Both the position numbers and the translations under genes were made by a program. A DNA stretch of 64,000 nt. Source: Streptomyces lydicus (GTDB lineage: Bacteria > Actinomycetota > Actinomycetes > Streptomycetales > Streptomycetaceae). Under the pieces are notes generated by a model. That model searched no databases and had not been told where the DNA came from. It worked only from the letters and a program-made list of their open reading frames with translations. Shown piece after piece: positions 1 through 64,000 of the stretch. Where the stretch lies: NCBI RefSeq assembly GCF_000717345.1, contig NZ_JNZA01000029.1, positions 21,926 through 85,925 of the forward strand. Direction: 5' to 3'. Positions within the stretch are counted from its first letter, which is position 1, and every line of letters starts with the position of its first letter.

Positions 1-318
1 GGCCAGCGCGCCGGGTGCGAACTCCTCGATGTGCTCGGGGTGCAGCAGCGCGTCGGCGGTGAAGGCCGGGGCGTGGCAGCCGTCGGCGAGCAGGCCGGTC
101 AGCGCGGCGACCCGGGCGTCCAGCTCCTCGGTTCGGCGGCGGGCGTCGGCCTCCCGCTGCCGGCGGTATTCCGCCTGCCGCTCGCGGTGCATCCGCGCCA
201 TCGCGCGCTCGGCATCCCGGGCCTGCCGCTCCTGGTCGCGCTGCTGCTGGGCGTACGCGCGGCGCTGGGCTTCCTCGCGCCGTTGCTGCTGACGCTGCGC
301 CTCGGCCCAGACGGCCAT
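1..318 (-). CDS. Coiled-coil protein, N-terminal part (runs off left edge)
   Basis: An open frame of 106 codons starts at the ATG at 318-316 and leaves the window at base 1, so only the N-terminus is seen. The first 70 or so residues are a run of Gln, Arg, Glu and Ala that will form a charged helix or coiled coil. They are followed by a less repetitive part beginning around 'ELDARVAALTGLLADGC'. Streptomyces proteins that start this way usually continue into a Mrr-like restriction-endonuclease domain; that is memory of the family and cannot be confirmed because the C-terminus is missing. Third positions are strongly G/C, as expected for a real gene. Confidence 0.6.
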   Translation of the reverse strand, partial: MAVWAEAQRQQQRREEAQRRAYAQQQRDQERQARDAERAMARMHRERQAEYRRQREADARRRTEELDARVAALTGLLADGCHAPAFTADALLHPEHIEEFAPGALA

Positions 319-387
319 TAATCCATGGGAACGGCGGCTCATGTCGTCTTCGTCCTCCCCCCGGGGCGCCTGCCCCCGGAACCCTGT

Positions 388-419
388 GGAAGCGGTTTCA
401 CCTGCGCTGTTGCAGGTGA
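388..419. promoter_or_regulatory. LacI-like half palindrome beside a perfect inverted repeat
   Basis: Bases 388-401 contain TGGAAGCGGTTTCA, an imperfect dyad of the kind bound by LacI-family sugar regulators. Directly joined to it is an inverted repeat with 8-base arms, TCACCTGC at 398-405 and GCAGGTGA at 412-419. The site lies upstream of the coiled-coil gene and downstream of the DUF1330 gene, so it could be an operator or the hairpin of a weak terminator; there is no T-tract. The rest of 319-520 shows nothing recognisable. Confidence 0.3.
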
Positions 420-520
420 CTTTAGCGGGGGGCGCCGGGCCCGGACCGTGCGGGACGACGAGATCCGGCACCGCACGCCGTCGCGCCTGTTCGCGCAGGC
501 CGGGGCCACCGGGGCGGCGC

Positions 521-859
521 TCAGGCGGCGGCCTTTCCGGCGGCGGCCGTCGCCGAGGCGTCGTAGTCCGCGGCGACTCCGGGGACCAGGACGGTGTCCC
601 CCTCGATGTGCCGGGTGCGCAGCGGAAGGATCTCCCGGTAGGCGGGAGAGTCGTACCAGGCCCGCGCCTCGTCCATGCCGGGGAACTCGATGACGACGAC
701 GAAGCCGGGCCAGCTGCCCTCCAGGACCTCCACCTGGGCGTTGTGCACCCGGAACCACCCGCCGAACGGCTCCATGGTCGCCTGGATCCGCTCCATGTAC
801 TCGGCGATGTCCGCGTGCGGCGAGGCGGAACGGAGGTGCGCGATGGCGAAGGCGCTCAT
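521..859 (-). CDS. DUF1330 domain-containing protein
   Basis: This 112-residue protein begins MSAFAIAHLRSASPHADIAE and has the small ferredoxin-like alpha/beta fold signature of DUF1330: a conserved 'G.F.V..G..EVLEG.WPGFVVVIEFP' stretch, then 'A..WYDSPAY.EI.PLR', at residues 34-81. Family members are about 95-110 residues long, so it is complete, with a short Ala-rich tail. No enzymatic role is established for the family. The ATG at 859 was chosen because conservation begins right after it. It is divergent from the alpha-galactosidase gene, with about 160 bases between the starts. There is no evidence that the two are functionally linked. Confidence 0.85.
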   Translation of the reverse strand: MSAFAIAHLRSASPHADIAEYMERIQATMEPFGGWFRVHNAQVEVLEGSWPGFVVVIEFPGMDEARAWYDSPAYREILPLRTRHIEGDTVLVPGVAADYDASATAAAGKAAA

Positions 860-1018
860 GGGTGCTGCCTCTCTCTTCGGCAGACGGCGGTCGCGGTGCC
901 GTCCACGTTTCGGCGGTTGCTTCGCGGTCCACATTCCCAGCCGTGGGCCGGCGGGTCGATTACCTCCGGCGTCATCGCCGTCTCCCCCGTATCCGGTACG
1001 TCGCGAAGGGAACTCGTC

Positions 1019-3127
1019 ATGGAAGACCTGCTGCACTTCCGGGCCGCCGGGGCCGGCCTGGTGCTGGATGTGTCCGGGAACGGTCTGCCGCGCGTCGTGC
1101 ACTGGGGCGCCGACCTCGGGGAGTGCGGGCCGGGCGGGCTCGCCGGGCTGCGCACCGCGGATGTCGCGCAGACCGTGTCCAACGCGCTGGACGAGCCGGT
1201 CCCGTTGAGCGTGCTGCCGCAGCAGTCGGCCGGCTGGCCCGGTACGCCGGGCGTGGCCGGGCACCGGGCCGGCTCGGCGGCGGCGCCCGCGTTCACGACG
1301 CGTGCCCGGACCGTGGACGCGGGGCAGCGCCGGCTGACGGTGACGGCGGTGGACGCCGACGGCGGGCTGGCACTCACGCTGGAGACCGAGCTGACCGGGG
1401 CCGGGCTGGTGCGGCTGCGCGCCGAGGTCACCAACACCGGCGTCGACGGGTACCACCTCACCGAGCTGGCTCCCGCCCTGCCCGTGCCGTCGCACGCCAC
1501 CGAGATCCTCGACCTGACCGGCCGGCACCTGCGCGAACGCGCCCCGCAGCGGCACGCCTTCACGCTCGGCACCCATCTGCGGGAGAACCGGCGCGGGCGC
1601 ACCGGCAGCGACGCGACGCTGCTGCAGATCGCCGGGACGGCGGGCTTCGGCTTCCGCTCCGGTGAGGTGTGGGGGCTGCACGTCGCCTGGAGCGGCAACC
1701 ACCGCTCGCTGGCCGAGCGCACCCCGGCCGGGCAGGCCGTACTGGCCGGCGGCGAACTGCTGCTGCCGGGCGAGGTCCTGCTGGCGCCCGGCGAGAGCTA
1801 CCGCTCGCCCTGGATCTACGGCTCCTACGGGCGCCACGGCCTGGACGAGCTGGCCGGCCGCTTCCACCGCCAGCTGCGTGCCCGCGCCACCCACCCCACC
1901 TCCCCGCGCCCGGTCACCCTCAACACCTGGGAGGCGGTCTACTTCGACCAGGACCTGGCCACGCTGAAGCGGCTGGCTCGGGCGGCGGCCGAGGTGGGCG
2001 CGGAGCGGTTCGTGCTGGACGACGGATGGTTCAAGGGACGGCGGGACGACCGTGCCGGCCTCGGCGACTGGTACGTGGACCCGGAGGTCTGGCCCGAGGG
2101 GCTGCATCCGCTGGTCGACGCCGTGCGGGGGCTCGGGCTGCGGTTCGGGCTGTGGGTGGAACCGGAGATGGTCAACCCGGACTCGGATCTGGCCCGCGCG
2201 CACCCCGACTGGATCCTCGCCGCGTCCCCGTCCCGGATGCCGCCCGCCTCCCGCCATCAGCAGGTCCTCGCGCTGGCCCGCCCGGAGGCGTACGCGTACG
2301 TGCTCGGCAGGCTGGACGCCCTGCTGCGCGAGTACCGCATCGACTACCTCAAGTGGGACCACAACCGTGATCTGGTGGACGCGGCGGCGCACGCGCAGAC
2401 GGCGGCCGTCTACCGGCTGATGGACGAGCTGCGGGCCCGGCACCCGCGGCTGGAGATCGAGTCCTGCTCGTCGGGCGGCGCGCGGGTGGACCTGGGCGTG
2501 CTGGAGCGCGCCGACCGGGTGTGGACGAGCGACTGCCTCGACGCGCTGGAGCGGCAGCGGATCCAGCGCTGGACCGGGCTGCTGCTGCCGCCGGAGCTGC
2601 TCGGGGCGCACGTGGGGGCGCCGGTGGCGCACACCACCGGACGCGCCCACACCCTGGACTTCCGGGCCGGGACGGCGCTGTTCGGCCACTTCGGGATCGA
2701 GTGGGACCTGACCGCGGCGAGCGCGGCGGAGCGGGCCCGGCTGGCGGAGTGGGTGGCGCTGTACAAGGCGCTGCGGCCGCTGCTGCACGGCGGGACGGTG
2801 GTCCGCGGTGCGCACCCCGACCCGGCGCTGTGGGTGCACGGCGTGGTGGCCCCGGACGCCGGGCGGGCGGTGTTCGCGCTGGTGCAGATGGCGACGAGCG
2901 TGCAGTCCCCGGCGGGCCGGGTGCGGCTGCCGGGGCTGGCTCCGGACGCGGCGTACCACCTGGCGCCGCTGCCGCCGGGGGACCGTCCCGAGGGGCCGTT
3001 CACCTCCGCGCTGCCGTGGTGGGAGGAGGGCGTGACGCTGCCGGGCCGGGTGCTGGCGGAGGTGGGCGTGCAGGCGCCGGTGCTGTTCCCGGAGCGGCTG
3101 GTGCTGCTGGAGGCGGTACGGAGGTGA
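1019..3127 (+). CDS. Alpha-galactosidase, glycoside hydrolase family 36
   Basis: The 702-residue product has the full GH36 architecture: an N-terminal beta-sandwich (about 1-300), a central TIM barrel (about 310-620) and a C-terminal beta domain. The catalytic nucleophile is Asp447 in 'LKWDHNRD' and the acid/base is Asp505 in 'WTSDCLDALERQR', preceded by the family motif 'ESCSSGGARVDLG'. It should hydrolyse terminal alpha-galactosides such as raffinose or melibiose; the lack of a signal peptide suggests a cytoplasmic enzyme working on imported oligosaccharides. The reading frame is open far upstream, but the ATG at 1019 follows a GAAGGGA ribosome binding site and gives the usual family length. 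No sugar transporter lies next to it. Confidence 0.92.
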   Translation: MEDLLHFRAAGAGLVLDVSGNGLPRVVHWGADLGECGPGGLAGLRTADVAQTVSNALDEPVPLSVLPQQSAGWPGTPGVAGHRAGSAAAPAFTTRARTVDAGQRRLTVTAVDADGGLALTLETELTGAGLVRLRAEVTNTGVDGYHLTELAPALPVPSHATEILDLTGRHLRERAPQRHAFTLGTHLRENRRGRTGSDATLLQIAGTAGFGFRSGEVWGLHVAWSGNHRSLAERTPAGQAVLAGGELLLPGEVLLAPGESYRSPWIYGSYGRHGLDELAGRFHRQLRARATHPTSPRPVTLNTWEAVYFDQDLATLKRLARAAAEVGAERFVLDDGWFKGRRDDRAGLGDWYVDPEVWPEGLHPLVDAVRGLGLRFGLWVEPEMVNPDSDLARAHPDWILAASPSRMPPASRHQQVLALARPEAYAYVLGRLDALLREYRIDYLKWDHNRDLVDAAAHAQTAAVYRLMDELRARHPRLEIESCSSGGARVDLGVLERADRVWTSDCLDALERQRIQRWTGLLLPPELLGAHVGAPVAHTTGRAHTLDFRAGTALFGHFGIEWDLTAASAAERARLAEWVALYKALRPLLHGGTVVRGAHPDPALWVHGVVAPDAGRAVFALVQMATSVQSPAGRVRLPGLAPDAAYHLAPLPPGDRPEGPFTSALPWWEEGVTLPGRVLAEVGVQAPVLFPERLVLLEAVRR

Positions 3128-3205
3128 GCGGGGCGGACCGGGAAGCGGTGTGCCGGCGGTGCGCCCCGGGCTCGTCCGGACCACCACGGGCGGGCTGATG
3201 CACCG

Positions 3206-4351
3206 TCAGTTCTCGCCGAGCGCCACCAGTTCCGTGCCGGCCAGCAGGAAGGCCCCGACCCCGAAGTCGGCGGTGGAGTCCCGGGTGACCGGCTGGCTGG
3301 ACTCCGGCCGGTCGCCGACATTCTGGACGTACCCGAGGAAGCCGTCGGGCTGCACGGCGGTGGTGACCATGGCGTTCCAGGCGCGGGCGGCCACCGGCCG
3401 GTAGGTGCCGCGCGGGACGAGGCCGGCGCGCAGTGCGTACGCCGTCCCGAAGGCGAAGAAGGCGGTGCCGCTGGTTTCCGGTCCCGGGAGGTGCGCGGGG
3501 TCGGCGAGGTTCACGTTCCAGAAACCGTCGGAACGCTGGACCGCGCGCAGTGCCGCCAACTCCCGTACGAGCGTGGCACGGTAGGCGCGGACCGGGGCGA
3601 AGCCGTCGGGGAGTACGGCGAGCACCTTGGCGTGGGCGGCGGCGACCCAGCCGTTGCCGCGCGACCACAGGACGGGTTTGCCGTTCGGGGAGGACATGCC
3701 GCCCGGCAGGAACCGCTTGTCGCGGTACCACAGGCCGCTGCCGGGGTCGTAGAGGCCGGGGCCGCCCTCCGCGCTCTTGGTGTGGGTGTAGAGCGCGTGC
3801 ATCGCGTCCCAGTAGGCGGGGTCGTCGCGCAGCGCGCCGAGCCGGGCGAACGGTGGCATCGCCATGTGCAGCGCGTCGTCCCACCACCAGTCGTCGTGCT
3901 TCTCCGCCGAGGTGGCGACCATGCGGCGCACGGAGTCCTCGATGACGGCGATCTTGGCCGGGTCGGGTGCGGCGTCCAGTGCGTAGAGGTCGAGGTAGGT
4001 CTGCCCCGCGCAGTGGTCGTCGGCGTGCCGGGTGGTGACGCCGTTGTGCAGCCCGTAGGCGTGCCGCTCGGCCCAGTCGCGCGCGTAGGCCAGATAGCGG
4101 GGTTCACGGGTGAGGCGGTGCAGCGCCATCAGCCCGCTGAAGAAGGTGGCGCGGGCCCACTGGTTGTCACCGGGGTCGGTGTGCGCGCCGATCCAGTGGT
4201 CGGCGACCTTGCGCAGCACGGCGACGATCTCGGCGCGGGCCGGCAGCCGGTCCTGCGGCCGGGGGCCGGGTGCGGCGGCGGCCGGGCGGACGGACAGTGC
4301 GGTACCGGCCGTCAGCGCGGCGCCGGCGGTGAGGAATTTCCGGCGTTCCAT
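3206..4351 (-). CDS. Tat-exported glycoside hydrolase family 88/105 (unsaturated glucuronyl/rhamnogalacturonyl hydrolase type)
   Basis: This is a 381-residue secreted enzyme. It opens with the twin-arginine signal MERRKFLTAGAALTAG and an Ala-rich hydrophobic stretch ending near residue 27. The body is an (alpha/alpha)6-barrel of the GH88/105 type, with 'DDHCAGQTY' (111-119), 'HDDWWWDDALHMAMPPFA' (152-169, bearing the candidate catalytic Asp) and 'LWSRGNGWVAAAHAKVL' (228-244). Family enzymes remove unsaturated uronyl residues left by polysaccharide lyases, for example from rhamnogalacturonan. It faces the alpha-galactosidase gene with 78 bases between their stops. A GGAGAGG-type ribosome binding site supports the ATG at 4351. 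Confidence 0.85.
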   Translation of the reverse strand: MERRKFLTAGAALTAGTALSVRPAAAAPGPRPQDRLPARAEIVAVLRKVADHWIGAHTDPGDNQWARATFFSGLMALHRLTREPRYLAYARDWAERHAYGLHNGVTTRHADDHCAGQTYLDLYALDAAPDPAKIAVIEDSVRRMVATSAEKHDDWWWDDALHMAMPPFARLGALRDDPAYWDAMHALYTHTKSAEGGPGLYDPGSGLWYRDKRFLPGGMSSPNGKPVLWSRGNGWVAAAHAKVLAVLPDGFAPVRAYRATLVRELAALRAVQRSDGFWNVNLADPAHLPGPETSGTAFFAFGTAYALRAGLVPRGTYRPVAARAWNAMVTTAVQPDGFLGYVQNVGDRPESSQPVTRDSTADFGVGAFLLAGTELVALGEN

Positions 4352-4916
4352 GAACCCACCTCTCCGGGAAGGACGGGAGGACGTGCCGTCACAGACAGTC
4401 CGTACGCATACATGAACCCCGTTCCTGCATGTGACGATGGCGGGGATATCGTGCCAGCCAATTCCCCTTTGCGGAAGGGCCTTTGAGGCCCCGGCCGGGC
4501 AGTCCGCCACGACGGCGCGTTGCCAACCGCACCTTTGTGGCATTACCTTCATCGGGTGACTACCGGGTCGGCCATGGGCCATGAGCGAGTGAGGTTCCCG
4601 GTCACCACGTGACCGCGTGGCGGGCCACCAGAGCCCCGCCCCTCCGCTCTCCAGCTTCTTCACTGCGCGCTTTCTGCTGTGCGCGCTTCCTCGACACGCG
4701 CCTTCCGCGCTGTCGCACGCACGGGCCCTTCCGTCCCCGTGCGCTCCTTCCCCACACATCTCAGGCAGTCCGCACCACGTCGATCGTGCCTCGGTCCGTG
4801 GTCGCTGCGCCCTGCCCGGCCAACGCTCCGCCAGGACGTCCGCCGGGCCGATTCGTCCTGCCCGCGCACCGTTCGCGGGCGCATCGACACTTCTCTCTCT
4901 GGAGTAACAACACCCC
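4352..4916. other. Long divergent intergenic region with candidate dyads
   Basis: These 565 bases separate the divergent GH88/105 and deazaflavin-oxidoreductase genes. The third-position pattern of a gene is missing in every frame. Two dyads stand out. One is ACATGAAC...GTTCCTGCATGT at 4410-4432, about 60 bases upstream of the hydrolase start. The other is GGTCACCACGTGACC at 4600-4614, a 6-base-arm palindrome. Either may be an operator. No riboswitch or small gene was recognised. Confidence 0.35.
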
Positions 4917-5756
4917 ATGCCGATGGACTTCAACCAGCAGGTCATCGAGGAATTCCGCGCCAACGGCGGGCGCGTGGGCGGCCCCTTCGAGGGCGGCCGG
5001 CTGCTTCTGCTCACCACCACCGGCGCCCGGTCCGGCGTACGGCACACCACCCCGCTCGGCTACCTTCCCGACGGCGGCGGACGCGTGCTGATCATCGCCT
5101 CCGCCGGGGGTTCCCCGCGCCACCCGGCCTGGTACCACAACCTGGTCGCCCACCCCCAGGTCACCGTCGAGGCCGGGGTCTTCACCTACGAGGCCCGGGC
5201 CGTCGTCCTGGAAGGCGCCGAACGCGACCGGGCCTTCGCCCGGGCGGCCGAGACCGACCCCGGCTGGTCCGCCTACCAGTCCAAGGCGGGCCGGGTGCTG
5301 CCCGTCGTCGCCCTGGAGGAGATCCCCGGCGGGCCGCCGCAGATCTCCGCCGCCTCCCCGGGCGCGGCGCTCAAGGCGGTGCACGACGGTTTCCGCCGCG
5401 AACTCGCCCTGATCCGCGCGGAGATCGCCACCTCGGGCGCCGGGCTCGGCGCGCAGCTCCGGGTGAACTGCCTGACCCTGTGCCAGGGCCTGCACAACCA
5501 CCACACCGGCGAGGACCGCGGCATGTTCCCGATGCTCGGGCGGAATCACCCCGCCCTCGCCCCGGCGCTGGAGCGGATGCGCGAGGAGCACGAAAGGCTC
5601 GCGGCGCTGCTCGCCGAACTGCAGCAGGTCCTCGCCTCGGAAGGCACCGACCCCGCGGCACTGAGCGCCGAGGTCGACCGCCTCACCACCGCGGTGGAGG
5701 ACCATCTGACGTACGAGGAGGAGGTGTTGATCCCGGTACTGGAAGCGCCCTGCTGA
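4917..5756 (+). CDS. Deazaflavin (F420)-dependent nitroreductase-like domain fused to hemerythrin
   Basis: The 279-residue protein has two domains. Residues 1-135 match the DUF385/Ddn split-barrel family of F420-binding oxidoreductases ('LLTTTGARSGVRHTTPLGYL', then 'HPAWYHNLVAHPQVTVE'). Residues 145-275 are a hemerythrin-like four-helix bundle with likely di-iron ligands His156, His193 or His196, Glu199, His225, His263 and Glu267 ('LHNHHTGED', 'EEHERL', 'EDHLTYEEEVLIP'). Known Ddn proteins reduce nitro compounds or quinones with F420H2; hemerythrin domains bind O2 or sense redox state. The joint activity is unknown. The ATG at 4917 follows GGAG at 4901-4904. The gene converges on the acyl-CoA synthetase. 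Confidence 0.88.
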   Translation: MPMDFNQQVIEEFRANGGRVGGPFEGGRLLLLTTTGARSGVRHTTPLGYLPDGGGRVLIIASAGGSPRHPAWYHNLVAHPQVTVEAGVFTYEARAVVLEGAERDRAFARAAETDPGWSAYQSKAGRVLPVVALEEIPGGPPQISAASPGAALKAVHDGFRRELALIRAEIATSGAGLGAQLRVNCLTLCQGLHNHHTGEDRGMFPMLGRNHPALAPALERMREEHERLAALLAELQQVLASEGTDPAALSAEVDRLTTAVEDHLTYEEEVLIPVLEAPC

Positions 5757-5789
5757 GTTCGGGCCCGCGACGGGCGGGCCGCGGACGGC

Positions 5790-7352
5790 TCAGATCGCGC
5801 CGTCGCGTCCCGCCCAGTACGGGTCCCGCAGCCGCCGCTTGAACAGCTTTCCCGACTCGTCGCGCGGGAGCTGCTGCTCGAACACCACGGCCCGGGGGAC
5901 CTTGTAGCCGGCGAGCCGCTCGGCGACATGGGCCCGTACCGCCGCGGCGCCGAGGCGCACGCCGTCCTCGGTCTCCAGGTGCGCGGCGAGCACCTCGCCG
6001 AACTCCTCGTCGGGGATCCCGAACACCGCGGCGTCCCGCACCCCGTCGAGGGCCAGCAGCGCACCCTCGATCTCCGCGGGATAGATGTTGACGCCGCCGG
6101 AGATCACCATGTCGTGGCGGCGGTCGCTGAGGTAGAGGAAACCGTCCTCGTCTAGGTGGCCGATGTCGCCGATGGTGACGTACCCGGGCAGGCCCGGCGC
6201 CTCCATGGCGGCGCGCTTGTCCGGGTCGCCGAGGTAGGTGAACTGCGGCCATTCGTCGGCCGGTTTGAGGTAGATGTCGCCGGTGGTCCCGGCGGGCAGC
6301 GGCCGCCCGTCGGGGCCGAGCACCGCGACGGCGCCGGTGCCGGAGGCCCGCCCGACGGTGCCGGGGTGGGCCAGCCACTCCGCGCTGTCGCACCACGTCA
6401 CGGCGCCGGTCTCGCTGCCGCCGTAGTACTCCCGCAGGACCGGTCCCAGCCAGTCGATCATGGCGTGTTTGATGTGCGGCGGGCAGGGCGCCGCGGCGTG
6501 CACGACGGAGGTGAGCGACGACAGGTCGTAGCGCTCGCGCACGTCCTTGGGAAGCCGCAGCATCCGTACGAACATCGTGGGCACCACCTGCACCTGCTCG
6601 ATGCGGTGGCGCTCGATCAGCCGCAGGAACTCCTCGGCGTCGAAGCGCGGCATCAGGGTGATGTCCAGCCCCGCCGCGAGCGCGAGGACCGCGTGCTGGC
6701 TGGGCGAGGCGTGGTAGAGCGGCGCGGGGATCAGCGTACGGCCGCCGGGAGCCACCGCGAAGTACTCCAGGAACCGTTCCACGGCCGCCGCCAGCCGGTC
6801 CGCGGGGACCGGCTCGCGCAGGACTCCCTTGGGACGCCCGGTGGTTCCGGAGCTGTAGATGACGGTCGGCGGTCGCTCCGCGGCGGGCTGTGCCAACGGT
6901 TCCCGGCCCGCCAGCCAGTCGTCGAGCAGCGGATGGGCCCCGGTGGGCGGTGGCGCGGCGATGCCGCAGGCGGCCGCGAGGCCGGCCGGTACGGGGGCCT
7001 CGACGATCCCTACGCCCTCGGGGAGCACGGCACCGACCGCGTCGATCAGGTCGGTGTGCGCGAAGACCACCTTGCTGCCGCTGTCGGTGAGCACATGCCG
7101 CAACTCTTCGTGCTTGAAGTGCCAGTTGACGGGGACGGCGCAGGCGCCGAGCAGGGCCGCGCCGGCGGTGATCTCCAGGTGGGCGGGCTCGTTGCGCAGG
7201 ACCACGGCGATCCGGTCGCCCGGTCCGACTCCCGCCGCCCGCAGGCCGGTGGCGATCCGTGCGGCCCGTTCGAGGAAGGCCGGATAGGTGCGCTCCTGGC
7301 CCGCGCAGCGGATGGCCGGGGCTCCGGCGTCGGACGGTACTACGGCTTCCAC
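5790..7352 (-). CDS. AMP-binding acyl-CoA synthetase
   Basis: This is a 520-residue adenylate-forming enzyme. The ATP/AMP motif 'VIYSSGTTGRPKG' lies at about 164-176. Further conserved pieces are the 'YGGSETGAV' motif, the 'YVTIGDIGHLDEDGFLYLSDR' core 8 region and the C-terminal catalytic lysine in 'ESGKLFKRRL' near residue 502. It should activate a carboxylic acid as the acyl-adenylate and transfer it to CoA; the chain length cannot be read from sequence. The GTG at 7352 was chosen over upstream codons because GGAGG lies 6 bases before it and because conserved sequence starts soon after. The gene stands alone, divergent from the fucosidase gene. Confidence 0.9.
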   Translation of the reverse strand: MEAVVPSDAGAPAIRCAGQERTYPAFLERAARIATGLRAAGVGPGDRIAVVLRNEPAHLEITAGAALLGACAVPVNWHFKHEELRHVLTDSGSKVVFAHTDLIDAVGAVLPEGVGIVEAPVPAGLAAACGIAAPPPTGAHPLLDDWLAGREPLAQPAAERPPTVIYSSGTTGRPKGVLREPVPADRLAAAVERFLEYFAVAPGGRTLIPAPLYHASPSQHAVLALAAGLDITLMPRFDAEEFLRLIERHRIEQVQVVPTMFVRMLRLPKDVRERYDLSSLTSVVHAAAPCPPHIKHAMIDWLGPVLREYYGGSETGAVTWCDSAEWLAHPGTVGRASGTGAVAVLGPDGRPLPAGTTGDIYLKPADEWPQFTYLGDPDKRAAMEAPGLPGYVTIGDIGHLDEDGFLYLSDRRHDMVISGGVNIYPAEIEGALLALDGVRDAAVFGIPDEEFGEVLAAHLETEDGVRLGAAAVRAHVAERLAGYKVPRAVVFEQQLPRDESGKLFKRRLRDPYWAGRDGAI

Positions 7353-7675
7353 GGGTGCCTCCCAGGACTGCGACCGACGCCGCTCATTGAACCGGCTGCC
7401 CCGGCCGTTCGCCAGGGCGCGCCCACCGCCGGGCGGCGCGCCCCGGGAGCCCACCGTACGCATTCAGCCATCCGCCACCCTCGCCGCGATGAGGTCCGAG
7501 GTATCTGGCCTCATCACGCTCAGCTCCACCAAATTCCGGCTCATTTCAGGGAGTTGCTCCGATGTTTATTGCTCCCGGGGTCTTCCCGTCCGGGTGGCGG
7601 GCCTGCACCATGCGGGAGGCACACGAGGCACGCACCGGATCGACCGAGGTGACCGTACGACCCGAGGAGCGAGCG

Positions 7676-9526
7676 ATGCACAGCCGCACGAGACCGTTCC
7701 GCATGCCGGTGTTTCTGGCCGCAGCGGTCGCCCTGCTGCTGGCCGCCGGCAGCCCGGTGGCCGCCGCGAGGCCCCCGGCGCCCGCCGCACAGCCCCCCGC
7801 GCGCACCGCCGCGGGACCCGGTACCAATCACGCGACCGACGACCCGTTCACCGCCGCGCGCACCTCGTGGTGGCGGCAGGACCGCTTCGGGATGTTCATC
7901 CACTTCGGCGCGTACTCGAATCTGGAGGGCGAGTACACCCGGCCGGACGGCACCGTCTGCCGCAACGCGGAGTGGATCGAGCGCGAATGCGGGATCACCG
8001 AGGAGGAGTACGAGAAGCAGGCGGCGACCTTCAACCCGGCCGCCTTCGACGCCGAGGCGATCGTCAAGGCCGCCAAGGACGCCGGCCAGCGCTACCTCGT
8101 CATCACGGCCAAGCACCATGACGGCTATGCGATGTGGCCGACGAAGCAGAACACCTGGAACCTGCGCGACCACTCCGCCCTCGACCCGCACCGCGACCTC
8201 CTCGCCGAGCTGAAGAAGGCGGCCGACGCGGCCGGCATCAAGCTCGGCTTCTACTACTCGATCTGGGACTGGCACGACCCGGACTTCGCCGACCCGGCGA
8301 CCTTCCCGCGCTACAAGCAGCGGATGTACGGGCAGCTCAAGGAGCTGATCGACCACTACGACCCGGCGCTGCTGTGGTTCGACGGCGAGTGGGACGCGGA
8401 CCGTCCGACCAACCGCTGGTCCCGCCAGGACGGCGCCGACCTCCAGGCGTATCTGCACGGCCTGAACCCCCGCCTGATCGTCAACAACCGCGTCGGCAAG
8501 CGCGAGGTGGTCGACGGCGACTTCGGCACGCCGGAGCAGGAGATCCCCGCGGAGCCGGTCGACGGCCAGCTGTGGGAGAGCTGCATGACGCTCAACGACC
8601 ACTGGGGCTTCGCCCGGTACGACACCCACTGGAAGTCGCCCGCGACGGTGCTGCGCAACCTGCTGGACGTGGCGAGCCGCGGGGGCAATTACCTGCTCAA
8701 CGTAGGCCCGGACAAGTACGGCCGCATCCCGCAGCCGTCCGTCGACCGGCTGCGCGAGACCGGCCGCTGGCTGGCCGCGCACGGCCAGGGGGACGCGGTC
8801 TACGGGGCCGGGTACACCGGGCTGGTCGCCGCTCCCTCCTGGGGCACGGTCTCCCGGCGCGGCAACGTGCTGTACGCCGCCGTCACCTCCTGGCCGGCCA
8901 CCGGCACGCCCCTCCACCTCACCGCCAGGGCGCCCTTCGACATCACCTCGGCCCGGGTGGCGGGCAGCTCCCAGCAGGTACGGGTGGCCCGGTCCGGCGA
9001 CGGCTTCGACCTCACCCCGTCCGGTGCGGCCACCGGTCCGCTCGCGAGCGTCCTCCGCCTGACGATCGAGCCGCCTGCCACGGCCCCGGCCGGCGACGGC
9101 ACCGGGCTGACCGCGCGCAGCTGGGCGAACGACTCCTTCAGCGGCCCGCCGGCGGCGGTCGTCGTCGACCCGACGGTGAACAAGTCGTACCGCTTCGACG
9201 GCTCACCGGACGCGAGGATCCCGGCCGATCACTTCAGCACCCGCTGGACCGGCTCCGTCCAGCCGCGCTTCGACGAGCCCTACACCTTCACCACCGTCTC
9301 CGACGACACCGTACGGCTCTGGATCGACGGCAGGCTCGTGATCGACAGCACCACGCCGCACGGCCCGAAGGTGGACAAGGGCACCGTCGTCCTCAAGGCC
9401 GGCCACCGGCACCGCATCCGGATCGACTACACGGAGCGGACCGGCGAGGCGTACCTGAAGCTGCTGTGGTCCAGCCCGAGCCAGGCTCAGGAGATCGTTC
9501 CGCAGCGCCGGCTGCACGCCGACTGA
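7676..9526 (+). CDS. Secreted alpha-L-fucosidase (GH29) with C-terminal PA14 domain
   Basis: A 616-residue exported enzyme. Residues 1-31 form a Sec signal peptide with a long Leu/Ala core. The GH29 TIM barrel (about 50-370) carries 'RFGMFIHFGAYS', 'YLVITAKHHDGYAMW', the nucleophile Asp236 in 'LLWFDGEWD', and 'GGNYLLNVGPDKYG'. A beta domain follows. A PA14 domain closes the protein from about residue 473 ('YTFTTVSDDTVRLWIDGRLVID'), probably for glycan binding. The substrate would be terminal alpha-L-fucose on extracellular glycans. The frame is open upstream to 7562, but the ATG at 7676 follows a GAGGAGCGAGCG ribosome binding site and starts directly with the signal peptide. Confidence 0.92.
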   Translation: MHSRTRPFRMPVFLAAAVALLLAAGSPVAAARPPAPAAQPPARTAAGPGTNHATDDPFTAARTSWWRQDRFGMFIHFGAYSNLEGEYTRPDGTVCRNAEWIERECGITEEEYEKQAATFNPAAFDAEAIVKAAKDAGQRYLVITAKHHDGYAMWPTKQNTWNLRDHSALDPHRDLLAELKKAADAAGIKLGFYYSIWDWHDPDFADPATFPRYKQRMYGQLKELIDHYDPALLWFDGEWDADRPTNRWSRQDGADLQAYLHGLNPRLIVNNRVGKREVVDGDFGTPEQEIPAEPVDGQLWESCMTLNDHWGFARYDTHWKSPATVLRNLLDVASRGGNYLLNVGPDKYGRIPQPSVDRLRETGRWLAAHGQGDAVYGAGYTGLVAAPSWGTVSRRGNVLYAAVTSWPATGTPLHLTARAPFDITSARVAGSSQQVRVARSGDGFDLTPSGAATGPLASVLRLTIEPPATAPAGDGTGLTARSWANDSFSGPPAAVVVDPTVNKSYRFDGSPDARIPADHFSTRWTGSVQPRFDEPYTFTTVSDDTVRLWIDGRLVIDSTTPHGPKVDKGTVVLKAGHRHRIRIDYTERTGEAYLKLLWSSPSQAQEIVPQRRLHAD

Positions 9527-9562
9527 GCCCGCGCGGAGGGTACCGGCCGGTGGGCGGGAGCG

Positions 9563-9579
9563 GGCGGGAAACTCCCGCC
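9563..9579 (+). terminator. Short hairpin after the fucosidase gene
   Basis: GGCGGG at 9563-9568 pairs with CCCGCC at 9574-9579 around a five-base loop, 37 bases after the fucosidase stop codon. It may be the first part of a two-step terminator. Confidence 0.4.
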
Positions 9580-9636
9580 TCCCGGCTGGGCCGTTCGGGT
9601 CAGCGCCGGGGCGGCGGCCCGCGTCTGCTCGGGCGT

Positions 9637-9676
9637 CGGCCCTGACCCCTGGGGCGAACCTCCGGGGTCAGGGCCG
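9637..9676. terminator. Strong bidirectional terminator between convergent genes
   Basis: Thirteen bases at 9637-9649 pair perfectly with 9664-9676 around a 14-base loop (core GGCCCTGACCCC / GGGGTCAGGGCC). It sits between the fucosidase gene and the small convergent gene that ends at 9698, so it can serve both. Confidence 0.75.
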
Positions 9677-9697
9677 GTGCCCGAGCACTGCGGCCGG

Positions 9698-9868
9698 TCA
9701 GTCGATGCCGCGGATGATGTACGGCTCGGCGGGATCGTCGTCGCAGCCGGCGAGCCGCACGGGCGCGCAGCGGTCCCAGACTTCGAGGTTGCGGACTTCC
9801 TTGATACGACCGGGTCGCTCGCCCTGCTTCAGACGGGGCTGCTTGTGTTGAGCATTGTGCAAAGCCAC
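9698..9868 (-). CDS. Small protein of unknown function (56 aa)
   Basis: I do not recognise this protein. The frame encodes 56 residues starting at GTG 9868, which has AAGGAG at 9880-9875 six bases upstream. An ATG further up at 9883 has no ribosome binding site and would place this Shine-Dalgarno inside the gene. The product is hydrophilic and basic in its first half ('HKQPRLKQGERPGRIKEVR'), then has two cysteines ('WDRCAPVRLAGCDDD') and ends 'PYIIRGID'. Third positions are mainly G/C. A strong terminator follows it. It could be a regulatory peptide or a small metal- or nucleic-acid-binding protein, but nothing in the sequence decides. Confidence 0.6.
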   Translation of the reverse strand: MALHNAQHKQPRLKQGERPGRIKEVRNLEVWDRCAPVRLAGCDDDPAEPYIIRGID

Positions 9869-9917
9869 CACGCACTCCTTCATCGAGGTATTGGTCCGAC
9901 GCGGTGGCGCCTCGTTT

Positions 9918-9947
9918 CACAAACCGGGAGGTCGGCCAAGGTTTGTG
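9918..9947. promoter_or_regulatory. Inverted repeat upstream of the 56-residue gene
   Basis: CACAAACC at 9918-9925 and GGTTTGTG at 9940-9947 are perfect complements 14 bases apart, 50-80 bases upstream of the small gene on the minus strand. This is an operator-like arrangement in the region (9869-10139) shared with the divergent lipase-maturation-factor gene. The remainder of that region is less GC-rich than the genes and shows no further gene. Confidence 0.35.
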
Positions 9948-10139
9948 GCGTTCCCGCGACGGGCCAATGGTGTTGGCGTCTCCCAGAAAGGTCGTCCGTC
10001 GCCCTTCAGGTTAACGACGCCGCTCACGCCGCGCTCGACGTTTTCCGGCGCAATGGGCGACTCGTCGCGAGGCGGGAATCGCCGCCCCGGATCTGACGGG
10101 GAAATCGGGTCCGGAATGTGAGGCACATCACTCACTCGA

Positions 10140-11666
10140 ATGGCTCTCCGGTTGCTGCATCTGCCGCGATCCGTACGCCGGCGGGTGACCGTGCGGAGCG
10201 AGTTTTCCCACTTGCGCGAAGGCAGTGCTACCCATGGGCGGGTGGCTTGGTTCTCGGATTCCGGTTACTGGCTCGGGCGGCTCGTCTTCCAGCGGATGCT
10301 GGCCGTCCTCTACGTGATCGCGTTCCTGGCGGCGGTGCGGCAGTTCCGGGCGCTCATCGGGGCGCGCGGCATACTGCCGGTGCCCGAGTTCGTGGCGCGG
10401 GTGCCCTTCCGCACGTCGCCCTCGGTCTTCCACTGGCGCTACTCGGACCGCTTCTTCGCCCTCTGGTCGTGGACCGGGGTGCTGCTGGCGGCGGCCGTCG
10501 CGGCGGGGGCGGCGGATGCCGTGCCGCTGTGGGCGTCGATGGTGATGTGGGCCGTGCTGTGGGTGCTGTACCTGTCCATCGTGAACGTCGGGCAGACCTG
10601 GTACAGCTTCGGCTGGGAATCGCTGCTGCTGGAGACCGGCTCGCTCGCGGTGTTCCTCGGCAACGCCGACACCGCTCCCCCGGTGCTGATCATGTGGCTG
10701 CTGCGCTGGGTGCTGTTCCGGGTGGAATTCGGCGCCGGACTGATCAAGATGCGGGGCGACCGCTGCTGGCGGGACCTGACCTGCCTCTACTACCACCACG
10801 AGACCCAGCCGATGCCCAACGCCCTGAGCTGGTTCTTCCACCGTCTGCCGCGGCCGCTGCACAAGGCCGAGGTGGCCGCCAACCACCTCACCCAACTCGG
10901 CATCCCGGTAGTGCTGTTCACCCCGCAACCGGTCGCCGGGTGGGCGGCGGCCGCGATGATCGTCACCCAGCTGTGGCTGGTGCTCTCCGGCAACTTCGCC
11001 TGGCTGAACTGGCTGACCATCACGCTCGCCGCGTCGGCCGCCGCCCCGCTGTGGGCCGGGCCGTCCGCACCGCTCCCGGCGCCCCCGGTGTGGTTCGAGG
11101 TGCTCGCCCTGGTGGCCACGGCCGGGGTCGCGCTGCTCAGCTACCGGCCCGCGCGCAATCTGCTGGCCCGGCAGCAGATGATGAACACGTCCTACGAATC
11201 GCTGCACCTGGTCAACTCGTACGGGGCGTTCGGCACGATCACACGGGTGCGCCGGGAGATCGTCGTGGAGGGCACGGCGGACGCGGTGACCGGGCCGGAG
11301 ACGACCTGGCTGCCCTACGAGTTCCGCGGCAAGCCGGGCGACGTGCGGCGGCTGCCCCGCCAGTACGCGCCCTACCATCTGCGGCTGGACTGGCTGATGT
11401 GGTTCGCGGCGCTGTCCCCGGCCTATGCGCGGTCGTGGTTCGTGCCGTTCGTGGCGCGGCTGCTGGAGAACGACCGGGACACCCTGCGGCTGCTGCGCAC
11501 GAATCCGTTCCCCGAGGTGCCGCCGGCTCGCATCCGGGCCCGGGTCTTCCGTTACCGCTTCACGACCTGGCGGGAACTGCGGGAGACCGGAGCGTGGTGG
11601 CACCGGACCGAGGAGCGGGAGTTTCTGCCGCCGGTCGCGCGGTCAGCTCTGCGCGGAACGCGATGA
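10140..11666 (+). CDS. Lipase maturation factor (LMF1) family membrane protein
   Basis: The 508-residue product is a multi-spanning membrane protein. It has about eight hydrophobic segments and the family hallmarks 'QTWYSFGWESLLLETG', 'RWVLFRVEFGAGLIKMRGD.CW', 'CLYYHHETQPMPN' and 'NSYGAFGTITRVRREIVVEG', and ends with the soluble 'PYHLRLDWLMWFAAL' region. Animal LMF1 helps fold secreted lipases; the bacterial role is not established. The start is uncertain. ATG 10140 has no clear ribosome binding site and the first 34 codons have weaker third-position bias, so GTG 10242 is a real alternative and fits the usual family N-terminus ('WFSDSGYWLGRLVFQR'). The 3' end overlaps the convergent TPR gene by 107 bases. 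Confidence 0.85.
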   Translation: MALRLLHLPRSVRRRVTVRSEFSHLREGSATHGRVAWFSDSGYWLGRLVFQRMLAVLYVIAFLAAVRQFRALIGARGILPVPEFVARVPFRTSPSVFHWRYSDRFFALWSWTGVLLAAAVAAGAADAVPLWASMVMWAVLWVLYLSIVNVGQTWYSFGWESLLLETGSLAVFLGNADTAPPVLIMWLLRWVLFRVEFGAGLIKMRGDRCWRDLTCLYYHHETQPMPNALSWFFHRLPRPLHKAEVAANHLTQLGIPVVLFTPQPVAGWAAAAMIVTQLWLVLSGNFAWLNWLTITLAASAAAPLWAGPSAPLPAPPVWFEVLALVATAGVALLSYRPARNLLARQQMMNTSYESLHLVNSYGAFGTITRVRREIVVEGTADAVTGPETTWLPYEFRGKPGDVRRLPRQYAPYHLRLDWLMWFAALSPAYARSWFVPFVARLLENDRDTLRLLRTNPFPEVPPARIRARVFRYRFTTWRELRETGAWWHRTEEREFLPPVARSALRGTR

Positions 11667-12648
11667 CCATCTCCCGGGCGTGACGCAGCCCGATGCGGGC
11701 GAAGTCCTGTTCCAGGACGGCCAGTTCGGCGAGCGTCTCGTCCAGGTCCCGGCCGAGGCGGGCGCGGGACTTGGCCAGCCCGAGCCGGGAGAGCGCCTCG
11801 CCCCGCGGCTCCTGCATGGCACGGAACTCCCCGAGCGCACGCGCGTAGGTGTCGCGCGCCGACGCGTAACGGCCGGCCCGGTAGAGGACGTTGGCGCGCA
11901 TCTTGTGGTTGTAGGCGAGCGCCGACGCCAGGTCCATCCGGCGGCAGATGGCCTCCGCCTCGGACAGCAGGTCCAGCGCCCGGTCCGTCTCGCCGCGTAC
12001 GGAGCGCACATCGGCCACCCCGCGCAGGGACCAGGCGCGCCCGCGGGCGTCCTCGCCCGCCTCGGCTATCCGGGCGGACTCCTCGAACAGCTCCAGGGCC
12101 TTGTCGTGGTCGCCGGTGTTGCGGTGCATCTGGGCGATGCCGGACATCGCCCAGACCGTGTGCCGGACCTCCCCGTGCTCCCGGGCCTGGGCGAGCAGCT
12201 GCTCGTGGAGTGCGGCGACCGCGGCGTAGTCGCCCTGGATGCGGCCGGTCTCGGCGAGGCCGGCGAGGGAGTAGCCGTGCGCGAGGCGGTCGCCGCCGGC
12301 GTCGGCCAGCGCGACGGCGTGGGTGAGCAGCCGGCGGGCCAGCGGCAGCGTGCCGCACTGGCGGGCCAGGGTGCCGCCGCTCCACAGCGCCCAGGCCATG
12401 GCGCCGGCGTCCCCGGCGGTGCGGGCGCTGCGGTAGCTCTCCCGCCATGCGGCACCGGCCTCCGCGACCCGGCCGAGCCGGCGGTGGGCCTCGGCGACGG
12501 CCAGCCCGGCCCGCGCCCGTTCCAGTGGGGTGCCCGCCTCGGCGTGCGCGCGGCGCGCCGTCGTCAGCACCTCCTCGTAGGAGGAGTTCACGCCCAGCGC
12601 CGAGCCCAACTCGCCCTGGTACTCCGGGGCGAATGCCTTGCCGTACAT
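11560..12648 (-). CDS. Tetratricopeptide repeat protein
   Basis: A 362-residue, almost wholly helical soluble protein built from TPR-like units: repeated patterns such as 'A....G....A...L.....A' between residues 40 and 330, for example 'GIAQMHRNTGDHDKALELFEESARIAEAG'. TPR arrays bind partner proteins; no catalytic domain is present. The last 25 or so residues are Pro/Ala/Ser-rich. They lie within the 107 bases that overlap the 3' end of the lipase-maturation-factor gene on the other strand. The ATG at 12648 is preceded by GAGAGG. The function is unknown. Confidence 0.8.
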   Translation of the reverse strand: MYGKAFAPEYQGELGSALGVNSSYEEVLTTARRAHAEAGTPLERARAGLAVAEAHRRLGRVAEAGAAWRESYRSARTAGDAGAMAWALWSGGTLARQCGTLPLARRLLTHAVALADAGGDRLAHGYSLAGLAETGRIQGDYAAVAALHEQLLAQAREHGEVRHTVWAMSGIAQMHRNTGDHDKALELFEESARIAEAGEDARGRAWSLRGVADVRSVRGETDRALDLLSEAEAICRRMDLASALAYNHKMRANVLYRAGRYASARDTYARALGEFRAMQEPRGEALSRLGLAKSRARLGRDLDETLAELAVLEQDFARIGLRHAREMVIAFRAELTARPAAETPAPRSGATTLRSPAVPARS

Positions 12649-12899
12649 AGATCCGTGGCCTCTCGATCATCTTCGTGCCGTGATCTTCGAACCTACGAGC
12701 GGCCGGGGGTGCGGCGAATCCGTCCGAGTATGTGTTGTGCCGTACGACTCGAGTGCTACGCGTGGGGGTGGTGGTCATCTCGGGGATGTAGGGGTTCGTC
12801 AGGGTCGGGCCTCCGGGGCCGGTACCTGCGCCGTTGCCCGGACCGCACCTCAGGGTGCCGCTCTTGCCGGGTGAGCCCCGGCGGGCCACCCTGGCTGCC

Positions 12900-14105
12900 A
12901 TGACAGCAGGACGCAGCGGAACCCAGACCGGCCCGGGGCCCGACCGCCGGCGCTTCCTCCGCACGGTGGCGGCGTCGGTCGCCGCGACCACCGGCGTGGG
13001 GCTGCTGACGGCGGCGGACGCCGCGCCCGCGCGGGCCGGGCACCGCGCCGTCTGCCACCCGCACGGCACCCGGCCGCTCTTCCTGGGCACGTACACCTCG
13101 AAGGAGGGCGGCGGCACCGGCATCGGACGGGCCGGGTACGACACGGCGACCGGGCAGCTCACCGCCACCGGCGTCGTCCCCGGCGTCGCCGACCCCTCCT
13201 ATCTGGCGCTCGGCCCGTCCGGCCGCACCCTCTACGCGGTCGACGAGCAGCAGCAGGGCGCGGTGACCGCGCTCGCCCTCGCGCCCGGCGGCCCGCCCAC
13301 CGTGCTCGGCACCCGCTCCACCGGCGGTGCCGGCCCCTGCCACCTGTCGGTGCACCCGACCGGCCGCTGGCTGCTCAGCGCCAACTACCTCTCCGGCAGC
13401 GTCGCCGTCCATCCCGTCGACCGGGCCACCGGCGCCCTCGGCGAGCGGACGGACCTGGTCACCCACACCGACCCGCCGCCCGGCCCCGGCCAGGACGGGC
13501 CGCACGCCCATCAGATCGTCACCGCCCCGGACGGCCGGCACGTGCTCGCCGTCGACCTCGGCAACGACACCGTCTACACCTACCGGCTCGACACCGGGGC
13601 CGGGAAGCTCCGCCCGTCCTCGTACGCGACGCTGCGGCCCGGCGCCGGCCCCCGCCATCTGACCTTCCATCCCTCGGGCTCGTTCGCGTATCTGGCCAAC
13701 GAGGTCGACAACACGGTGGTGGTCTGCCGCTACGACCTCCGCAGCGGGCGGCTGACGCCGGGCGCTCCGCAGCCGACCGGGACCGGGCCGGGGACGAGCT
13801 ATCCGGCGCAGATCCTGGTCACCCGCAACGGCCGCTTCGCGTTCCTCGCCAACCGCGGCCACAACAGCCTCACCCGCTACGCCGTGGAGGCGGGCGGGGC
13901 GCGGCTGCGACTGCTGGACACCGTGCCGGTGGGCGGGGACTTCCCGCGGCACATCGCGTTCTCCCCCGACGAGCGGTGGCTGTTCGCGGCCAACCAGAAG
14001 TCGGGCTCGGTGACGGTGTTCGCGGTGGACGCGCGACGCGGGACGCTCACGAGCGCGGGGGCCCCGTTCGCCGCGCCGATGCCGGTCTGCGTGCTGCCGT
14101 TGTGA
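12900..14105 (+). CDS. Tat-exported lactonase family (seven-bladed beta-propeller) protein
   Basis: The 401-residue protein begins with a twin-arginine signal ('DRRRFLRTVAASVAATTGVG', residues 15-34) and an Ala-rich cleavage region ending near 46. The mature part is a beta-propeller of the 6-phosphogluconolactonase/YbhE type: 'FLGTYTS.EG.GI', 'GPCHLSVHPTGRWLLSANY', 'GPHAHQIVTAPDGRHVLAVDLGND', 'GPRHLTFHPSGSFAYLANE' and 'FPRHIAFSPDERWLFAANQ'. Some members hydrolyse 6-phosphogluconolactone, but an exported enzyme probably acts on another lactone or binds a ligand. Upstream bases 12649-12899 carry the divergent promoters of this and the TPR gene. Confidence 0.85.
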   Translation: MTAGRSGTQTGPGPDRRRFLRTVAASVAATTGVGLLTAADAAPARAGHRAVCHPHGTRPLFLGTYTSKEGGGTGIGRAGYDTATGQLTATGVVPGVADPSYLALGPSGRTLYAVDEQQQGAVTALALAPGGPPTVLGTRSTGGAGPCHLSVHPTGRWLLSANYLSGSVAVHPVDRATGALGERTDLVTHTDPPPGPGQDGPHAHQIVTAPDGRHVLAVDLGNDTVYTYRLDTGAGKLRPSSYATLRPGAGPRHLTFHPSGSFAYLANEVDNTVVVCRYDLRSGRLTPGAPQPTGTGPGTSYPAQILVTRNGRFAFLANRGHNSLTRYAVEAGGARLRLLDTVPVGGDFPRHIAFSPDERWLFAANQKSGSVTVFAVDARRGTLTSAGAPFAAPMPVCVLPL

Positions 14106-14192
14106 GTCCTGCGGCGGTGCGCGCACGGCCCGGGGGCCGCTGAAACACTGCGGCAACAGCGCCGCAGGGTTCGCCGGTTAGCGTCGGCCCCC

Positions 14193-15617
14193 ATGAGCAC
14201 GGGAACGGTACGCGACGACGACCGCACGGCACCGGACGGCGCGGCCGCCGGAGGCGGTCTGCAGCAGGGACTCAAGCGCCGCCACATGCAGCTGATCGCG
14301 CTGGGCGGGGTCATCGGCGCCGGGCTGTTCGTGGGGAGCGGGGTGGTCATCCGGTCCGCCGGGCCGGCCGCCGTGCTCTCCTTCCTGGTGGCCGGCGCGC
14401 TGACCGTACTGATCATGCGGATGCTGGCCGAGATGACCGTCGCCCGGCCCGCCCTGGGCTCCTTCTACGCCCATGTCCGCGAGACGCTGGGGCTCCGGGC
14501 GGGGTTCACGGTCGGCTGGCTGTACTGGTACTTCTTCGTGATCGTGGTCGCCGTCGAGGCGGTGGCGGGCGGCCGGATCGTCCAACTCTGGCTCCCCGGG
14601 GCGCCGTTGTGGGCGATCAGCCTGGTCCTCATGGCGGCGCTCACCGCCACCAACATGATCTCGGCCCGCTCGTACGGCGAGTTCGAGTACTGGTTCTCGT
14701 CGGTCAAGGTGCTGGCGATCGTGGTGTTCCTCTTCCTGGGCGCGCTGTACGTGCTGGGGCTGTGGCCGGACGCCCCCGGCGGGCTCGCCGCGCTGACGGC
14801 GCACGGCGGCTTCGCGCCCGAGGGGCTCGGCGCGGTGCTCACCGCCGTCGTGCCCTGCATCGGGTTCTTCACCGGTGCGGAGATCGTGACCATCGCGGCC
14901 GCCGAGTCGGCCGAGCCGGAGCGGGCGGTGGCCGACGCGATCCGTTCGATCGTGCTGCGGGTGGTGGCCTTCTACGTGCTGTCGGTCTTCGTGGTGGTCG
15001 CGGTGGTGCCCTGGACCTCGAAGGCGATCGCGGTGAGTCCGTACGCGGCGGTGCTGGACCGGCTCGCGGTGCCCGCGGCCGGCACGGTCATGAACGCCCT
15101 GGTGCTGATCGCCGTGCTGTCCTGCCTGAACTCGGCGCTCTACACATCTTCCCGGATGCTGTTCGCGCTCACCCGCAACGGGGACGCGCCGCGCGCCTTC
15201 ACCGAGGTCAGCGCGAGCGGGGTGCCGCGCAGGGCGCTGCTCGCCGGGACCTCGGCCGGCTACCTGTCGGTGCTCGCCGCATGGATCTCGCCCGATGTCG
15301 TCTTCACGTTCCTGATCAACTCCTACGGTGCCGTCGCCCTGTTCGTCTATCTGGCGATCGCGGTCGCGCAGCTGCGGATGCGCCGGAAGCTGGAGCGCGA
15401 GGCACCCGGCCGGCTGACGCTGAAGATGTGGTTCTTCCCCTGGCTGAGCCGGCTGACCATCGCTCTCATGGCGCTGGTGATCGGCGCGATGGCCTTCCTG
15501 CCGGACAGCCGCTCCCAGTTCTGGCTGAGCCTGCTGACGGTCGCGGTGGTGCTGGCGGGGTACGAGCTGCGCCGCAGGCGGGGGCCGGGCGGCGGGCCGT
15601 CGGGGAGCACCTCCTAG
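14193..15617 (+). CDS. Amino acid permease, APC superfamily
   Basis: A 474-residue transporter with about 12 transmembrane segments and the APC N-terminal signature 'LKRRHMQLIALGGVIGAGLFVGSG' followed by 'AGPAAVLSFLVAG' and 'RMLAEM' (residues 26-90). It resembles GABA, aromatic and D-Ala/D-Ser/Gly permeases (GabP/CycA group); the exact substrate cannot be assigned. It imports amino acids with protons across the cytoplasmic membrane. Its TAG stop shares three bases with the stop codon of the convergent PaaX gene (15614-15617). Confidence 0.88.
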   Translation: MSTGTVRDDDRTAPDGAAAGGGLQQGLKRRHMQLIALGGVIGAGLFVGSGVVIRSAGPAAVLSFLVAGALTVLIMRMLAEMTVARPALGSFYAHVRETLGLRAGFTVGWLYWYFFVIVVAVEAVAGGRIVQLWLPGAPLWAISLVLMAALTATNMISARSYGEFEYWFSSVKVLAIVVFLFLGALYVLGLWPDAPGGLAALTAHGGFAPEGLGAVLTAVVPCIGFFTGAEIVTIAAAESAEPERAVADAIRSIVLRVVAFYVLSVFVVVAVVPWTSKAIAVSPYAAVLDRLAVPAAGTVMNALVLIAVLSCLNSALYTSSRMLFALTRNGDAPRAFTEVSASGVPRRALLAGTSAGYLSVLAAWISPDVVFTFLINSYGAVALFVYLAIAVAQLRMRRKLEREAPGRLTLKMWFFPWLSRLTIALMALVIGAMAFLPDSRSQFWLSLLTVAVVLAGYELRRRRGPGGGPSGSTS

Positions 15618-16381
15618 CCGGCCAGGTACTGGCGCAGCAACTCCCGTAGTTCGGAGGCGAATTCGGCGTACGCGGCGCGGAGCGGGACGCCCGGCCAGTG
15701 CGGGGGCAGCAGCTCCTCCGGCAGCAGCGGGTCGGTGAGGAGATGGCGCTGCGCGGCGGCCGCGACGGTGAAGCGGTCGGCGGGCGGGGCGGCGCGGTCC
15801 AGGGCGGAGCGCAGCGCGCCGGCCCGGGCCGCCCAGCCGTCCAGGTCCCAGAGCCGGGCCGCGAGCGCGGCCGGGTCGCCGTCCGGGGTGCCGGTGAGCC
15901 AGGTGCACTGGTCCGTGACGACGGGCGGGCGGGGCCGGTCGAGGTTGGCCGGACGCAGCCAGCTGCCCTCGCGGAGTTCGGCCAGCCGCAGCGCCGCCAT
16001 GGCCTGCCGCAGTGCGGTGCGCTCGGCGGCCGGCCGGCCTTCCGGTGTGGTGACGACGGCGATCTCCCAGTCCCCGCACCAGGCCCGGGTCCGCGGCGAG
16101 CGGCTCTCGTCCTGCCGGGCCTGCCGCGCCAGCAGCCGGTCGGTGAGCGCGTACGAGCCGTCGCTCTGGCGCAGGTCGCCGGCCGCCACCATGCGGGAGA
16201 GCGCGACCCGCACGGTGCCCTCGGCGATGCCGAAGAGCTCACCGACCCGCACCAGGGCGCGGGCGGGCAGCTTCGGCGGGTGGTGGCCGAGCAGGGTGCT
16301 CAGCACGATGGAGCGCGCGGTGAGCGGGCGCGGCGCGAGGGCTGCGGTGCTGGTGGGGTCTTCGGTACCGGCGTCGTTCAT
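15614..16381 (-). CDS. PaaX family transcriptional regulator
   Basis: This 255-residue protein has the PaaX layout: an N-terminal winged helix ('ARSIVLSTLLGHHPPKLPARALVRVGELFGIAEGTVRVALSRMVAAGDL', about 33-82), a central PaaX domain with 'WEIAVVTTPEGR..AERTALRQAM..LRLAELREGSWLRPANL', and a C-terminal domain. PaaX proteins repress phenylacetyl-CoA or other acyl-CoA catabolic genes and are released by the CoA thioester. It lies divergent from an acyl-CoA dehydrogenase/enoyl-CoA hydratase operon 83 bases away, which is its most likely target. ATG 16381 gives the usual family length. Confidence 0.88.
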   Translation of the reverse strand: MNDAGTEDPTSTAALAPRPLTARSIVLSTLLGHHPPKLPARALVRVGELFGIAEGTVRVALSRMVAAGDLRQSDGSYALTDRLLARQARQDESRSPRTRAWCGDWEIAVVTTPEGRPAAERTALRQAMAALRLAELREGSWLRPANLDRPRPPVVTDQCTWLTGTPDGDPAALAARLWDLDGWAARAGALRSALDRAAPPADRFTVAAAAQRHLLTDPLLPEELLPPHWPGVPLRAAYAEFASELRELLRQYLAG

Positions 16382-16419
16382 ATGTGCTGGAAATTCTAGC
16401 CAGCCGGCCGGCATCCGTC

Positions 16420-16454
16420 ATTACAGTCTTCCGGCAGCTGTCTGCATTCTGTAA
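16420..16454. promoter_or_regulatory. Candidate PaaX-type operator in the divergent intergenic region
   Basis: TTACAG at 16421-16426 and CTGTAA at 16449-16454 form an inverted repeat 22 bases apart, with partial extension outward (GTCATTACAG against CTGTAACGTC). It lies within the 83-base gap between the divergent PaaX and acyl-CoA dehydrogenase genes, where an autoregulatory operator is expected. The assignment to PaaX is inference. Confidence 0.35.
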
Positions 16455-16464
16455 CGTCAACGGT

Positions 16465-18135
16465 ATGACCGTCACCCATGAAGTCGTGAATCAGGCCCCG
16501 CCGCTGACCGGGTTCAGCACGGCGGACGAGCCGGCCCTGCTGGAGGCGCTGCGCCGGGACGGCGCCGAGTGGGGCGTGCGGGAGGTGACCGAGCTCGGCG
16601 CGCTGGCCGGCTCGGCGGCGGTGCAGGATCAGGCCCGCTGGGCGGAGGAGCAGCCACCCCGGCTGCACACCCACGACCGGACCGGGCACCGCATCGACGA
16701 GGTGGAGTTCCACCCCGCCTGGCACCAGCTGATGACCGTCGCGGTGGAGCACGGGCTGCACGCCGCGCCGTGGGCCGACAGCCGGCCCGGCGCGCACCTG
16801 GTGCGCGCCGCCAAGTTCTACGTCTGGTCGCAGGCCGAGCCGGGGCACGGCTGTCCGGTGTCGATGACGTACGCCGCCGTCCCCGCGCTGCGTGCCGCAC
16901 CCGAGCTCGCCGCGCGGTACGAGCCGCTGCTGACCGCCCGGACGTACGACTTCGGGCTGCGCGCCCCGCTCACCAAGGCGGGTCTGATCGCGGGCATGTC
17001 GATGACGGAGAAGCAGGGCGGCTCCGACGTACGGGCCAACACCACGCGCGCGGTGCCGGCCGGCGACGGCACGTACCGCCTCACCGGCCACAAGTGGTTC
17101 ACCTCCGCGCCGATGAGCGATGTGTTCCTGGCGCTGGCGCAGACCGACGAGGGGCTGAGCTGCTTCCTGCTGCCGCGGGTGCTGCCGGACGGCACCCGCA
17201 ACGGGATGCGCCTGATGCGGCTCAAGGACAAGCTGGGCAACCGCTCCAACGCCTCCTCCGAGATCGAGTACGAGCAGGCGGTGGCCTGGCCGGTCGGCGA
17301 GCCCGGCCGCGGGGTGCGGACCATCGTGGAGATGGTGAACATGACCCGGCTGGACTGTGTGCTGGGGTCGGCCGCCGGCATGCGGGCGGGGCTGCGGCAG
17401 GCGCTGCACCACACCGCGCACCGCCGGGCGTTCGGCCGGGAGCTGGACCGGCAGCCGCTGATGCGGTCGGTGCTCGCGGACCTGGCGATCGAGTCGGAGG
17501 CGGCGACCCTGCTGGGCCTGCGGCTGGCGACCGCGGTGGACCGGTCGCAGGCCGGCGACGCCCAGGAGGCGGCGCTGCGCCGGCTGGCGCTGGCGGCCGG
17601 CAAGTACTGGGTGTGCAAGCGGGGCAGCAGCCATGCGGCGGAGGCGCTGGAGTGCCTGGGCGGCAACGGCTACGTCGAGGACTCGGGCATGCCGCGGCTG
17701 TACCGGGAGGCGCCGCTGCTGTCCATCTGGGAGGGCTCGGGCAATGTCGCGGCGCTCGACGTGCTGCGGGCGCTGGAGCGCGAACCGGCCGCGCTGGACG
17801 CGTACTTCGCCGAGGTGGAGGGCGCGGCGGGCGCCGACCGGCGGCTGGACGCGGCGGTGGCCGGGCTGCGCAAGGCGCTCGGCTCCCTGGCCAACCCCGA
17901 GCGGGCGCAGCTGATGGCACGGTCGCTGGCCGAGCGGATGGCGCTGGTTCTCCAGGCTTCGCTGCTGGTACGGCACAGCCACCCGGCCGTCGCCGATGCC
18001 TTCTGCGCCTCCCGGCTCGACGGGGAGTGGGGCAACGCCTTCGGCACCCTGCCGCCCGGTGTCGATCTGACGGCGGTCCTGGAGCGCGCCCGGCCCCGGA
18101 CGACGGGCGCGGAGCCGGCCGGGGGCGCGGCCTGA
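16465..18135 (+). CDS. AidB-like acyl-CoA dehydrogenase
   Basis: A 556-residue flavoprotein. It is longer than ordinary acyl-CoA dehydrogenases and matches the AidB group: N-terminal 'VEFHPAWHQLMTVAVEHGLHAAPW' (about 74-97), then 'MSMTEKQGGSDVRANTT' and 'HKWFTSAPMSDVFL' for FAD and substrate binding, 'HRRAFGREL', 'ECLGGNGYVEDSGMPRLYREAPLLSIWEGSGNVAALDVLRAL' and a helical tail. E. coli AidB is an alkylation-response protein with isovaleryl-CoA dehydrogenase activity and binds DNA. Here, next to an enoyl-CoA hydratase and PaaX, a catabolic acyl-CoA dehydrogenase is more likely. The stop codon overlaps the start of the next gene by one base. Confidence 0.87.
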   Translation: MTVTHEVVNQAPPLTGFSTADEPALLEALRRDGAEWGVREVTELGALAGSAAVQDQARWAEEQPPRLHTHDRTGHRIDEVEFHPAWHQLMTVAVEHGLHAAPWADSRPGAHLVRAAKFYVWSQAEPGHGCPVSMTYAAVPALRAAPELAARYEPLLTARTYDFGLRAPLTKAGLIAGMSMTEKQGGSDVRANTTRAVPAGDGTYRLTGHKWFTSAPMSDVFLALAQTDEGLSCFLLPRVLPDGTRNGMRLMRLKDKLGNRSNASSEIEYEQAVAWPVGEPGRGVRTIVEMVNMTRLDCVLGSAAGMRAGLRQALHHTAHRRAFGRELDRQPLMRSVLADLAIESEAATLLGLRLATAVDRSQAGDAQEAALRRLALAAGKYWVCKRGSSHAAEALECLGGNGYVEDSGMPRLYREAPLLSIWEGSGNVAALDVLRALEREPAALDAYFAEVEGAAGADRRLDAAVAGLRKALGSLANPERAQLMARSLAERMALVLQASLLVRHSHPAVADAFCASRLDGEWGNAFGTLPPGVDLTAVLERARPRTTGAEPAGGAA

Positions 18136-18899
18136 TGGCCGTGCGGATCGAGCGGGCCGGGCCGGTGACGACGGTGGTGCTGTCCCGGCCGGCGGCCCGC
18201 AACGCGGTGGACGGCCCGACCGCGCGCCACCTCGCCGACGCCTTCCGGGAGTTCGAGGCGGACGACACGGCGCGGGTAGCGGTGCTGTGGGGTGAGGGCG
18301 GGACGTTCTGCGCGGGTGCCGATCTCAAGGCGATCGGCACCGGACGCGGCAACCGTGTCGCGGAGGACGGCGACGGCCCGATGGGGCCCACCCGCATGCG
18401 GCTGTCCAAGCCGGTGATCGCCGCGGTGGCGGGACACGCCGTGGCAGGCGGCCTGGAACTGGCCCTCTGGTGCGACCTGCGGATCGCCGAGGAGGACGCG
18501 GTCTTCGGGGTGTTCTGCCGGCGGTGGGGCGTGCCGCTGATCGACGGCGGTACGGTCCGGCTGCCGCGGCTGATCGGTGCGAGCCGGGCGAGTGACCTGG
18601 TGCTGACGGGACGGCCGGTGCCGGCGGCGGAGGCCCTGGACATCGGGCTGGCCAACCGCGTGGTGCCGACCGGGACGGCGCGCGCGGAGGCGGAGCTGCT
18701 GGCCGCGGAGATCGCCCGCTTCCCGCAGGCGTGTCTGCGCAGCGACCGGGCCTCCCTGCTGGAGCAGGAGGGCCTGGACGAGGCGACCGCGCTGGCCGGC
18801 GAGCTCCGGCACGGCCGGGCGGTGCTGGCCGAGGCGAGGGAGGGCGCGGCCCGCTTCGCCGCGGGCGCCGGGCGGCACGGCGCGCCGGACCCCGCGTAG
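18135..18899 (+). CDS. Enoyl-CoA hydratase/isomerase (crotonase) family
   Basis: This 254-residue protein has the crotonase fold with both oxyanion-hole segments: 'GTFCAGADLKAIG' (about 56-68) and 'IAAVAGHAVAGGLELALWCDLRIAEEDAVFG' (about 95-125). The usual catalytic glutamate region reads 'FCRRWGVPLIDGGTVRLPRLIG', close to hydratases that keep a single acid. The ATG overlaps the TGA of the upstream acyl-CoA dehydrogenase gene, so the two are translationally coupled and would catalyse successive beta-oxidation steps. The substrate is unknown. Confidence 0.9.
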   Translation: MAVRIERAGPVTTVVLSRPAARNAVDGPTARHLADAFREFEADDTARVAVLWGEGGTFCAGADLKAIGTGRGNRVAEDGDGPMGPTRMRLSKPVIAAVAGHAVAGGLELALWCDLRIAEEDAVFGVFCRRWGVPLIDGGTVRLPRLIGASRASDLVLTGRPVPAAEALDIGLANRVVPTGTARAEAELLAAEIARFPQACLRSDRASLLEQEGLDEATALAGELRHGRAVLAEAREGAARFAAGAGRHGAPDPA

Positions 18900-18975
18900 C
18901 GCGGCGGCCGGGGGCGGCGTACTGTCGCCCTCCGTCACCCGTCGGCCCCCGCGGCCGGGTCTCCAGGAGCACAGC

Positions 18976-19482
18976 GTGAGCGATCTGACCTACCCCGAGG
19001 AGGGCGGCACCCGGCGCAGGCCGCTGCCCGGCGGCTATCACCACCTCGTCGAGGAGGTGCCGCTCGGCCACGGCCGTCAGGTGCTGCGGGCGGCGGGTGA
19101 GGCGATCACCACCTTCCGGATGCACCGCGCGGCCGGCACCGTCATCCGGGCCGACGCCCCGCGGGCCGAGCCCGGGGTCGCCGTCGACGTGTCGCTGGGC
19201 GTCGGCCCGTTGCGGCTGCGGGCGCCCTGCCGGGTGGTGTGGGCGGTCGCCGGGGAGGACCGCGTCGGCTTCGCGTACGGCACGCGCGCGGGGCACCCCG
19301 AGTGCGGGGAGGAGGCGTTCCTGGCCGAGCTGCGCGCGGACGGTTCGGTGTGGTTCACCGTGACCGCCTTCAGCCGCCCGGCCGTACCGCTCACCCGTCT
19401 CGCCGGCCCGCTGGTCCCCGTCTTCCAGCGGCTGTACGTGCGCCGTCTGGGCCGCACCCTGCGCCGGCTGGCGAACGGTTAG
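18976..19482 (+). CDS. DUF1990 family protein
   Basis: The 168-residue protein has the DUF1990 pattern: 'TYPE.GGTR....P.GYHHL....LG.G..V..AAGEAITTFRMHRAAG' near the N-terminus, 'PCRVVWAV..EDRVGFAYGT..GHPE.GEEAF' in the middle and 'SRP.....RLAGPLVP..Q....RRL...LRRLA' at the end. No biochemical function is established for the family. The GTG at 18976 has AGGAG about 7 bases upstream. It follows the enoyl-CoA hydratase by 76 bases in the same direction. Confidence 0.85.
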   Translation: MSDLTYPEEGGTRRRPLPGGYHHLVEEVPLGHGRQVLRAAGEAITTFRMHRAAGTVIRADAPRAEPGVAVDVSLGVGPLRLRAPCRVVWAVAGEDRVGFAYGTRAGHPECGEEAFLAELRADGSVWFTVTAFSRPAVPLTRLAGPLVPVFQRLYVRRLGRTLRRLANG

Positions 19483-19570
19483 GCACCCGCCCTCCCCACC
19501 GGCGCGGGGGGGTGCAAGCGGGGTCCGGTGCCCCACTTTTCTCACGCCCCGCCGCCGTGCGGGGACACGT

Positions 19571-19588
19571 GGTTACCGACGCGTAACC
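19571..19588. promoter_or_regulatory. Perfect dyad GGTTAC-N6-GTAACC upstream of the phosphatase gene
   Basis: GGTTAC at 19571-19576 and GTAACC at 19583-19588 make an 18-base dyad 84 bases before the phosphatase start. It may bind a regulator that acts together with the adjacent PHO-box-like repeats. Confidence 0.35.
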
Positions 19589-19610
19589 CCCCGGCCGTTG
19601 ATCGCCATAC

Positions 19611-19643
19611 GTCCACCTGCGCTTCATCTTTTCGTCACCATCG
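19611..19643 (+). promoter_or_regulatory. Probable PHO box (PhoP binding direct repeats)
   Basis: Three 11-base direct units begin at 19611 (GTCCACC), 19622 (CTTCATC) and 19633 (CGTCACC). Compared with the Streptomyces PhoP unit consensus GTTCACC they match at 6, 5 and 5 of 7 positions, with exactly 11-base phasing. The block ends 28 bases before the start of a phosphatase gene, which is where PhoP activates transcription under phosphate starvation. The repeat structure is visible; binding by PhoP is inference. Confidence 0.6.
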
Positions 19644-19671
19644 GCCCCGCCGGCCATGAGAAAAACCAGGC

Positions 19672-20892
19672 ATGTGTGAGGACGAACTGATCCCGCCGCA
19701 GGCGGACATGACCGAGCAGGAGTGGCTGCGGGCCGGCTCGGCGGCGGCCGGGACTCCGCCGGTGCCCACGACGGGGCGAGCGGTGCAGTGGGTGAACCGG
19801 CGGACGCTGCTGGGCGGCGCGATGGCCGGCGCGGCACTGGCGGTGCTGCCGTCCCAGGCCCAGTCGCCCGCCGCGGCCGCGACCAGGCCGGGGGTGCCCG
19901 GAGCCTTCCCGTTCCCCGAACACCCCGACGGCAAGGGTGAGTTCGCGATCCTGGTCACGGGGGACGCGGGCACCGGCGACGAGGCGCAGTACGCGGTGGC
20001 CGCCGCCGCCCGGGACGTCTGCCGGGCCGAGGGCATCGGGCTCGCGGTGGGCCTGGGGGACAACATCTACGAGAACGGGCCGGAGTCCGACCACGACTCG
20101 GAGTTCCAGGACAAGTTCGAGAAGCCCAACAACGGCATCGACGTGCCCTGGCTGATGGTGCTGGGCAACCACGACTGCTCGGGGCTGATACCCGGCAGCG
20201 GCGGCGACCCGTCCCGCGGGGACCGCGAGGTCTCCTACGCCAAGACCTCCAAGCGCTGGTACATGCCGGGCCGTTACTACAGCGTGCCGCTGCCGGCCGC
20301 CGAGCCGCTGGTGGAGTTCTTCGCGATCGACACGATCCCGTGGTCGTCGTACGTCGCCCAGCTCGACCCGTACTACCGCTGGGACGGGCCGTACATGCGC
20401 GAGCAGCGGAGCTGGCTGGACGGTGCGCTGCCCGCCTCGCGGGCCCGCTGGAAGGTGGTGCTGAGCCACCACCCGTACCTCAACAACGGCAAGCACGGCA
20501 GCGCCGGTTCCTACGACGGCTTCGAGATCGGGAACTACACCAGCGGGGTCCACCTGAAGGACATGTACGAGAAGGTGGTGTGCGGCCGGGCCGATCTGAT
20601 CCTGTCCGGGCACGACCACACGCTGCAGATACTGGAGCCGACGGCGCGCACCGGCGGCACCCGGCAGGTGGTGTGCGGGGCGTCCGCCAAGACGGAGGAC
20701 GGCAAGGCGCACTTCACCCACCCCGCGGCCTGGCAGAACTTCTCCGACCACGGGTTCATGGTGCTGAAGGTCTCCGGCGCGCGGCTGACCATCGACGCGT
20801 ACACCGTCGACGTGGCGACCCGCAAGGCCACGCTGCGGCACCGGGCACGGCAGACCCGTCCGGTGGCGGCGCCCGCGGGGGCCCACGCCTAG
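19672..20892 (+). CDS. Tat-exported metallophosphoesterase, purple/tartrate-resistant acid phosphatase type
   Basis: A 406-residue enzyme with all five metallophosphoesterase blocks: 'VTGDAGTG' (Asp98), 'GLGDNIY' (Asp130), 'LGNHDCS' (Asn166-His167-Asp168), 'VVLSHHPYLN' (His266, His267) and 'ILSGHDHTLQ' (His314, His316). The combination, with Tyr residues between blocks, is that of the single-domain acid phosphatases that hydrolyse phosphomonoesters. A signal 'WVNRRTLLGGAMAGAALAVLP' at about 40-60 looks like a Tat signal placed after a 40-residue extension. ATG 19672 is used; ATG 19708 would shorten this extension. The PHO-like box upstream suggests phosphate-starvation control. Confidence 0.87.
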   Translation: MCEDELIPPQADMTEQEWLRAGSAAAGTPPVPTTGRAVQWVNRRTLLGGAMAGAALAVLPSQAQSPAAAATRPGVPGAFPFPEHPDGKGEFAILVTGDAGTGDEAQYAVAAAARDVCRAEGIGLAVGLGDNIYENGPESDHDSEFQDKFEKPNNGIDVPWLMVLGNHDCSGLIPGSGGDPSRGDREVSYAKTSKRWYMPGRYYSVPLPAAEPLVEFFAIDTIPWSSYVAQLDPYYRWDGPYMREQRSWLDGALPASRARWKVVLSHHPYLNNGKHGSAGSYDGFEIGNYTSGVHLKDMYEKVVCGRADLILSGHDHTLQILEPTARTGGTRQVVCGASAKTEDGKAHFTHPAAWQNFSDHGFMVLKVSGARLTIDAYTVDVATRKATLRHRARQTRPVAAPAGAHA

Positions 20893-20902
20893 GGCGACCT
20901 GG

Positions 20903-20963
20903 GGCCGGGAGCCCTCCCGGCCGGCGGCCGGGCCGACCAACCTGGCCGTTGGACGGCCCGGCC
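20903..20963. terminator. Tandem terminator hairpins between convergent genes
   Basis: GGCCGGGA (20903-20910) pairs with TCCCGGCC (20915-20922) around four bases. A second, longer stem pairs 20926-20935 with 20954-20963 and continues inside with CCAAC/GTTGG around CTGGCC. Both lie between the phosphatase stop and the convergent aldehyde dehydrogenase stop. Confidence 0.75.
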
Positions 20964-21010
20964 TGCCCGGGACCGTACACCCTGGCGCGCCCGGCGGAAA
21001 CCGTTCGGTT

Positions 21011-22408
21011 TCAGTCCTCCGGGCCGTACCACAGGGTCGTCATGTTGCAGAACTCGCGGATGCCGTGCCCCGACAACTCCCGCCCGTAGCCGGAGCGTTT
21101 GGCCCCGCCGAAGGGGAGCCCGGGGTGGGAGGCGGTCATGCCGTTGAAGAAGACGCCGCCGGCCTCCAGGTCCCGTGCCAGCCGCACCTTTTCGTCCGGG
21201 TCGCGGGTCCAGGCGTTGGAACTGAGGCCGAACGGGGTGTCGTTGGCGACCCGCACCGCCTCGTCGACGTCATCGACGCGGTAGAGCGTGGCGACCGGGC
21301 CGAACGCCTCCTCGTGGTGGATGCGCATGCCGGGGGTGATGCCGGCGAGGACCGTCGGCTCGTAGAACCAGCCGGCGCGGTGCTGGGGCGGCCGCCGCCC
21401 ACCGCACAGCGCGGTCGCGCCCTGGTGGACCGCGTCGTCGACCAGCTCCTCCAGATCGGAGCGGCCCTGCTCGCTGGAGAGCGGCCCCACATCGGTGGTC
21501 TCCTCCATCGGGTCGCCGACCTTCAGTGCGGCCATGCGCGCGGTGAACCGCTCGGTGAAGGCGTCGTAGACGGCGCTGTGCACGATGAACCGCTTGGCCG
21601 CGATGCAGGACTGGCCGTTGTTCTGGGCGCGCGCGGTGACGGCCACCCGGGCCGCCTTGTCGAGGTCGGCGGAGGGCAGCACGAGGAACGGGTCGCTGCC
21701 GCCCAGTTCGAGGACGGTCTTCTTGATCTCGTCACCGGCGACCGAGGCCACCGCGCGGCCGGCGGGCTCGCTGCCGGTGAGGGTCGCGGCGACCACCCGC
21801 GGGTCGCGCAGGATGTCCTCGACGGCGCCGGAGCCGATCAGCAGGGTCTGGAAACAGCCCTCGGGGAAGCCGGCCCGGCGGAACAGCTCCTCCAGGTAGA
21901 GCGCGGTCTGCGGGACGTTCGAGGCGTGCTTGAGCAGTCCGGTGTTGCCCGCCATCAGCGCCGGCGCGGCGAACCGTACGACCTGCCAGAGCGGGAAGTT
22001 CCACGGCATCACCGCGAGGACGGTGCCCATGGGGCGGTAGCGGACCACGGCGCGCACGGCACCCGAGTCACGGACGTCGGCCGGGTCGGGGTACTCGTCG
22101 GCGAGCAGCGCCTCGGCCCGCTCCGCGTACCAGCGCATGGTCTTGACGCACTTGGCGGCCTCCGCGCGGGCCTGGGTCACCGGTTTGCCCATCTCGGTGG
22201 TCATCAGGCGGGCGATGCCGTCCTGGTCGGCCTCCAGCAGGTCGGCGGCCTTGAGCATCAGCTCCTTGCGCCGGGCGAAGGACGTCACCCGGTGTTCCTG
22301 GAATGCCTGCTCCGCCCTGACCAGGTGGTCTTCGATCTCGCCCGCGTTGAGCGCGTCGAAGGTCTTGAGGGTCTCGCCGGTGGCCGGGTTGACCGTGGCG
22401 ATGGCCAT
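21011..22408 (-). CDS. NAD(P)-dependent aldehyde dehydrogenase, succinate-semialdehyde dehydrogenase type
   Basis: A 465-residue enzyme of the aldehyde dehydrogenase superfamily. It has the cofactor region 'VMPWNFPLWQVVRFAAPALMAGNTGLLKHA', the general base Glu234 in 'LELGGSDPF', the catalytic nucleophile Cys268 in 'NNGQSCIAAKRF' and 'EEAFGPVA' further on. The opening 'MAIATVNPATGETLKTF' and the length fit GabD-like succinate-semialdehyde dehydrogenases that feed succinate into the TCA cycle. The ATG at 22408 has GGAGG eight bases upstream; an in-frame GTG nine bases earlier is a less likely start. No GABA transaminase is adjacent, so the true substrate is open. Confidence 0.88.
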   Translation of the reverse strand: MAIATVNPATGETLKTFDALNAGEIEDHLVRAEQAFQEHRVTSFARRKELMLKAADLLEADQDGIARLMTTEMGKPVTQARAEAAKCVKTMRWYAERAEALLADEYPDPADVRDSGAVRAVVRYRPMGTVLAVMPWNFPLWQVVRFAAPALMAGNTGLLKHASNVPQTALYLEELFRRAGFPEGCFQTLLIGSGAVEDILRDPRVVAATLTGSEPAGRAVASVAGDEIKKTVLELGGSDPFLVLPSADLDKAARVAVTARAQNNGQSCIAAKRFIVHSAVYDAFTERFTARMAALKVGDPMEETTDVGPLSSEQGRSDLEELVDDAVHQGATALCGGRRPPQHRAGWFYEPTVLAGITPGMRIHHEEAFGPVATLYRVDDVDEAVRVANDTPFGLSSNAWTRDPDEKVRLARDLEAGGVFFNGMTASHPGLPFGGAKRSGYGRELSGHGIREFCNMTTLWYGPED

Positions 22409-22492
22409 GATCAGCACCTCCTTCGTGTGCGGGTGGCAGTGCCCGCGCTGACGGGGAATCCGCGGTCCTGGGGCTTCGGGTCCGGGCGGCTC

Positions 22493-22723
22493 CTAGGAAA
22501 GCGGTGAGGGAGCCGGGGACGGGTCCGGCACCGGGTCGGGCCCGGGCGGACGGGGTATCGGCGACGGCTCCGGCGGTATCGGTTCGGGTGGCGGGGGCGG
22601 GACCGGCGGTCCGGGGAGCGGGTCCGGGACGGGGTTCGGCGGCGGGCCGCCGGGGTCCGGGGGCGTGGGCTGCGGGTCGCGGTCGTACGGGCGCTCACTT
22701 CGCGTATGCGGTTGCCGCTGCAC
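22493..22723 (-). CDS. Proline-rich small protein
   Basis: A 76-residue protein starting at GTG 22723, which has GGAGG six bases upstream. After a charged start (QRQPHTRSERPYDRDPQP) the sequence is almost entirely Pro with Gly, Asp and Glu in short PP- and PEP-like repeats ('GPPPNPVPDPLPGPP', 'PPPPPEPIPPEPSP'). There is no signal peptide or membrane segment. Such sequences form extended polyproline structures; no function is known. Composition alone can mislead in GC-rich DNA, but the well-placed ribosome binding site and clean start argue that it is expressed. Confidence 0.55.
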   Translation of the reverse strand: MQRQPHTRSERPYDRDPQPTPPDPGGPPPNPVPDPLPGPPVPPPPPEPIPPEPSPIPRPPGPDPVPDPSPAPSPLS

Positions 22724-22898
22724 TGCGGGCCTCCAATGAACAGCTGGTGGCACATGAGCCCCCGTACCCGAGTTTCGCCCGTCCATGGCTCCGGCGCACG
22801 ACGGATCGCCGCGGACGCGGTTGCGGACCGGCGGAAGCGGGCGTATATGACCTGATCGGACGGCGCCGGGCGGGCGGCCGGCCCGCTAGCGTGCGGTC

Positions 22899-23720
22899 AT
22901 GCCCATGACGCGCACCCGCACGACGTCCCCGCGGCGGACCCCGGGACGGCGCAGGACGCCCCCGCCCCGGACGCCGGCAGGGCCGCGGCGCGCGCCGCGG
23001 GGCCGGAGCGCTCGGCGCGCGGCGGCTCCCGTCGTCTGCGCGGCGCTGCTCACGGTGGCCGCCCTGGCCCCGCCCGCCGCGGCCGGTGCCGCCGTCCCCC
23101 TCCCGCACCGCATGGCCGACACCGGCGGCGGGGCCCAGCTGATCACCGCCGAGGCGCCCACGGCGGACGCCACCAGGGGGACGGTGGTGTGGTGGCAGCG
23201 GCACAACGGGCGCTGGCGGCAGGCCGGTTCGGCACCGGCCCGCTTCGGCTCGGGCGGGCTCACCGAGGGCACCACCCGGGTGCAGGGCACCTCGACCACG
23301 CCCACCGGCCTGTACGACCTGCCGTTCGCCTTCGGCACCGAGGCCGCACCGCCCGGCACCGCCATGCCGTACCGCCGGGTCGGCCCGGACTCGTGGTGGT
23401 GCGAGGACAACGCCTCCGCGTCGTACAACCGCTGGGTGGACCCGCGGCCCGCGGACTGCGCGGCCGCCGAGTCCGAGCGGCTCGCGGACTACCCGGTGCA
23501 GTACGGCCGGGCGCTGGTCACCGGCTTCAACTACGACCGCCCGGTGCACGGCCGGGGCGCCGGGATCTTCCTCCACGTCAACGGCAAGGGCGCCACGGCC
23601 GGCTGCGTGTCCGTGCCGGCCGGGGCGATGGCGTGGATCCTGTCCTGGCTGCGCCCGTCCGCGCACCCGCACCTTGCCCTCGGCACGGCGTACGGGCCGA
23701 CCGCGCTCACCCGCTACTGA
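22899..23720 (+). CDS. L,D-transpeptidase family protein (YkuD fold)
   Basis: The 273-residue protein has an Arg/Pro-rich cytoplasmic N-terminus (1-43), one hydrophobic signal or anchor ('APVVCAALLTVAALAPPAAAG', about 43-64) and a C-terminal catalytic region with His226 in 'GIFLHVNG' and the nucleophile Cys236 in 'ATAGCVSVP'. This is the HxxG...SxGC-like arrangement of YkuD L,D-transpeptidases, which make 3-3 peptidoglycan cross-links or attach proteins to the wall from outside the membrane. The last 14 bases overlap the convergent ABC ATPase gene. The exact enzymatic role is inferred from the fold only. Confidence 0.82.
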   Translation: MPMTRTRTTSPRRTPGRRRTPPPRTPAGPRRAPRGRSARRAAAPVVCAALLTVAALAPPAAAGAAVPLPHRMADTGGGAQLITAEAPTADATRGTVVWWQRHNGRWRQAGSAPARFGSGGLTEGTTRVQGTSTTPTGLYDLPFAFGTEAAPPGTAMPYRRVGPDSWWCEDNASASYNRWVDPRPADCAAAESERLADYPVQYGRALVTGFNYDRPVHGRGAGIFLHVNGKGATAGCVSVPAGAMAWILSWLRPSAHPHLALGTAYGPTALTRY

Positions 23721-25806
23721 GGCCCCGGCTGCCCGCCGACGTGAGCGGGAAGTGGCAGGCCACCCGGTGGCCGGGGGTCTCCGGCTCGGTCGGCGGCGGC
23801 TCCGTGGTCGCACAGAGTCCGGCCGCGCGCGGGCAGCGGGTGCGGAAGCGGCAGCCGGAGGGCGGGGCGGCGGCCGACGGCGTCTCGCCGCCGAGCGGGG
23901 AGACGGGCGGCGGGGCGTCGGGGTCGGGCGTGTTGGCGCTGTCCAGCAGCCCGCGGGTGTACGGGTGCAGCGGGCGGGCGAAGACCTGCCGGGCGGGGCC
24001 GGTCTCGACGAGCTTGCCGAGGTACATCACCCCGACCGAGTCGGCGAGGTGCCGTACCACCGCCAGGTCGTGCGAGATGAAGAGGTAGCCGATCCCCTTC
24101 TCGCGCTGCAGCGCGCGCATCAGGTTGAGGATCTGCGCCTGGACGGAGACGTCGAGCGCGGAGACCGGTTCGTCGGCGACGACGAGCGCGGGCGACAGGG
24201 CCAGCGCGCGGGCCAGGCCGAGCCGCTGCCGCTGGCCGCCGGAGAACTCGTGCGGATAGCGGTCCACCGCGCCGCGCGGCAGCCCGACGTCGTCCAGCAG
24301 CCCGGCGACCCGCCGCCGCTGCTCCGCCCGGTCGCCGATGCCCTGGATGACCAGGGGTTCGCGCAGCACCGCGCCCACCCGCATCCGGGGGTCCATGGCC
24401 GCGGAGGAGTCCTGGAACATCAGCTGGACCCGGCGCCGGTGCGCCCGCAGTTCCCGCTTGGTCAGCGTGGCGAGGTCGCGGCCGGCGAAGTGGACGCTGC
24501 CGGCGGTGGGCGGCTCCAGGCCGACGACCATCCGGCCGAGGGTGGACTTGCCGCAGCCGGACTCCCCCACGATGCCGAAGGTCTCGCCACGCCGGACGGT
24601 GAGCGAGACCCCGGCCACCGCGCTGATCTCACGGCCCCGCGCGCCCGGCCCGCGGCGGGCGAAGGGGCTCGCGTGCAGTGGATAGGTCTTGCTGAGCCCG
24701 GCCAGCCGCAGCAGGGGTTCGCCGGTATTGCCCAGGGTCCCGGCCGTCCCGGGCTCCCTCGCCTCCCCGGCCGGATGTGGCGGGAGCAGTGCGGCGGCCG
24801 GGTCGCCGGCGGCGGGATCCGCGGGGTGGAAGCAGGCCACGGCGTGCGCGGTGTCGGCCGGCGCGGCGCCGTCGAGGCCGTCGGTCAGCTCCGGCTCGGC
24901 GGCGCGGCAGAGGTCGGTGGCGAAGCCGCAGCGGGGCGCGAAGCGGCAGCCGGTGGGGCGGCTCGTCAGGGACGGCGGCAGGCCGGGGACGGTGGCGAGC
25001 GGCCGGCCGGCGTCGGTGGCGGCGTCGGGGAGCGCGGCGAACAGGGCCTGGGTGTAGCGGTGCCGCGGGGCGGCGAACAGCGGCCGTACGGGGGCGCGTT
25101 CGGCGATCCGGCCGCCGTACATCACCGCGACCCGGTCGACCCGGCGGGCGATCACGCCGAGGTCGTGGGTGACCAGGATCAGCGCCATGCCGAGCCGGGT
25201 GCGCAGCTCGTCGAGGAGTTCCAGGATCTGGTGCTGGGTGGTGACGTCGAGGGCGGTGGTCGGCTCGTCGGCGATCAGCAGCCGGGGTTCGCAGATCAGC
25301 GCCATGGCGATCGCGACGCGCTGCCGCATCCCGCCGCTGAGCTGGTGCGGATAGTGCCTGAGCCGCTCGGCGGGGCGGGGCAGGCCGACCAGCCGCAGGG
25401 TCTCCTCGGCCTTGGCCCATGCCTCGGCACGGCTCACCTTCCGGTGCAGCAGCAGGGGTTCGGCGACCTGGGCGCCGAGGGTGACGGTGGGGTTGAGCGA
25501 GGTCAGCGGATCCTGGAAGACCATGCCGACGGTGTTGCCGCGGATGCCCCGCAGCACGCGCTCGGGGGCGGCGGCGAGGTCGGTGCCGTCGAACAGGATC
25601 CGGCCGCCGGTGACCCGGCCGCCGGGCGGCAGCAGGCCGAGGACGGACAGCGCGGTCATGGTCTTGCCGCAGCCGGATTCGCCGACGATGCCCAGCGCCT
25701 CGCCGGGGGCCAGGGTGAGGTCGACGCCGTCGAGGGCGCGGACGGTGCCGCCGCGGCCGGCGATCTCGACGTGCAGGTCCTCGACGCGCAGCAGCGGGTC
25801 GGTCAT
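23707..25806 (-). CDS. Oligopeptide/dipeptide ABC transporter, double ATP-binding protein (DppD-DppF fusion)
   Basis: A 699-residue protein made of two complete nucleotide-binding domains. Each has a Walker A ('[10 protein letters not shown]' near residue 45; '[11 protein letters not shown]' in the second half), an ABC signature ('LSGGMRQR' and 'FSGGQRQR') and a Walker B with 'DEP'. Each is followed by the oligopeptide-type C-terminal extension with clustered cysteines ('[14 protein letters not shown]' and '[14 protein letters not shown]'). In most peptide importers these are two proteins; here they are joined. It is the last gene of the importer operon and energises the two permeases encoded upstream. 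ATG 25806 follows GAGG eight bases earlier. Confidence 0.93.
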
Positions 25807-25861
25807 GGTGTGGTCCTCGCTTCGGCTCTTCCGGGGGTGCACCGGGTCGTCGGCATCCGCG

Positions 25862-26767
25862 TCAGCCCTTCGCCGGCCGTACGTCGAAGGCGTCCCGCAG
25901 GCCGTCCCCGAGGCAGTTGAAGGCGGCCACGACCAGCACGATCGCCAGGCCCGGCGGGAAGATCAGCCACCAGTGGCCGACCTGGGTGTAGGTGATGCCG
26001 GCGGAGAGCAGCGAGCCCCAGTCGGCGGCGGGCGGCGGGACGGACAGGCCCAGGAAGGAGAGGTAGGCGACGTAGAGGATGGCGTCAGCCACCTGGAACG
26101 TGGCGTTGACCAGGACGGTGCCGACGGCGTTGGGGACGATGTGCCGGAAGACGGCGCGGCCCCCGCCGCCGCCCATCAGCCGCATCGCGTGGAGGTAGTC
26201 GCGGCTGCGCAGCGCCAGCGCCTCCCCGCGGATCAGGCGGGCCGGCGAGAGCCAGGCGACGGAGGCGATGATCAGGATGAGGACGGGTTTGCTTGGGGTG
26301 ATGAGGGTGGCGACCACGACGAGCAGGAAGAGCGCGGGGATGGCGAGCGCCGCGTCGGTGATCCGCATCAGCACGGCGTCCACCCAGCCGCCGCAGTAGC
26401 CCGCGACCGCTCCGTACACCGTGCCGAGGAGGGTGGCCAGCAGCCCGGCGGCCAGGCCGACTTCGAGGGAGGTGCGGCCGCCGTACATCAGCCGTCCGAG
26501 CTGGTCGTAGCCGAGGTCGGTGGTGCCCAGCGGGTGGCCGACGCCGGGGGCGCGGCCGGCCTGGGCGAGGTCGGTGTGGATCTGGTCGGTGGGGTGGAGC
26601 AGCGGGCCGAGGAAGCAGAAGGCGAACAGGGCGAGCAGCACCAGCGCGCCGGCGAGGGCGAGCTTGTTGCGGGTGAGGGCGGCGAGGGCGCGGCGGGCCG
26701 GACCGGGGACGGCCGGGGCGGCGTCCGGCGGGCCGGCGCCCACGGCGTCGAGGGCTGGGATCGTCAC
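25862..26767 (-). CDS. Peptide ABC transporter permease, DppC/OppC type
   Basis: This 301-residue membrane protein has the DppC N-terminal helix ('LTRNKLALAGALVLLALFAFCFLGPLL', about 32-58) and the binding-protein-dependent permease domain with six helices. The EAA loop reads 'RSRDYLHAMRLMGGGGGRAVFRHIVPNA'. It forms the translocation channel with the DppB-type partner. The GTG at 26767 has GGAG six bases upstream and overlaps the stop codon of the upstream permease gene by four bases (GTGA), showing translational coupling. Confidence 0.92.
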   Translation of the reverse strand: MTIPALDAVGAGPPDAAPAVPGPARRALAALTRNKLALAGALVLLALFAFCFLGPLLHPTDQIHTDLAQAGRAPGVGHPLGTTDLGYDQLGRLMYGGRTSLEVGLAAGLLATLLGTVYGAVAGYCGGWVDAVLMRITDAALAIPALFLLVVVATLITPSKPVLILIIASVAWLSPARLIRGEALALRSRDYLHAMRLMGGGGGRAVFRHIVPNAVGTVLVNATFQVADAILYVAYLSFLGLSVPPPAADWGSLLSAGITYTQVGHWWLIFPPGLAIVLVVAAFNCLGDGLRDAFDVRPAKG

Positions 26768-27714
26768 GTCACGCTCCTGATGCGCGGGTCGAGGAGGGCA
26801 TAGGCGAGGTCGGCGAGCAGGGAGCCGAGGACGGTGGCGACACCGACGACGAGGGTGACGCCGAGCAGCACGGGGAAGTCCGAGCTCTGGGCCGCGTTCC
26901 AGAACAGCAGCCCCATTCCCGGGTAGTTGAACATCGACTCGACGACGAGGGTGCCGCTGAAGAGGGTGGGGAGGTAGAGGCCGAGCAGCGTGGCCAGCGG
27001 GATGAGGGCGTTGCGCAGCACGTGCCGGGCCATGATCCGGGCGTTCGACTGGCCCTTGGCGCGCGCGGTGCGGACGTAGTCCTCGGCGAGGTTGTCGAGG
27101 ACGGCGGAGCGCAGGTAGCGGCTGAAGGCGGCGACGATGCCGAGCGCGGCGGTCACGACGGGCAGGACGAGCGCGGGGGCCTGGGCGAGGATGCCGCCGA
27201 CGGTGTCGGCCTGCGGCGCTTCGGCCGGCAGCAGCTGGAGTTGCTGGCCGAAGACCAGGATGAGGACCAGGCCGAGGAAGAAGACCGGGGTGGCGTAGGC
27301 GAGGAACGCCACCCCGGTCAGCAGGTAGTCGGCGGCCCTGCCCCGCCGTACGGCCTGGAGAACGCCGAGCGGTACGGCGACCACCGCGGCGAGGGCGAGG
27401 GCCAGCCCGGCCAGCAGGGCGGTCTTCGGCAGCCGCTCGGCCAGCAGCGAGGCGACGCTCTGGTTGAGCTTGTACGACTCGCCGAGGTCGCCGGTGAGCA
27501 GCCGGCCGAGGTAGCTGACGTACTGCTCGGGCAGCGAACGGTCGTAGCCCTGCTGGTGGTTGAAGTGCGCGACGGCGTCCGGGGTGGCCTGGACGCCGAG
27601 GATGGCGCGGGCCGGGCCGCCGGGGAGCAGGTGCAGCAGGACGAAGACGAGGACCGAGACCAGCAGCAGCACGACCAGCGCCTGCGTGAGGCGCTTGGCC
27701 AGGAAGCGGATCAC
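26764..27714 (-). CDS. Peptide ABC transporter permease, DppB/OppB type
   Basis: A 316-residue permease with the typical DppB start ('IRFLAKRLTQALVVLLLVSVLVFVLLHLLPGGPA'), the 'YDRSLPEQYVSYLGRLLTGDLGES' loop after the first helix, and the EAA loop 'EDYVRTARAKGQSNARIMARHVLRNAL'. It starts at GTG 27714, whose GTGA overlaps the stop of the substrate-binding protein gene, and ends overlapping the DppC start. Four-base overlaps at both ends show a compact operon. Confidence 0.92.
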   Translation of the reverse strand: MIRFLAKRLTQALVVLLLVSVLVFVLLHLLPGGPARAILGVQATPDAVAHFNHQQGYDRSLPEQYVSYLGRLLTGDLGESYKLNQSVASLLAERLPKTALLAGLALALAAVVAVPLGVLQAVRRGRAADYLLTGVAFLAYATPVFFLGLVLILVFGQQLQLLPAEAPQADTVGGILAQAPALVLPVVTAALGIVAAFSRYLRSAVLDNLAEDYVRTARAKGQSNARIMARHVLRNALIPLATLLGLYLPTLFSGTLVVESMFNYPGMGLLFWNAAQSSDFPVLLGVTLVVGVATVLGSLLADLAYALLDPRIRSVT

Positions 27715-29510
27715 CGTCCGGCACCGCCCTTCTTGACGTAGTACCAGTTCTGCGGGGCGAGGGACAGCGTCGGGTTCTGGTCGACGCCACGCAGGTCGTT
27801 GCGGATGGCGGAGACCTGGTAGGCCGGGTTGGGCGTCCACAGGACGGGGAGCCGGCGGGCCACCGTGCGGCCGTAGTCGCGCAGCGCGGCCGGCTCGGCC
27901 GAGTACTCGGTGGCGCGGATCAGCCGGTCGGTCTCCGGGTCGGACCAACTGCCCATGTTCGAGGGGGCGTGGGTGGCGAAGATCTTTTCTCCGCTGGGGT
28001 CGGGCGGGAAGTACCAGCTGCCCTGGGTGCCGAAGAAGCCCAGCTGCCACTGCGCACACCGCGGCTCGGTCCGCTCGCAGGGGACGGTGGTGCCGAGGAC
28101 GGTGTTCAGCGGCTGCTGCCGGACGTCGAGGACGATGCCCGCCTTGGCGAAGTCGGACTTGACGGCCTGCATGGTGTTGGAGGTCTCGGTCGAGCCGGAC
28201 TGGGACAGCAGCGACAGCCGCAGTTCCTGGCCGCCCCTGACGCCCGCGCCGCACCGGTCCGCACCGGTCCCCGGCCGTACGCAGCGCAGCGTGCCGTCCC
28301 GCTCCGCCCACCCGTGCCCGGCCAGCAGCGCTCTCGCCCGGCCCGGGTCGTAGGGGTAGGGCTCGTCGTCGAGGAGTCCGGCGGGGACCGGGCCGAGGGT
28401 GGGCGCGGCGCTGCCGTGCCAGATCACCCGTGAGATGCCCTTCTGGTCGATGAGGTGCTGGAGCGCCTGGCGCAGATAGTCCTGGCGCAGCAGCGCTCCC
28501 ACGGTGGGGTGGTGGAAATTGAGCACGAGGTAGGTGACCGCCCAGCCCTCCCAGGGGTCGATGCGGTATCCCCGCTCCTTGAACTGCCGCGACTGCGCCA
28601 TGACCGCCGGCGGGAGGTAGCCGTAGTCGACGCCGCCGGCCCGCAGGACGTTGAATTCGGAGTCCGCGGTGGTGAAGGGCTTGAGGACCACCCGGTCGAG
28701 ACGGGGTTTGTCGGGTCCGCGGTAGGCCCGGTTGGGAACGAGGGAGACCTGGCCCGAGGTGGTCCACTTCTCGATCCGCCAGGGCCCGTCGACCGTCTTC
28801 CACAGCGGATCGGTGGCGAAGCGGGAGAACTGCTTGGCGTGCCGCATCAGCCGGGCGAAGGCCCGTCGGGGGCTCTCGCCGCGGGGGTTCCAGGCGTGGA
28901 CGGGCAGGGCGACGAAGTCCTGGAGTTCATTGGCCGTGAACCAGGTGGGGTTGTAGGCGCGGTCCAGCCGGAGCCGGAACGTGCGGTTGTCGACGGTCTC
29001 GAATTCCTTGACGTCGTCGGGCATCAGTTTCGGTGAATAGCCGGCCCATTCCCGCTTGTTGTCCTTGATCAGATCGAACCAGAACTTCACGTCGCGGGTG
29101 GTGACCGGCGTCCCGTCGGACCATGCGTAGCCCTTTTTCAGGGTGATGCTGACGGTGGTGTTGTGGTCGCTGTAGCGGGGCATTTCTGCGAGGTTGCGGG
29201 GCGAATCCATGGTCAGCGCGTCGCCCTTCTGCCCGGGCGTGAACAGCCGCAGGAACAGCAGGTCCTGGATGGCGCTGTTGTACGAGGCCAGATAGCCGGG
29301 AGCCCCGATCGGGAAGATCCAGTTGGGGGTGGAGGCGGGTGGCAGGGCCATGGTGGCGGTGCCGCCCTCGACCGGGGTGCCGCCGGTGGCGCCCAGCTCG
29401 GTGACAACGTTGCCAGCCGGGCCGCAGCCGACCAGCGCCGGGAGGCCGAGCAGGGCGGTGGCCGCCCAGCGCCCCAGCAGCCCGCGTATTCGGGTGGTGC
29501 GCAGGCCCAT
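27711..29510 (-). CDS. Peptide-type ABC transporter substrate-binding lipoprotein
   Basis: The 599-residue product has a lipoprotein signal with the lipobox 'LVGC' (Cys29), so it should be lipid-anchored outside the membrane. The rest is an SBP_bac_5 family protein ('ITLKKGYAWSDGTPVTTRDVKFWFDLI', 'TFRLRLDRAYNPTWF', 'YLRQALQHLIDQKGISRVIWHG'), the fold that captures oligopeptides or similar solutes. It is the first gene of the four-gene importer operon and is divergent from a ROK regulator, whose intergenic region holds a candidate operator. The neighbouring M81 peptidase suggests that peptides are the cargo. Confidence 0.92.
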   Translation of the reverse strand: MGLRTTRIRGLLGRWAATALLGLPALVGCGPAGNVVTELGATGGTPVEGGTATMALPPASTPNWIFPIGAPGYLASYNSAIQDLLFLRLFTPGQKGDALTMDSPRNLAEMPRYSDHNTTVSITLKKGYAWSDGTPVTTRDVKFWFDLIKDNKREWAGYSPKLMPDDVKEFETVDNRTFRLRLDRAYNPTWFTANELQDFVALPVHAWNPRGESPRRAFARLMRHAKQFSRFATDPLWKTVDGPWRIEKWTTSGQVSLVPNRAYRGPDKPRLDRVVLKPFTTADSEFNVLRAGGVDYGYLPPAVMAQSRQFKERGYRIDPWEGWAVTYLVLNFHHPTVGALLRQDYLRQALQHLIDQKGISRVIWHGSAAPTLGPVPAGLLDDEPYPYDPGRARALLAGHGWAERDGTLRCVRPGTGADRCGAGVRGGQELRLSLLSQSGSTETSNTMQAVKSDFAKAGIVLDVRQQPLNTVLGTTVPCERTEPRCAQWQLGFFGTQGSWYFPPDPSGEKIFATHAPSNMGSWSDPETDRLIRATEYSAEPAALRDYGRTVARRLPVLWTPNPAYQVSAIRNDLRGVDQNPTLSLAPQNWYYVKKGGAGR

Positions 29511-29567
29511 TGCTGCCTCCGGGGGTCGGCCGGTCGAGGAGTGCGAGCAAAGTACGGACGGCCGAGA

Positions 29568-29640
29568 AAAGAAGTCAAGACCTTGGCGAAAGCGGCCCGA
29601 TCGGGTTGTACTGTCGGCGAGTTGACGCGGCGACTTCTTT
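29568..29640. promoter_or_regulatory. Widely spaced perfect inverted repeat in the ABC/ROK intergenic region
   Basis: AAAGAAGTC at 29568-29576 and GACTTCTTT at 29632-29640 are perfect nine-base complements, 55 bases apart, in the only AT-richer part of the gap between the divergent ABC operon and ROK gene. Two half-sites at such a distance fit a looping or two-site repressor. The ROK protein encoded next to it is the natural candidate. Confidence 0.45.
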
Positions 29641-29700
29641 CGGACACCGCATCAAGTCGCCGCTTCACCGCCCCGCACCGGCCCCGCGAAAGGCGCCCTC

Positions 29701-30858
29701 ATGACCGCCTCCGGCGAGCAGCGCGGCTCCGCCGCGCACGTCCTCGAACTCGTCGCGAACGGCTCCGCCACCTCGCGCGCCGACCTCGTGCGCGAGCTGG
29801 GGCTCGCCGCGTCCACCGTCTCCGCCCGCGTCCAGGAACTCGTCGAGGCCGGTCTGCTGACCGAGTCCGGTGAGGGCGCCTCCCGCGGCGGCCGGCGCCC
29901 CCGGCTGCTGCGCGTCGCCGACCGGGGCGCGGTCGCCCTGGCCGCGGACCTGGGCAGCCACCACATCCGTACCGGGGCGGTCGGGCTGACCGGCGGCGTC
30001 CTCGACGCCGAGGACCTGGCCTTCGATCTGACCGCCGGCCCGGACAGCGCCCTGGACGCGCTCGCCGGGCAGTTGGCGGCGCTGGCCGAGCGGCAGCGTG
30101 CGGCCGGGCGTGCGGTGCGCGGCGTGGGGCTGGGGTTCCCCGGCCCGGTCGACGCGGACGGCGCGCGGATCATCGCGCCCTCCCGGATGCCCGGCTGGCA
30201 CCTGTTCCCGCTGCGCGACCGGCTCGCGGACCGCCTGGGCCTGCCGGTCCTGCTGGACAACGACGCCAACATGATGGCGCTGGGGGAACACCGCGCGGCC
30301 CGCCCCACCCGCCGCCACCTCGTCGTGGTCAAGGCGGGCCGCGGCATCGGTTCGGGCGTCATCAGCGACGGCCGGCTGCACCGGGGCGCCCGCGGCTCGG
30401 CCGGCGACATCAGCCACGTCAGGGTGGACCGGGCGGCCCAACTGCCCTGCTCCTGCGGCAACATCGGCTGTCTGGAGACGGTGGCCAGCGGTGCCGCGAT
30501 CGCCGCCGCGCTGCGCGCCCGGGGGCTCCGCGCCGACTCCGCCGCCGACATCCTGCGGCTGGTCGAGGACGGCGACGCGCACGCCACCACCCTCGTACGG
30601 CAGGCCGGCCGGGACATCGGCACGGTGCTGGCCGTCGTCGTGAACTTCTTCAACCCCGAGGCGGTCGTCGTCGGGGGCGCCCTCGCCGCCGCCCAGCCGC
30701 TGGTCGCGGCGGTGCGCGGCACGCTCTACGAGCGCTGCCTGCCGATGGCCACCAGCGAACTCGCCATCGACGCGGCGGTCCACGGCCCGGACGCGGGTCT
30801 GCTGGGGGCGGGCCATGCCGTGCTGTGCCTGGCGGCCGGGCCCAACGCGCCCCGCTGA
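29701..30858 (+). CDS. ROK family transcriptional regulator
   Basis: A 385-residue ROK protein. An N-terminal winged helix ('VLELVANGSATSRADLVRELGLAASTVSARVQELVEAGLL', about 14-53) is followed by the ROK kinase-like fold: 'LGLGFPGPVD', 'VLLDNDANMMALGEH', 'VVKAGRGIGSGVI', and the zinc motif 'LPCSCGNIGCLE' (about 245-257). The HTH marks it as a regulator rather than a sugar kinase; such proteins usually sense sugars or glycosides. It is divergent from the peptide importer and followed 64 bases later by the M81 peptidase gene, so it probably controls both. Confidence 0.9.
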   Translation: MTASGEQRGSAAHVLELVANGSATSRADLVRELGLAASTVSARVQELVEAGLLTESGEGASRGGRRPRLLRVADRGAVALAADLGSHHIRTGAVGLTGGVLDAEDLAFDLTAGPDSALDALAGQLAALAERQRAAGRAVRGVGLGFPGPVDADGARIIAPSRMPGWHLFPLRDRLADRLGLPVLLDNDANMMALGEHRAARPTRRHLVVVKAGRGIGSGVISDGRLHRGARGSAGDISHVRVDRAAQLPCSCGNIGCLETVASGAAIAAALRARGLRADSAADILRLVEDGDAHATTLVRQAGRDIGTVLAVVVNFFNPEAVVVGGALAAAQPLVAAVRGTLYERCLPMATSELAIDAAVHGPDAGLLGAGHAVLCLAAGPNAPR

Positions 30859-30922
30859 GCCCGGCCCGGCCGCCCCGTCTCACCACCCGTCCCGCCCGCC
30901 ACCCCAGGGAGAGTGAACCCTC

Positions 30923-32464
30923 ATGCCCGTACCGACCGGCCCCCGCCCCCGCACCCGGCCCCTGCGCATCGGCATCGGCGGCATGGCCATCGAGTCCAGC
31001 CAGTTCTGCCCGCACCGCTCGGCCTACGACGACTTCCGCGTCACCCGGGGGCGCGAGCTGCTCGACCGCTACGCCTGGACCCGGCCGGACGCCTGGCCGG
31101 CCGGGCTCGTCGAGTGGGTGCCGCTGGTGCATGCGGTGGCGGTCCCCGGCGGGCCGGTGGAGCGCGCCACGTACGACCGCGTCAAGGCCGAACTGACCGC
31201 CCGGACAAGGGAGTCGGGGCCGCTGGACGGCCTGGTGTACGACATCCACGGCGCGATGAGCGTGGTCGGCCTGGAGGACGCGGAGGCCGACCTCACCGAG
31301 GCCGTACGGGCCGCCACCGGCCCCGCCACCCTCATTTCCGCGGCCATGGACCTGCACGGCAATGTCTCGCGCCGCTTCGCCGCGCCTCTCGACCTGCTGA
31401 CCGCGCACCGGCTGGCGCCGCACGAGGACGCCTGGGAGACCCGCGAGCGCGCCGCCCGCAAGCTGGTCGAGCGACTGGCCACCGGGCGGGGCCGCCCACA
31501 CCGCGCCTGGGTGCAGGTGCCCGTCCTCCTCCCCGGCGAGAAGACCAGCACCCGCCTCGAACCGGCGAAGTCGCTCTACGGCCGGCTGGCCGCCGTCGAG
31601 GCACTCGACGGGGTGGTGGACGCCGCGCTCTGGGTCGGTTACGCCTGGGCGGACGAGGAGCGCTGCCGGGCCGCGGTGGTGGTCACCGCGGACGACCCCC
31701 GACTTGCCGTCGCCCAGGCCGGGTTGCTGGCCCGGGCGTACTGGGACGCCCGCCGCGACTTCGTGTTCGTCGGCCCGACCGGCGACGCCGACGCGTGCAT
31801 CGCCCGCGCCGTGGCCTCCACCGCCCGCCCGTTCGTGATCAGCGACTCCGGCGACAATCCCACCGCGGGCGGCGCGGGCGACCTGCCGTACATGCTGGGC
31901 CGGCTGCTGGCCCACGAGGAGCTGGCCGGCGGCCGGGTCACCGCGCTGCACCCGGGCCTGACCGACCCGGAGGCGGTCGCCGTCTGCTGCGACGCCGGGG
32001 TGGGTGCCGAGGTCACGCTCCGCGTGGGCGGCCGGTTCAGCGCGGGCACCGGCCCGCACGCGGAGCCGTACGAACTGACCGGTACGGTCACCGCCCTCGA
32101 CGGCCCGGCCGCCTCCCCCGCCCCTGGTGGACCGCGGGGCAATCCGGCGTACGACGGGCGCGGCCGGAGCGCGGCGGTCACCCGCGGCGGGGTCACCGTC
32201 GTACTGACCGAGCGCCGCACCCCGTTCCACACCCGCGCGGACTTCGGCGCGCTGGACCCGCTGGCCTACGACCTGCTGGTGGTGAAGATCGGCTATCTGG
32301 AACCCGAACTGCACGCGATGGCCGCCGACTGGCTGCTCGCCCTCACCCCGGGCGGGGTGGACCAGGACCTGCTGCGCCTCGGCCACCGCAAGGTGCGGCG
32401 TCCGCTCTACCCCTTCGACGACGAGGGCTTCGAGGACCCGGACCTGACGCCGGTGCTGCTGTAG
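30923..32464 (+). CDS. M81 family metallopeptidase (MlrC/microcystinase C-like)
   Basis: The 513-residue protein shows the M81 N-terminal domain motifs 'RIGIGGMAIESSQFCP', 'LVYDIHGAMSV', 'AAMDLHGNVS' and 'THR/APHEDAWETRERA', and the C-terminal MlrC domain motif 'ISDSGDNPTAGGAGD' (about 309-323). Microcystinase C cleaves linear peptides released from microcystin; related proteins degrade small atypical peptides. There is no signal peptide, so it should act on imported peptides in the cytoplasm. Its position beside the ROK gene and opposite a peptide ABC importer supports this role. Its own substrate is unknown. Confidence 0.88.
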   Translation: MPVPTGPRPRTRPLRIGIGGMAIESSQFCPHRSAYDDFRVTRGRELLDRYAWTRPDAWPAGLVEWVPLVHAVAVPGGPVERATYDRVKAELTARTRESGPLDGLVYDIHGAMSVVGLEDAEADLTEAVRAATGPATLISAAMDLHGNVSRRFAAPLDLLTAHRLAPHEDAWETRERAARKLVERLATGRGRPHRAWVQVPVLLPGEKTSTRLEPAKSLYGRLAAVEALDGVVDAALWVGYAWADEERCRAAVVVTADDPRLAVAQAGLLARAYWDARRDFVFVGPTGDADACIARAVASTARPFVISDSGDNPTAGGAGDLPYMLGRLLAHEELAGGRVTALHPGLTDPEAVAVCCDAGVGAEVTLRVGGRFSAGTGPHAEPYELTGTVTALDGPAASPAPGGPRGNPAYDGRGRSAAVTRGGVTVVLTERRTPFHTRADFGALDPLAYDLLVVKIGYLEPELHAMAADWLLALTPGGVDQDLLRLGHRKVRRPLYPFDDEGFEDPDLTPVLL

Positions 32465-32499
32465 CACCGCCTCCCCGGGCAGCACGGGCCCTGGCCTCC

Positions 32500-33390
32500 T
32501 CACCCGTCGGCGAGCCGGCGCACCCGGCGGGCGACGTCCTGCCAGACGGCTTCCGGGAGGTCGTGGCCGACGCCGGGCAGCTCGACGAACCGGGCGCCGC
32601 GGACCCGGGCCGCGACGGCGCGGCCGGCGGAGGGTTTGACGAGGGGGTCGTCCGCGCCGTGCAGGACCAGGGTCGGGACCGCGATCTCGTGGATACCGGG
32701 ACCGTGCCACCGGGCACCGATCTGACGGCTCTGACTGCGCCCGTCCCGGACCCCCGTGTCGGCGATGGCGGTGATGCGTTCCCTGGTGGCCTGCTCGTCG
32801 AGCGGGTGGGCGGGTGAGTGCAGGAGCCGGGCCAGGGCGATCCCGGCCTCGATGTCGCCTTCCGGGGTGGCGGGGTGACGCATGCGGGCGAGCTTCACGA
32901 GCGTCCGCAGGCGGAGGTGGCGCAGGGTGCGCACGCCCGCCGCATCGGCCGGGACGGCCGACACCGAGGTCAGTGTCCGCACCCTCCGGGGGTGGCGCAG
33001 CGCGATGCGCTGGGCGACCGCGCCGCCGAGCGACTGACCGAACAGGTGGGCCGATTCCCAGCCGAGGGCGTCCAGCACGGCGACGGCGTCGTCGGCCATG
33101 TCCTCGGCGGTGTAGGCCGACCCGCGGCCGCGCACCGGCGCGGTGAGGGGGCTGCGGGTCGCGGTGGGCGGCAGGTGCGTCGACTCCCCCGCGTCGCGCT
33201 GGTCGTAGCGCGCCACCGCGAAGCCCTGCGCGGCCAGTGCCCCGGCGAGGCCGTCCGGCCACCAGAGCCGGGAGACCCCCAGGCCCGTCACCAGCAGCAG
33301 CGGTTCCTGGCCCGGGTGCCCGGTCAGCCGGTCGTAGGCCAGCGCGATCCGTCCGTTGTGGGCCCGGCGGACCGGAGTCCAGGTTGTCAT
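32500..33390 (-). CDS. Alpha/beta-fold hydrolase
   Basis: A 296-residue hydrolase with the nucleophile elbow 'FGQSLGGAVAQ' (Ser near 118), an early oxyanion region 'LLLVTGLGVSRLWWP', 'YDQRDAGEST' characteristic of the TAP/haloperoxidase-like group, an acid in 'LHGADDPLV' and the catalytic His in 'PGVGHDLPE'. It could be an esterase, lipase or epoxide-hydrolase-like enzyme. It is divergent from a TetR regulator that shares the 83-base promoter gap and probably represses it. Confidence 0.88.
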   Translation of the reverse strand: MTTWTPVRRAHNGRIALAYDRLTGHPGQEPLLLVTGLGVSRLWWPDGLAGALAAQGFAVARYDQRDAGESTHLPPTATRSPLTAPVRGRGSAYTAEDMADDAVAVLDALGWESAHLFGQSLGGAVAQRIALRHPRRVRTLTSVSAVPADAAGVRTLRHLRLRTLVKLARMRHPATPEGDIEAGIALARLLHSPAHPLDEQATRERITAIADTGVRDGRSQSRQIGARWHGPGIHEIAVPTLVLHGADDPLVKPSAGRAVAARVRGARFVELPGVGHDLPEAVWQDVARRVRRLADG

Positions 33391-33402
33391 GTGCCCCTCC
33401 TC

Positions 33403-33430
33403 AATACTGCGATCAGCGTTCGCAGTTATT
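33403..33430. promoter_or_regulatory. Probable TetR operator between hydrolase and regulator
   Basis: ACTGCGA at 33406-33412 and TCGCAGT at 33420-33426 are a perfect inverted repeat with a seven-base centre and AT-rich flanks that are partly symmetric. It occupies the middle of the gap between the divergent hydrolase and TetR genes, the usual place for a TetR autoregulatory operator. Confidence 0.6.
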
Positions 33431-33473
33431 ACTCTAGGCGGCAGAGCGCGACGACGAACAGGAGAGGGGTCAG

Positions 33474-34178
33474 GTGGCCGAGGAACCGGTGCTGGTGTGG
33501 GACCGTCCCGATCGGGGAGCGCGCGGGCCCGCGCCCGAACGGAGCCGCGCCCAGCTCACCCGGGCCGCGATCCGGCTGGCCGACGCGGGCGGGCTGGCGG
33601 CGGTGTCCGTACGGCAGGTGGCCGGGGAACTGGGCACCGGCCCCGCGTCGCTCTACCGCTACATCGCCGGCCGCGACGACCTGCTGGATCTGATGACGGA
33701 CGCGGTGACCGGCGAGATCGACCTCACGGTGGCGCCGACCGGCGACCCGGTCGCGGACCTGGTGGCCCTGGCCCTGCGCAGCCGGGAGGTGCACCTCCGG
33801 CACCCCTGGCTGATGGAGGTCCCGCCGGAGGCGCTGCGGCTGGGCCCGCGCGGGCTGGACCACCTCGAATACGCCCTCGGCGCCCTCGCCCCCCTCCAGC
33901 TGCCGGGCCGGAGCAAGCTGGAGGCGATCGCCGCGCTGAGTGCCCTGGTCACGATGCTCTGCCGCGCCGAACTGCAGAGCCACCGGTCACCGACCGCACG
34001 CCAGGCGGCCCAGGCCGCCTATCTGAGCACCGCGGCCCGCGGCAGTGAACATCCGCTGCTGGCCCAGGCATTGGCCGGCCGAGAAGCCACCCCACCGGGC
34101 GACGCCCCCGCCGTCTTCGAACGAGTCGTCCACCGGGCACTCACCGGACTGCTGGCCCGTGGCCCCGAGACGCCGTAG
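33474..34178 (+). CDS. TetR/AcrR family transcriptional regulator
   Basis: The 234-residue protein has a TetR HTH ('RSRAQLTRAAIRLADAGGLAAVSVRQVAGELGTGPASLYRYIAGRDDLLDLM', about 23-74) and a helical C-terminal domain of the TetR_C tetracyclin-repressor-like type. It likely represses itself and the divergent hydrolase gene through the dyad at 33403-33430. GTG 33474 is the start; AGGAGAGG lies about 8 bases upstream. The ligand is unknown. Confidence 0.9.
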   Translation: MAEEPVLVWDRPDRGARGPAPERSRAQLTRAAIRLADAGGLAAVSVRQVAGELGTGPASLYRYIAGRDDLLDLMTDAVTGEIDLTVAPTGDPVADLVALALRSREVHLRHPWLMEVPPEALRLGPRGLDHLEYALGALAPLQLPGRSKLEAIAALSALVTMLCRAELQSHRSPTARQAAQAAYLSTAARGSEHPLLAQALAGREATPPGDAPAVFERVVHRALTGLLARGPETP

Positions 34179-34232
34179 CCCGGGGGCCCGTCGCGGCCCG
34201 GCCGGCGGGCACGACGCGCGCCTCCTGGTCCG

Positions 34233-34326
34233 TCAGCGCTGCGGATCGCGGGCGTCGCAGCGGACGTTGGCGACGACGACCGAGGCCGGGGCGGTGACCA
34301 CCACGACACAGACCAGGCCACGCCCC
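34233..34326 (-). pseudogene. Decayed tandem copy of the 3' end of the MFS gene
   Basis: This stretch repeats the last 95 or so bases of the neighbouring MFS gene (34382-34475) with scattered substitutions and small shifts. Both copies end at a stop codon in the same relative position, and the deduced tails are alike: 'CVVVVTA' against 'CVLVVTA' and 'DARDPQR' against 'DARDPQP'. The two copies start 149 bases apart. The copy is not in frame with the intact gene and has no start, so it is a relic, either of a duplication or of a second transporter gene that was mostly deleted. Confidence 0.65.
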
Positions 34327-34381
34327 CACCCACCTCCACAGAGACGACGAGGCCCGGCGAACGCCCCGCCCTCCCCCTCCC

Positions 34382-35680
34382 TCAGGGCTGCGGGTCGCGG
34401 GCGTCGTAACGGGCGAAGGCGCGGCGGCCGAGGCCCAGGGCGGTGACCACCAGGACGCAGGCCAGGCCGCCGCCGACCACTGCGGTGGCCGGGGAGGTCA
34501 GGTCGGCGGCCGAGCCGGCGAGGAAGTCGCCCAGGCGGGGTCCGCCCGCCACCACGACGATGAAGACGCCCTGGAGCCGCCCGCGCATGGCGTCCGGCGT
34601 GGCGGCCTGGAGCATGGTGCTGCGGAACACCATCGAGACGGTGTCCGCGCAGCCGGCCACGGCCAGGAAGACCAGCCCGAGCCACAGGTGCCGGGAGAGC
34701 CCGAAGCAGGCGATGGCGGCGCCCCAGGAGGCCACCGCGATGAGGATCGCCAGGCCGTGCCGGCGGATCCCGCCGAGCCAGCCGGAGAACAGCCCGCCGA
34801 GGACCGCGCCGACGGCGGGCGCGGCGACGAGCAGCCCGACGGTCTTGGCGTCCCCGGCGAACCAGAGCACCGCGATGGCGGGGAACAGGGCACGCGGCTG
34901 GGCCAGCACCATCGCCGCCAGGTCGGAGAAGAACGTCATCCGCAGGTTGGGGCGGGTGGCGAGGAACCGCAGCCCGTCGAGCACGGAGGCGCGGCGCCGC
35001 GGCCCGTCCGCCTGCTCGGGGCGCATCGACGGCAGGCGCCACATCGCGTAGAGGGAGCCGCTGAAGGCCACCACGTCGATCAGGTAGGCGGCCTGGTAGC
35101 CCCACAGCCCGACGATGACCCCGCCCAGCATCGGGCCGCCCATCAGACCGAGGTTGCTGGTCAGGGAGTTGAGGGCGTTGGCGGCCGGCAGCTGCTCGGT
35201 CGGCAGCAGCCGGGGGATCATCGACGAGCGGGCCGGGGAGTTCATCGCGAAGCACACGGCCTGGAGGGCGACGACGGTGTAGAGCAGCCAGACCCGGTGG
35301 TAGCCGGCCAGCGCCGCGCCGGCCAGCGTGACGGACATCGCGGTCGCGCCCGCGGCGCTGGCCAGGCCCAGCTTGCGGCGGTCGACGGTGTCGGCGATGG
35401 CGCCGCCGTAGAGCCCGAAGACGACCAGCGGGACCAGCGAGCACAGGCCCACCAAACCGACCGCGAAGGTGGACCGGGTGATGGCGTACACCTGCAGGGA
35501 GACCGCGAGCGCGGTCATCTGCTGGCCCATCCAGGAGATGGTGTTGCCGCACCACAGGCGGCGGTAGTCCGGCGAGGTGCGCAGCGGGGTCAGATCGGCG
35601 AATATCCGGGAACGCAGGGGCTTTTCGCGCTTTTCCGGTCGTGCCTGCGAGGTGTCGCCGGAGGTCGTTGTAGGGGCCAC
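34382..35680 (-). CDS. MFS transporter, EntS/macrolide-exporter-like
   Basis: A 432-residue transporter with about 12 membrane helices. The MFS loop 2-3 motif reads 'GGAIADTVDRRKLGLAS', and the overall pattern ('SPDYRRLWCGNTISWMGQQMTALAVSLQVYAITRSTFAVG') matches the MFS_3 group that includes the enterobactin exporter EntS and macrolide efflux proteins. It would export a small molecule by proton antiport. There is no siderophore or antibiotic gene nearby to name the substrate. The last 30 or so residues are duplicated downstream as a relic. ATG 35680 matches the family N-terminus. Confidence 0.88.
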   Translation of the reverse strand: MAPTTTSGDTSQARPEKREKPLRSRIFADLTPLRTSPDYRRLWCGNTISWMGQQMTALAVSLQVYAITRSTFAVGLVGLCSLVPLVVFGLYGGAIADTVDRRKLGLASAAGATAMSVTLAGAALAGYHRVWLLYTVVALQAVCFAMNSPARSSMIPRLLPTEQLPAANALNSLTSNLGLMGGPMLGGVIVGLWGYQAAYLIDVVAFSGSLYAMWRLPSMRPEQADGPRRRASVLDGLRFLATRPNLRMTFFSDLAAMVLAQPRALFPAIAVLWFAGDAKTVGLLVAAPAVGAVLGGLFSGWLGGIRRHGLAILIAVASWGAAIACFGLSRHLWLGLVFLAVAGCADTVSMVFRSTMLQAATPDAMRGRLQGVFIVVVAGGPRLGDFLAGSAADLTSPATAVVGGGLACVLVVTALGLGRRAFARYDARDPQP

Positions 35681-35773
35681 GCGGCGCAGTAAAGCACGGG
35701 GCCGGCCCGCACCGGACGGCAGGGCGGGAAGAGGTGCCCGCGCCGGGTGCCCCTTACACGGCGGACCGTCGGG

Positions 35774-36964
35774 TCAGCCCTCGCCTGCCGGGGCGCCGGT
35801 CGCCGGGAGCCGGTAGACCCGGCGGGCGTTCTCCGCGGCGATCATCGCGCCGACCCGCCGGGCGTCCGCCTCGGACCATGCGCCGCTCGCCGTCCACTCC
35901 CCCAGGACGCCGGTCAGCGCGGTGCGGAAGAGCGCGGCGCCGACCGTGTACAGCTCGGGGAGGCCGTAGGCGTCGGTGGAGAAGAGCAGCTTGCCGAAGG
36001 GCGCCAGTTCCAGGAATTCGGCGAGCACGGCGGTGGCGCGCGGGCCGGTGTGGGTGAGGGTCAGCCCGACGTCGGCATAGACGTGCGGGAAGACGCTCGC
36101 CAGGTAGGCGGCCTGACGGTGGTACGGGTAGCAGTGCAGCAGTACCAGGTCGGTGCCGGTGCCGGCGGTGGTCCGGGCGAGGCCGGTCAGCAGCGCCGGG
36201 TCGGCGTGGTCGAGCCGCAGATCGGGGTCGCCGAATCCGGTGTGGAGCTGGAGCGGGCGGCCGGTGGCGACGGCCAGCGCGATGAGGTGGCGCAGCAGCA
36301 CGGGATCGGTGAGGCGGGGGGCGCCCGCGGCCAGCCAGCCGCGGGCGGCGTCCCGTACCGCGTCGTCCGCGGGCGGGGTGGGGTCGAGCGCCAGCCCGTG
36401 GCGGTACGCGGCGACGGACTTGAACGCGACGGCCGTGCGGGCGGCGTGCGCGACGGCCCCCGCGAGGGCCTCGGTGAACTCCCCGGCGTCGCCCGCCCCC
36501 GCCCCGCGTCCCCCGGCCGCCCGGAAGCCGGCCGCGGTGCGCTCGGCCAGCGTCTCCAGCCGGACCACCTCGTGCCCGGTGCCGCCGCCGGCCGCGGCCG
36601 TCTCGCCGGGCCCCGTCAGGTCGCCGGGCAGGCCGGTGTCCAGGAGGTACGCGCCGATGCCGGCGGCGCGCAGCAGGCGGCGCCGGGTCTCGTCGGGGCC
36701 CAGTGCGCGGCGGCGCGCCAGATAGTCCTCGGGCGGGCAGTGCGCGGGCAGGTCGAGCAGCGGCGGGCACCAGCGGCGCACGGCGAACCCGGTCTGGGTG
36801 TCGAAGAAGCTGGTGCCGGCCGCGGGTGGCCGGTCCGATTCGGTGAGGTACGAGGCGAACGTCCCGGCATCCGGTTCGTGCCGGAGCACGCCATGGCAGT
36901 GGTGGTCCACCAGTGGTGGCAGGCCGTCGTCGGGGCCGGCCACCCGGCCGTCCGCGGGCCTCAC
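35774..36964 (-). CDS. Amidohydrolase family protein (FluG N-terminal-like)
   Basis: The 396-residue protein resembles the amidohydrolase (amidohydro_2) half of fungal FluG: 'LPPLVDHHCHGVL' for metal binding near residue 18, 'AFKSVAAYRHGL', 'GRPLQLHTGFGDPDLRL' with a metal-ligand His, 'LVLLHCYPYHRQAAYLASVFPHVYADVGL' and 'LFSTDAYGLPELYTVGA' with the catalytic Asp. It starts at GTG 36964, overlapping the stop of the glutamine-synthetase-like gene by four bases (GTGA). The coupling suggests that it hydrolyses a gamma-glutamyl or similar amide linked to the synthetase partner. Confidence 0.85.
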   Translation of the reverse strand: MRPADGRVAGPDDGLPPLVDHHCHGVLRHEPDAGTFASYLTESDRPPAAGTSFFDTQTGFAVRRWCPPLLDLPAHCPPEDYLARRRALGPDETRRRLLRAAGIGAYLLDTGLPGDLTGPGETAAAGGGTGHEVVRLETLAERTAAGFRAAGGRGAGAGDAGEFTEALAGAVAHAARTAVAFKSVAAYRHGLALDPTPPADDAVRDAARGWLAAGAPRLTDPVLLRHLIALAVATGRPLQLHTGFGDPDLRLDHADPALLTGLARTTAGTGTDLVLLHCYPYHRQAAYLASVFPHVYADVGLTLTHTGPRATAVLAEFLELAPFGKLLFSTDAYGLPELYTVGAALFRTALTGVLGEWTASGAWSEADARRVGAMIAAENARRVYRLPATGAPAGEG

Positions 36965-38361
36965 CAACGCCAGCGGGTGGCGGCGGCGATGTCCTCGGCC
37001 TCACTCCCGGCGAAGTGCGCCTCCTCCGCGCGCCGGACCGCGAGCACCGCGCCGTGCAGCACCCCGCCCATCGCCTCGTACAGCGGCGCCGACTTCTCCA
37101 GGCGGTCGGTGGCCTCCGTGAGGGTCGCGGGCAGCCGGACGATGCCGCGCCGGGCCCGCTCGCGGACGCCGAGGACGCCGGGGTCACCGGTCTGGGGCTC
37201 GGGCAGCTGGGTGGCGCACTCGATGCCGTGCAGTCCGGCGGCGATCACCGCACCGACGGCGAGGTACGGGTTGGCGGCCGCGTCGAAGGTCTTGACCTCG
37301 GCGTGGCCGCCGTCGGGGTCGTCGGGCGCGCCGGTGATCAGGCGCAGCGCCGCCTCGCGGTTCTCCACGCCCCAGCACTGGTAGACCCCGGCCCAGCGGG
37401 AGGGCTGCAGCCGCAGGTAACTGGCGGGCGAGGGGCAGCCGATGGCGAGCAGGGCGGGCAGCGCGTTCAGGACGCCGCCGAGGAAGGACACCGCGTCGGG
37501 CGCCAGGCCCCAGGCCGCCTCGGGGGTCCGGTGCAGGCTCGTGCCGTCGCGGTACAGGCCGAGGTGGAGGTGGCAGCCGTTGCCGACCTGCCCGGCGACG
37601 AACGAGGGGGCGAAGGAGGCGCGCAGCCCGTGCCGGGCCGAGATCGCGCGGACGGTCTCGCGGACCAGCACCACGTCGTCGGCGGCGCGCACCGGATCGC
37701 CCGGTGCGGTGGTGACCTCGAACTGGCCGGGCGCGTACTCGGGGTGGAGCTGGAGGACCTCGATGCCCTGGACGGTCAGCGCCTCGGTGACGTCGCGGAG
37801 GTAGTCGGAGAGTTCGACGACCCGGGTCATGCCGTACGCGGGCCCCGCACAGGGGTAGTCGAGCGTCTCGTACGCGTCGGCCGCCGCCGGGTGGTGGCCC
37901 TCGGGGGCGCGGGTGACGATCCACTCGGTTTCAAAGCCCATCCGCAGCTCCAGGCCGGCCTCGGCGGCCCGTTCCGTCATCCGCCGGGCGAACTGCCGCT
38001 GGCAGGCGGGGTGCGGCGCTCCGAGCTGGTCGTAGCGGTCGGCCGGCGCCCAGGCCCAGCCGGGCTGGCCGGCGAGGGCGGTGAGACGGTCCAGGGCGGG
38101 GAAGAGCCGCAGGTCGCCGTCGGGTCCGCCGAGGTGGTCGGATTCGGTGATGGCGTCGTCGGAGGTGAAGACGTCGAAGACCGGCGACATCCCGACGCCG
38201 CGCGCGGCGGCTTCCGGGAGCCGCTGGGCCGGGACGGTCTTGACCCGGGCGACACCCGCGTTGTCCACCCAGGTCAACGCCACGTTCCGTACGCCTTCCG
38301 CCTCCAGTCGCGCCGCCGACTGGCGGGCTTCCTCGCGCTGTTCCGCAGCCCGCGATGCCAT
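36961..38361 (-). CDS. Glutamine-synthetase-like enzyme (gamma-glutamylamide synthetase type)
   Basis: A 466-residue GS-fold protein: a beta-grasp N-domain (about 20-100) and a catalytic domain with metal/glutamate residues Glu144 and Glu146 ('GFETEWIV'), Glu208 and Glu215 ('HPEYAPGQFEV'), the histidine segment 'GNGCHLHLGL' (260-269), 'CWGVENREAALRLI' and 'FDAAANPYLAVGAVIAAGLHGIE'. The usual GSI adenylylation loop and the NGSGMH motif are altered, so it is not the housekeeping glutamine synthetase. It fits the GlnA2/A3/A4-like enzymes that join glutamate to polyamines or ethanolamine. It is coupled to the amidohydrolase gene downstream; the pair mirrors the two halves of FluG. Confidence 0.85.
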   Translation of the reverse strand: MASRAAEQREEARQSAARLEAEGVRNVALTWVDNAGVARVKTVPAQRLPEAAARGVGMSPVFDVFTSDDAITESDHLGGPDGDLRLFPALDRLTALAGQPGWAWAPADRYDQLGAPHPACQRQFARRMTERAAEAGLELRMGFETEWIVTRAPEGHHPAAADAYETLDYPCAGPAYGMTRVVELSDYLRDVTEALTVQGIEVLQLHPEYAPGQFEVTTAPGDPVRAADDVVLVRETVRAISARHGLRASFAPSFVAGQVGNGCHLHLGLYRDGTSLHRTPEAAWGLAPDAVSFLGGVLNALPALLAIGCPSPASYLRLQPSRWAGVYQCWGVENREAALRLITGAPDDPDGGHAEVKTFDAAANPYLAVGAVIAAGLHGIECATQLPEPQTGDPGVLGVRERARRGIVRLPATLTEATDRLEKSAPLYEAMGGVLHGAVLAVRRAEEAHFAGSEAEDIAAATRWRW

Positions 38362-38432
38362 AGAGCCGTCCTCACTCGACCGCGCCGATCCCTCGGCGTC
38401 CGTTCCCCCGCTGCTTGCCGGCACCTTCCCGG

Positions 38433-40493
38433 TCAGGGGCAGTTGAACTCGCACCATACGCACTTTCCGCCGCCGCGCGGCTCCACACCCCAGACATCCG
38501 CGAGACGGTCCACGAGGAGCAGTCCCCGCCCCGAGACGCCGGCCTCGCCCGGTTCGCGGCGTCGCGGCAGGCTGCTGGAGTGGTCCTCCACCTCCAGCCG
38601 CAACCGTCGCTCGACGCTGTGCGGCATCCGGATGTTGACCACCGCCTCGCCGTCGGTGTGCAGCAGCGCGTTGGTGATCAGCTCGTCGGCGACCAGCTCG
38701 ATCTCCTCGGAACGTTCGGCCGCGCCCCAGGCGCGCACCGCGGCCCGGATCATGTGCCGGGCCGCGGAGAGCCCTTCGGGGTCGGCGGGCGCGATGTGCT
38801 GCCGGAAGCGCCCCACGGTGTCGTGCTCGGGGGCGCCGAGGCGGCGCATCAGCAGCAGCGCCATGTCGTCGTCGCCGGCGCGGTCCGCCCCGCAGAGCCG
38901 GTCGGCGAGCTGCTGGACGTCCTGCGGGCCGTCGCGGACCTCGCGGGCCAACTGCCGCATTCCGTCGTCGAGATCGATGCCGGGCCGCTCGACGATCCCG
39001 TCGGTGCACAGCAGCAGGGTGTCGCCGGGGGCGAGCTGGACGGTGGTGACGGGGTAGTCGAGCCGCCGGAATTCGGAGGAGATGCCGAGCGGCAGCCCGC
39101 CGGCCACCGGCAGCCGCCGGCAGAGGCCCTCGGCGTGCCGCAGCAGCGGGTCCACATGGCCGGCCCGCACGATCCGGGCCGCGCCGGTGGTCAGGTCCGC
39201 GTCCACATAGATGCAGGTGGCGAAGCGCTCGGTCTCCAGTTCGTTGAGGAAGGCGGAGGCCCGGCCCATGACGGTGGCGGGGCTGTGCCCCTCGGCGGCG
39301 TAGGCGCGCAGCACGATCCGTAGTTGGCCCATCAGCGCCGCGGCCTGGGTGTCGTGCCCCTGGACGTCGCCGATGACGGCGGCGACCCGGCCGTTGGGCA
39401 GGGGGATGACGTCGTACCAGTCGCCGCCGATGTCGCGGCCCATCCGGGCGGAGCGGTAGCGGACGGCGATCTGGGCGCCGGGGACGCCGGGGATCCTGCG
39501 CGGCAGCATCGCCTGCTGGAGTTCGGCGGCGAGGTCGTGCTCCTGGTCGTAGAGCATGGCGCGGGCCAGGCTCTGCGCGATGCTGCTGCCGAGCGCCAGC
39601 AGGACGTTGCGCTCCTGGTCCCCGAAGGAGCTCTCGCGCTCGAAGAACAGGCCGATCACGCCGATCGGGCGGCCCTGGGCGATCAGCGGCAGATACGCGG
39701 CGGAGTTGACGTTCAGCGGCTCGATGGCGTGCCACAGCCGCGGGTAGTTGTTCCGGAACTGGGCGCGGCTGTGCACATAGCGCGGGGTGAGGGTGCGGAC
39801 CACCTCACTCATCGGGAATTCGTCGCCGACCCGGGTGTACTCCAGGTCGGGGACGAAGCTGCCCGCCTTGCCCTCGGAGACCAGCCGGATGCGGCCGGCC
39901 TCGACGAGGCCGAGGATGATGTTCTCCGCGCCCAGCCGGCTCAGCCCCTGTTCGTCGGCGAGCACCGCGATCACTTCGCGGACCGTTCTGGCGTGCGCCA
40001 GGGCCGCGGTGGTCCGCTCGACGACGCTGGTGTGCCGGCGGCGCTCCTCATCGACCGCGAGCCGCTCGGCCGCATGGGTGTATTCGTGGCTGGCGTCGCG
40101 GACCACGCCGATGATCCGGCGGGGCCGGCCGGAGCGGTCGCGGCGGATGCTGCCCTGCGTGTGCGTCCAGCGCAGCCCGCCGTCGCGCAGCCGTACCCGG
40201 AAGTAGGCGCCGTAGGAGTCGCTGCCGTCCTTGAGCGCGCGGGCCACCAGGGCGTCCAGGCGGGACGCCTCGTGAGCCGGGACGCGGGTGTTGAGCGTCT
40301 CGGGCCGGTCGTCGTACTCGGACGGGGGCAGGTCGAAGACCTCGAGGGCGGGCGGGTCCATGTGCATCAGCCCGCTGTCGAGGTCCCAGTCGAAGCCGCC
40401 CATGCCGTTGAGGGCCAGCGTCAGGTCCGGGTGGGCGGGCCAGTCGTCCGGCACCGACACGGTGGGCCGCTTGGCTCCCCGGCGGTCAGCCAT
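38433..40493 (-). CDS. PAS-GAF-SpoIIE (PP2C)-HATPase signalling phosphatase
   Basis: The 686-residue protein has four domains in order: a PAS domain (about 15-130, 'FDWDLDSGLMHMDPPALEVFDL...RRIIGVVRD'), a GAF domain (about 160-300), a SpoIIE-type PP2C phosphatase (about 330-535, 'GGDWYDVIPL', 'GDVQGHDTQAAALM', 'CTDGIVERPG', 'GDDDMALLLMRR') and an anti-sigma-factor-like HATPase (about 555-680, 'ELVADELITNALLHT', 'GVSGRGLLLVDRLAD'). Such Streptomyces proteins dephosphorylate anti-anti-sigma factors and can bind their own regulator with the kinase domain. The start is uncertain: ATG 40493 is used, ATG 40511 is possible; neither has a strong ribosome binding site. The GS gene follows 71 bases downstream. 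Confidence 0.9.
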   Translation of the reverse strand: MADRRGAKRPTVSVPDDWPAHPDLTLALNGMGGFDWDLDSGLMHMDPPALEVFDLPPSEYDDRPETLNTRVPAHEASRLDALVARALKDGSDSYGAYFRVRLRDGGLRWTHTQGSIRRDRSGRPRRIIGVVRDASHEYTHAAERLAVDEERRRHTSVVERTTAALAHARTVREVIAVLADEQGLSRLGAENIILGLVEAGRIRLVSEGKAGSFVPDLEYTRVGDEFPMSEVVRTLTPRYVHSRAQFRNNYPRLWHAIEPLNVNSAAYLPLIAQGRPIGVIGLFFERESSFGDQERNVLLALGSSIAQSLARAMLYDQEHDLAAELQQAMLPRRIPGVPGAQIAVRYRSARMGRDIGGDWYDVIPLPNGRVAAVIGDVQGHDTQAAALMGQLRIVLRAYAAEGHSPATVMGRASAFLNELETERFATCIYVDADLTTGAARIVRAGHVDPLLRHAEGLCRRLPVAGGLPLGISSEFRRLDYPVTTVQLAPGDTLLLCTDGIVERPGIDLDDGMRQLAREVRDGPQDVQQLADRLCGADRAGDDDMALLLMRRLGAPEHDTVGRFRQHIAPADPEGLSAARHMIRAAVRAWGAAERSEEIELVADELITNALLHTDGEAVVNIRMPHSVERRLRLEVEDHSSSLPRRREPGEAGVSGRGLLLVDRLADVWGVEPRGGGKCVWCEFNCP

Positions 40494-40619
40494 GTCGTCA
40501 CTTTGCCACATTCGCCGGATTCGCGGCGGGTGGACGACGTCCCCGAACGCTCCGGCCGCCCCACCCGCACCGAACCTGACTCACGCATCAGCAACCCTCA
40601 TCACGCCACCCACTCAACC

Positions 40620-40640
40620 GGGAAACAACAGGACTTTCCC
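40620..40640. promoter_or_regulatory. Candidate operator GGGAAA-N9-TTTCCC before the carnitine regulator
   Basis: GGGAAA at 40620-40625 and TTTCCC at 40635-40640 form a dyad about 60 bases before the start of the XRE-TetR regulator gene, in the promoter area of the probable carnitine operon. It is a reasonable autoregulatory site, unproven. Confidence 0.35.
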
Positions 40641-40701
40641 CCCTCTGGTCTCCCTCCACACCATTGCGATGTTCTCAACGCTCCTGTTACGGTCCCGGAC
40701 C

Positions 40702-41577
40702 ATGAAGGACGCCCCCGCAGAGGACTCCGGAGCCCGGATCACCGACGAGGCCGGAGACGTCACCGGCCGTGTCCGGCAGGTGATCACCCGGCTCGGCTGC
40801 AGCCAGCGCGAGTTCGCCCGCCGGATCGTCATGGACCCCTCGAAACTGTCCAGGTCACTCGGCGGTACCCGGCGCTTCGCACTGGCCGAGATCGTGCGCA
40901 TCGCCGACATCGGCGGGGTCGACACCGGCTGGCTGCTGGGCGCCCCTGAGCGGCCGACGGCGGCGGCACCCGGCCGCGAGCCGGCGGCCGTCCCCGAGGG
41001 CGGGCGCCCCCTGCAGATCGTCCGGGAGACCGTGCGGCTGATCGCCGAGCACGGCTTCCACGGCGTACGGGTCGCCGACATCGCGGCGGCCTGCGGCACC
41101 AGCCCCGCCGCCGTGCACTACCACTTCCCCGGCCGCGACGAACTGCTGGAAGCGGCCGTGCGCTGGTGCATGGACGAGGACACCGCCCGGCGCGCCGCGG
41201 GCCTGGCCGAGGCCCCCGACGCCCGCGCGGAGCTGCTGCACCTGATCGCGCTGCAGACCCCGCGCAGCGAACAGCAGAGGCGTCAGTGGCTGGTGTGGCT
41301 CGACCTGTGGGCGCAGGCCGCCCGCTCCACCGCCGTGGGACAACTGCACGAGCACTACTACCGGCAGTGGCGCGCCACCGTCGCCGACGTCTTGCGGCGC
41401 GGCATCGACCAGGGCGTCTTCCGCCCCGTCGATCCGGAGTTCACCGCGCTGCGGCTCACCGCGCTGATCGACGGCCTGGCCACCCAGGTGCTCGCCACCG
41501 CACCGGACAGCACCGGACCGGACACGATGCACGCCGCGCTGCTGGCCTTCGTGGCGAGCGAACTCACCGCCGCCTGA
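40702..41577 (+). CDS. XRE-TetR two-HTH fusion transcriptional regulator
   Basis: The 291-residue protein carries two DNA-binding modules. Residues 20-80 form a Cro/C1-type HTH ('[44 protein letters not shown]'). Residues 104-150 form a TetR HTH ('[45 protein letters not shown]'), followed by a TetR-like helical ligand domain to the end. The linker (about 81-103) is Ala/Pro-rich. It sits first in the carnitine gene cluster, 49 bases before the next gene with no terminator, so it is probably co-transcribed and controls the operon in response to carnitine or a CoA intermediate. Confidence 0.87.
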
Positions 41578-41626
41578 GGGCCTGCCGCCCCTCTTCCGCC
41601 CCGCCACCCCGACCGAAGGGACCCCC

Positions 41627-42514
41627 GTGAACCACGAGGTCATCATCACCTGCGCGCTGACCGGCGCCGGGGACACCGTCCGCCGCTCCCCGCACGTCCC
41701 CGTGACGCCGGAGCAGATCGCCGCTTCCGCCGTCGAAGCGGCCGCCGCGGGCGCCGCCGTGGTGCACATCCACGTACGCGACCCCGAGACCGGCGACCCC
41801 TCCCGCGACCCGCGGCTCTACGCGGAGGTCGTCGACCGCATCAAGCAGACCGGCATCGACGTCGTCATCAACCTCACCGCCGGCATGGGCGGCGACCTGG
41901 TGATCGACCCGGACCGCCCGCTCCGGCAGCTGCCCGGTACGGACCTGGTCGGCGGCCTGGAGCGGCTCCCGCACGTCGAGGAGCTGCTCCCCGACATCTG
42001 CACCCTGGACTGCGGCTCGCTCAATTTCGGCGACGGCTCCAACCTCTACGTGTCCACGCCCGACATGCTGCGGGCCGGCGCCCGGCGCATCCAGGAGCTG
42101 GGCGTACGGCCGGAGTTGGAGATCTTCGACACCGGCCAGCTGTGGTTCGCCAAGCAGCTGCTGGCCGAGGGCCTGCTGGACGACCCGACGGTCTTCCAGC
42201 TCTGCATGGGCATCCCCTGGGGCGCCCCGGCCGACCCCGGCGTCCTCCAGTCGATGGTGAACGTGCTCCCCGAGGGAGCCCAGTGGGCCAGCTTCGCGCT
42301 CGGCCGGATGCAGATGCCCTGGGTGGCCCAGTCGATCCTGCTCGGCGGCAACGTCCGCGTCGGCCTGGAGGACAACCTCTACCTGAGCCGGGGCGTCAAG
42401 GCCACCAACGGCCAGCTCGTCGAGCGCGCCGTGCAGATCACCGAGCTGCTGGGCGCGACGGTCGCCACCCCCGACCAGGCGCGCGCCCGCCTCGGCATCG
42501 CGCCCCGCGGCTGA
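41627..42514 (+). CDS. cdhC: Dehydrocarnitine cleavage enzyme (BKACE family)
   Basis: A 295-residue beta-keto acid cleavage enzyme with the zinc-binding '[14 protein letters not shown]' motif (His47, His49), '[12 protein letters not shown]', '[11 protein letters not shown]', '[17 protein letters not shown]' and '[14 protein letters not shown]' with the last zinc ligand. BKACE enzymes react a beta-keto acid with acetyl-CoA. With carnitine-dehydrogenase and thioesterase genes directly downstream, the likely reaction is 3-dehydrocarnitine plus acetyl-CoA to betainyl-CoA plus acetoacetate. The symbol is by analogy to Pseudomonas cdhC. The start is GTG 41627, with GAAGGGA upstream. Confidence 0.85.
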
Positions 42515-42564
42515 CCCGGCCGCTCCTCCCCGTTCCGCCCCTCCCCACCACCTGGAGCCGCACC

Positions 42565-43548
42565 GTGCCCGACGCCATATCAGCCCCCCGCTCCCCCGAG
42601 GACGTCCGCCGCGTCGCCTGTATCGGCGCCGGAGTGATCGGCGGCGGCTGGGCGGCGCACTTCCTCGCCCGTGGTTACGACGTCACCGCCTGGGACCCGG
42701 CCCCCGACGCCGAGGACCGGCTCCGGCGCCTGGTGGCGGCCGCCTGGCCCGCGCTGGAGCAGATCGGCCTGGCCGAGGGCGCCTCCCAGGACCGGCTCAC
42801 CGTCGCCCCCACCCTCGCCGCGGCCGTCGCCGACGCCGACTTCGTGCAGGAAAGTGCCCCGGAGAAGCTGGAGTTGAAGCGCTCGCTGCTCGCCGAGCTG
42901 GCCGCCGCGGCCCCGCCCGGAGTGGTGATCGCCTCCTCCACCTCCGGCTACCCGATGACCGACATACAGACCGCGGCCGACGACTCCGCGGCCGGCGCGG
43001 GCCGCCTGGTCGTCGGTCACCCTTTCAATCCGCCCTACCTCATCCCCCTCGTCGAGGTCGTCGGCGGCGAGCGGACCGACCGCGAGGCCGTCGAGTGGGC
43101 CGCCCGCTTCTACGACGTGGCGGGCAAGTCGGTCATCACCATGGACCGCGAGCTGCCCGGCTTCATCGCCAACCGCCTCCAGGAAGCCCTGTGGCGCGAG
43201 GCGCTGCACATGGTCGCCAACGGTGAGGCATCGGTCGAGGACATCGACGCCTCGATCACCGAAGGGCCCGGCCTGCGCTGGGCGTTCATGGGTCCGTGTC
43301 TGACCTTCGCGCTCGCCGGGGGCGAGGGCGGCATGGCCCATATGCTCGACCACTTCGGGCCGTCCCTGAAGTCGCCGTGGACCCGCCTGGAGGCGCCCGA
43401 GCTGGACCGCGCGCTGCGCGACGCGATGGTCGACGGCTGCGCGGCGGCGGCCGGCGAGCGCACCTACGCGGATCTGGTCGCCGAGCGCGACCAGGGCGTC
43501 ATCGACGTCCTGCGGGCCACCGGCCGACCGGGGGGCACCGCCCGATGA
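42565..43548 (+). CDS. cdhA: L-carnitine dehydrogenase (3-hydroxyacyl-CoA dehydrogenase family)
   Basis: This 327-residue NAD-dependent enzyme has a Rossmann fold ('RVACIGAGVIGGGWAAHFLARGYDVTAWDP', about 17-46), 'DFVQESAPEKLELK', the catalytic His in 'VVGHPFNPPYLIPLVEVVGG', and the C-terminal dimer domain 'LPGFIANRLQEALWREALHMV'. Carnitine dehydrogenases are a distinct branch of this family that oxidise L-carnitine to 3-dehydrocarnitine. The neighbouring BKACE and thioesterase genes support this. The start is GTG 42565 with GGAG seven bases before it. Its stop overlaps the thioesterase start (ATGA). Confidence 0.87.
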   Translation: MPDAISAPRSPEDVRRVACIGAGVIGGGWAAHFLARGYDVTAWDPAPDAEDRLRRLVAAAWPALEQIGLAEGASQDRLTVAPTLAAAVADADFVQESAPEKLELKRSLLAELAAAAPPGVVIASSTSGYPMTDIQTAADDSAAGAGRLVVGHPFNPPYLIPLVEVVGGERTDREAVEWAARFYDVAGKSVITMDRELPGFIANRLQEALWREALHMVANGEASVEDIDASITEGPGLRWAFMGPCLTFALAGGEGGMAHMLDHFGPSLKSPWTRLEAPELDRALRDAMVDGCAAAAGERTYADLVAERDQGVIDVLRATGRPGGTAR

Positions 43549-44009
43549 GCACTCCCCCTCCCCTGCCGCTGTTCCGGCAGACCGTCCGCGACGAGTGGAT
43601 CGACTACAACGGCCACCTCAGCGAGGGCTACTACGTCCTGCTCTTCGGCTTCGCGACCGATGCGCTGATGGACGAGGCCGGCCTCGACGCCGGCTACCGC
43701 GAGGCGTCCGGCTGCTCCCTCTACACGGTCGAGGCCCACGTCCGCTACCTCCGCGAGGTCGCCCGCGGCAGCGACCTCACCGTCCGCACGGCCGTACTGG
43801 GCGCCGACGGCAAGAAGCTCCGGCTGCTGCACGAGATGTTCGTGGGCGAGCCGTCCGGCGAACCGGTGGCGACGGAGGAGCTGTTCCTGCTGCACGTCGA
43901 CCAGTCGGCGGGACGGTCGGCCCCCCTGCCGGCGGCCGCCCACGAGCGGCTCACCGCGCTGCTCGCGCCGGCCCCGGAGTGGGCGGGGCGGGGCATCCGG
44001 GAGGTGTGA
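43545..44009 (+). CDS. cdhB: Hotdog-fold thioesterase, probable betainyl-CoA thioesterase
   Basis: A 154-residue hotdog protein with the acyl-CoA thioesterase active-site pattern 'VRDEWIDYNGHLSEGYYVLLFGFATD' (about 14-39) and 'SLYTVEAHVRYLREVARGSDLTVRTAVLG'. It is the last gene of the cluster and overlaps cdhA by four bases. In the carnitine pathway it would release glycine betaine, an osmoprotectant, from betainyl-CoA. The assignment rests on gene order and family; other short acyl-CoA substrates are possible. Confidence 0.82.
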   Translation: MSTPPPLPLFRQTVRDEWIDYNGHLSEGYYVLLFGFATDALMDEAGLDAGYREASGCSLYTVEAHVRYLREVARGSDLTVRTAVLGADGKKLRLLHEMFVGEPSGEPVATEELFLLHVDQSAGRSAPLPAAAHERLTALLAPAPEWAGRGIREV

Positions 44010-44018
44010 CCGCCCTCC

Positions 44019-44055
44019 GGGGCTCCGGTGGGCCGGGAGGCGTGGCCGGAGCCCC
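44019..44055 (+). terminator. Terminator hairpin of the carnitine operon
   Basis: GGGGCTCCGG at 44019-44028 pairs perfectly with CCGGAGCCCC at 44046-44055 around 17 bases, starting ten bases after the thioesterase stop codon. Confidence 0.65.
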
Positions 44056-44178
44056 TCGGGTGGGACGCCGGAAGCGGAATAGCAGCGGCCGGGGAACCGC
44101 TGACACAGGACAGCTGGCTCCGTACGCGTGACACCGAACCGCCCGTCCGACACCGCCCACCGGGGAGAGAGCACCGAC

Positions 44179-44511
44179 ATGAACGCCGCCCGAGGTCACC
44201 ACATCGAGATCAAGCAGGGCACCGACCGCATCCGGGTCCACCACGACGGCGTGCCGCTGGCCGACAGCCGGCGGCCGCTGCTGCTCTTCGAGACCGGCTG
44301 TCCGGTCCGCTACTACCTGCCGCCCGAGGACGTCCGCACCGACCTCCTCGCCTCGTCCGACACCCACACCGTCTGCCCCTTCAAGGGCACCGCCTCCTAC
44401 TGGTCGCTCCCCGACGGTCCCAAGGACATCGCCTGGGCCTACCCGGAGCCGCACGCCGAGGTGGCGCAGATCAAGGATCATTTCTGCTTCTACGACGTGG
44501 AGCTGGACTGA
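44179..44511 (+). CDS. DUF427 domain-containing protein
   Basis: The 110-residue protein has the DUF427 pattern: 'V..DGVPLADSRRPLLLFETGCPVRYYLPPEDVR', 'T.CPFKGTASYWSL' and 'AWAYPEPHAEVAQIKDHFCFYD'. Its function is not established; the fold is a small beta structure with conserved Arg, Tyr and His. The ATG at 44179 follows GGGGAGAGA. It is flanked by terminator hairpins on both sides and is probably transcribed alone. Confidence 0.87.
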   Translation: MNAARGHHIEIKQGTDRIRVHHDGVPLADSRRPLLLFETGCPVRYYLPPEDVRTDLLASSDTHTVCPFKGTASYWSLPDGPKDIAWAYPEPHAEVAQIKDHFCFYDVELD

Positions 44512-44527
44512 CCGCCGACCGCACGGC

Positions 44528-44553
44528 CCCTGGGGGCGCACCCGCCCCCAGGG
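44528..44553 (+). terminator. Terminator hairpin after the DUF427 gene
   Basis: CCCTGGGGGCG at 44528-44538 pairs perfectly with CGCCCCCAGGG at 44543-44553 around a four-base loop, 17 bases after the stop codon. It ends 15 bases before the start of the DUF309 gene. Confidence 0.7.
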
Positions 44554-44567
44554 CGCACAATCGAAGC

Positions 44568-45236
44568 GTGAACAACGCGCAGCGAGCCCACGACGAACCC
44601 GGCCGGCCCCTGGCACGCGAGGAGGGCGGTGACCCGGCCTGCTGGCTGGACCAGGTCTGCGACGCCTGCGGACGGATCCGCGAGCGGCCCGGCAGCGAGG
44701 TCTGCGAGCACTGCGGAGCGGTGGCGGGCGAGAGCGCCCCCGCCCGCCGCCGGGACCGCGACGAGCAGGGACGGGCCCGCAACGCCCGCCCGCGCGACGG
44801 GCTCGGCCGCCCGCTGCCGTACGGCGCCCCAGGCGTCGCCCGGCAGCCCGAGGGCGTGCCCCGCACGCCCGCGGAGTCGCTGACCGAGGCGCAGCGGCTG
44901 CTCGACGCCGGGATGCCGTTCCACGCCCATGAGGTCCTGGAGGACGCCTGGAAGACGGCGCCGGAGACGGAGCGCGAGCTGTGGCGGGGACTCGCCCAGC
45001 TCGCGGTGGGCCTCACCCATGCGGCACGGGGCAATGCCGTAGGGGGAGCGACGCTGCTCGACCGGGGCGCGGTGGCCGTCGAGGCGTACGCGGACGCCGC
45101 CCCGCACGGGATCGACATCGCCGGGCTGCTGGTCTGGGCCCGGGAGCTGAGCGGCCGCCTGACCGGCCCGGAGGCCGCGGCGGCGCCCGTGGCGGCGGCG
45201 GACACCGCGCCCCGGCTCCGGACCGCCGCCGACTAG
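44568..45236 (+). CDS. DUF309 domain protein with N-terminal zinc ribbon
   Basis: The 222-residue protein starts at GTG 44568. Residues 30-50 carry 'VCDACGRIRERPGSEVCEHCGA', a CxxC...CxxC zinc-ribbon-like knuckle. Residues about 105-190 form a DUF309 domain ('EAQRLLDAGMPFHAHEVLEDAWKTAPETERELWRGLAQLAVGLTHAARGN'). No function is established for DUF309. Its TAG stop (45234-45236) lies exactly at the left junction of the IS630 element: TA belongs to the target site and G is the first base of the element. The right flank also begins with G after TA, so the uninterrupted gene had the same stop. Confidence 0.82.
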   Translation: MNNAQRAHDEPGRPLAREEGGDPACWLDQVCDACGRIRERPGSEVCEHCGAVAGESAPARRRDRDEQGRARNARPRDGLGRPLPYGAPGVARQPEGVPRTPAESLTEAQRLLDAGMPFHAHEVLEDAWKTAPETERELWRGLAQLAVGLTHAARGNAVGGATLLDRGAVAVEAYADAAPHGIDIAGLLVWARELSGRLTGPEAAAAPVAAADTAPRLRTAAD

Positions 45237-45263
45237 TGCCGCATCAGGCAACGTTCGCCCTGT
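45236..45263 (+). repeat. Left terminal inverted repeat of the IS630 element
   Basis: The first 28 bases of the element begin GTGCCGCATCAGG. They match the complement of the right end at 22 of 28 positions and include the last codons and stop of the transposase gene. Confidence 0.8.
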
Positions 45264-46383
45264 TCACGACCTCGCGGAGCCGTTCGTCGGTGGCGTGCTT
45301 GTTCCGCCAGATGATGTAGCGGCGGATCATGCTTCCCTGCTTTTTGTGGCTGGTGTGGTCGGTGCCGTCCAGGGTGAAGTAGCGCAGGGCGGTGAACTGG
45401 GCCTCGATGCGGTTCAGCCAGGAGCGGTTGGTCGGGGTATAGGCGAACTCAACGTTGTTGGCCTCGGCCCAGTCGCCGACCCGGGTGTCCTTCTTCGTGG
45501 TCAGGTGCGGGGAGAAGTTGTCGAGCACGATGGCGATGCGGGTCGTCGGCGGGTAGAGGCTGCGCAGGTAGCGGCAGAACTCCAAGAACCTCGTCCGGGT
45601 CTTCTTCGGCTTGATGTGGCCGTAGAGCTTGTCCCGGGCCAGGTCGTAGGCGGCGAACAGGTGCCGGACCCCGTGCGGGCGGGTGTAGGTCGCTCGCCTG
45701 CGGGGCCTCGGTTCCCGGTCGGGGTCCTGGTGCTTCCCTCCACGCTCGGCCCATTGCCTCCCGGGGTGGGGCTGGAGGTTGAGCGGACCGAACTCGTCCA
45801 GGCATAAGACGACTTCAGGATCACCCACCTCGGGTACGGCCTCACCGTCGGCAATCGCGTAGAGGTGCTCGACGCGGGCCTTCTTGGCTGCATAGTCCGG
45901 GTCGCGGGAGGTCTTCCAGGTCTTCACGCGTTGAAACGAGACGCACTCCTCGCGGAGCAGGACCCGAAGGCCCTCGTGGCTGATGTCGTCGACCACCCCC
46001 TCGGCGACCAGGAAGGCAGCCGGCTTGGCCAGACTCCAGGTCGAGAACGGCAGGCCGTGCTCGACCGGCCTGGACCTGGCGATTTTCTTGATCTCCCGGC
46101 GTTCCGGGAGAGTGAAGGTCTTGGGCCGGCCGCCCTTGTACTTCGGGTAGAGCGCCCCGAAGCCGTCGGCATTGATGTTGTGGAGCACGTCCCGGACCCG
46201 GTCCACGCTGGTGAACGCCACCTCGGCGATCTTCGCCACGGGCCGGCCCTGCGCGGACAACAGCACCATCTGGGCCCGCCGCCAAGTCACCACCGACCCG
46301 GTGCCTCTCCGGACGATCCGCAGCAGTCGCCGTCCCTCGTCGTCCTCGATCTCGCGAACGCGTACTCGCTCTGCCACCCGCAC
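45244..46383 (-). CDS. IS630-family transposase
   Basis: A 379-residue transposase with an N-terminal HTH region ('RRAQMVLLSAQGRPVAKIAEVAFTSVDRVRDVLHNINADG', about 36-75), the linker 'YKGGRPKTFTLPERREIKKIA', and an RNase-H-like DDE domain: Asp196 in 'LCLDEFGPL', Asp288 in 'IVLDNFSPHL' and Glu327 in 'NRIEAQF'. All three acids and the full length are present, so the enzyme could be active. Leu195-region codons include a TTA at 45807-45805, rare in Streptomyces and dependent on the BldA tRNA. GTG 46383 is the start. Confidence 0.93.
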   Translation of the reverse strand: MRVAERVRVREIEDDEGRRLLRIVRRGTGSVVTWRRAQMVLLSAQGRPVAKIAEVAFTSVDRVRDVLHNINADGFGALYPKYKGGRPKTFTLPERREIKKIARSRPVEHGLPFSTWSLAKPAAFLVAEGVVDDISHEGLRVLLREECVSFQRVKTWKTSRDPDYAAKKARVEHLYAIADGEAVPEVGDPEVVLCLDEFGPLNLQPHPGRQWAERGGKHQDPDREPRPRRRATYTRPHGVRHLFAAYDLARDKLYGHIKPKKTRTRFLEFCRYLRSLYPPTTRIAIVLDNFSPHLTTKKDTRVGDWAEANNVEFAYTPTNRSWLNRIEAQFTALRYFTLDGTDHTSHKKQGSMIRRYIIWRNKHATDERLREVVNRANVA

Positions 46384-46469
46384 AGCCTGGCAACACCATG
46401 CTGGCCGGACCAGCGCCCAGATGGCACGTCACACCACGACAGAGGCTTCCAAGTGGGGCGTTGCCCACC

Positions 46470-46500
46470 TTGACAGCATCATATTGCTTATCGATAGCAT
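46470..46500 (+). promoter_or_regulatory. Promoter and palindrome of the passenger genes
   Basis: A consensus TTGACA -35 box lies at 46470-46475. The likely -10 region is within GATAGCAT at 46493-46500. The palindrome TATCGATA (46489-46496) overlaps this -10 region and could be the operator of the XRE protein encoded downstream. The 157 bases between transposase and DUF2975 starts are clearly more AT-rich than the surrounding chromosome. Confidence 0.5.
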
Positions 46501-46540
46501 CGAATAACGATATGACGCCGCCTGAGTGGGAGGGATTCAC

Positions 46541-47155
46541 GTGCTCGACGCATCGACCTGGTGGTCGCGGGTCAACAATCATGTGCTGGAGTCGGCGCTG
46601 GGACTGGCGTTGCTGCTGGTGGGCCTGTTCAAGGTCTTACTGCCGGTCCTCGGGGTTGTCGGCCCGCTCGCGCTCGCGAGCACCACCCGCACGGTCGGCA
46701 TTGACGCCGACGTGCCCCTACCCGACACGACGGCTTCCGGGGCGGTGACACTGCGGGCGGCCGGCCGGGCCGAGCTGGTCTTCCACAGCCCGGGCTTCGG
46801 GGATCGGCTGCTGCTGATCCTGCCCGGTCTGGTCGGCGCGGTCCTGCTGCTCGTGATCTTCGATGTCCTCATCCGCCTGGCCCGCACCTTTCACGCAGGG
46901 GACTTCTTCGTCCCGAGGAACGCGCGCCGCCTGCTCGTCGTCTCCGGGCTGGTTTTCCTGATCGGCACGCTCCCCCCTGCTCTGGACGTTCTGACCACGC
47001 ATCTCCTGGTCGACGGCACGCCGGTGGGGCAGGTCGTCCACACCCCTTACTCCCTCGACATGGTGGCGGTGTTCGGGGCCTTGCTGACCGCAGCGGCGGC
47101 TGCAGCGTTCCGTCAGGGTGCGCGTCTGCGCGAGGACGTAGAGGGCTTGGTCTGA
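46541..47155 (+). CDS. DUF2975 membrane protein, passenger gene of the IS element
   Basis: The 204-residue protein has about four membrane helices ('ALGLALLLVGLFKVLLPVLGVVGPLAL', 'LLLILPGLVGAVLLLVIFDVLIRLA', 'LLVVSGLVFLIGTLPPALDVL', 'MVAVFGALLTAAAAAAF') and the DUF2975 motif 'ARTFHAGDFFVPRNARRL' before the third helix. DUF2975 proteins of unknown function are commonly paired with a small XRE regulator, as here. GTG 46541 has GGGAGGG six bases upstream. Codon 33 is TTA (46637-46639), so translation should need the BldA tRNA. The stop overlaps the next start (TGATG). Confidence 0.82.
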   Translation: MLDASTWWSRVNNHVLESALGLALLLVGLFKVLLPVLGVVGPLALASTTRTVGIDADVPLPDTTASGAVTLRAAGRAELVFHSPGFGDRLLLILPGLVGAVLLLVIFDVLIRLARTFHAGDFFVPRNARRLLVVSGLVFLIGTLPPALDVLTTHLLVDGTPVGQVVHTPYSLDMVAVFGALLTAAAAAAFRQGARLREDVEGLV

Positions 47156-47379
47156 TGCCGCCGGAGGACCCGCACGAGATCCGCTGTCACCTTGACCGGC
47201 TTCTGGCCGACCGCAGCATGACCCTGGCTGAGCTCGCCGATCGCGTCGGAGTGACGGTTGCGAACCTGTCGATCCTGAAGAACGACCGTGCCAAGGCGAT
47301 CCGCTTCAGCACTTTGAGCGCGATCTGCCGCGAGCTCCACTGCCAACCCGCAGACGTCCTCACATTCGGCACCCAGTGA
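47155..47379 (+). CDS. Small XRE family regulator (YozG-like), passenger gene
   Basis: A 74-residue protein consisting of a single Cro/C1-type HTH: 'IRCHLDRLLADRSMTLAELADRVGVTVANLSILKNDRAKAIRFSTLSAICRELHCQPADVL'. This is the YozG-type HTH usually encoded with DUF2975 proteins. The ATG shares a base with the DUF2975 stop, so the two are co-translated. The gene ends 52 bases before the right end of the element. It may autoregulate the pair through the TATCGATA palindrome. Confidence 0.87.
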   Translation: MPPEDPHEIRCHLDRLLADRSMTLAELADRVGVTVANLSILKNDRAKAIRFSTLSAICRELHCQPADVLTFGTQ

Positions 47380-47403
47380 GGACAAGCGGCGCGTCACGAA
47401 GCG

Positions 47404-47431
47404 ACAGGGCAAAGGCTCTCTGACGCGGCAC
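47404..47431 (-). repeat. Right terminal inverted repeat of the IS630 element
   Basis: Read on the minus strand this begins GTGCCGCGTCAGAGAG and ends in TTTGCCCTGT, matching the left end at 22 of 28 positions. The TA at 47432-47433 is the target duplication. Confidence 0.8.
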
Positions 47432-47442
47432 TAGGCCGCACC

Positions 47443-47481
47443 TTGGATCATGCCGGGCGTCGCGGGCCCGGCACGATCCAA
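47443..47481. terminator. Long terminator hairpin, separated from its gene by the IS element
   Basis: Sixteen bases at 47443-47458 (TTGGATCATGCCGGGC) pair with 47466-47481 with a single mismatch around a seven-base loop. In the uninterrupted chromosome this began ten bases after the DUF309 stop codon, so it was the terminator of that gene; the IS element now lies between. Confidence 0.7.
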
Positions 47482-47510
47482 AGACCCGGCCAGGCCGAAA
47501 GTCACCCGTC

Positions 47511-47536
47511 GGACGAGCCGGCTAGCCGGCTCGTCC
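47511..47536. terminator. 26-base perfect palindrome over the carboxypeptidase stop codon
   Basis: The 26 bases from 47511 to 47536 equal their own reverse complement. The centre CTAG contains the TAG stop of the carboxypeptidase gene (47524-47522). It probably forms part of that gene's terminator. Confidence 0.55.
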
Positions 47537-48685
47537 CCTCCCGCCGTCGTGACGGGACCGCCGCCACCGGGCGAGCAGGGCGCCCAGCGCCAGGACCGCG
47601 GCCCCGGCGCCGCCCGCCCCGAGGACGAGGGCGGGGCGGGACGGAGCACCGTCGCCGGCCTCCGGCCCGGTGGCCCGGGCGGCCACGGGGCGGGCCGGGC
47701 CGCCCAGGTAGGCGGCGCGCACGGCGTGCAGGGTGCCCACCGGCTGGCTGCTGCCGGCCGTGCCGAAGCCCCAGTCCAGCAGCGCCGCCGCCTCCTTGTA
47801 GACCGCGTTGGCCGCGTTCGACTGCGGGTTGAGGACGGTGACCAGCAGCGTACGGCCGTTCCGGCGGGCGGCCGCGATCAGCGTGTTGCCGGCCTTGGTG
47901 GTGTAGCCGTTCTTGACGCCGATGATGCCGGGGTAGCGGGCCAGCCCGTGCGAGCCCGCCAGCAGGCGGTTGGTGTTCTCGATCCGGGTGGGCCCGGCGG
48001 CGCCGGGGAACGTGGCGCGGGTGGTGCCGCAGTAGCGGGCGAACTCCTCATTGGCGAGCCCGGCCCGGGCGAACACGGTCAGGTCGTAGGCGGAGGACAC
48101 CTGGCCTGGCGCGTCATAACCGTCGGGGGACTTCACGGTGGTGTCGCGGGCGCCGAGCTTGTGGGCGGTCTGCTGCATCTCGCGGGCGGTGGCCTGCCAG
48201 CCGCCGTTCATCGCCGCCAGCACGTGCACCGCGTCGTTGCCGGAGCGAAGGAAGACCCCGCGCCAGAGGTCGGCGACGGTGTAGCGGCGGCCCTGCTGGA
48301 TGCCGACGACGCTGCTGCCGGCCCCGATGCCCGCGAGGTCCGCGGAGCTGACCTGCCGGATCGCGCCCGCCGAGAACTTCGGCAGGACGGTGACCGCGAA
48401 CAGCGTCTTGAGGGTGCTGGCCGGGGCGAGCTTGCGGTGCGGGTTCCTGGCCGCGAGCACGCTGCCGGTCTCCGCGTCGGCCACCATCCAGGACAGCGCG
48501 GAGAGCCCGCCGGGCAGCGACGGTATGCCGGGAGCTGCGACGTCCCGGGTTCCGGCGGCGGCCACGGCGGGCTGACGGGCCGTTCGCCCGTTCGCGGCGG
48601 CCGGTATGGAGGTCAGCGACACCCCCATGACGGCGATCAGGGCCGTCGCGGCCGCCTTCTTGGACACACGTGCCTGAGATGCCAT
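47522..48685 (-). CDS. D-alanyl-D-alanine carboxypeptidase (penicillin-binding protein, S11 family)
   Basis: The 387-residue protein has an N-terminal signal peptide (1-31), a serine peptidase domain with S90-T-L-K93, S148-G-N150 and K258-N-G260, and a C-terminal hydrophobic helix followed by Arg/His-rich residues (about 350-380) that anchors it in the membrane. It trims the terminal D-Ala of peptidoglycan pentapeptides outside the cell and binds beta-lactams. The third motif is KNG rather than the textbook KTG, within 'GVKNGYTTKAGNTLIA'. ATG 48685 starts the signal peptide. Confidence 0.9.
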   Translation of the reverse strand: MASQARVSKKAAATALIAVMGVSLTSIPAAANGRTARQPAVAAAGTRDVAAPGIPSLPGGLSALSWMVADAETGSVLAARNPHRKLAPASTLKTLFAVTVLPKFSAGAIRQVSSADLAGIGAGSSVVGIQQGRRYTVADLWRGVFLRSGNDAVHVLAAMNGGWQATAREMQQTAHKLGARDTTVKSPDGYDAPGQVSSAYDLTVFARAGLANEEFARYCGTTRATFPGAAGPTRIENTNRLLAGSHGLARYPGIIGVKNGYTTKAGNTLIAAARRNGRTLLVTVLNPQSNAANAVYKEAAALLDWGFGTAGSSQPVGTLHAVRAAYLGGPARPVAARATGPEAGDGAPSRPALVLGAGGAGAAVLALGALLARWRRSRHDGGRGRAG

Positions 48686-48848
48686 GCCGTCACGCTAAGG
48701 AGAGCGGCCCCCGCGCGCAGCGCAGTTGGGCCATCCGGGCCACGGCGGCGCGTCGTGCCCGGCGCGTCATGCTCCGCGTGTCGCCGCGGCGCGCCGTGAT
48801 CGAGGGCACCACCGCGGCGTGTCGCGTCTGCAACGACTGCAAAGAAAG

Positions 48849-48886
48849 GCCCGTCCGGTGCGACGGGGGATGCACACCGGACGGGC
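48849..48886 (-). terminator. Intrinsic terminator of the P450 gene
   Basis: GCCCGTCCGGTG at 48849-48860 pairs perfectly with CACCGGACGGGC at 48875-48886. Read on the minus strand the stem is followed by CTTTCTTT, a T-rich tract rare in this genome. It lies 62 bases after the P450 stop codon. The rest of 48686-48947 holds the carboxypeptidase promoter and no gene. Confidence 0.75.
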
Positions 48887-48947
48887 TCAGGAACCTTTCT
48901 ACCGCATGAGCGAACAGTTACGCCTCAAAAATTTGTTCGTTTGTCGA

Positions 48948-50156
48948 TTACCAAGCGACGGGGAGCGAAATCAGGCCACGTGCACGCAGTGCCCGGCGGT
49001 GCCGCAACTCGTCCCGCGGAACGGCCAGTCGCAGCCCCGGGAAGCGGTCGAGGAGCGCCTCCAGTGCGGTGACCGCCTCCATGCGCGCCAGCGGGGCACC
49101 GAGGCAGCGGTGGATGCCGTGCCCCAGGGCGAGATGACCGGAGAGCTCCCGGCCGCGGTCCAGCGTGTCGGGGTCCGGGAAGCGGGCGGCGTCACGGTTC
49201 GCGGACGCGATCGACAGCAGCACGCTCTCCCCCGCCGGGATCCGTACGCCCCCGATCTCCACGTCCTCCGTGGGGAAGCGGCGGATCGCCAGCGGCGAGG
49301 GACCGTCGTAGCGGAGGAACTCCTCGACCGCGGCCGGCAGTTCGGCCGGATTGTGCCGCAACGCTCGGAGCTGGTCCGGGTGGTCGAGCAGGGTGAGCAC
49401 GGCGTTGCCGATGAGGTGGACGGTGTTCTCGTATCCGGCGAAGAGGATGAGGAACGCGAGGGAGGTCAGCTCGTCCTCGGTCAGCCGGTCGCCGTCCGCG
49501 TCGCGCACCGCGATCAGGTCCGAGAGCAGATCGTCGGCCGGCTCCGCGCGCTTGGCCGCGATCAGCCCGGTGTAGAACTCCAGCATCGCCCCGACCGCCT
49601 GCTTCATCAGCTCCGGCCGCGCCGGATCCGGCGTGATCAGCGCGTCCGACCAGGCCAGGAAGTCGCGGCGGTCATGGTGCGGGATGCCGAGCAGATCGCA
49701 GATCACGGTGATCGGCAGCGGCCCCGCGTAGTCCGCGATCAGGTCGGCGCTGCCGTGCCGCGCCATGGCGTCCAGCAGCTCGTCGGCGACCCGCCGTACG
49801 GGCTCGCGCAGCGCCTCCACCCGCCCCGGGGTGAACGCCTTGACCACCAGGCGGCGGACGCGGGTGTGGTCCGGCGGGTCCATGTTGAGCAGGTTGGCGT
49901 CCAGGGCCGGCGGGAGCGCGAAGCCGCGGTAGCCACCGGGTGTGGCGTTCCGCTTGTCCAGGGAGAACCGGGGGTCGGCGAGCGCGCTGCGGACGTCGTC
50001 GTAGCGGGTGACCAGCCAGGCGGGGTTCCCGTCGGTGCCGTTGATCCGGTGCACCGGGCCGGCCTCGCGCAGCGCGGCGTACGCGGGGTACGGATCGTCG
50101 AGCAGGGGGGTGAGATCGATGGGGGCGTCGGGGCCGGTCTCGGCGGTGTTCTGCAT
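48948..50156 (-). CDS. Cytochrome P450
   Basis: A 402-residue class I bacterial P450 with the I-helix motif 'LFAGYENTVHLIG' (239-250), the ExxR pair Glu279-Arg282 ('EEFLRYDGPSPL'), the 'RFPDPDTLDRGR' meander and the heme loop 'LALGHGIHRCLGAPLARME', where Cys351 binds the iron. The usual acid-alcohol pair of the I-helix (AGxET) reads ENT, so the proton relay may differ. It monooxygenates an unknown small molecule and needs a ferredoxin, but no ferredoxin or reductase gene is adjacent. ATG 50156 gives the normal length. Confidence 0.93.
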   Translation of the reverse strand: MQNTAETGPDAPIDLTPLLDDPYPAYAALREAGPVHRINGTDGNPAWLVTRYDDVRSALADPRFSLDKRNATPGGYRGFALPPALDANLLNMDPPDHTRVRRLVVKAFTPGRVEALREPVRRVADELLDAMARHGSADLIADYAGPLPITVICDLLGIPHHDRRDFLAWSDALITPDPARPELMKQAVGAMLEFYTGLIAAKRAEPADDLLSDLIAVRDADGDRLTEDELTSLAFLILFAGYENTVHLIGNAVLTLLDHPDQLRALRHNPAELPAAVEEFLRYDGPSPLAIRRFPTEDVEIGGVRIPAGESVLLSIASANRDAARFPDPDTLDRGRELSGHLALGHGIHRCLGAPLARMEAVTALEALLDRFPGLRLAVPRDELRHRRALRARGLISLPVAW

Positions 50157-50223
50157 GATCCCGACTGTAGGACGCGGGCGCCCGGCCCCCGTCCGTCGTG
50201 CGCCATCCGGCACCACCGGCGAG

Positions 50224-50255
50224 GGCGGCGTCGGTCCGCGCGGACCGACGCCGCC
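50224..50255 (-). terminator. 32-base perfect palindrome, terminator of the membrane-protein operon
   Basis: Bases 50224-50239 and 50240-50255 are exact reverse complements (outer arm GGCGGCGTCGG). It lies 59 bases after the stop of the MAB_1171c-like gene and before the P450 gene on the same strand. Confidence 0.65.
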
Positions 50256-50313
50256 TCCGTCGTGCCGGGCGGCCCGGACCCCCGTGCCGGGCCACCCCGT
50301 CTGTGGTTGCTCC

Positions 50314-51534
50314 TCAGCCCCGCGCCATCGAACTCCGCTGGCGCAGCTCGGTGAGCACGGTATCGATCAGCGGCGAGTGGTAGACATCCGCGACCAGCGC
50401 CAAGTGCTCGTATTCCGCGGCGAGTTCGGCCGGGGCCGAGCCCGTGGCGACCACCACGCTCTCGGCGGCGAGGGCGGGGACGTGGCCCACCGCGCGGTTC
50501 TCCAGCCCGCGGCGCAGCGCGGCGGCCTCGGCGACGGCCGCCAGCTGCCGCTCGTCGAGCGCCACCGCACGGGCCCGCTCGCGGGCGATGTCGACGGCGT
50601 CGGACTCCACGTGCCGGCGGATGCCGCGCTGGACGTCCCGTATCTCGGCCATCTGACGGTTGGCCCGCCACTCCAGGTCGGCGAACGGCCAGCGCACGGA
50701 CCAGGACGCGGACTCGATCGTGACCTCGGGGGCCTGCGCGGTGACGGTGCGCCAGAGCGGCGAGAGCCGGCGCAGCCGGCGCCAGGCGGCGACCCGAGGG
50801 CCGGCCGCCGGCAGCGCGAATCCGCCGAGGACCAGCAGCGCCGCGACCGAGGCGCTGAGCGGTGCCACCCCGTTGGAGAGCCACAGCGCGGGGTGGCCCG
50901 TCCAGGACAGTACGAAGCCGACGACCTTGCAGGCGCAGTAGACGAGGCCGAGCCAGCAGCCGGCGGCCAGCACCCGCAGACCGCGCGCCAGATACGTGCC
51001 ACCGAGCCGTGCGGCGTAGCGGGGGCAGAGCGCCCCGAGGCCCGCGAGGCTCGATCCGAAAATGGCCAGATACAGCACCAGGAAGAGCATGACACCGGGT
51101 GAGTCGGTGTAGGCGGTGCTGAAGTCACGGGGGTGCTCGACGGCGTCCGGCCGGCCGAGCGCGAAGCCGGTGACCGCCACCGCCCACAGCGCGGCCACCC
51201 CGGCGACCGCGGCGCGCGCCCTGGGCCGCGCGCGGGCCCGCGCCGCCGCGCCCTCGCCCGCCGTCCAGCGCAGCAGCAGCACCAGCGCGCCCGCGGCGAA
51301 GACCACGACGGAGGAGTAGAGGAAGACCATGGCCAGGTTGGCCACGCCGACCAGCCGGTCGAAGGCGCGGTAGAGGCTCGGCGCGGAGAACAGGAAGACC
51401 GTCGCGACACCGCCGGTCATCACACAGGCCAGCCCCAGGTCCGCGTTGCTGCGGTCGCGGAACCACGCGACGGACTTGTACCCGACGATCGCCCAGGCGG
51501 CCAGACCGAAGGACAGATAGAAGACGTCAAACAC
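50314..51534 (-). CDS. MAB_1171c-family putative membrane transporter
   Basis: The 406-residue protein has about seven membrane helices in the first 250 residues ('VFYLSFGLAAWAIVGYKSVAWFRD', 'LAMVFLYSSVVVFAAGALVLLL', 'LFLVLYLAIFGSSLAGL', 'LAAGCWLGLVYCACKVVGFVL'), then a cytoplasmic helical tail with 'LWRTVTAQAPEV', 'LEWRANRQMAEIRDVQRGIRRHV' and 'LALVADVYHSPLIDTVL'. This layout is typical of actinobacterial MAB_1171c proteins, of unknown function. It starts at GTG 51534 and overlaps the end of the ImmA-like gene by eight bases, the third member of a coupled trio. Confidence 0.85.
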   Translation of the reverse strand: MFDVFYLSFGLAAWAIVGYKSVAWFRDRSNADLGLACVMTGGVATVFLFSAPSLYRAFDRLVGVANLAMVFLYSSVVVFAAGALVLLLRWTAGEGAAARARARPRARAAVAGVAALWAVAVTGFALGRPDAVEHPRDFSTAYTDSPGVMLFLVLYLAIFGSSLAGLGALCPRYAARLGGTYLARGLRVLAAGCWLGLVYCACKVVGFVLSWTGHPALWLSNGVAPLSASVAALLVLGGFALPAAGPRVAAWRRLRRLSPLWRTVTAQAPEVTIESASWSVRWPFADLEWRANRQMAEIRDVQRGIRRHVESDAVDIARERARAVALDERQLAAVAEAAALRRGLENRAVGHVPALAAESVVVATGSAPAELAAEYEHLALVADVYHSPLIDTVLTELRQRSSMARG

Positions 51535-52147
51535 GCGGGCCCCCGTCCCCGGCCAGGTCCTGCCCCTCGCGTCCGTGGGCGGGGCCTCCGTCGGCGGGGT
51601 GTCCCTGCCCCCGCCGGATGTGCTGCAGCGCGGGCCCGAGCGCCGCCGCCAGCTCGGCCGCCTGCCCCTCCAGGGGGAGTTCGCGCTCGGCTGCCGAGGG
51701 GGCCACCCGTTCCATCAGCAGGGTGCCGAGCACCTCGGTCTCCCGCTCGGCGAGGTTGTCGTAACCGTGGTGCCGGGCGAAGCCCATGGTCAGCCCCATC
51801 CGCTGCATGGCGGTGGTGACGTCGACGGACGGCGTCCAGATCTTCAGCGCGTCCTCGGTGACGGCCGGGTCCTGGCCGTGCCCGAGCAGCAGATGACCGA
51901 TTTCGTGCAGCACGATGTGGGCCTGGTGCCAGGGCGAGGTCCGCAGCTCGTAGAAGATCCAGTAGGCGTCGTCGGTGACGGCGGTCATGCCCGAGACCAC
52001 CCCGCCCAGACTCATCGGCACCAGATGGACGGGCCGCCCCACCCGGGCGCCGACGATGTCGCACATTCCGCGCAGATCGGTCGCGGCAGGCAGCTGAAGT
52101 TCCTTGATGAGCCGCTTGCACCGCCTGCGTATCTGCCCCACTCGCAT
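51527..52147 (-). CDS. ImmA/IrrE-type metalloprotease-like protein
   Basis: A 206-residue protein with the zinc-protease motif 'HIVLHEIGHLLLGHG' (His81, Glu82, His85) in the context typical of ImmA/IrrE peptidases and related 'toxin-like' proteins ('MRVGQIRRRCKRLIKEL', 'GRPVHLVPM'). Such proteins often cleave a partner XRE repressor. Here an XRE regulator gene is directly upstream and overlaps or nearly overlaps this gene. ATG 52147 fits the family N-terminus; an in-frame GTG at 52228 would add 27 residues and overlap the regulator gene by eight bases. Confidence 0.8.
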   Translation of the reverse strand: MRVGQIRRRCKRLIKELQLPAATDLRGMCDIVGARVGRPVHLVPMSLGGVVSGMTAVTDDAYWIFYELRTSPWHQAHIVLHEIGHLLLGHGQDPAVTEDALKIWTPSVDVTTAMQRMGLTMGFARHHGYDNLAERETEVLGTLLMERVAPSAAERELPLEGQAAELAAALGPALQHIRRGQGHPADGGPAHGREGQDLAGDGGPRV

Positions 52148-52220
52148 GCTCGTTCCGTCCTCGTGTCCGGTCCGCTGCCAGGTGACGAAGAGCTGGTCGC
52201 GCTCAGCGGTCCGTATCGGG

Positions 52221-52709
52221 TCACTCACCGCGCCGGTCACCCCCCTGTTCCGGCGGATCGGCCGGCAGATTCATCTGCTGCCGGAACTGGGAAATGATCG
52301 TCGTCAGGCTGTCCTGCACCTCCGGCGGCAGCCCGACGGAGCGCAGCGCGATCGCCCTGACCCGCTGGTCCCGCATCGCGGCGAGGAAGCGGACCTCCTC
52401 CTCCACCCGCGCGGCCTGCGGCTGCGAGAGGTCCCCCAGCAGGTAACCCACCGGCACCGCGAAGAACTTGGCCAGCGCGCGCAGCAGTTCCGGACTCGGG
52501 TTCGCCCGCTTCCCGTTCCGCAGCATCGACAGGTACTGCTCGGTGACCTTGACCCCGCCGTACGTCTCCGCCCCGTCGCTGATCTCCTCGGCCACGAAGG
52601 CGTTGGTGTACGGCGCGCCGGGCGGATGCATGTTCGCGAAGAGGTGGTTGAGCCGCTCCGCGAGCACACTGCCCGCACCCTTGGACCGGCCGTCGCCCCC
52701 CACGCCCAT
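52221..52709 (-). CDS. EspR-like XRE family DNA-binding protein
   Basis: The 162-residue protein has the architecture of the mycobacterial nucleoid-associated regulator EspR: 'LAERLNHLFANMHPPGAPYTNAFVAEEI' then 'KVTEQYLSMLRNGKRANPSPELLRALAKFFAVPVGYLL' (HTH, about 16-92) and a C-terminal dimerisation helix pair 'EEVRFLAAMRDQRVRAIALRSVGLPPEVQDSLTTIISQFRQ'. It is first in a three-gene operon with the ImmA-like and MAB_1171c-like genes. It probably regulates its own promoter in 52710-52850. Whether the ImmA-like protein processes it is an inference. Confidence 0.88.
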   Translation of the reverse strand: MGVGGDGRSKGAGSVLAERLNHLFANMHPPGAPYTNAFVAEEISDGAETYGGVKVTEQYLSMLRNGKRANPSPELLRALAKFFAVPVGYLLGDLSQPQAARVEEEVRFLAAMRDQRVRAIALRSVGLPPEVQDSLTTIISQFRQQMNLPADPPEQGGDRRGE

Positions 52710-52916
52710 CCCCCGTCTCCCCCATCGATCAAGCCCAACGAACAGTTAAGGCCCCCGCCACTGCGTTCTTATCCTGACATGCAACGCACGCGCCGCACCA
52801 GTCCACTTACGGACAGTGAGGAGTCCCGGGCTTAACCAAGGGTTGAGTGGCGGGCCGACGGCGAGGCACCCGAAGACAGGAAGGGGGATACCGGCGAAGA
52901 AGCGGCAGCACAACGG

Positions 52917-52948
52917 AAAAGGCCGCCTCCTCTTTCGAGAAGACGGCC
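52917..52948 (-). terminator. Intrinsic terminator of the tRNA-Pro gene
   Basis: On the minus strand a 12-base-pair stem (two G-T pairs, 52948-52937 with 52932-52921) closes a GAAA tetraloop and is followed directly by TTTT (52920-52917). It lies 20 bases after the tRNA CCA end. This is one of the clearest factor-independent terminators in the window. Confidence 0.85.
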
Positions 52949-52970
52949 TCCGACCTGCGAAAGTCGCTGG

Positions 52971-53044
<74 letters not shown>

Positions 53045-53178
53045 GTGCTCGTGCCGGCCGGAATGTTCCGGCTGACCGCGCACGAGAACGATACCGCATG
53101 TCAGAGGGTGGGTGCTGCCATATTCGGGCGTCCCGGCGCGGGCGTGCGGGTGACGGGTGAGTGGCGGCCGGCCGGAGG

Positions 53179-53237
53179 ATGAGTACCCGTACTCATGCGC
53201 CGGTGTCACCGCGCGGCCACGCTACGCGCATGAGTAC
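53179..53237. promoter_or_regulatory. Three GAGTAC half-sites at the start of the YiaA-like gene
   Basis: An 18-base perfect palindrome ATGAGTAC-CC-GTACTCAT lies at 53179-53196. A third copy of the half-site, ATGAGTAC, occupies 53230-53237, and 53189-53200 is a perfect 12-base inverted match of 53226-53237. The start codon of the YiaA-like gene is inside the third half-site. This looks like an operator with three half-sites that would block translation start or transcription when bound. No adjacent regulator gene is evident. Confidence 0.45.
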
Positions 53238-53523
53238 TCCATCGATTCAGCGGCCGACGACGACGGCCTTCTTCGCGCAGGCCGCGATCTCGTTCGGGCT
53301 GTCACTGGTAGCGCTGATGATCGGGATCATCAAGCTTCCGGTGGGGCCGTGGGAGCGCGGGTTCCTCGCTCTCGGCCTGGTCTTCGTGGTGTCGTCGGCG
53401 TTCACGCTGGCCAAGTGCGTACGCGACCGGCAGGAGGTGGCGGAGGTGACGAACCGGGTGGACAAGGCGCGGATCGACAAGCTCCTCATCGAGCAGGACG
53501 TCTTCAAGCCGGGACAGCTCTGA
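53230..53523 (+). CDS. YiaA/YiaB family inner membrane protein
   Basis: The 97-residue protein has two membrane helices ('AFFAQAAISFGLSLVALMIGIIKL', about 11-34, and 'GFLALGLVFVVSSAFTLAKCVRD', about 43-65) with the intervening 'PVGPWERG', the pattern of the YiaAB two-helix domain, then a charged tail. Function is unknown. The start is uncertain: ATG 53230 begins just before the first helix, but an in-frame ATG at 53179, directly abutting GGAGG, would add 17 residues. The two candidate starts share the sequence ATGAGTAC. Confidence 0.75.
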   Translation: MSTPSIQRPTTTAFFAQAAISFGLSLVALMIGIIKLPVGPWERGFLALGLVFVVSSAFTLAKCVRDRQEVAEVTNRVDKARIDKLLIEQDVFKPGQL

Positions 53524-53566
53524 TTCCGGCCGCCGGGCCGCGGACCTCCGGGTCCCGGCCCGGCAC

Positions 53567-53597
53567 TTGACCTCAAGTGCGATTGAGGTTGCACTCT
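53567..53597 (+). promoter_or_regulatory. MerR/SoxR-type promoter of the transketolase operon
   Basis: A -35 box TTGACC at 53567-53572 overlaps a perfect dyad ACCTCAA-N6-TTGAGGT (53570-53589). A 19-base spacer leads to the -10 position CACTCT at 53592-53597. An elongated 19-base spacer filled by such a CCTCAA/TTGAGG dyad is the hallmark of promoters controlled by MerR-family regulators such as SoxR. Transcription would begin about seven bases on, at or next to the ATG at 53604, giving a leaderless message. No MerR gene lies within the window. Confidence 0.65.
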
Positions 53598-53603
53598 CGG
53601 GGC

Positions 53604-54356
53604 ATGACGAACACGACGACGGAAGCGACGCCCCCGGCACAGGCGTCCGACGGGCCGGGCGCGACCGCGGACCGGCGGCCGCACTTCGCCGAACTGCCCG
53701 GGCTGATGAGCCTGATGACGGGCGATGAGAAGCACGGCCCGGCCGCCACCTCCACGCTCGACGCCCTGTGGGTCCTCTACGACCGGGTGCTGCGGGTCTC
53801 GCCGGAGACGGTGACGGACCCCGAGCGGGACCGCTTCCTGCTCTCCAAGGGGCACGGCCCGATGGCCTACTACGCGGTGCTGGCCGCCAAGGGCTTCTTC
53901 CCGGTCGACCGGCTGCCGGGCTTCGGCTCGTACGACTCGCCGCTCGGCCACCACCCCGACCGGCTGCTGGTGCCCGGCGCCGAGATCGGCAGCGGCTCGC
54001 TGGGCCACGGACTGCCGCTGGCCGTCGGTACCGCGCTCGGGCTGCGGGCCCTGGGCCGCACCGGACCGGCCGTATGGGTGCTGATCGGCGACGCCGAGCT
54101 GGACGAGGGCAGCAATCACGAGGCACTGGCCTACGCGGGCGCCGCGGGCCTGGACCGGCTGCACACCGTGGTCATCGACAACTCCTCCGCCACCCACGGC
54201 TGGCACGGCGGGATCGCCTCCCGCTTCGAGGCCGCGGGCTGGTCCGCGGCCACCGTCGACGGCCGGGACCACGAGGCGCTGTACGCGGCGTTCGGCGCGC
54301 CGCACCCGGGCCGTCCGCACGCGGTCGTCGCCCGCGTCGAGCCCAAGAACGCCTGA
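53604..54356 (+). CDS. Transketolase, N-terminal (thiamine diphosphate binding) subunit
   Basis: A 250-residue protein equivalent to the first half of transketolase: 'DRFLLSKGHGPMAYYAVLAAKGFF' (about 80-103), 'GSGSLGHGLPLAVGTALG' and the thiamine diphosphate/Mg motif 'GDAELDEGSNHEALAYAGAAGLDRLHTVVIDN' (about 165-196), with GDA in place of GDG. It needs the C-terminal subunit encoded next. There is no ribosome binding site before ATG 53604, in line with a leaderless transcript from the MerR-type promoter. Split transketolases act on sugar phosphates or on related precursors; this one is regulated unlike a housekeeping enzyme. Confidence 0.9.
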   Translation: MTNTTTEATPPAQASDGPGATADRRPHFAELPGLMSLMTGDEKHGPAATSTLDALWVLYDRVLRVSPETVTDPERDRFLLSKGHGPMAYYAVLAAKGFFPVDRLPGFGSYDSPLGHHPDRLLVPGAEIGSGSLGHGLPLAVGTALGLRALGRTGPAVWVLIGDAELDEGSNHEALAYAGAAGLDRLHTVVIDNSSATHGWHGGIASRFEAAGWSAATVDGRDHEALYAAFGAPHPGRPHAVVARVEPKNA

Positions 54357-54393
54357 ACTTCCGCCCGGCCAATACTTCGAGAGGGTTTCAGTG

Positions 54394-55308
54394 ATGGACA
54401 CCATGCGTGAGCGCTTCGCCTCGGTCACCTCACGGCTGCTGGACGAGGATCCGCGGCTGGCGGTCGTGCTCGCCGACATCGGCGTGGACGGTTTCGCCGC
54501 GGCGGCCCGGCGGCATCCGGACCGGGTGGTGAACGTCGGCATCCGCGAGCAGCTGCTCATAGGGGTGGGCGGCGGGCTGGCGCTCACCGGGCTGCGGCCG
54601 ATCGTGCACACCTTCGCCAGCTTTCTGGTGGAGCGCCCCTTCGAGCAGGTGAAGCTGGACTTCGGCCACCAGGGCGTGGGCGGGGTGCTGGTGAGTGCCG
54701 GCGCCTCCTACGACTGGCCGAGTGGCGGCTTCACCCACATGGCGCCGGGCGATGTGGCGCTGCTGGACACCCTCGACGACTGGACCGTGCATGTGCCCGG
54801 GCACCCGGACGAGGCCGAGGCCCTGCTGCGGCACGCCGCGGCGGCCGGTGACGACCGGGTCTACGTGCGGCTGTCGGTGCAGACCAACGGTGCCCCACGG
54901 GCGGTGGACGGGGCGCGCTTCCTGCGGCTGCGGGAGGGGCGCGGCGGGGTGGTCGTCGCCGTCGGCCCCCTGCTGGACAACGTGCTCGCCGCGACCGAGG
55001 GCACGGACGTGACCGTGCTGTACGCGACGACCGTACGGCCCTTCGACGGCGAGGCGTTGCGCGCGGCGACCGGCGCGGCGGACACCTCGGACGTGGTGAT
55101 CGTGGAGCCGTATCTGGCGGGCACCTCGACGCGCTCCGCCAACGACGCGCTGGCGGACCGCCCGCACCGGGTGCTGGGGCTCGGCGTCGGACGCCGGGAG
55201 CTGCGGCGGTACGGGCAGCTCGACGAGCACCTGGCGGCGCACGGCCTGGACCCGCGCGGGCTGCGCGAGCGGATCGCCGGATTCCTGACCGCACCCGCCC
55301 GGGCGTAG
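54394..55308 (+). CDS. Transketolase, C-terminal (pyrimidine-binding) subunit
   Basis: The 304-residue protein is the second half of a split transketolase. It contains the pyrimidine-binding region with the catalytic glutamate in 'NVGIREQLLIGVGGGLALTGLRPIVHTFASFL' (about 47-78), 'GASYDWPSGGFTHMAPGDVALLDTL', and a C-terminal transketolase_C domain ('VTVLYATTVRPFDGEALR', 'VVIVEPYLAGTSTRS'). It follows the N-terminal subunit gene by 37 bases and has GAGAGGG eight bases before ATG 54394; a GTG one codon earlier is also possible. The two form an alpha2beta2-like enzyme. Confidence 0.9.
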   Translation: MDTMRERFASVTSRLLDEDPRLAVVLADIGVDGFAAAARRHPDRVVNVGIREQLLIGVGGGLALTGLRPIVHTFASFLVERPFEQVKLDFGHQGVGGVLVSAGASYDWPSGGFTHMAPGDVALLDTLDDWTVHVPGHPDEAEALLRHAAAAGDDRVYVRLSVQTNGAPRAVDGARFLRLREGRGGVVVAVGPLLDNVLAATEGTDVTVLYATTVRPFDGEALRAATGAADTSDVVIVEPYLAGTSTRSANDALADRPHRVLGLGVGRRELRRYGQLDEHLAAHGLDPRGLRERIAGFLTAPARA

Positions 55309-55339
55309 GCGGGGCGCCGGCAGCGGGGGTGCCCGGGAC

Positions 55340-55368
55340 CGGCCGCGCCGGGAGCCCGGGCGCGGCCG
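55340..55368. terminator. Hairpin between convergent transketolase and hydrolase genes
   Basis: Ten bases at 55340-55349 (CGGCCGCGCC) pair with 55359-55368 around a nine-base loop, 31 bases after the transketolase stop and 12 bases before the stop of the convergent hydrolase. Confidence 0.6.
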
Positions 55369-55380
55369 CCGGCGGCCCGG

Positions 55381-56304
55381 TCAGACGTGCTTGTCGAGCC
55401 AGGCCAGCAGGTCCTCCTGGACCTCGTCGCGGTTGGTCTCGTAGAGGATCTCGTGGCGGGCGTCCGGATAGGCCCGCCAGGTCAGCTCCCGGGCCCCCAG
55501 GTAGCGGAAGTCCTCCAGGAGTTCATGAATCAGGGTCATCCCCTGGTGACAGGGGTCCAGCTCGCCGACTGCGAGGTGGACCGGCAGTCCGCGCGGGATG
55601 CGGGCGAGGTTCTCCGGATCGTTGATCTTGCGGATGGCGCGTACCCAGTCCAGGGCGAGGCCCGCGCTGAACGGGAAGCCGCAGTCCTCGTCGGCGACGT
55701 ACGCGTCCACCTCGGCCGCGTCGCGGGACAGCCACTCGTAGCCGGTGCGGTGCGGGAAGGCGTCGTTGAAGGAGCTGAAGGTGCGCGGGATGAAGGAGGA
55801 CGGCGCGGTGCGGCCGTGCTCGGCGCTCTCCTGCTCCAGGTCGGCGACGGCGGACTCGATGTCCAGCCCGGGCAGGGTGCGGAAGGTGCCGCTGAGGATC
55901 AGTCCGGCCAGGTCGGCGCCGTACTCCTGGGCGTAGTCACGGGCCAGCATCGAGCCCATGCTGTGGCCGAGCAGGACCAGCGGGACGCCGGGGTGGGCGG
56001 CGGCCGCGTGGTTGCCGATGCCCTTCAGGTCGCTGACGATCGCCCGCCAGGCGTCCTCGCCGACCACGCCGCGGCCGCCGGTGGAGGGGGCGGTGGCGCC
56101 GTGCCCCCGGTGGTCGGAGGCGATCACGCCGTAGCCGTGACCGGCGAGGAAGCGGGCGAAGCGGTCATAGCGCCTGCCGTGCTCGGCGGCGCCGTGGGCG
56201 ATCTGGACGAGGGCGCGCGGAAGGCCGGACTCGGGGAGCCAGGTGTAGGTGGCGATCCGTGCGCCGTCCGGAGCCTGGTGGAAGTCCTGCTGCAGGGCCT
56301 GCAT
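55381..56304 (-). CDS. Alpha/beta hydrolase, monoacylglycerol lipase/lysophospholipase type
   Basis: A 307-residue serine hydrolase of the Hydrolase_4 family: 'ALVQIAHGAAEHGRRYDRFARFLAGHGYGVIASDHRGHG' (HG motif and hydrophobic N-terminal block), the nucleophile in 'LVLLGHSMGSMLARDYA' (Ser near 111), the acid in 'LAVGELDP' and His in 'AYPDARHEILYETN'. The pattern is that of monoacylglycerol lipases and lysophospholipases acting on membrane-derived lipids. ATG 56304 has GGAG eight bases upstream. It is divergent from the large amidohydrolase gene. Confidence 0.88.
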   Translation of the reverse strand: MQALQQDFHQAPDGARIATYTWLPESGLPRALVQIAHGAAEHGRRYDRFARFLAGHGYGVIASDHRGHGATAPSTGGRGVVGEDAWRAIVSDLKGIGNHAAAAHPGVPLVLLGHSMGSMLARDYAQEYGADLAGLILSGTFRTLPGLDIESAVADLEQESAEHGRTAPSSFIPRTFSSFNDAFPHRTGYEWLSRDAAEVDAYVADEDCGFPFSAGLALDWVRAIRKINDPENLARIPRGLPVHLAVGELDPCHQGMTLIHELLEDFRYLGARELTWRAYPDARHEILYETNRDEVQEDLLAWLDKHV

Positions 56305-56495
56305 GGCGTCGTCTCCTGACTGCCGGGGCGGTGGCTGACGCGGGGTCGGCGTCCACTCTTCCGCTCCGGAGGGCGGTGCGCCACGGGGCGCGCGTGACGG
56401 GGTTGACCCGCCGGCCGCGCGGCGTGACACGATCAGCCGGTTCCTACCAGCCGCCCGTGCCGCAACTCCCCTTCACAGGAGCATCGTTGGACACC

Positions 56496-59400
56496 ATGGA
56501 CCGTTGTGAGAACTCGCCCGAAGAGCCCGGCGCCACGGACTCGACCGGTGCGCCGCACCGTACGCCGCTGTCCCGCCGCCGCTTCCTTCAGGGCACCGCC
56601 TCGGCCGCCGCCGCGGCGGGACTGGCCGGCGCCACCGCCGCCTCCGCCACGGCTCAGGAGGCCGGCGGCACCGTCAGCCGGCTCTCCTTCACCGCCGCCA
56701 CAAACGGCGCGGCCTCTCTCGCACCGGCCGGCGACCGGCTCGTCGTCGAGGTCCAGAACGTGCTGTGGTCGCTGCCACGGGCCGGCGGCGACGCGGTGGC
56801 GCTGACCCCGCCCGATCTGGAACCCACCCGTCCGGTGTACTCCCCCGACGGCCGCCGCATCGCGCTGTGCGCCTACCGGGGCGGCAACTTCCACCTGTGG
56901 ACGCTCTCCCCCGACGGCTCCGGGCTCCGGCAGCTGACCGAGGGGCCCTGGGACGACCGCGGCCCCGCCTGGTCACCCGACGGGACCCGGCTCGCCTTCG
57001 CCTCCGAACGGGGCGGCGACGCGGTGACCGGCAGCCCCTACCGGATCTGGGTGCTGGAGGTGAGGACCGGCCGGCTGACCCGGGTGACCGGGCTGGCAGG
57101 CCAGGACGGTCCCCAACAGGACGGCGCCTGGGAGGACTTCGACCCCTGCTGGTCGCCGGACGGCGCACGGATCTTCTTCGTACGGGGACGGGTGGCGGGC
57201 AGCGCGCTGCTCTCCCGCACGGTCGCCTCGGTGCCGGCCGACGGTGGCGGCGCGGCGCGCGTCGAGCACACCGAGACGGCGACCGCCCAGGTGATGGTGC
57301 CGGCCGTGTCCCCGTCCGGGCGGCTGGCCTATCTGCGGACCACCGACTACCCGGGGCCCACCTGCACGCTCGTGGTGGACGGCGAGCCGGTCGCGGTGGA
57401 CGGCGATGTGGAGCCGGTGCCGCCGCGCTGGATCTCGCGGGACGCCCTGCTGCTGACCGTCGGCGGGCAGTTCCGCATCGTCCGCCCCGACGCCCCGCAG
57501 TCGGCCGAGACCATCCCGTTCACCGCGCGGCTGCCGCTGGACCGCCCCCGCTACCGGGTCAAGGACTACGGATTCGAGCGGACGGCCGAGGGCCCGGTGC
57601 GCGGGGTGCATCTGCCGGCGCTCTCCCCCGACGGCCGTCAGGTCGCCTTCGCCGCCCTCAACGCCCTCTGGCTGGCGCCCACTTCGGGCGGCGGTGCGCC
57701 ACGCCGAATCGTCCGGACCGACCCCACCCGGTACGTCCTGGCGCCCAGCTGGTCGCGCGACGGGCGGTCGCTGCTGTACGCGGACGACCGGGACGGGCTG
57801 TTCGCGGTGCGCCGCCGGGACGTGGCCTCCGGCGAGGAGACGGTGCTGGCCACCGGGGGCCGGGTGCAGCCCGCGCTGTCCCCGGACGGCGGGCGGCTGG
57901 CCGCGCTCGACATGTCGGGAAATCTCGTGGTGCGGACGCTGGCCGACGGGACGGAGCGGGTGCTCGCCGCGCCGCTGGGTGCCGGCGGGCTGCCCGGCCG
58001 CCCCAGCTGGTCGCCGGACGGCCGCCATCTGGCGTACTGCGACCGCAACCGCCTCAACCGCCGCTTCCGCGAGGGCTACAACGTCATTCGCGTCCTGGAC
58101 ACCGCGACCGGCGAGGGACGGCTGCACCCGGTCGCCGAGCACGTCTCGATCGCCGACCGCTACGACTCGGGCCCGGTGTGGTCGCCGGACGGGCGCTGGA
58201 TGGCGGTGATCGCGGAGTCCGCGCTGTGGGTGCTGCCGGTGCGGCCGGACGGCACCCCGGACGGCGCGCCGCGGCAGCTGACCGAGGAGAGCGCCGATCA
58301 CCCCTCGTGGTCCGGTGACTCGACGACGCTCCTGTACCTGTCGGCGGGCAAGCTGCGACTCATCGGGGTGGCCGGCGGCCCGGCGCGGACCGTCCCGCTC
58401 TCCCTCGGCCACCGCCCGTCCCGGGCCCGGGACACCGTCGTCCATGCGGGCAAGTTCTGGGACGGCACCGGGGACACGGTCCGCGAGGACGTCGACGTGG
58501 TGGTGCGGGACGGGCGGATCACCGCCGTCCAGCCGCATCGCGCGACGCGGACCGGTGCGGCCCGCCGGGTGGACGCCTCCGCGCGGACCGTGCTGCCCGG
58601 CCTGTGGGACGCGCACACCCACCCCTGGCAGACCACCTACGGCGGCCGGCAGACCGCTCTGCAGCTGGCGTACGGGATCACCACCGCGGTCTCCTGCGGC
58701 GGCTTCTCCTACGAGCAGGCCCGCCTCCGCGAGGCCGTGGCGGCCGGGGTGCTGGCCGGGCCGCGGCTGCTGACCTGCGGGGAGCTGCTGGACGGCGGGC
58801 GGGTCGCGTACAGCATGGGGCGGGCGCACCGTACCCGCGCGGGCCTGCGCCGGTCCCTGGAGCGCGGCGCCGCCCTGGACTGGGACTTCGTCAAGACGTA
58901 CGTACGGGCACCGGGCTGGGTGATGGCGGAGGCGGCGCGCTTTGCCCACGAGCGGCTCGGGGTGCGCGCGGGCAGCCATCTGCTCACCCCCGGGACGCAG
59001 CTCGGCCAGGACCTGACGACGCATCTCCAGGCCACCCAGCGACTGGAGTTCGGTCACGCGGTCAGCAGCTCGGGCCACGCCTACCAGGACGTGGCGGAGG
59101 TCTACACCGCCGGCGGCTTCCACCTCCTCGCGACCCCGTTCTCCGCGGCCGCGCTGCTCGGGGAGGACCCGGCGCTGGCCGACGACGTACGGGTGGCGCG
59201 GCTGATGCCGCCCTGGGACACCGCGGTCGTCCGCGAGAACGCCGGACACCGGCCGACCCAGGCGCAGCTGGCGGACATCGAGATCGAAGTCGGCGTCTAC
59301 CGCAAGGTGCTGGACGGCGGCGGGCTGGTCGCGCTGGGCACCGACCAGCCTCTGGTGCCGGTGGGCCTGGGCCTGCACCTGTGCCTGCGGGCGCTGCACC

Positions 59401-59720
59401 GGGGCGGCCTGAGCGTGAGCCGGACGCTGCGCACCGCGACCGCGCTGCCCGCCCGGGTGTTCGGCGCCGAGCGGGACCTGGGGACGCTGGAGGTCGGCAA
59501 GCTCGCCGACATGACGCTGGTGGACGGCGATCCGTTCAGCGACTTCGACACGCTGGTGCGGACCCCGGCGGTGCTGCGCGGCGGGCGCCTCTTCGAGCAG
59601 CGGGAACTGGTCGACGCGTTCCCGGCGCCCACCACCCGCGCGCTGCGGGCACCGGGAACGGACTGGCTGGAGGTGGGCCGGCAGCAGCGCCGCGAGTCCT
59701 GCTGCGGTCCGGCACACTGA
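56496..59720 (+). CDS. Tat-exported WD40-like propeller fused to amidohydrolase
   Basis: This 1074-residue protein starts with a Tat signal ('LSRRRFLQGTASAAAAAGLAGA', about 24-45). Residues about 55-640 hold many TolB/PD40 propeller repeats ('YSPDGRRIALCAYRGGNFHLWTLSPDG', 'WSPDGTRLAFAS', 'LSPDGRQVAFAA'). The C-terminal part is a metal-dependent amidohydrolase with 'LPGLWDAHTHPWQ' (His707 and His709), 'GHAVSSSGHAY', 'LGTDQPLVPVGLGLHL' and 'VGKLADMTLVDGDPFSDF'. It should hydrolyse an imide, amide or dipeptide-like substrate outside the membrane. TTG 56487, five bases after AGGAG, is an alternative start adding three residues. Confidence 0.88.
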   Translation: MDRCENSPEEPGATDSTGAPHRTPLSRRRFLQGTASAAAAAGLAGATAASATAQEAGGTVSRLSFTAATNGAASLAPAGDRLVVEVQNVLWSLPRAGGDAVALTPPDLEPTRPVYSPDGRRIALCAYRGGNFHLWTLSPDGSGLRQLTEGPWDDRGPAWSPDGTRLAFASERGGDAVTGSPYRIWVLEVRTGRLTRVTGLAGQDGPQQDGAWEDFDPCWSPDGARIFFVRGRVAGSALLSRTVASVPADGGGAARVEHTETATAQVMVPAVSPSGRLAYLRTTDYPGPTCTLVVDGEPVAVDGDVEPVPPRWISRDALLLTVGGQFRIVRPDAPQSAETIPFTARLPLDRPRYRVKDYGFERTAEGPVRGVHLPALSPDGRQVAFAALNALWLAPTSGGGAPRRIVRTDPTRYVLAPSWSRDGRSLLYADDRDGLFAVRRRDVASGEETVLATGGRVQPALSPDGGRLAALDMSGNLVVRTLADGTERVLAAPLGAGGLPGRPSWSPDGRHLAYCDRNRLNRRFREGYNVIRVLDTATGEGRLHPVAEHVSIADRYDSGPVWSPDGRWMAVIAESALWVLPVRPDGTPDGAPRQLTEESADHPSWSGDSTTLLYLSAGKLRLIGVAGGPARTVPLSLGHRPSRARDTVVHAGKFWDGTGDTVREDVDVVVRDGRITAVQPHRATRTGAARRVDASARTVLPGLWDAHTHPWQTTYGGRQTALQLAYGITTAVSCGGFSYEQARLREAVAAGVLAGPRLLTCGELLDGGRVAYSMGRAHRTRAGLRRSLERGAALDWDFVKTYVRAPGWVMAEAARFAHERLGVRAGSHLLTPGTQLGQDLTTHLQATQRLEFGHAVSSSGHAYQDVAEVYTAGGFHLLATPFSAAALLGEDPALADDVRVARLMPPWDTAVVRENAGHRPTQAQLADIEIEVGVYRKVLDGGGLVALGTDQPLVPVGLGLHLCLRALHRGGLSVSRTLRTATALPARVFGAERDLGTLEVGKLADMTLVDGDPFSDFDTLVRTPAVLRGGRLFEQRELVDAFPAPTTRALRAPGTDWLEVGRQQRRESCCGPAH

Positions 59721-59758
59721 CCCGCCCCACCCGGCCGTCGCGGGGTGGGGAGGCATGG

Positions 59759-59796
59759 GGTGGCGCGGTTTCCGGGGGTCCGGAAACCGCGCCACC
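59759..59796 (+). terminator. 17-base-pair terminator hairpin after the amidohydrolase gene
   Basis: Seventeen bases at 59759-59775 pair perfectly with 59780-59796 around a four-base loop. It begins 38 bases after the stop codon and is the strongest hairpin of its kind here. Confidence 0.8.
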
Positions 59797-59928
59797 GGCG
59801 TTCCGGAGCGGGGGGTGGTGCGGGGGTGTTTCGCGCTTCAACTCTTCACATGAATCACGCCAGTTGATGTTTTGTGCGCCCCGCAGTAGGTATGCCAACG
59901 GGTATTGCACGCGGTAAGCAACAGATCA

Positions 59929-59940
59929 CGTTCCGGAACG
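59929..59940. promoter_or_regulatory. Palindrome CGTTCCGGAACG upstream of the flavoprotein gene
   Basis: A perfect 12-base palindrome lies 80 bases before the start of the acyl-CoA-dehydrogenase-like gene, in an AT-richer stretch (59830-60000) that must contain its promoter. It may be an operator; no regulator gene is adjacent. Confidence 0.35.
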
Positions 59941-60020
59941 ACCAGCGCAGACGGCGCCTCCCGCGCCGTCCCGAGGCGGGGTGCGATCAGCGCCGGGAAG
60001 ATCGCGAAGGAGGGCTCGTC

Positions 60021-61358
60021 TTGCATCGCTATTTCACCGACCAGAGACATGAAGCACTCCGGCAGCGGGTGCGGGACTTCGCCGAGAGCGAGGTCCGTCC
60101 CCGGATTGCCGAGATGGAGGCGAGCCGTACCGTTTGCCACGACCTTTCGCGCCGGATCGCCCGCCAGGGGTGGATCGGGGCGACCGTGCACCGCGCGTAC
60201 GGCGGGATGGGGGCGGGCCACGTCGCCAAGACCCTCATCATCGAGGAACTGTCCCGGGTCAGCGCCGCGATGGGCGCGATGGCGCAGGCGTCCCAGCTGG
60301 GCGTGGCGAAGATCGTCCACTTCGGCAGCGAGGAGCAGAAGAAGACCTGGCTGCCGGCCATCGCGTCCGGCGACTGCCTGCCGACGATCGCCGTCACCGA
60401 GCCGCAGTCCGGCGGCCACGTGCTGGGCATGGCCTCCACGGCCGTCCGCGACGGCGACGACTACGTCCTCAACGGCCGCAAGAGCTACGTCGGCAACAGC
60501 CACGTCGGCGATCTGCACGGTGTCGTCGTCCGCACCGGCGAGGGCTCCACGGGCCTGTCGGCCTTCCTCGTCGAGTCCGGCACCCCCGGCTTCCGGGTCG
60601 GGCCGCAGCGGCCCGCCATGGGCCTGCACGGCTTCAGCTTCGGCGAGCTGTTCTTCGACAACTGCCGTGTCCCCGCGGCGAATCTGCTGGGCCGGGAGGG
60701 CGACGGCCTGGCCGTGGCGTACTCCTCCAGCGTGCTGTACGGACGGCCCAACCTGACCGCCGTGTCCCTGGGCATCCACCAGGCCGTGCTGGACGAGACC
60801 TCGGCGTTCTGCGCCGAGCGGCAGCGCTACGGCAAGCCGCTGGCCGACCTCGCCAACATCAAGCTCAAGCTCGGCCGCATCCAGTCCCGGCTGCTGCTGG
60901 CCCGGCTGTCCGCGTACCACGCGGTGCATCTGCTGGACCAGGGGCTGCCGTGCGACGCGGAGCTGATGAACGCCAAGCTGGTCAACGTCGAGTCGGCGCT
61001 GGAGTCGGCGCGCGACGCGATGGACATCCACGCCGCCTCCGCGCTGTTCACCGACCGGCCGATCGAACGTTTCCTGCGCGACGCGCACCACATCTTCGCG
61101 CCGGCCGGGACGTCCGACGTCCAGCTGCTGCGCCTGGGCGAACTGGCCCTGGGCCGGGCGAAGGGCGAGTGGTCGAGCCGCCTCGCGGAGCTGCTGCGGC
61201 TGGAGCCGTCGGAGTGGCCCGAGGACGACCACGACGACCACGACGGCCCCGCCACGGACGCCCCGGACGGCACACCGGTCGACGAGGAGCGGGCCACCGT
61301 CCCGGGCCAGCGCACCGCCCCGGCCCGGCAGCGCCCCTGGTTCGCCCGCCTCAAGTGA
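60021..61358 (+). CDS. Acyl-CoA dehydrogenase-like flavoprotein
   Basis: A 445-residue member of the acyl-CoA dehydrogenase fold: N-terminal helices 'RHEALRQRVRDFAESEVRPRIAEME', FAD region 'IAVTEPQSGGHVLGMASTA', 'LNGRKSYVGNSHVGD', and the C-terminal helical domain 'CAERQRYGKPLADLANIKLKLGRIQ'. Where normal enzymes have the catalytic 'YEGTNEI' loop, it reads 'HHIFAPAGTSDVQLLRLGELALG', so the usual base is absent; this resembles the acyl-ACP dehydrogenases of methoxymalonyl-type pathways. An acidic His/Asp-rich tail follows. The start is TTG 60021, with AAGGAGGG six bases before it. There is no PKS nearby. Confidence 0.85.
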   Translation: MHRYFTDQRHEALRQRVRDFAESEVRPRIAEMEASRTVCHDLSRRIARQGWIGATVHRAYGGMGAGHVAKTLIIEELSRVSAAMGAMAQASQLGVAKIVHFGSEEQKKTWLPAIASGDCLPTIAVTEPQSGGHVLGMASTAVRDGDDYVLNGRKSYVGNSHVGDLHGVVVRTGEGSTGLSAFLVESGTPGFRVGPQRPAMGLHGFSFGELFFDNCRVPAANLLGREGDGLAVAYSSSVLYGRPNLTAVSLGIHQAVLDETSAFCAERQRYGKPLADLANIKLKLGRIQSRLLLARLSAYHAVHLLDQGLPCDAELMNAKLVNVESALESARDAMDIHAASALFTDRPIERFLRDAHHIFAPAGTSDVQLLRLGELALGRAKGEWSSRLAELLRLEPSEWPEDDHDDHDGPATDAPDGTPVDEERATVPGQRTAPARQRPWFARLK

Positions 61359-61375
61359 GCCGCCGGGGACGCCGA

Positions 61376-61417
61376 AGGGGCCGCGGCCACCGGCGGTGCG
61401 CCGGTACCGCGGCCCCT
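61376..61417. terminator. Long hairpin between convergent flavoprotein and GAF genes
   Basis: Eleven bases at 61376-61386 (AGGGGCCGCGG) pair with 61407-61417. The stem continues inside with ACCGGCG/CGCCGGT around GTG. It lies between the two convergent stop codons. Confidence 0.75.
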
Positions 61418-61454
61418 GGCCACCCCGTCGTGCGGACCGGCCGCCGCGGCCGGT

Positions 61455-62060
61455 TCAGCGGCTCTCGCTCTGCTGCTGCTCCATCTGATGGATCTGCTCG
61501 ACGAGTTCGGCGGCCATCGCCTTGATGGTCTCCAGCCCCTCCCGCCCCCAGGGCCGCGGTTCGAGGTCCACGACGCAGACGGTGCCGAGTGCCATGCCCG
61601 TACGGTCGATCAGCGGCGCACCGAGGTAGGAGCGGATGCCGATCTCGTCGACGACGGGGTTGCCGGCGAACCGCGGGTAGTCGCAGACGTCCTCCAGCAC
61701 CAGGGCCTTGCGGCGCACGATGACGTGCGGGCAGTAGCCGTGGTCGCGGTCCATCACCCGGCCGGGCCGGGCGCTGGCGGGCGCCGGACCCAGCTCGACG
61801 CCCTGGTCCCGGTCGGGCGTGTAGAGGCCGGCGAAGTACTGCCGGTGCTCGTCGATGAAGTTGACCATCGAGTAGGGCGCCCGGGTGGTGCGGGCGAGCT
61901 TGCGCGCGAACTGGTCGAACGCGGGCAGCGGGTGGTCCCCGATGCCCAGGGCACGCAGTCGGGCCACCCGCGCCGGGGCCTCGTCGTCCTGCGGGGTGAG
62001 CAGCAGATGCCGCGTCGGGTCGTACGAGACGTACGGGACGCGGGAGGCGGGGTGGTTCAT
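61455..62060 (-). CDS. GAF domain-containing protein, end of conservon operon
   Basis: The 201-residue protein is a single GAF-type sensor domain: 'DQFARKLARTTRAPYSMVNFIDEHRQYFAGLY', 'CPHVIVRRKALVLEDVCDYPRFAGNPVVDEIGIRSYLGAPLIDRTGMALGTVCVVDLEPRPW'. GAF domains bind small ligands or cofactors. Its ATG overlaps the CvnD stop by four bases (ATGA) and has GGAG five bases upstream, so it is translated with the conservon and likely adds an input or output module to it. Confidence 0.87.
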   Translation of the reverse strand: MNHPASRVPYVSYDPTRHLLLTPQDDEAPARVARLRALGIGDHPLPAFDQFARKLARTTRAPYSMVNFIDEHRQYFAGLYTPDRDQGVELGPAPASARPGRVMDRDHGYCPHVIVRRKALVLEDVCDYPRFAGNPVVDEIGIRSYLGAPLIDRTGMALGTVCVVDLEPRPWGREGLETIKAMAAELVEQIHQMEQQQSESR

Positions 62061-62674
62061 GGCAGCTCCGGGGTCGCGGCGAGTGCGGGGGTGAGCAGGT
62101 GCTGGACGAGCGAGACCAGGACGTGGGTGGCCGAGCTGCACCGGCGGGCGTCGCAGAGCACGACGGGGGTCTCCGGGGAGAGGTCCATGGCGGTGCGGAC
62201 CTCGTCCGGGTCGTAGTGGTAGGAGCCGTCGAACTCGTTGACGGCGACGACGAAGGCGATGCCGCGCCGTTCGAAGAAGTCGGCCGCGGCGAAGCACTGG
62301 TCCAGGCGCCGGGTGTCGGCGAGGATGACCGCGCCGAGCGCGCCGTTCGACAGCTCGTCCCACATGAACCAGAAGCGCTGCTGGCCCGGGGTCCCGAAGA
62401 GGTACAGGATGTGCTCGGGGCTGAGCGTGATCCGGCCGAAGTCCATGGCGACGGTCGTGGTGTTCTTCTCCTCGACGCCGGCCAGATCGTCGGTGCCGAC
62501 ACCGACCTGCGTGAGGAGCTCTTCCGTACTGAGCGGTTCGATCTCGCTCACCGCTCCGACGAAGGTCGTCTTGCCGACCCCGAAGCCGCCCGCCACCAGG
62601 ATCTTCAGCGCGGAGGGGAAGCCATCGGGCGAGGGGTCGCCCTGGTGGGGGTCACAGTCGTTTGCGAAGTCCAT
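62057..62674 (-). CDS. cvnD: Conservon GTP-binding protein CvnD
   Basis: A 205-residue small GTPase-like protein with the P-loop 'GGFGVGKTT' (29-37), 'TTTVAMDFGRI' as switch I, the G3-like 'LFGTPGQQRFWFMW' and 'VVAVNEFDG' in place of NKxD. Conservon D proteins bind GTP and work with CvnA, B and C in a membrane-associated complex that resembles eukaryotic G-protein signalling. Its start overlaps cvnC by 23 bases. The Cvn number of this set cannot be told from sequence alone. Confidence 0.92.
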   Translation of the reverse strand: MDFANDCDPHQGDPSPDGFPSALKILVAGGFGVGKTTFVGAVSEIEPLSTEELLTQVGVGTDDLAGVEEKNTTTVAMDFGRITLSPEHILYLFGTPGQQRFWFMWDELSNGALGAVILADTRRLDQCFAAADFFERRGIAFVVAVNEFDGSYHYDPDEVRTAMDLSPETPVVLCDARRCSSATHVLVSLVQHLLTPALAATPELP

Positions 62675-63047
62675 TCAGCACCGCCTCCAGCAGGGCTCGG
62701 TCGGTACGGGACGCGGGTCCTGCCGAAACGGCCGCGGGGGCCCGCGCGGTGAGCGCCCCGCAGTCGACGAGGTCGGCGAGGAGCACCTTGGTGACCACGG
62801 CGGGCAGGTGTATGTGAGCGGCGATCTCGGCGACCGAGACCGGGCCGCCGCACAGCCCCAGCACCTGGGCGTGCTCGGGGCCCTGGGCGGCCACGGGGCG
62901 GCGGCCGGTGGCCATCACCATCGTCAGCAGGTCGAAGTGCGCCGTCGGACGGGTCCGGCCGTTGCTGATGGTGTACGGGCGGACCAGCCGGCCCGCCGCG
63001 TCGTCGAACCACGGCTCCCCGCCGCGCCGTCCGCGACGCACGGTCAT
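62652..63047 (-). CDS. cvnC: Conservon protein CvnC (DUF742)
   Basis: The 131-residue protein has the DUF742 pattern 'GEPWFDDAAGRLVRPYTISNGRTRPTAHFDLLTMVMATG' followed by 'EHAQVLGLCGGPVSVAEIAAHIHLPAVVTKVLLADLVDCGAL', a winged-helix-like fold, and a helical end. CvnC is an accessory member of the conservon complex. ATG 63047 is two bases after the CvnB stop; a TTG at 63053 overlapping that stop is an alternative. Confidence 0.9.
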   Translation of the reverse strand: MTVRRGRRGGEPWFDDAAGRLVRPYTISNGRTRPTAHFDLLTMVMATGRRPVAAQGPEHAQVLGLCGGPVSVAEIAAHIHLPAVVTKVLLADLVDCGALTARAPAAVSAGPASRTDRALLEAVLNGLRKRL

Positions 63048-63049
63048 GG

Positions 63050-63499
63050 TCAACGACCGCCCGCGGACGCCTGATGGCGCGCGGGGGTGGCCAGGTACGG
63101 CCGCACGCTCTTGACCAGCATGGACATCTCGTATCCGAGCACCGCCACATCGGCCTCGCGGCCGGCGAGCACGGCCAGGCAGGCGCCCGATCCGGCGGTG
63201 GAGACGAACAGGAACGTGGACTCCAGCTCGACGACGACCTGGAGGACGTCGTCGCCCTCCCCGAAGCGGGCGCCGGCGCTGCGGGCGAGGGAGTAGAGCC
63301 CGGAGGACAGGGCCGCCATGTGGTCCGCGCTGTCCGGATCGAAGCCGTGGGCGGACTTGACGAGGCCGTCCGAGGACAGCAGGAGGGCGCTCCGGGCGTG
63401 CGGCACTCGCTGTACGAGGCCGGTCAGCAGCCAGGACAGATCGGTGTGCTGACTGCCCTGCAACTGCAACTGCGCCTGCGCACGCACATCACTCACCAT
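63050..63499 (-). CDS. cvnB: Conservon roadblock/LC7 protein CvnB
   Basis: A 149-residue roadblock/LC7 domain protein: 'LSWLLTGLVQRVPHARSALLLSSDGLVKSAHGFDPDSADHMAALSSGLYSLARSAG' and 'GSGACLAVLAGREADVAVLGYEMSMLVKSVRPYL'. Roadblock proteins control small GTPases, here the CvnD partner. ATG 63499 overlaps the end of the kinase gene by 11 bases; a GTG at 63547 in the same frame would give a 16-residue longer N-terminus. Confidence 0.9.
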   Translation of the reverse strand: MVSDVRAQAQLQLQGSQHTDLSWLLTGLVQRVPHARSALLLSSDGLVKSAHGFDPDSADHMAALSSGLYSLARSAGARFGEGDDVLQVVVELESTFLFVSTAGSGACLAVLAGREADVAVLGYEMSMLVKSVRPYLATPARHQASAGGR

Positions 63500-64000
63500 G
63501 GTTGCGGTCGTCTCCTCGGGGGCGGGCCATCGGGGTGTCGTGGTCACGGTCGTAGAGCGGGAGGTCGCCGGCCGGGCCGCTGGGGTCGCCGCCCTGAGCC
63601 GGGATGGTGCCGTCGGTGCCGGTGGGGCCGCCGGCGTAGGTGTCGTCGGCGAGGCTGAAGCCCCGTCGGAAGGCCGCCATCAGGCCGGGGTCGTGCTCGG
63701 GCTCGGGGCCCGTACGGCGCGTGGCGGACGGCAGGATCGGGTCGCCGCGCAGCTCGGGGACGAGATGCGTCTGCTTGTGGCGCCGGGGCAGCCGGGGGCG
63801 GGCGCCGTGGTCCACGGCGGGGGGCGCGGGCGGCAGCACGACGGGGCCCGGGTCGGCGGGCCGGCCGGCCGGGGGGTGCTCGGGCGCGTCGGGGGTGGAC
63901 GCCTCGGCCGGCGGGACGTCGGGGGTGTGGCCGAGCGGGGCGTGGACCCGCCGGCGGGCGCCGGACCCGGGGGCGGCGTCGGCGGGGTTCAGGGCGGGGG
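63489..64000 (-). CDS. cvnA: Conservon sensor kinase CvnA, C-terminal part (runs off right edge)
   Basis: Only the last 170 codons are in the window; the frame is open to base 64000. The visible part is low-complexity and Pro/Ala/Asp-rich, then shows 'LPRRHKQTHLVPELRGD', the 'LPRR..Q..L...LR' tail typical of the large nitrate/sulfonate-sensing histidine kinases that head conservons, and ends in an acidic tail. The kinase core must lie beyond the edge. Order and overlap with cvnB support the call. Confidence 0.8.
   Translation of the reverse strand, partial: PALNPADAAPGSGARRRVHAPLGHTPDVPPAEASTPDAPEHPPAGRPADPGPVVLPPAPPAVDHGARPRLPRRHKQTHLVPELRGDPILPSATRRTGPEPEHDPGLMAAFRRGFSLADDTYAGGPTGTDGTIPAQGGDPSGPAGDLPLYDRDHDTPMARPRGDDRNHGE

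Follow-up and report, generated by a model that had tools for sequence, protein, structure and literature searches.

The question raised by this locus is whether an IS630-family transposase and a neighbouring two-gene operon, both encoded in the window (the whole analysed stretch of 64,000 nt), belong to one mobile element and, if so, how the operon came to lie between its ends. With a probability of roughly 0.88, comparison of sequences indicates that the window carries an IS630 transporter insertion sequence (IS) with a captured, self-regulated operon, which was probably caught via the end of a second IS.

The element and its operon

The element spans positions 45236-47431 (2,196 bp). It is bounded by 28-bp terminal inverted repeats at 45236-45263 (+ strand) and 47404-47431 (- strand), which match at 22 of 28 bases, and the inner portion of the left repeat encodes the C-terminus and the stop codon of the transposase. 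A TA lies outside both ends (45234-45235, inside CTAG, and 47432-47433, both unstranded), giving the context CTA...TAG, and thus both hallmarks of IS630 elements, terminal inverted repeats and TA duplication, are present. The transposase gene (45244-46383, - strand) is an open frame of 379 aa that scores 142.1 bits against the IS630 model NF033545 (cut-off 100) and 44.3 bits against DDE_3 (cut-off 28.6), and a DDE triad (LDE, DN, NRIE) can be read by eye. The repeats with their 22 matches, the TA flanks and the intact transposase had all been recognized correctly in the preliminary description.

The cargo consists of genes for a DUF2975 membrane protein (46541-47155, + strand; 204 aa, four predicted transmembrane segments) and a small XRE (HTH_26) regulator (47155-47379, + strand; 74 aa). 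The start codon of the latter overlaps the stop codon of the former as TGATG (47153-47157), in agreement with the earlier view of a co-translated pair, and the preferred start of the DUF2975 gene is the GTG at 46541, upstream of which a GGGAGG-type ribosome site was recognized by eye. The HTH_26 match is strong (73.6 bits, cut-off 22). The DUF2975 (PF11188) match of 24.9 bits is below the gathering cut-off of 27, but the assignment is supported because several homologs with 48-70% identity bear this label.

To judge from its upstream region, the operon has its own control region, composed of a TTGACA as putative -35 element (46470-46475, + strand) and a 35-bp palindrome as putative operator (46480-46514, + strand), which matches the family motif at 30 of 35 positions and is self-complementary at 12 of 17 positions. 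Such a palindrome is located upstream of all homologous operons with a retained start (17/17). An own promoter had been proposed for the operon: a strict sigma-70 scan found no promoter site, but the TTGACA followed by the palindrome recurs in front of homologous operons. The operon is probably self-controlled, in that the XRE protein would bind the promoter-proximal palindrome. The DUF2975 protein, with its four helices, might act at the membrane, perhaps as a sensor or as a tether that releases the XRE protein. A fold search with the DUF2975 model (mean pLDDT 78) retrieved no match at E <= 0.001, and comparison of its sequence with solved structures retrieved nothing useful; for the XRE protein, the latter comparison gave weak matches to regulators. 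Among the top rows of the fold search were four-helix membrane proteins, including claudins, at E values of about 1 or worse, which are not informative. The 35-bp palindrome offers a first handle on this uncharacterised gene pair.

Cargo in related elements

Both ends were found for 65 relatives, of which 21 are bare 1.2-kb elements and 44 carry extra DNA. Passengers had been regarded as rare, which does not apply to this clade. The extra DNA lies beside the transposase start in 31 cases, beside the stop in 11 and on both sides in two; it mostly comprises single genes, and at least 27 clusters are represented among the 44 cargo-bearing relatives. By a crude count, the transposase is open in 17/31, 5/11 and 2/2 of these groups, respectively, and in 18/21 bare elements. 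IS630 is said to prefer CTAG, an observation attributed to Tenzen and Ohtsubo, and the same preference is seen here, with CTA...TAG as the target of 60 of the 65 elements. Element pairs with common cargo occupied unrelated sites in all 13 cases compared; L125 and L126 are 98-99% identical up to the far end and reside at different sites, even though the near end is present. L161 and L162 were rejected as independent copies within one genome: their flanks are identical, and they were therefore counted once, as one insertion inside a larger repeat. Taken together, these comparisons suggest that host genes of many kinds have been acquired and mobilised by the clade.

Repeat pairs without a transposase were absent from the loci first collected and were found only by a genome-wide repeat search, which revealed four cassettes with the same ends and without, or nearly without, a transposase (L254, L255, L256 and L257). 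Miniature elements of 163 bp with the same ends also exist (G046). Two of the cassettes look like deletion products, as the transposase C-terminus is retained over 50 aa in L257 and over 17 aa in L256 (the latter with E = 0.001, a weak match). If mobile insertion cassettes are defined by the lack of a transposase, L254 and L255 belong to them and L256 nearly does, whereas the element in the window, with its open transposase, does not.

Movement of the unit and probable capture of its cargo

It had been proposed that the cargo moves together with the transposase, and copies elsewhere and empty sites had been named as the means to check this; both were found. A copy in Streptomyces netropsis has the same ends and unrelated flanks, and is 99.4% identical on the cargo side (1,026 nt) and 98.5% identical in the transposase part (977 nt). 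About 197 nt are missing at its transposase start, and therefore this copy may be dead. The best matches of S. netropsis to the neighbour genes of the window are only 70-78% identical, and some of them may be paralogs. In the window, the element is flanked by a DUF309 gene (44571-45236, + strand), which is not part of the cargo and whose stop codon includes the target TA, and by a D-Ala-D-Ala carboxypeptidase gene (dacC; 47522-48685, - strand), which also lies outside the element. In 9/9 other Streptomyces loci examined (genomes G137, G348, G064, G294, G390, G194, G191, G366 and G311) the two genes are convergent and colinear, and transposase and cargo are both absent; in the closest of them, G137, both flanking proteins are about 95% identical and the CTAG is intact, demonstrating, at the level of sequence comparison, insertion into this target. 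Because of the S. netropsis copy and the nine element-free loci, the conclusion holds that an IS630 element moves the DUF2975/XRE operon.

In addition, the window probably reveals the route of cargo capture. Adjoining the transposase start (46384-46442, unstranded) is what remains of the right end usual in bare IS copies; across its 59 nt, this relic shares 78% identity with a bare relative, and it breaks off 4 nt into the repeat. Beyond the cargo lies a second right end (47387-47431, - strand; 45 nt including the 28-nt repeat), which is 82% identical to its counterpart in a bare relative. Capture would have taken place when another, related IS end was located beyond a host operon. This distal end would have come into use, and the inner end and the remainder of the second copy would have been lost. 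The transposase would cut at the outer 28-bp repeats and insert the complete 2.2-kb unit into CTAG. A minority of the relatives have retained both ends or a portion of a second copy. Including the repeat, the second-end relics have lengths of 127 nt in L055, 65 nt in L147, 62 nt in L126, 49 nt in L125 and L161, and 45 nt in the window. Most outer ends have little in common with a bare relative beyond the 28-nt repeat, and a test of 30 nt gave p <= 0.01 for only 7 of 48 outer ends, with a borderline p of 0.01 for the window and 0.03 for the identical end of L057. Therefore, only in a minority has a second IS copy been demonstrated. The end of L114 was of the left type in the 30-nt test and of the right type in the end-relic comparison.

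Several other explanations have to be weighed. An IS630 element without cargo might simply adjoin unrelated host genes in the window, with a right repeat that is fortuitous or belongs to another element. The ends of bare relatives are indeed situated 69-84 nt upstream of the transposase start, where the window has a decayed right end without its repeat; copies ending near 46400-46470 had been named in advance as an argument against a larger unit, and literally they exist, but in S. netropsis it is the outer end that is used, together with the same cargo at another site. The nine loci that lack transposase and cargo alike also contradict this explanation, and a chance repeat is ruled out by the absence of a third match of >=20/28 in the 64-kb window and by the orientation of ends: at 116 distinct transposase loci, the side of the transposase start yielded 97 ends (>=22/28 plus TA) oriented as expected and none reversed. 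A bare IS beside host genes is thus rejected as hardly credible. That the element is a fossil, a past mover now spread only within larger transferred DNA, would fit the broken transposase frames of many cargo copies and the mere two further transposase copies in the source genome, both decayed; it is nevertheless unlikely in view of the open transposase, the intact ends and TAs, and the near identity of the cargo side with that of the S. netropsis copy, whose insertion site is unrelated. The transposase tree was a quick build without bootstrap.

The origin of the outer end could also have been different, in that no second full IS took part in the capture and the end was donated by a repeat-bounded cassette or miniature element already present on the far side. 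The existence of such cassettes and of the 163-bp elements, and the scant similarity of most outer ends beyond the repeat, make this a serious, if clearly less probable, alternative. However, the match exceeds the repeat in the window, L161, L125/L126 and L147 (45-65 nt with the repeat), the 127-nt left end of L055 lies just within the outer repeat, L256 and L257 resemble deletion products, and later reduction of a second copy to the bare repeat would leave the same picture. Lastly, the DUF2975/XRE pair had been suggested as a possible stress or competition module, and as a competition, immunity or toxin-antitoxin-like pair it could confer a survival advantage on the element. In favour of this are the small size of the operon, its membrane protein, its putative operator and its horizontal movement. 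Such an advantage is rather improbable: PADLOC gave no useful match (none for DUF2975 and a weak, generic one for XRE), and a defence-system identity was rejected; homologous pairs without these ends exist in fetched stretches of other Streptomyces; and the clade otherwise carries passengers of diverse kinds.

Implications and comparison with known systems

Tentatively, and at somewhat less than even odds, the clade might constitute a system for the capture of gene cassettes in Streptomyces and its relatives, in which any host gene that comes to lie between two of the 28-bp ends turns into a mobile cassette, cassettes are added one after another, and modules of transposase and cargo pass between lineages. 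If so, single genes with their own promoters gain a route between species. Independently of plasmids and integrons, the elements offer a concrete and testable path along which ordinary genes could pass from one Streptomyces species to another. Annotators should be aware that genes beside a Streptomyces "IS630 family transposase" may be inside the element. Among the matches listed for the open-access literature, there was no IS630 clade with mostly cargo-bearing copies and readable capture steps.

In the excerpted account of PMC2170065, IS630/Tc1-mariner elements have a DDE transposase and TA duplication and are described as carrying single transposase genes, and ISY100 exemplifies IS630-type cut-and-paste by the transposase alone. 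The element in the window shares the DDE transposase and the TA duplication, but differs from the elements so described in adding passenger genes. Like a composite transposon, it has host genes between two IS-derived ends; unlike one, it has a single transposase and, on the outer side, a 45-nt end instead of a second full IS copy. IS231 belongs to the IS4 family. The IS231-MIC231 system of Bacillus cereus, as excerpted from PMC3913671, is modular and combines an IS with transposase-less gene cassettes that it can move. The present clade likewise comprises an IS, transposase-less cassettes and a modular make-up, but it is of the IS630 type with TA/CTAG targets, and in our sample bare forms are fewer than those that combine a transposase with cargo. 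Transporter ISs, which according to the excerpts of PMC3129680 and PMC9330008 carry passenger genes unrelated to transposition between their ends, are already known, and the element in the window is a variant of that kind: the DUF2975 and XRE genes lie within the ends, and movement as a unit follows from comparison with S. netropsis and the nine element-free loci. The variant differs from the known examples in belonging to an IS630 clade whose cargo may flank the transposase on one side, the other or both, with many different cargos, and with relic or intermediate ends visible in some copies.

The window element, its second copy and loci without it

The IS630-family element spans positions 45236-47431 of the window (2,196 bp) and is bounded by 28-bp terminal repeats that are identical at 22 of 28 positions and bordered by TA, within CTA...TAG; beyond these two ends, the 64-kb window holds no further match to the repeats of at least 20/28. 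The transposase (45244-46383, minus strand) scores above the threshold of the IS630 model. Beyond it lie DUF2975 (46541-47155), with a Pfam score slightly under the cut-off, and an XRE regulator of 74 aa (47155-47379), the start codon of which overlaps the DUF2975 stop codon. The same genome contains two more transposase copies, both decayed (C15:38546-39930, L266; C38:52417-53022, L123). The copy on C15 may once also have been cargo-bearing, because a 24/28 repeat with TA is found several hundred nt past its transposase-start side.

The preliminary description proposed that the DUF2975/XRE pair moves with the transposase, and both a second copy and a set of loci without the element bear this out. 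The second copy, with the same ends and other, unrelated flanks, is present in Streptomyces netropsis CECT 3265 (L057). Identity to the window is 99.4% over 1,026 nt for its cargo side with the right end, and 98.5% over 977 nt for its transposase part; both ends and TA are intact, and about 197 nt are missing around the transposase start. The best S. netropsis matches to the window's neighbouring genes reach just 70-78% identity, some perhaps being paralogs, and thus the element is much more similar than its two hosts. Among plasmid records, 134 matched the transposase and none covered 80% of the whole element; a relative on a Streptomyces europaeiscabiei plasmid (L007) has a gene of the glyoxalase superfamily, placed between its transposase and its right end.

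The joined window flanks served as query in a search of 392 Streptomyces genomes. In all nine loci returned from other genomes (G137, G348, G064, G294, G390, G194, G191, G366 and G311), the flanking genes DUF309 and dacC are convergent and adjoining, and nothing between them matches transposase, DUF2975 or XRE. The flanking proteins of G137 are both about 95% identical to those of the window, and the CTAG target is intact there, since the junction reads GACTAGGCC; about 60 nt adjoining it are absent. Eight of the nine genomes are outside the 21 of 392 with a DUF2975 homolog (E <= 1e-6), and the ninth, G191, carries a truncated DUF2975 relic on a different contig. G258, G191 and G060 hold relics of the window cargo, at 93% in G258, where a 24/28 right end is also present, and at 85% in G191. 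A tenth locus with adjacent DUF309 and dacC, from a separate search, differs from the window in orientation (G036, C2:1271617-1273016), and in G048 (C93:4357-5656) the two genes are neighbours in an order or orientation unlike the window's, as judged from match coordinates only.

Passengers of the window and its relatives

The sample of relatives combined the best 80 of 152 loci from a single scan of GTDB genomes for the transposase with 49 stretches hand-picked among the long matches that the search of 392 Streptomyces genomes listed, which together with the window gave 130 records and, after removal of 14 duplicates, 116 distinct loci. Both ends (each at least 22/28, with TA) were detected in 65. 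Twenty-one of these are bare (1.22-1.26 kb), including L125 and L126, which have an additional far right end; cargo lies beside the transposase start in 31, beside the stop in 11 and on both sides in 2. With stricter ends (at least 26/28), 8 bare elements stand against 23 cargo-bearing ones. Right-side end matches were in the expected orientation in 97 cases and in the wrong one in 0; for left ends, in loci without a good near left end, the numbers were 21 (2 of them near ends) and 1. It should be noted that the cargo share may be inflated, because the sample is non-random and draft assemblies drop identical multi-copy bare elements. The description of an IS630 element with a mobile two-gene passenger is supported, with the exception of the supposed rarity of passenger-carrying IS630 elements, which the 31 + 11 + 2 of 65 contradict for this clade.

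Cargo length runs from 323 to 1,681 nt across 46 stretches (median about 706). When 48 stretches, among them L125 and L126, were clustered loosely, 27 clusters resulted, or about 35 once weak links of the largest were cut. Gene calling yielded nothing in L170 and nothing considered trustworthy in L060. Of 64 frames picked, 37 were scanned against Pfam, the window's own apart; 21 had a match at E <= 0.01, some under the cut-off, and 16 had none at that level. The matches include GNAT, PadR, TetR, glyoxalase, HAD, hydrolase, hexapeptide, SMI1/KNR4, methyltransferase, mycothiol-S-transferase and deaminase. The contig of L056 is titled Rhodococcus sp. JCM 9791 yet filed as Gloeocapsa (Cyanobacteria), probably a labelling problem.

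In 20 of the 21 Streptomyces genomes with a DUF2975 homolog (the window's own counted), an XRE match adjoins it. A 35-bp palindrome, CATATCGnTTATCGATAgTATCGATAAnCGATATG, precedes all 17 Streptomyces operons in which the DUF2975 start is preserved (window, 46480-46514; L231-L242, L244-L246, L249); the remaining four (L230, L243, L247, L248) lack both the start and the palindrome. The motif scores 24-35 of 35 in the 17 operons and at most 21 in shuffles, and 11-17 of 17 pairs are self-complementary, which is the stronger evidence because the motif was derived from those very sequences. By eye, TTGACA is seen ahead of the palindrome in 10 of the 17. For DUF2975, the structure model (mean pLDDT 78) predicts four long helices and a strand-rich loop, and a fold search with it returned no informative match. 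The C-terminal part of DUF2975 also occurs within longer proteins or open frames (P0005, P0017 and G258; 273, 301 and 358 aa), perhaps fusions arisen from truncated copies.

Probable capture and movement of cargo

From relic ends we infer that cargo was probably enclosed when a second IS end lay on its far side. In the window, the first 59 nt past the transposase start match a bare-IS right end at 78% identity and break off 4 nt into the repeat, and the outermost 45 nt, including the repeat, are right-end sequence again (82%). Inner right-end pieces are kept in L159, L147, L138, L066, L127, L043 and L050. The outer end, including the repeat, is of the left type in L147 (65 nt), L126 (62 nt) and L125 (49 nt) and of the right type in L161 (49 nt), and L055 has an inverted left end of 127 nt immediately inside the outer repeat. 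A 30-nt subterminal test counts against this, with just 7 of 48 outer ends at p <= 0.01; the window's outer end is borderline (0.01), the identical L057 end gave 0.03, and the class of the L114 outer end differs between this test and the relic comparison. The structure of L074 suggests stepwise growth, because a decayed repeat (23/28, without TA) lies at 324 nt and the start of the first cargo is duplicated ahead of the outer repeat at 1,286 nt. Both L070 and L074 show apparent two-step growth, in which a small cargo is followed by a second one and then by the outer repeat; in L074 a decayed middle repeat stands between the two cargos.

All 13 element pairs compared for a shared cargo have both ends and lie at unrelated sites, their flanks being 63-88% identical in short gapped alignments, apart from one flank that could not be compared; a fourteenth compared pair is bare and stands outside this count. 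L125 and L126 (transposases 98% identical) are inserted at different sites and share 1,734 nt at 99% identity, all the way out to the far end, and thus that end has been used despite the presence of a near one. Cargo and transposase can have separate histories: the hexapeptide cargo of L066 and L138 is 95% identical and their transposases are 87% identical and on separate branches. On a quick transposase tree (no bootstrap), the cargo/bare label changes at least 12 times, 6 of them forced by well-supported branches; the label is nevertheless clustered beyond chance, as none of 500 shuffles was as low (mean 17.9), and thus the state is partly inherited. This pattern fits repeated capture or loss combined with inheritance and some module exchange. 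In G166 the IS (L161, L162) lies at the centre of a palindrome, the flanks examined being inverted repeats, within a larger repeat that is present in two identical copies.

Forms without transposase and placement

The 22-nt end pattern is present in 60 of 121 genomes and its reversed control in 0. Among the fetched repeat pairs, nothing in the cassettes L254 (503-1126, 624 bp, with a 154-aa frame) and L255 (503-1033, 531 bp) matches the transposase. L256 (503-1495, 993 bp) keeps only a weak 17-aa relic, and its hydrolase is that of L042/L166 (77% DNA identity); in L257 (503-1596) the transposase is reduced to 50 aa and TA is missing at one side. A 163-bp miniature element with the same ends occurs in G046 in nine complete copies, judged by coordinates, two of which were read; the two fetched stretches (L258, L259) have no transposase match.

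Passenger-carrying IS630 elements in Streptomyces are absent from the matches listed from the open-access literature and from the portions consulted of PMC7371123 and PMC11092175, and DUF2975 is named in only two papers of the open-access literature searched. The terms transporter IS, mobile insertion cassette and MITE are in established use (PMC3129680, PMC9330008, PMC3913671).
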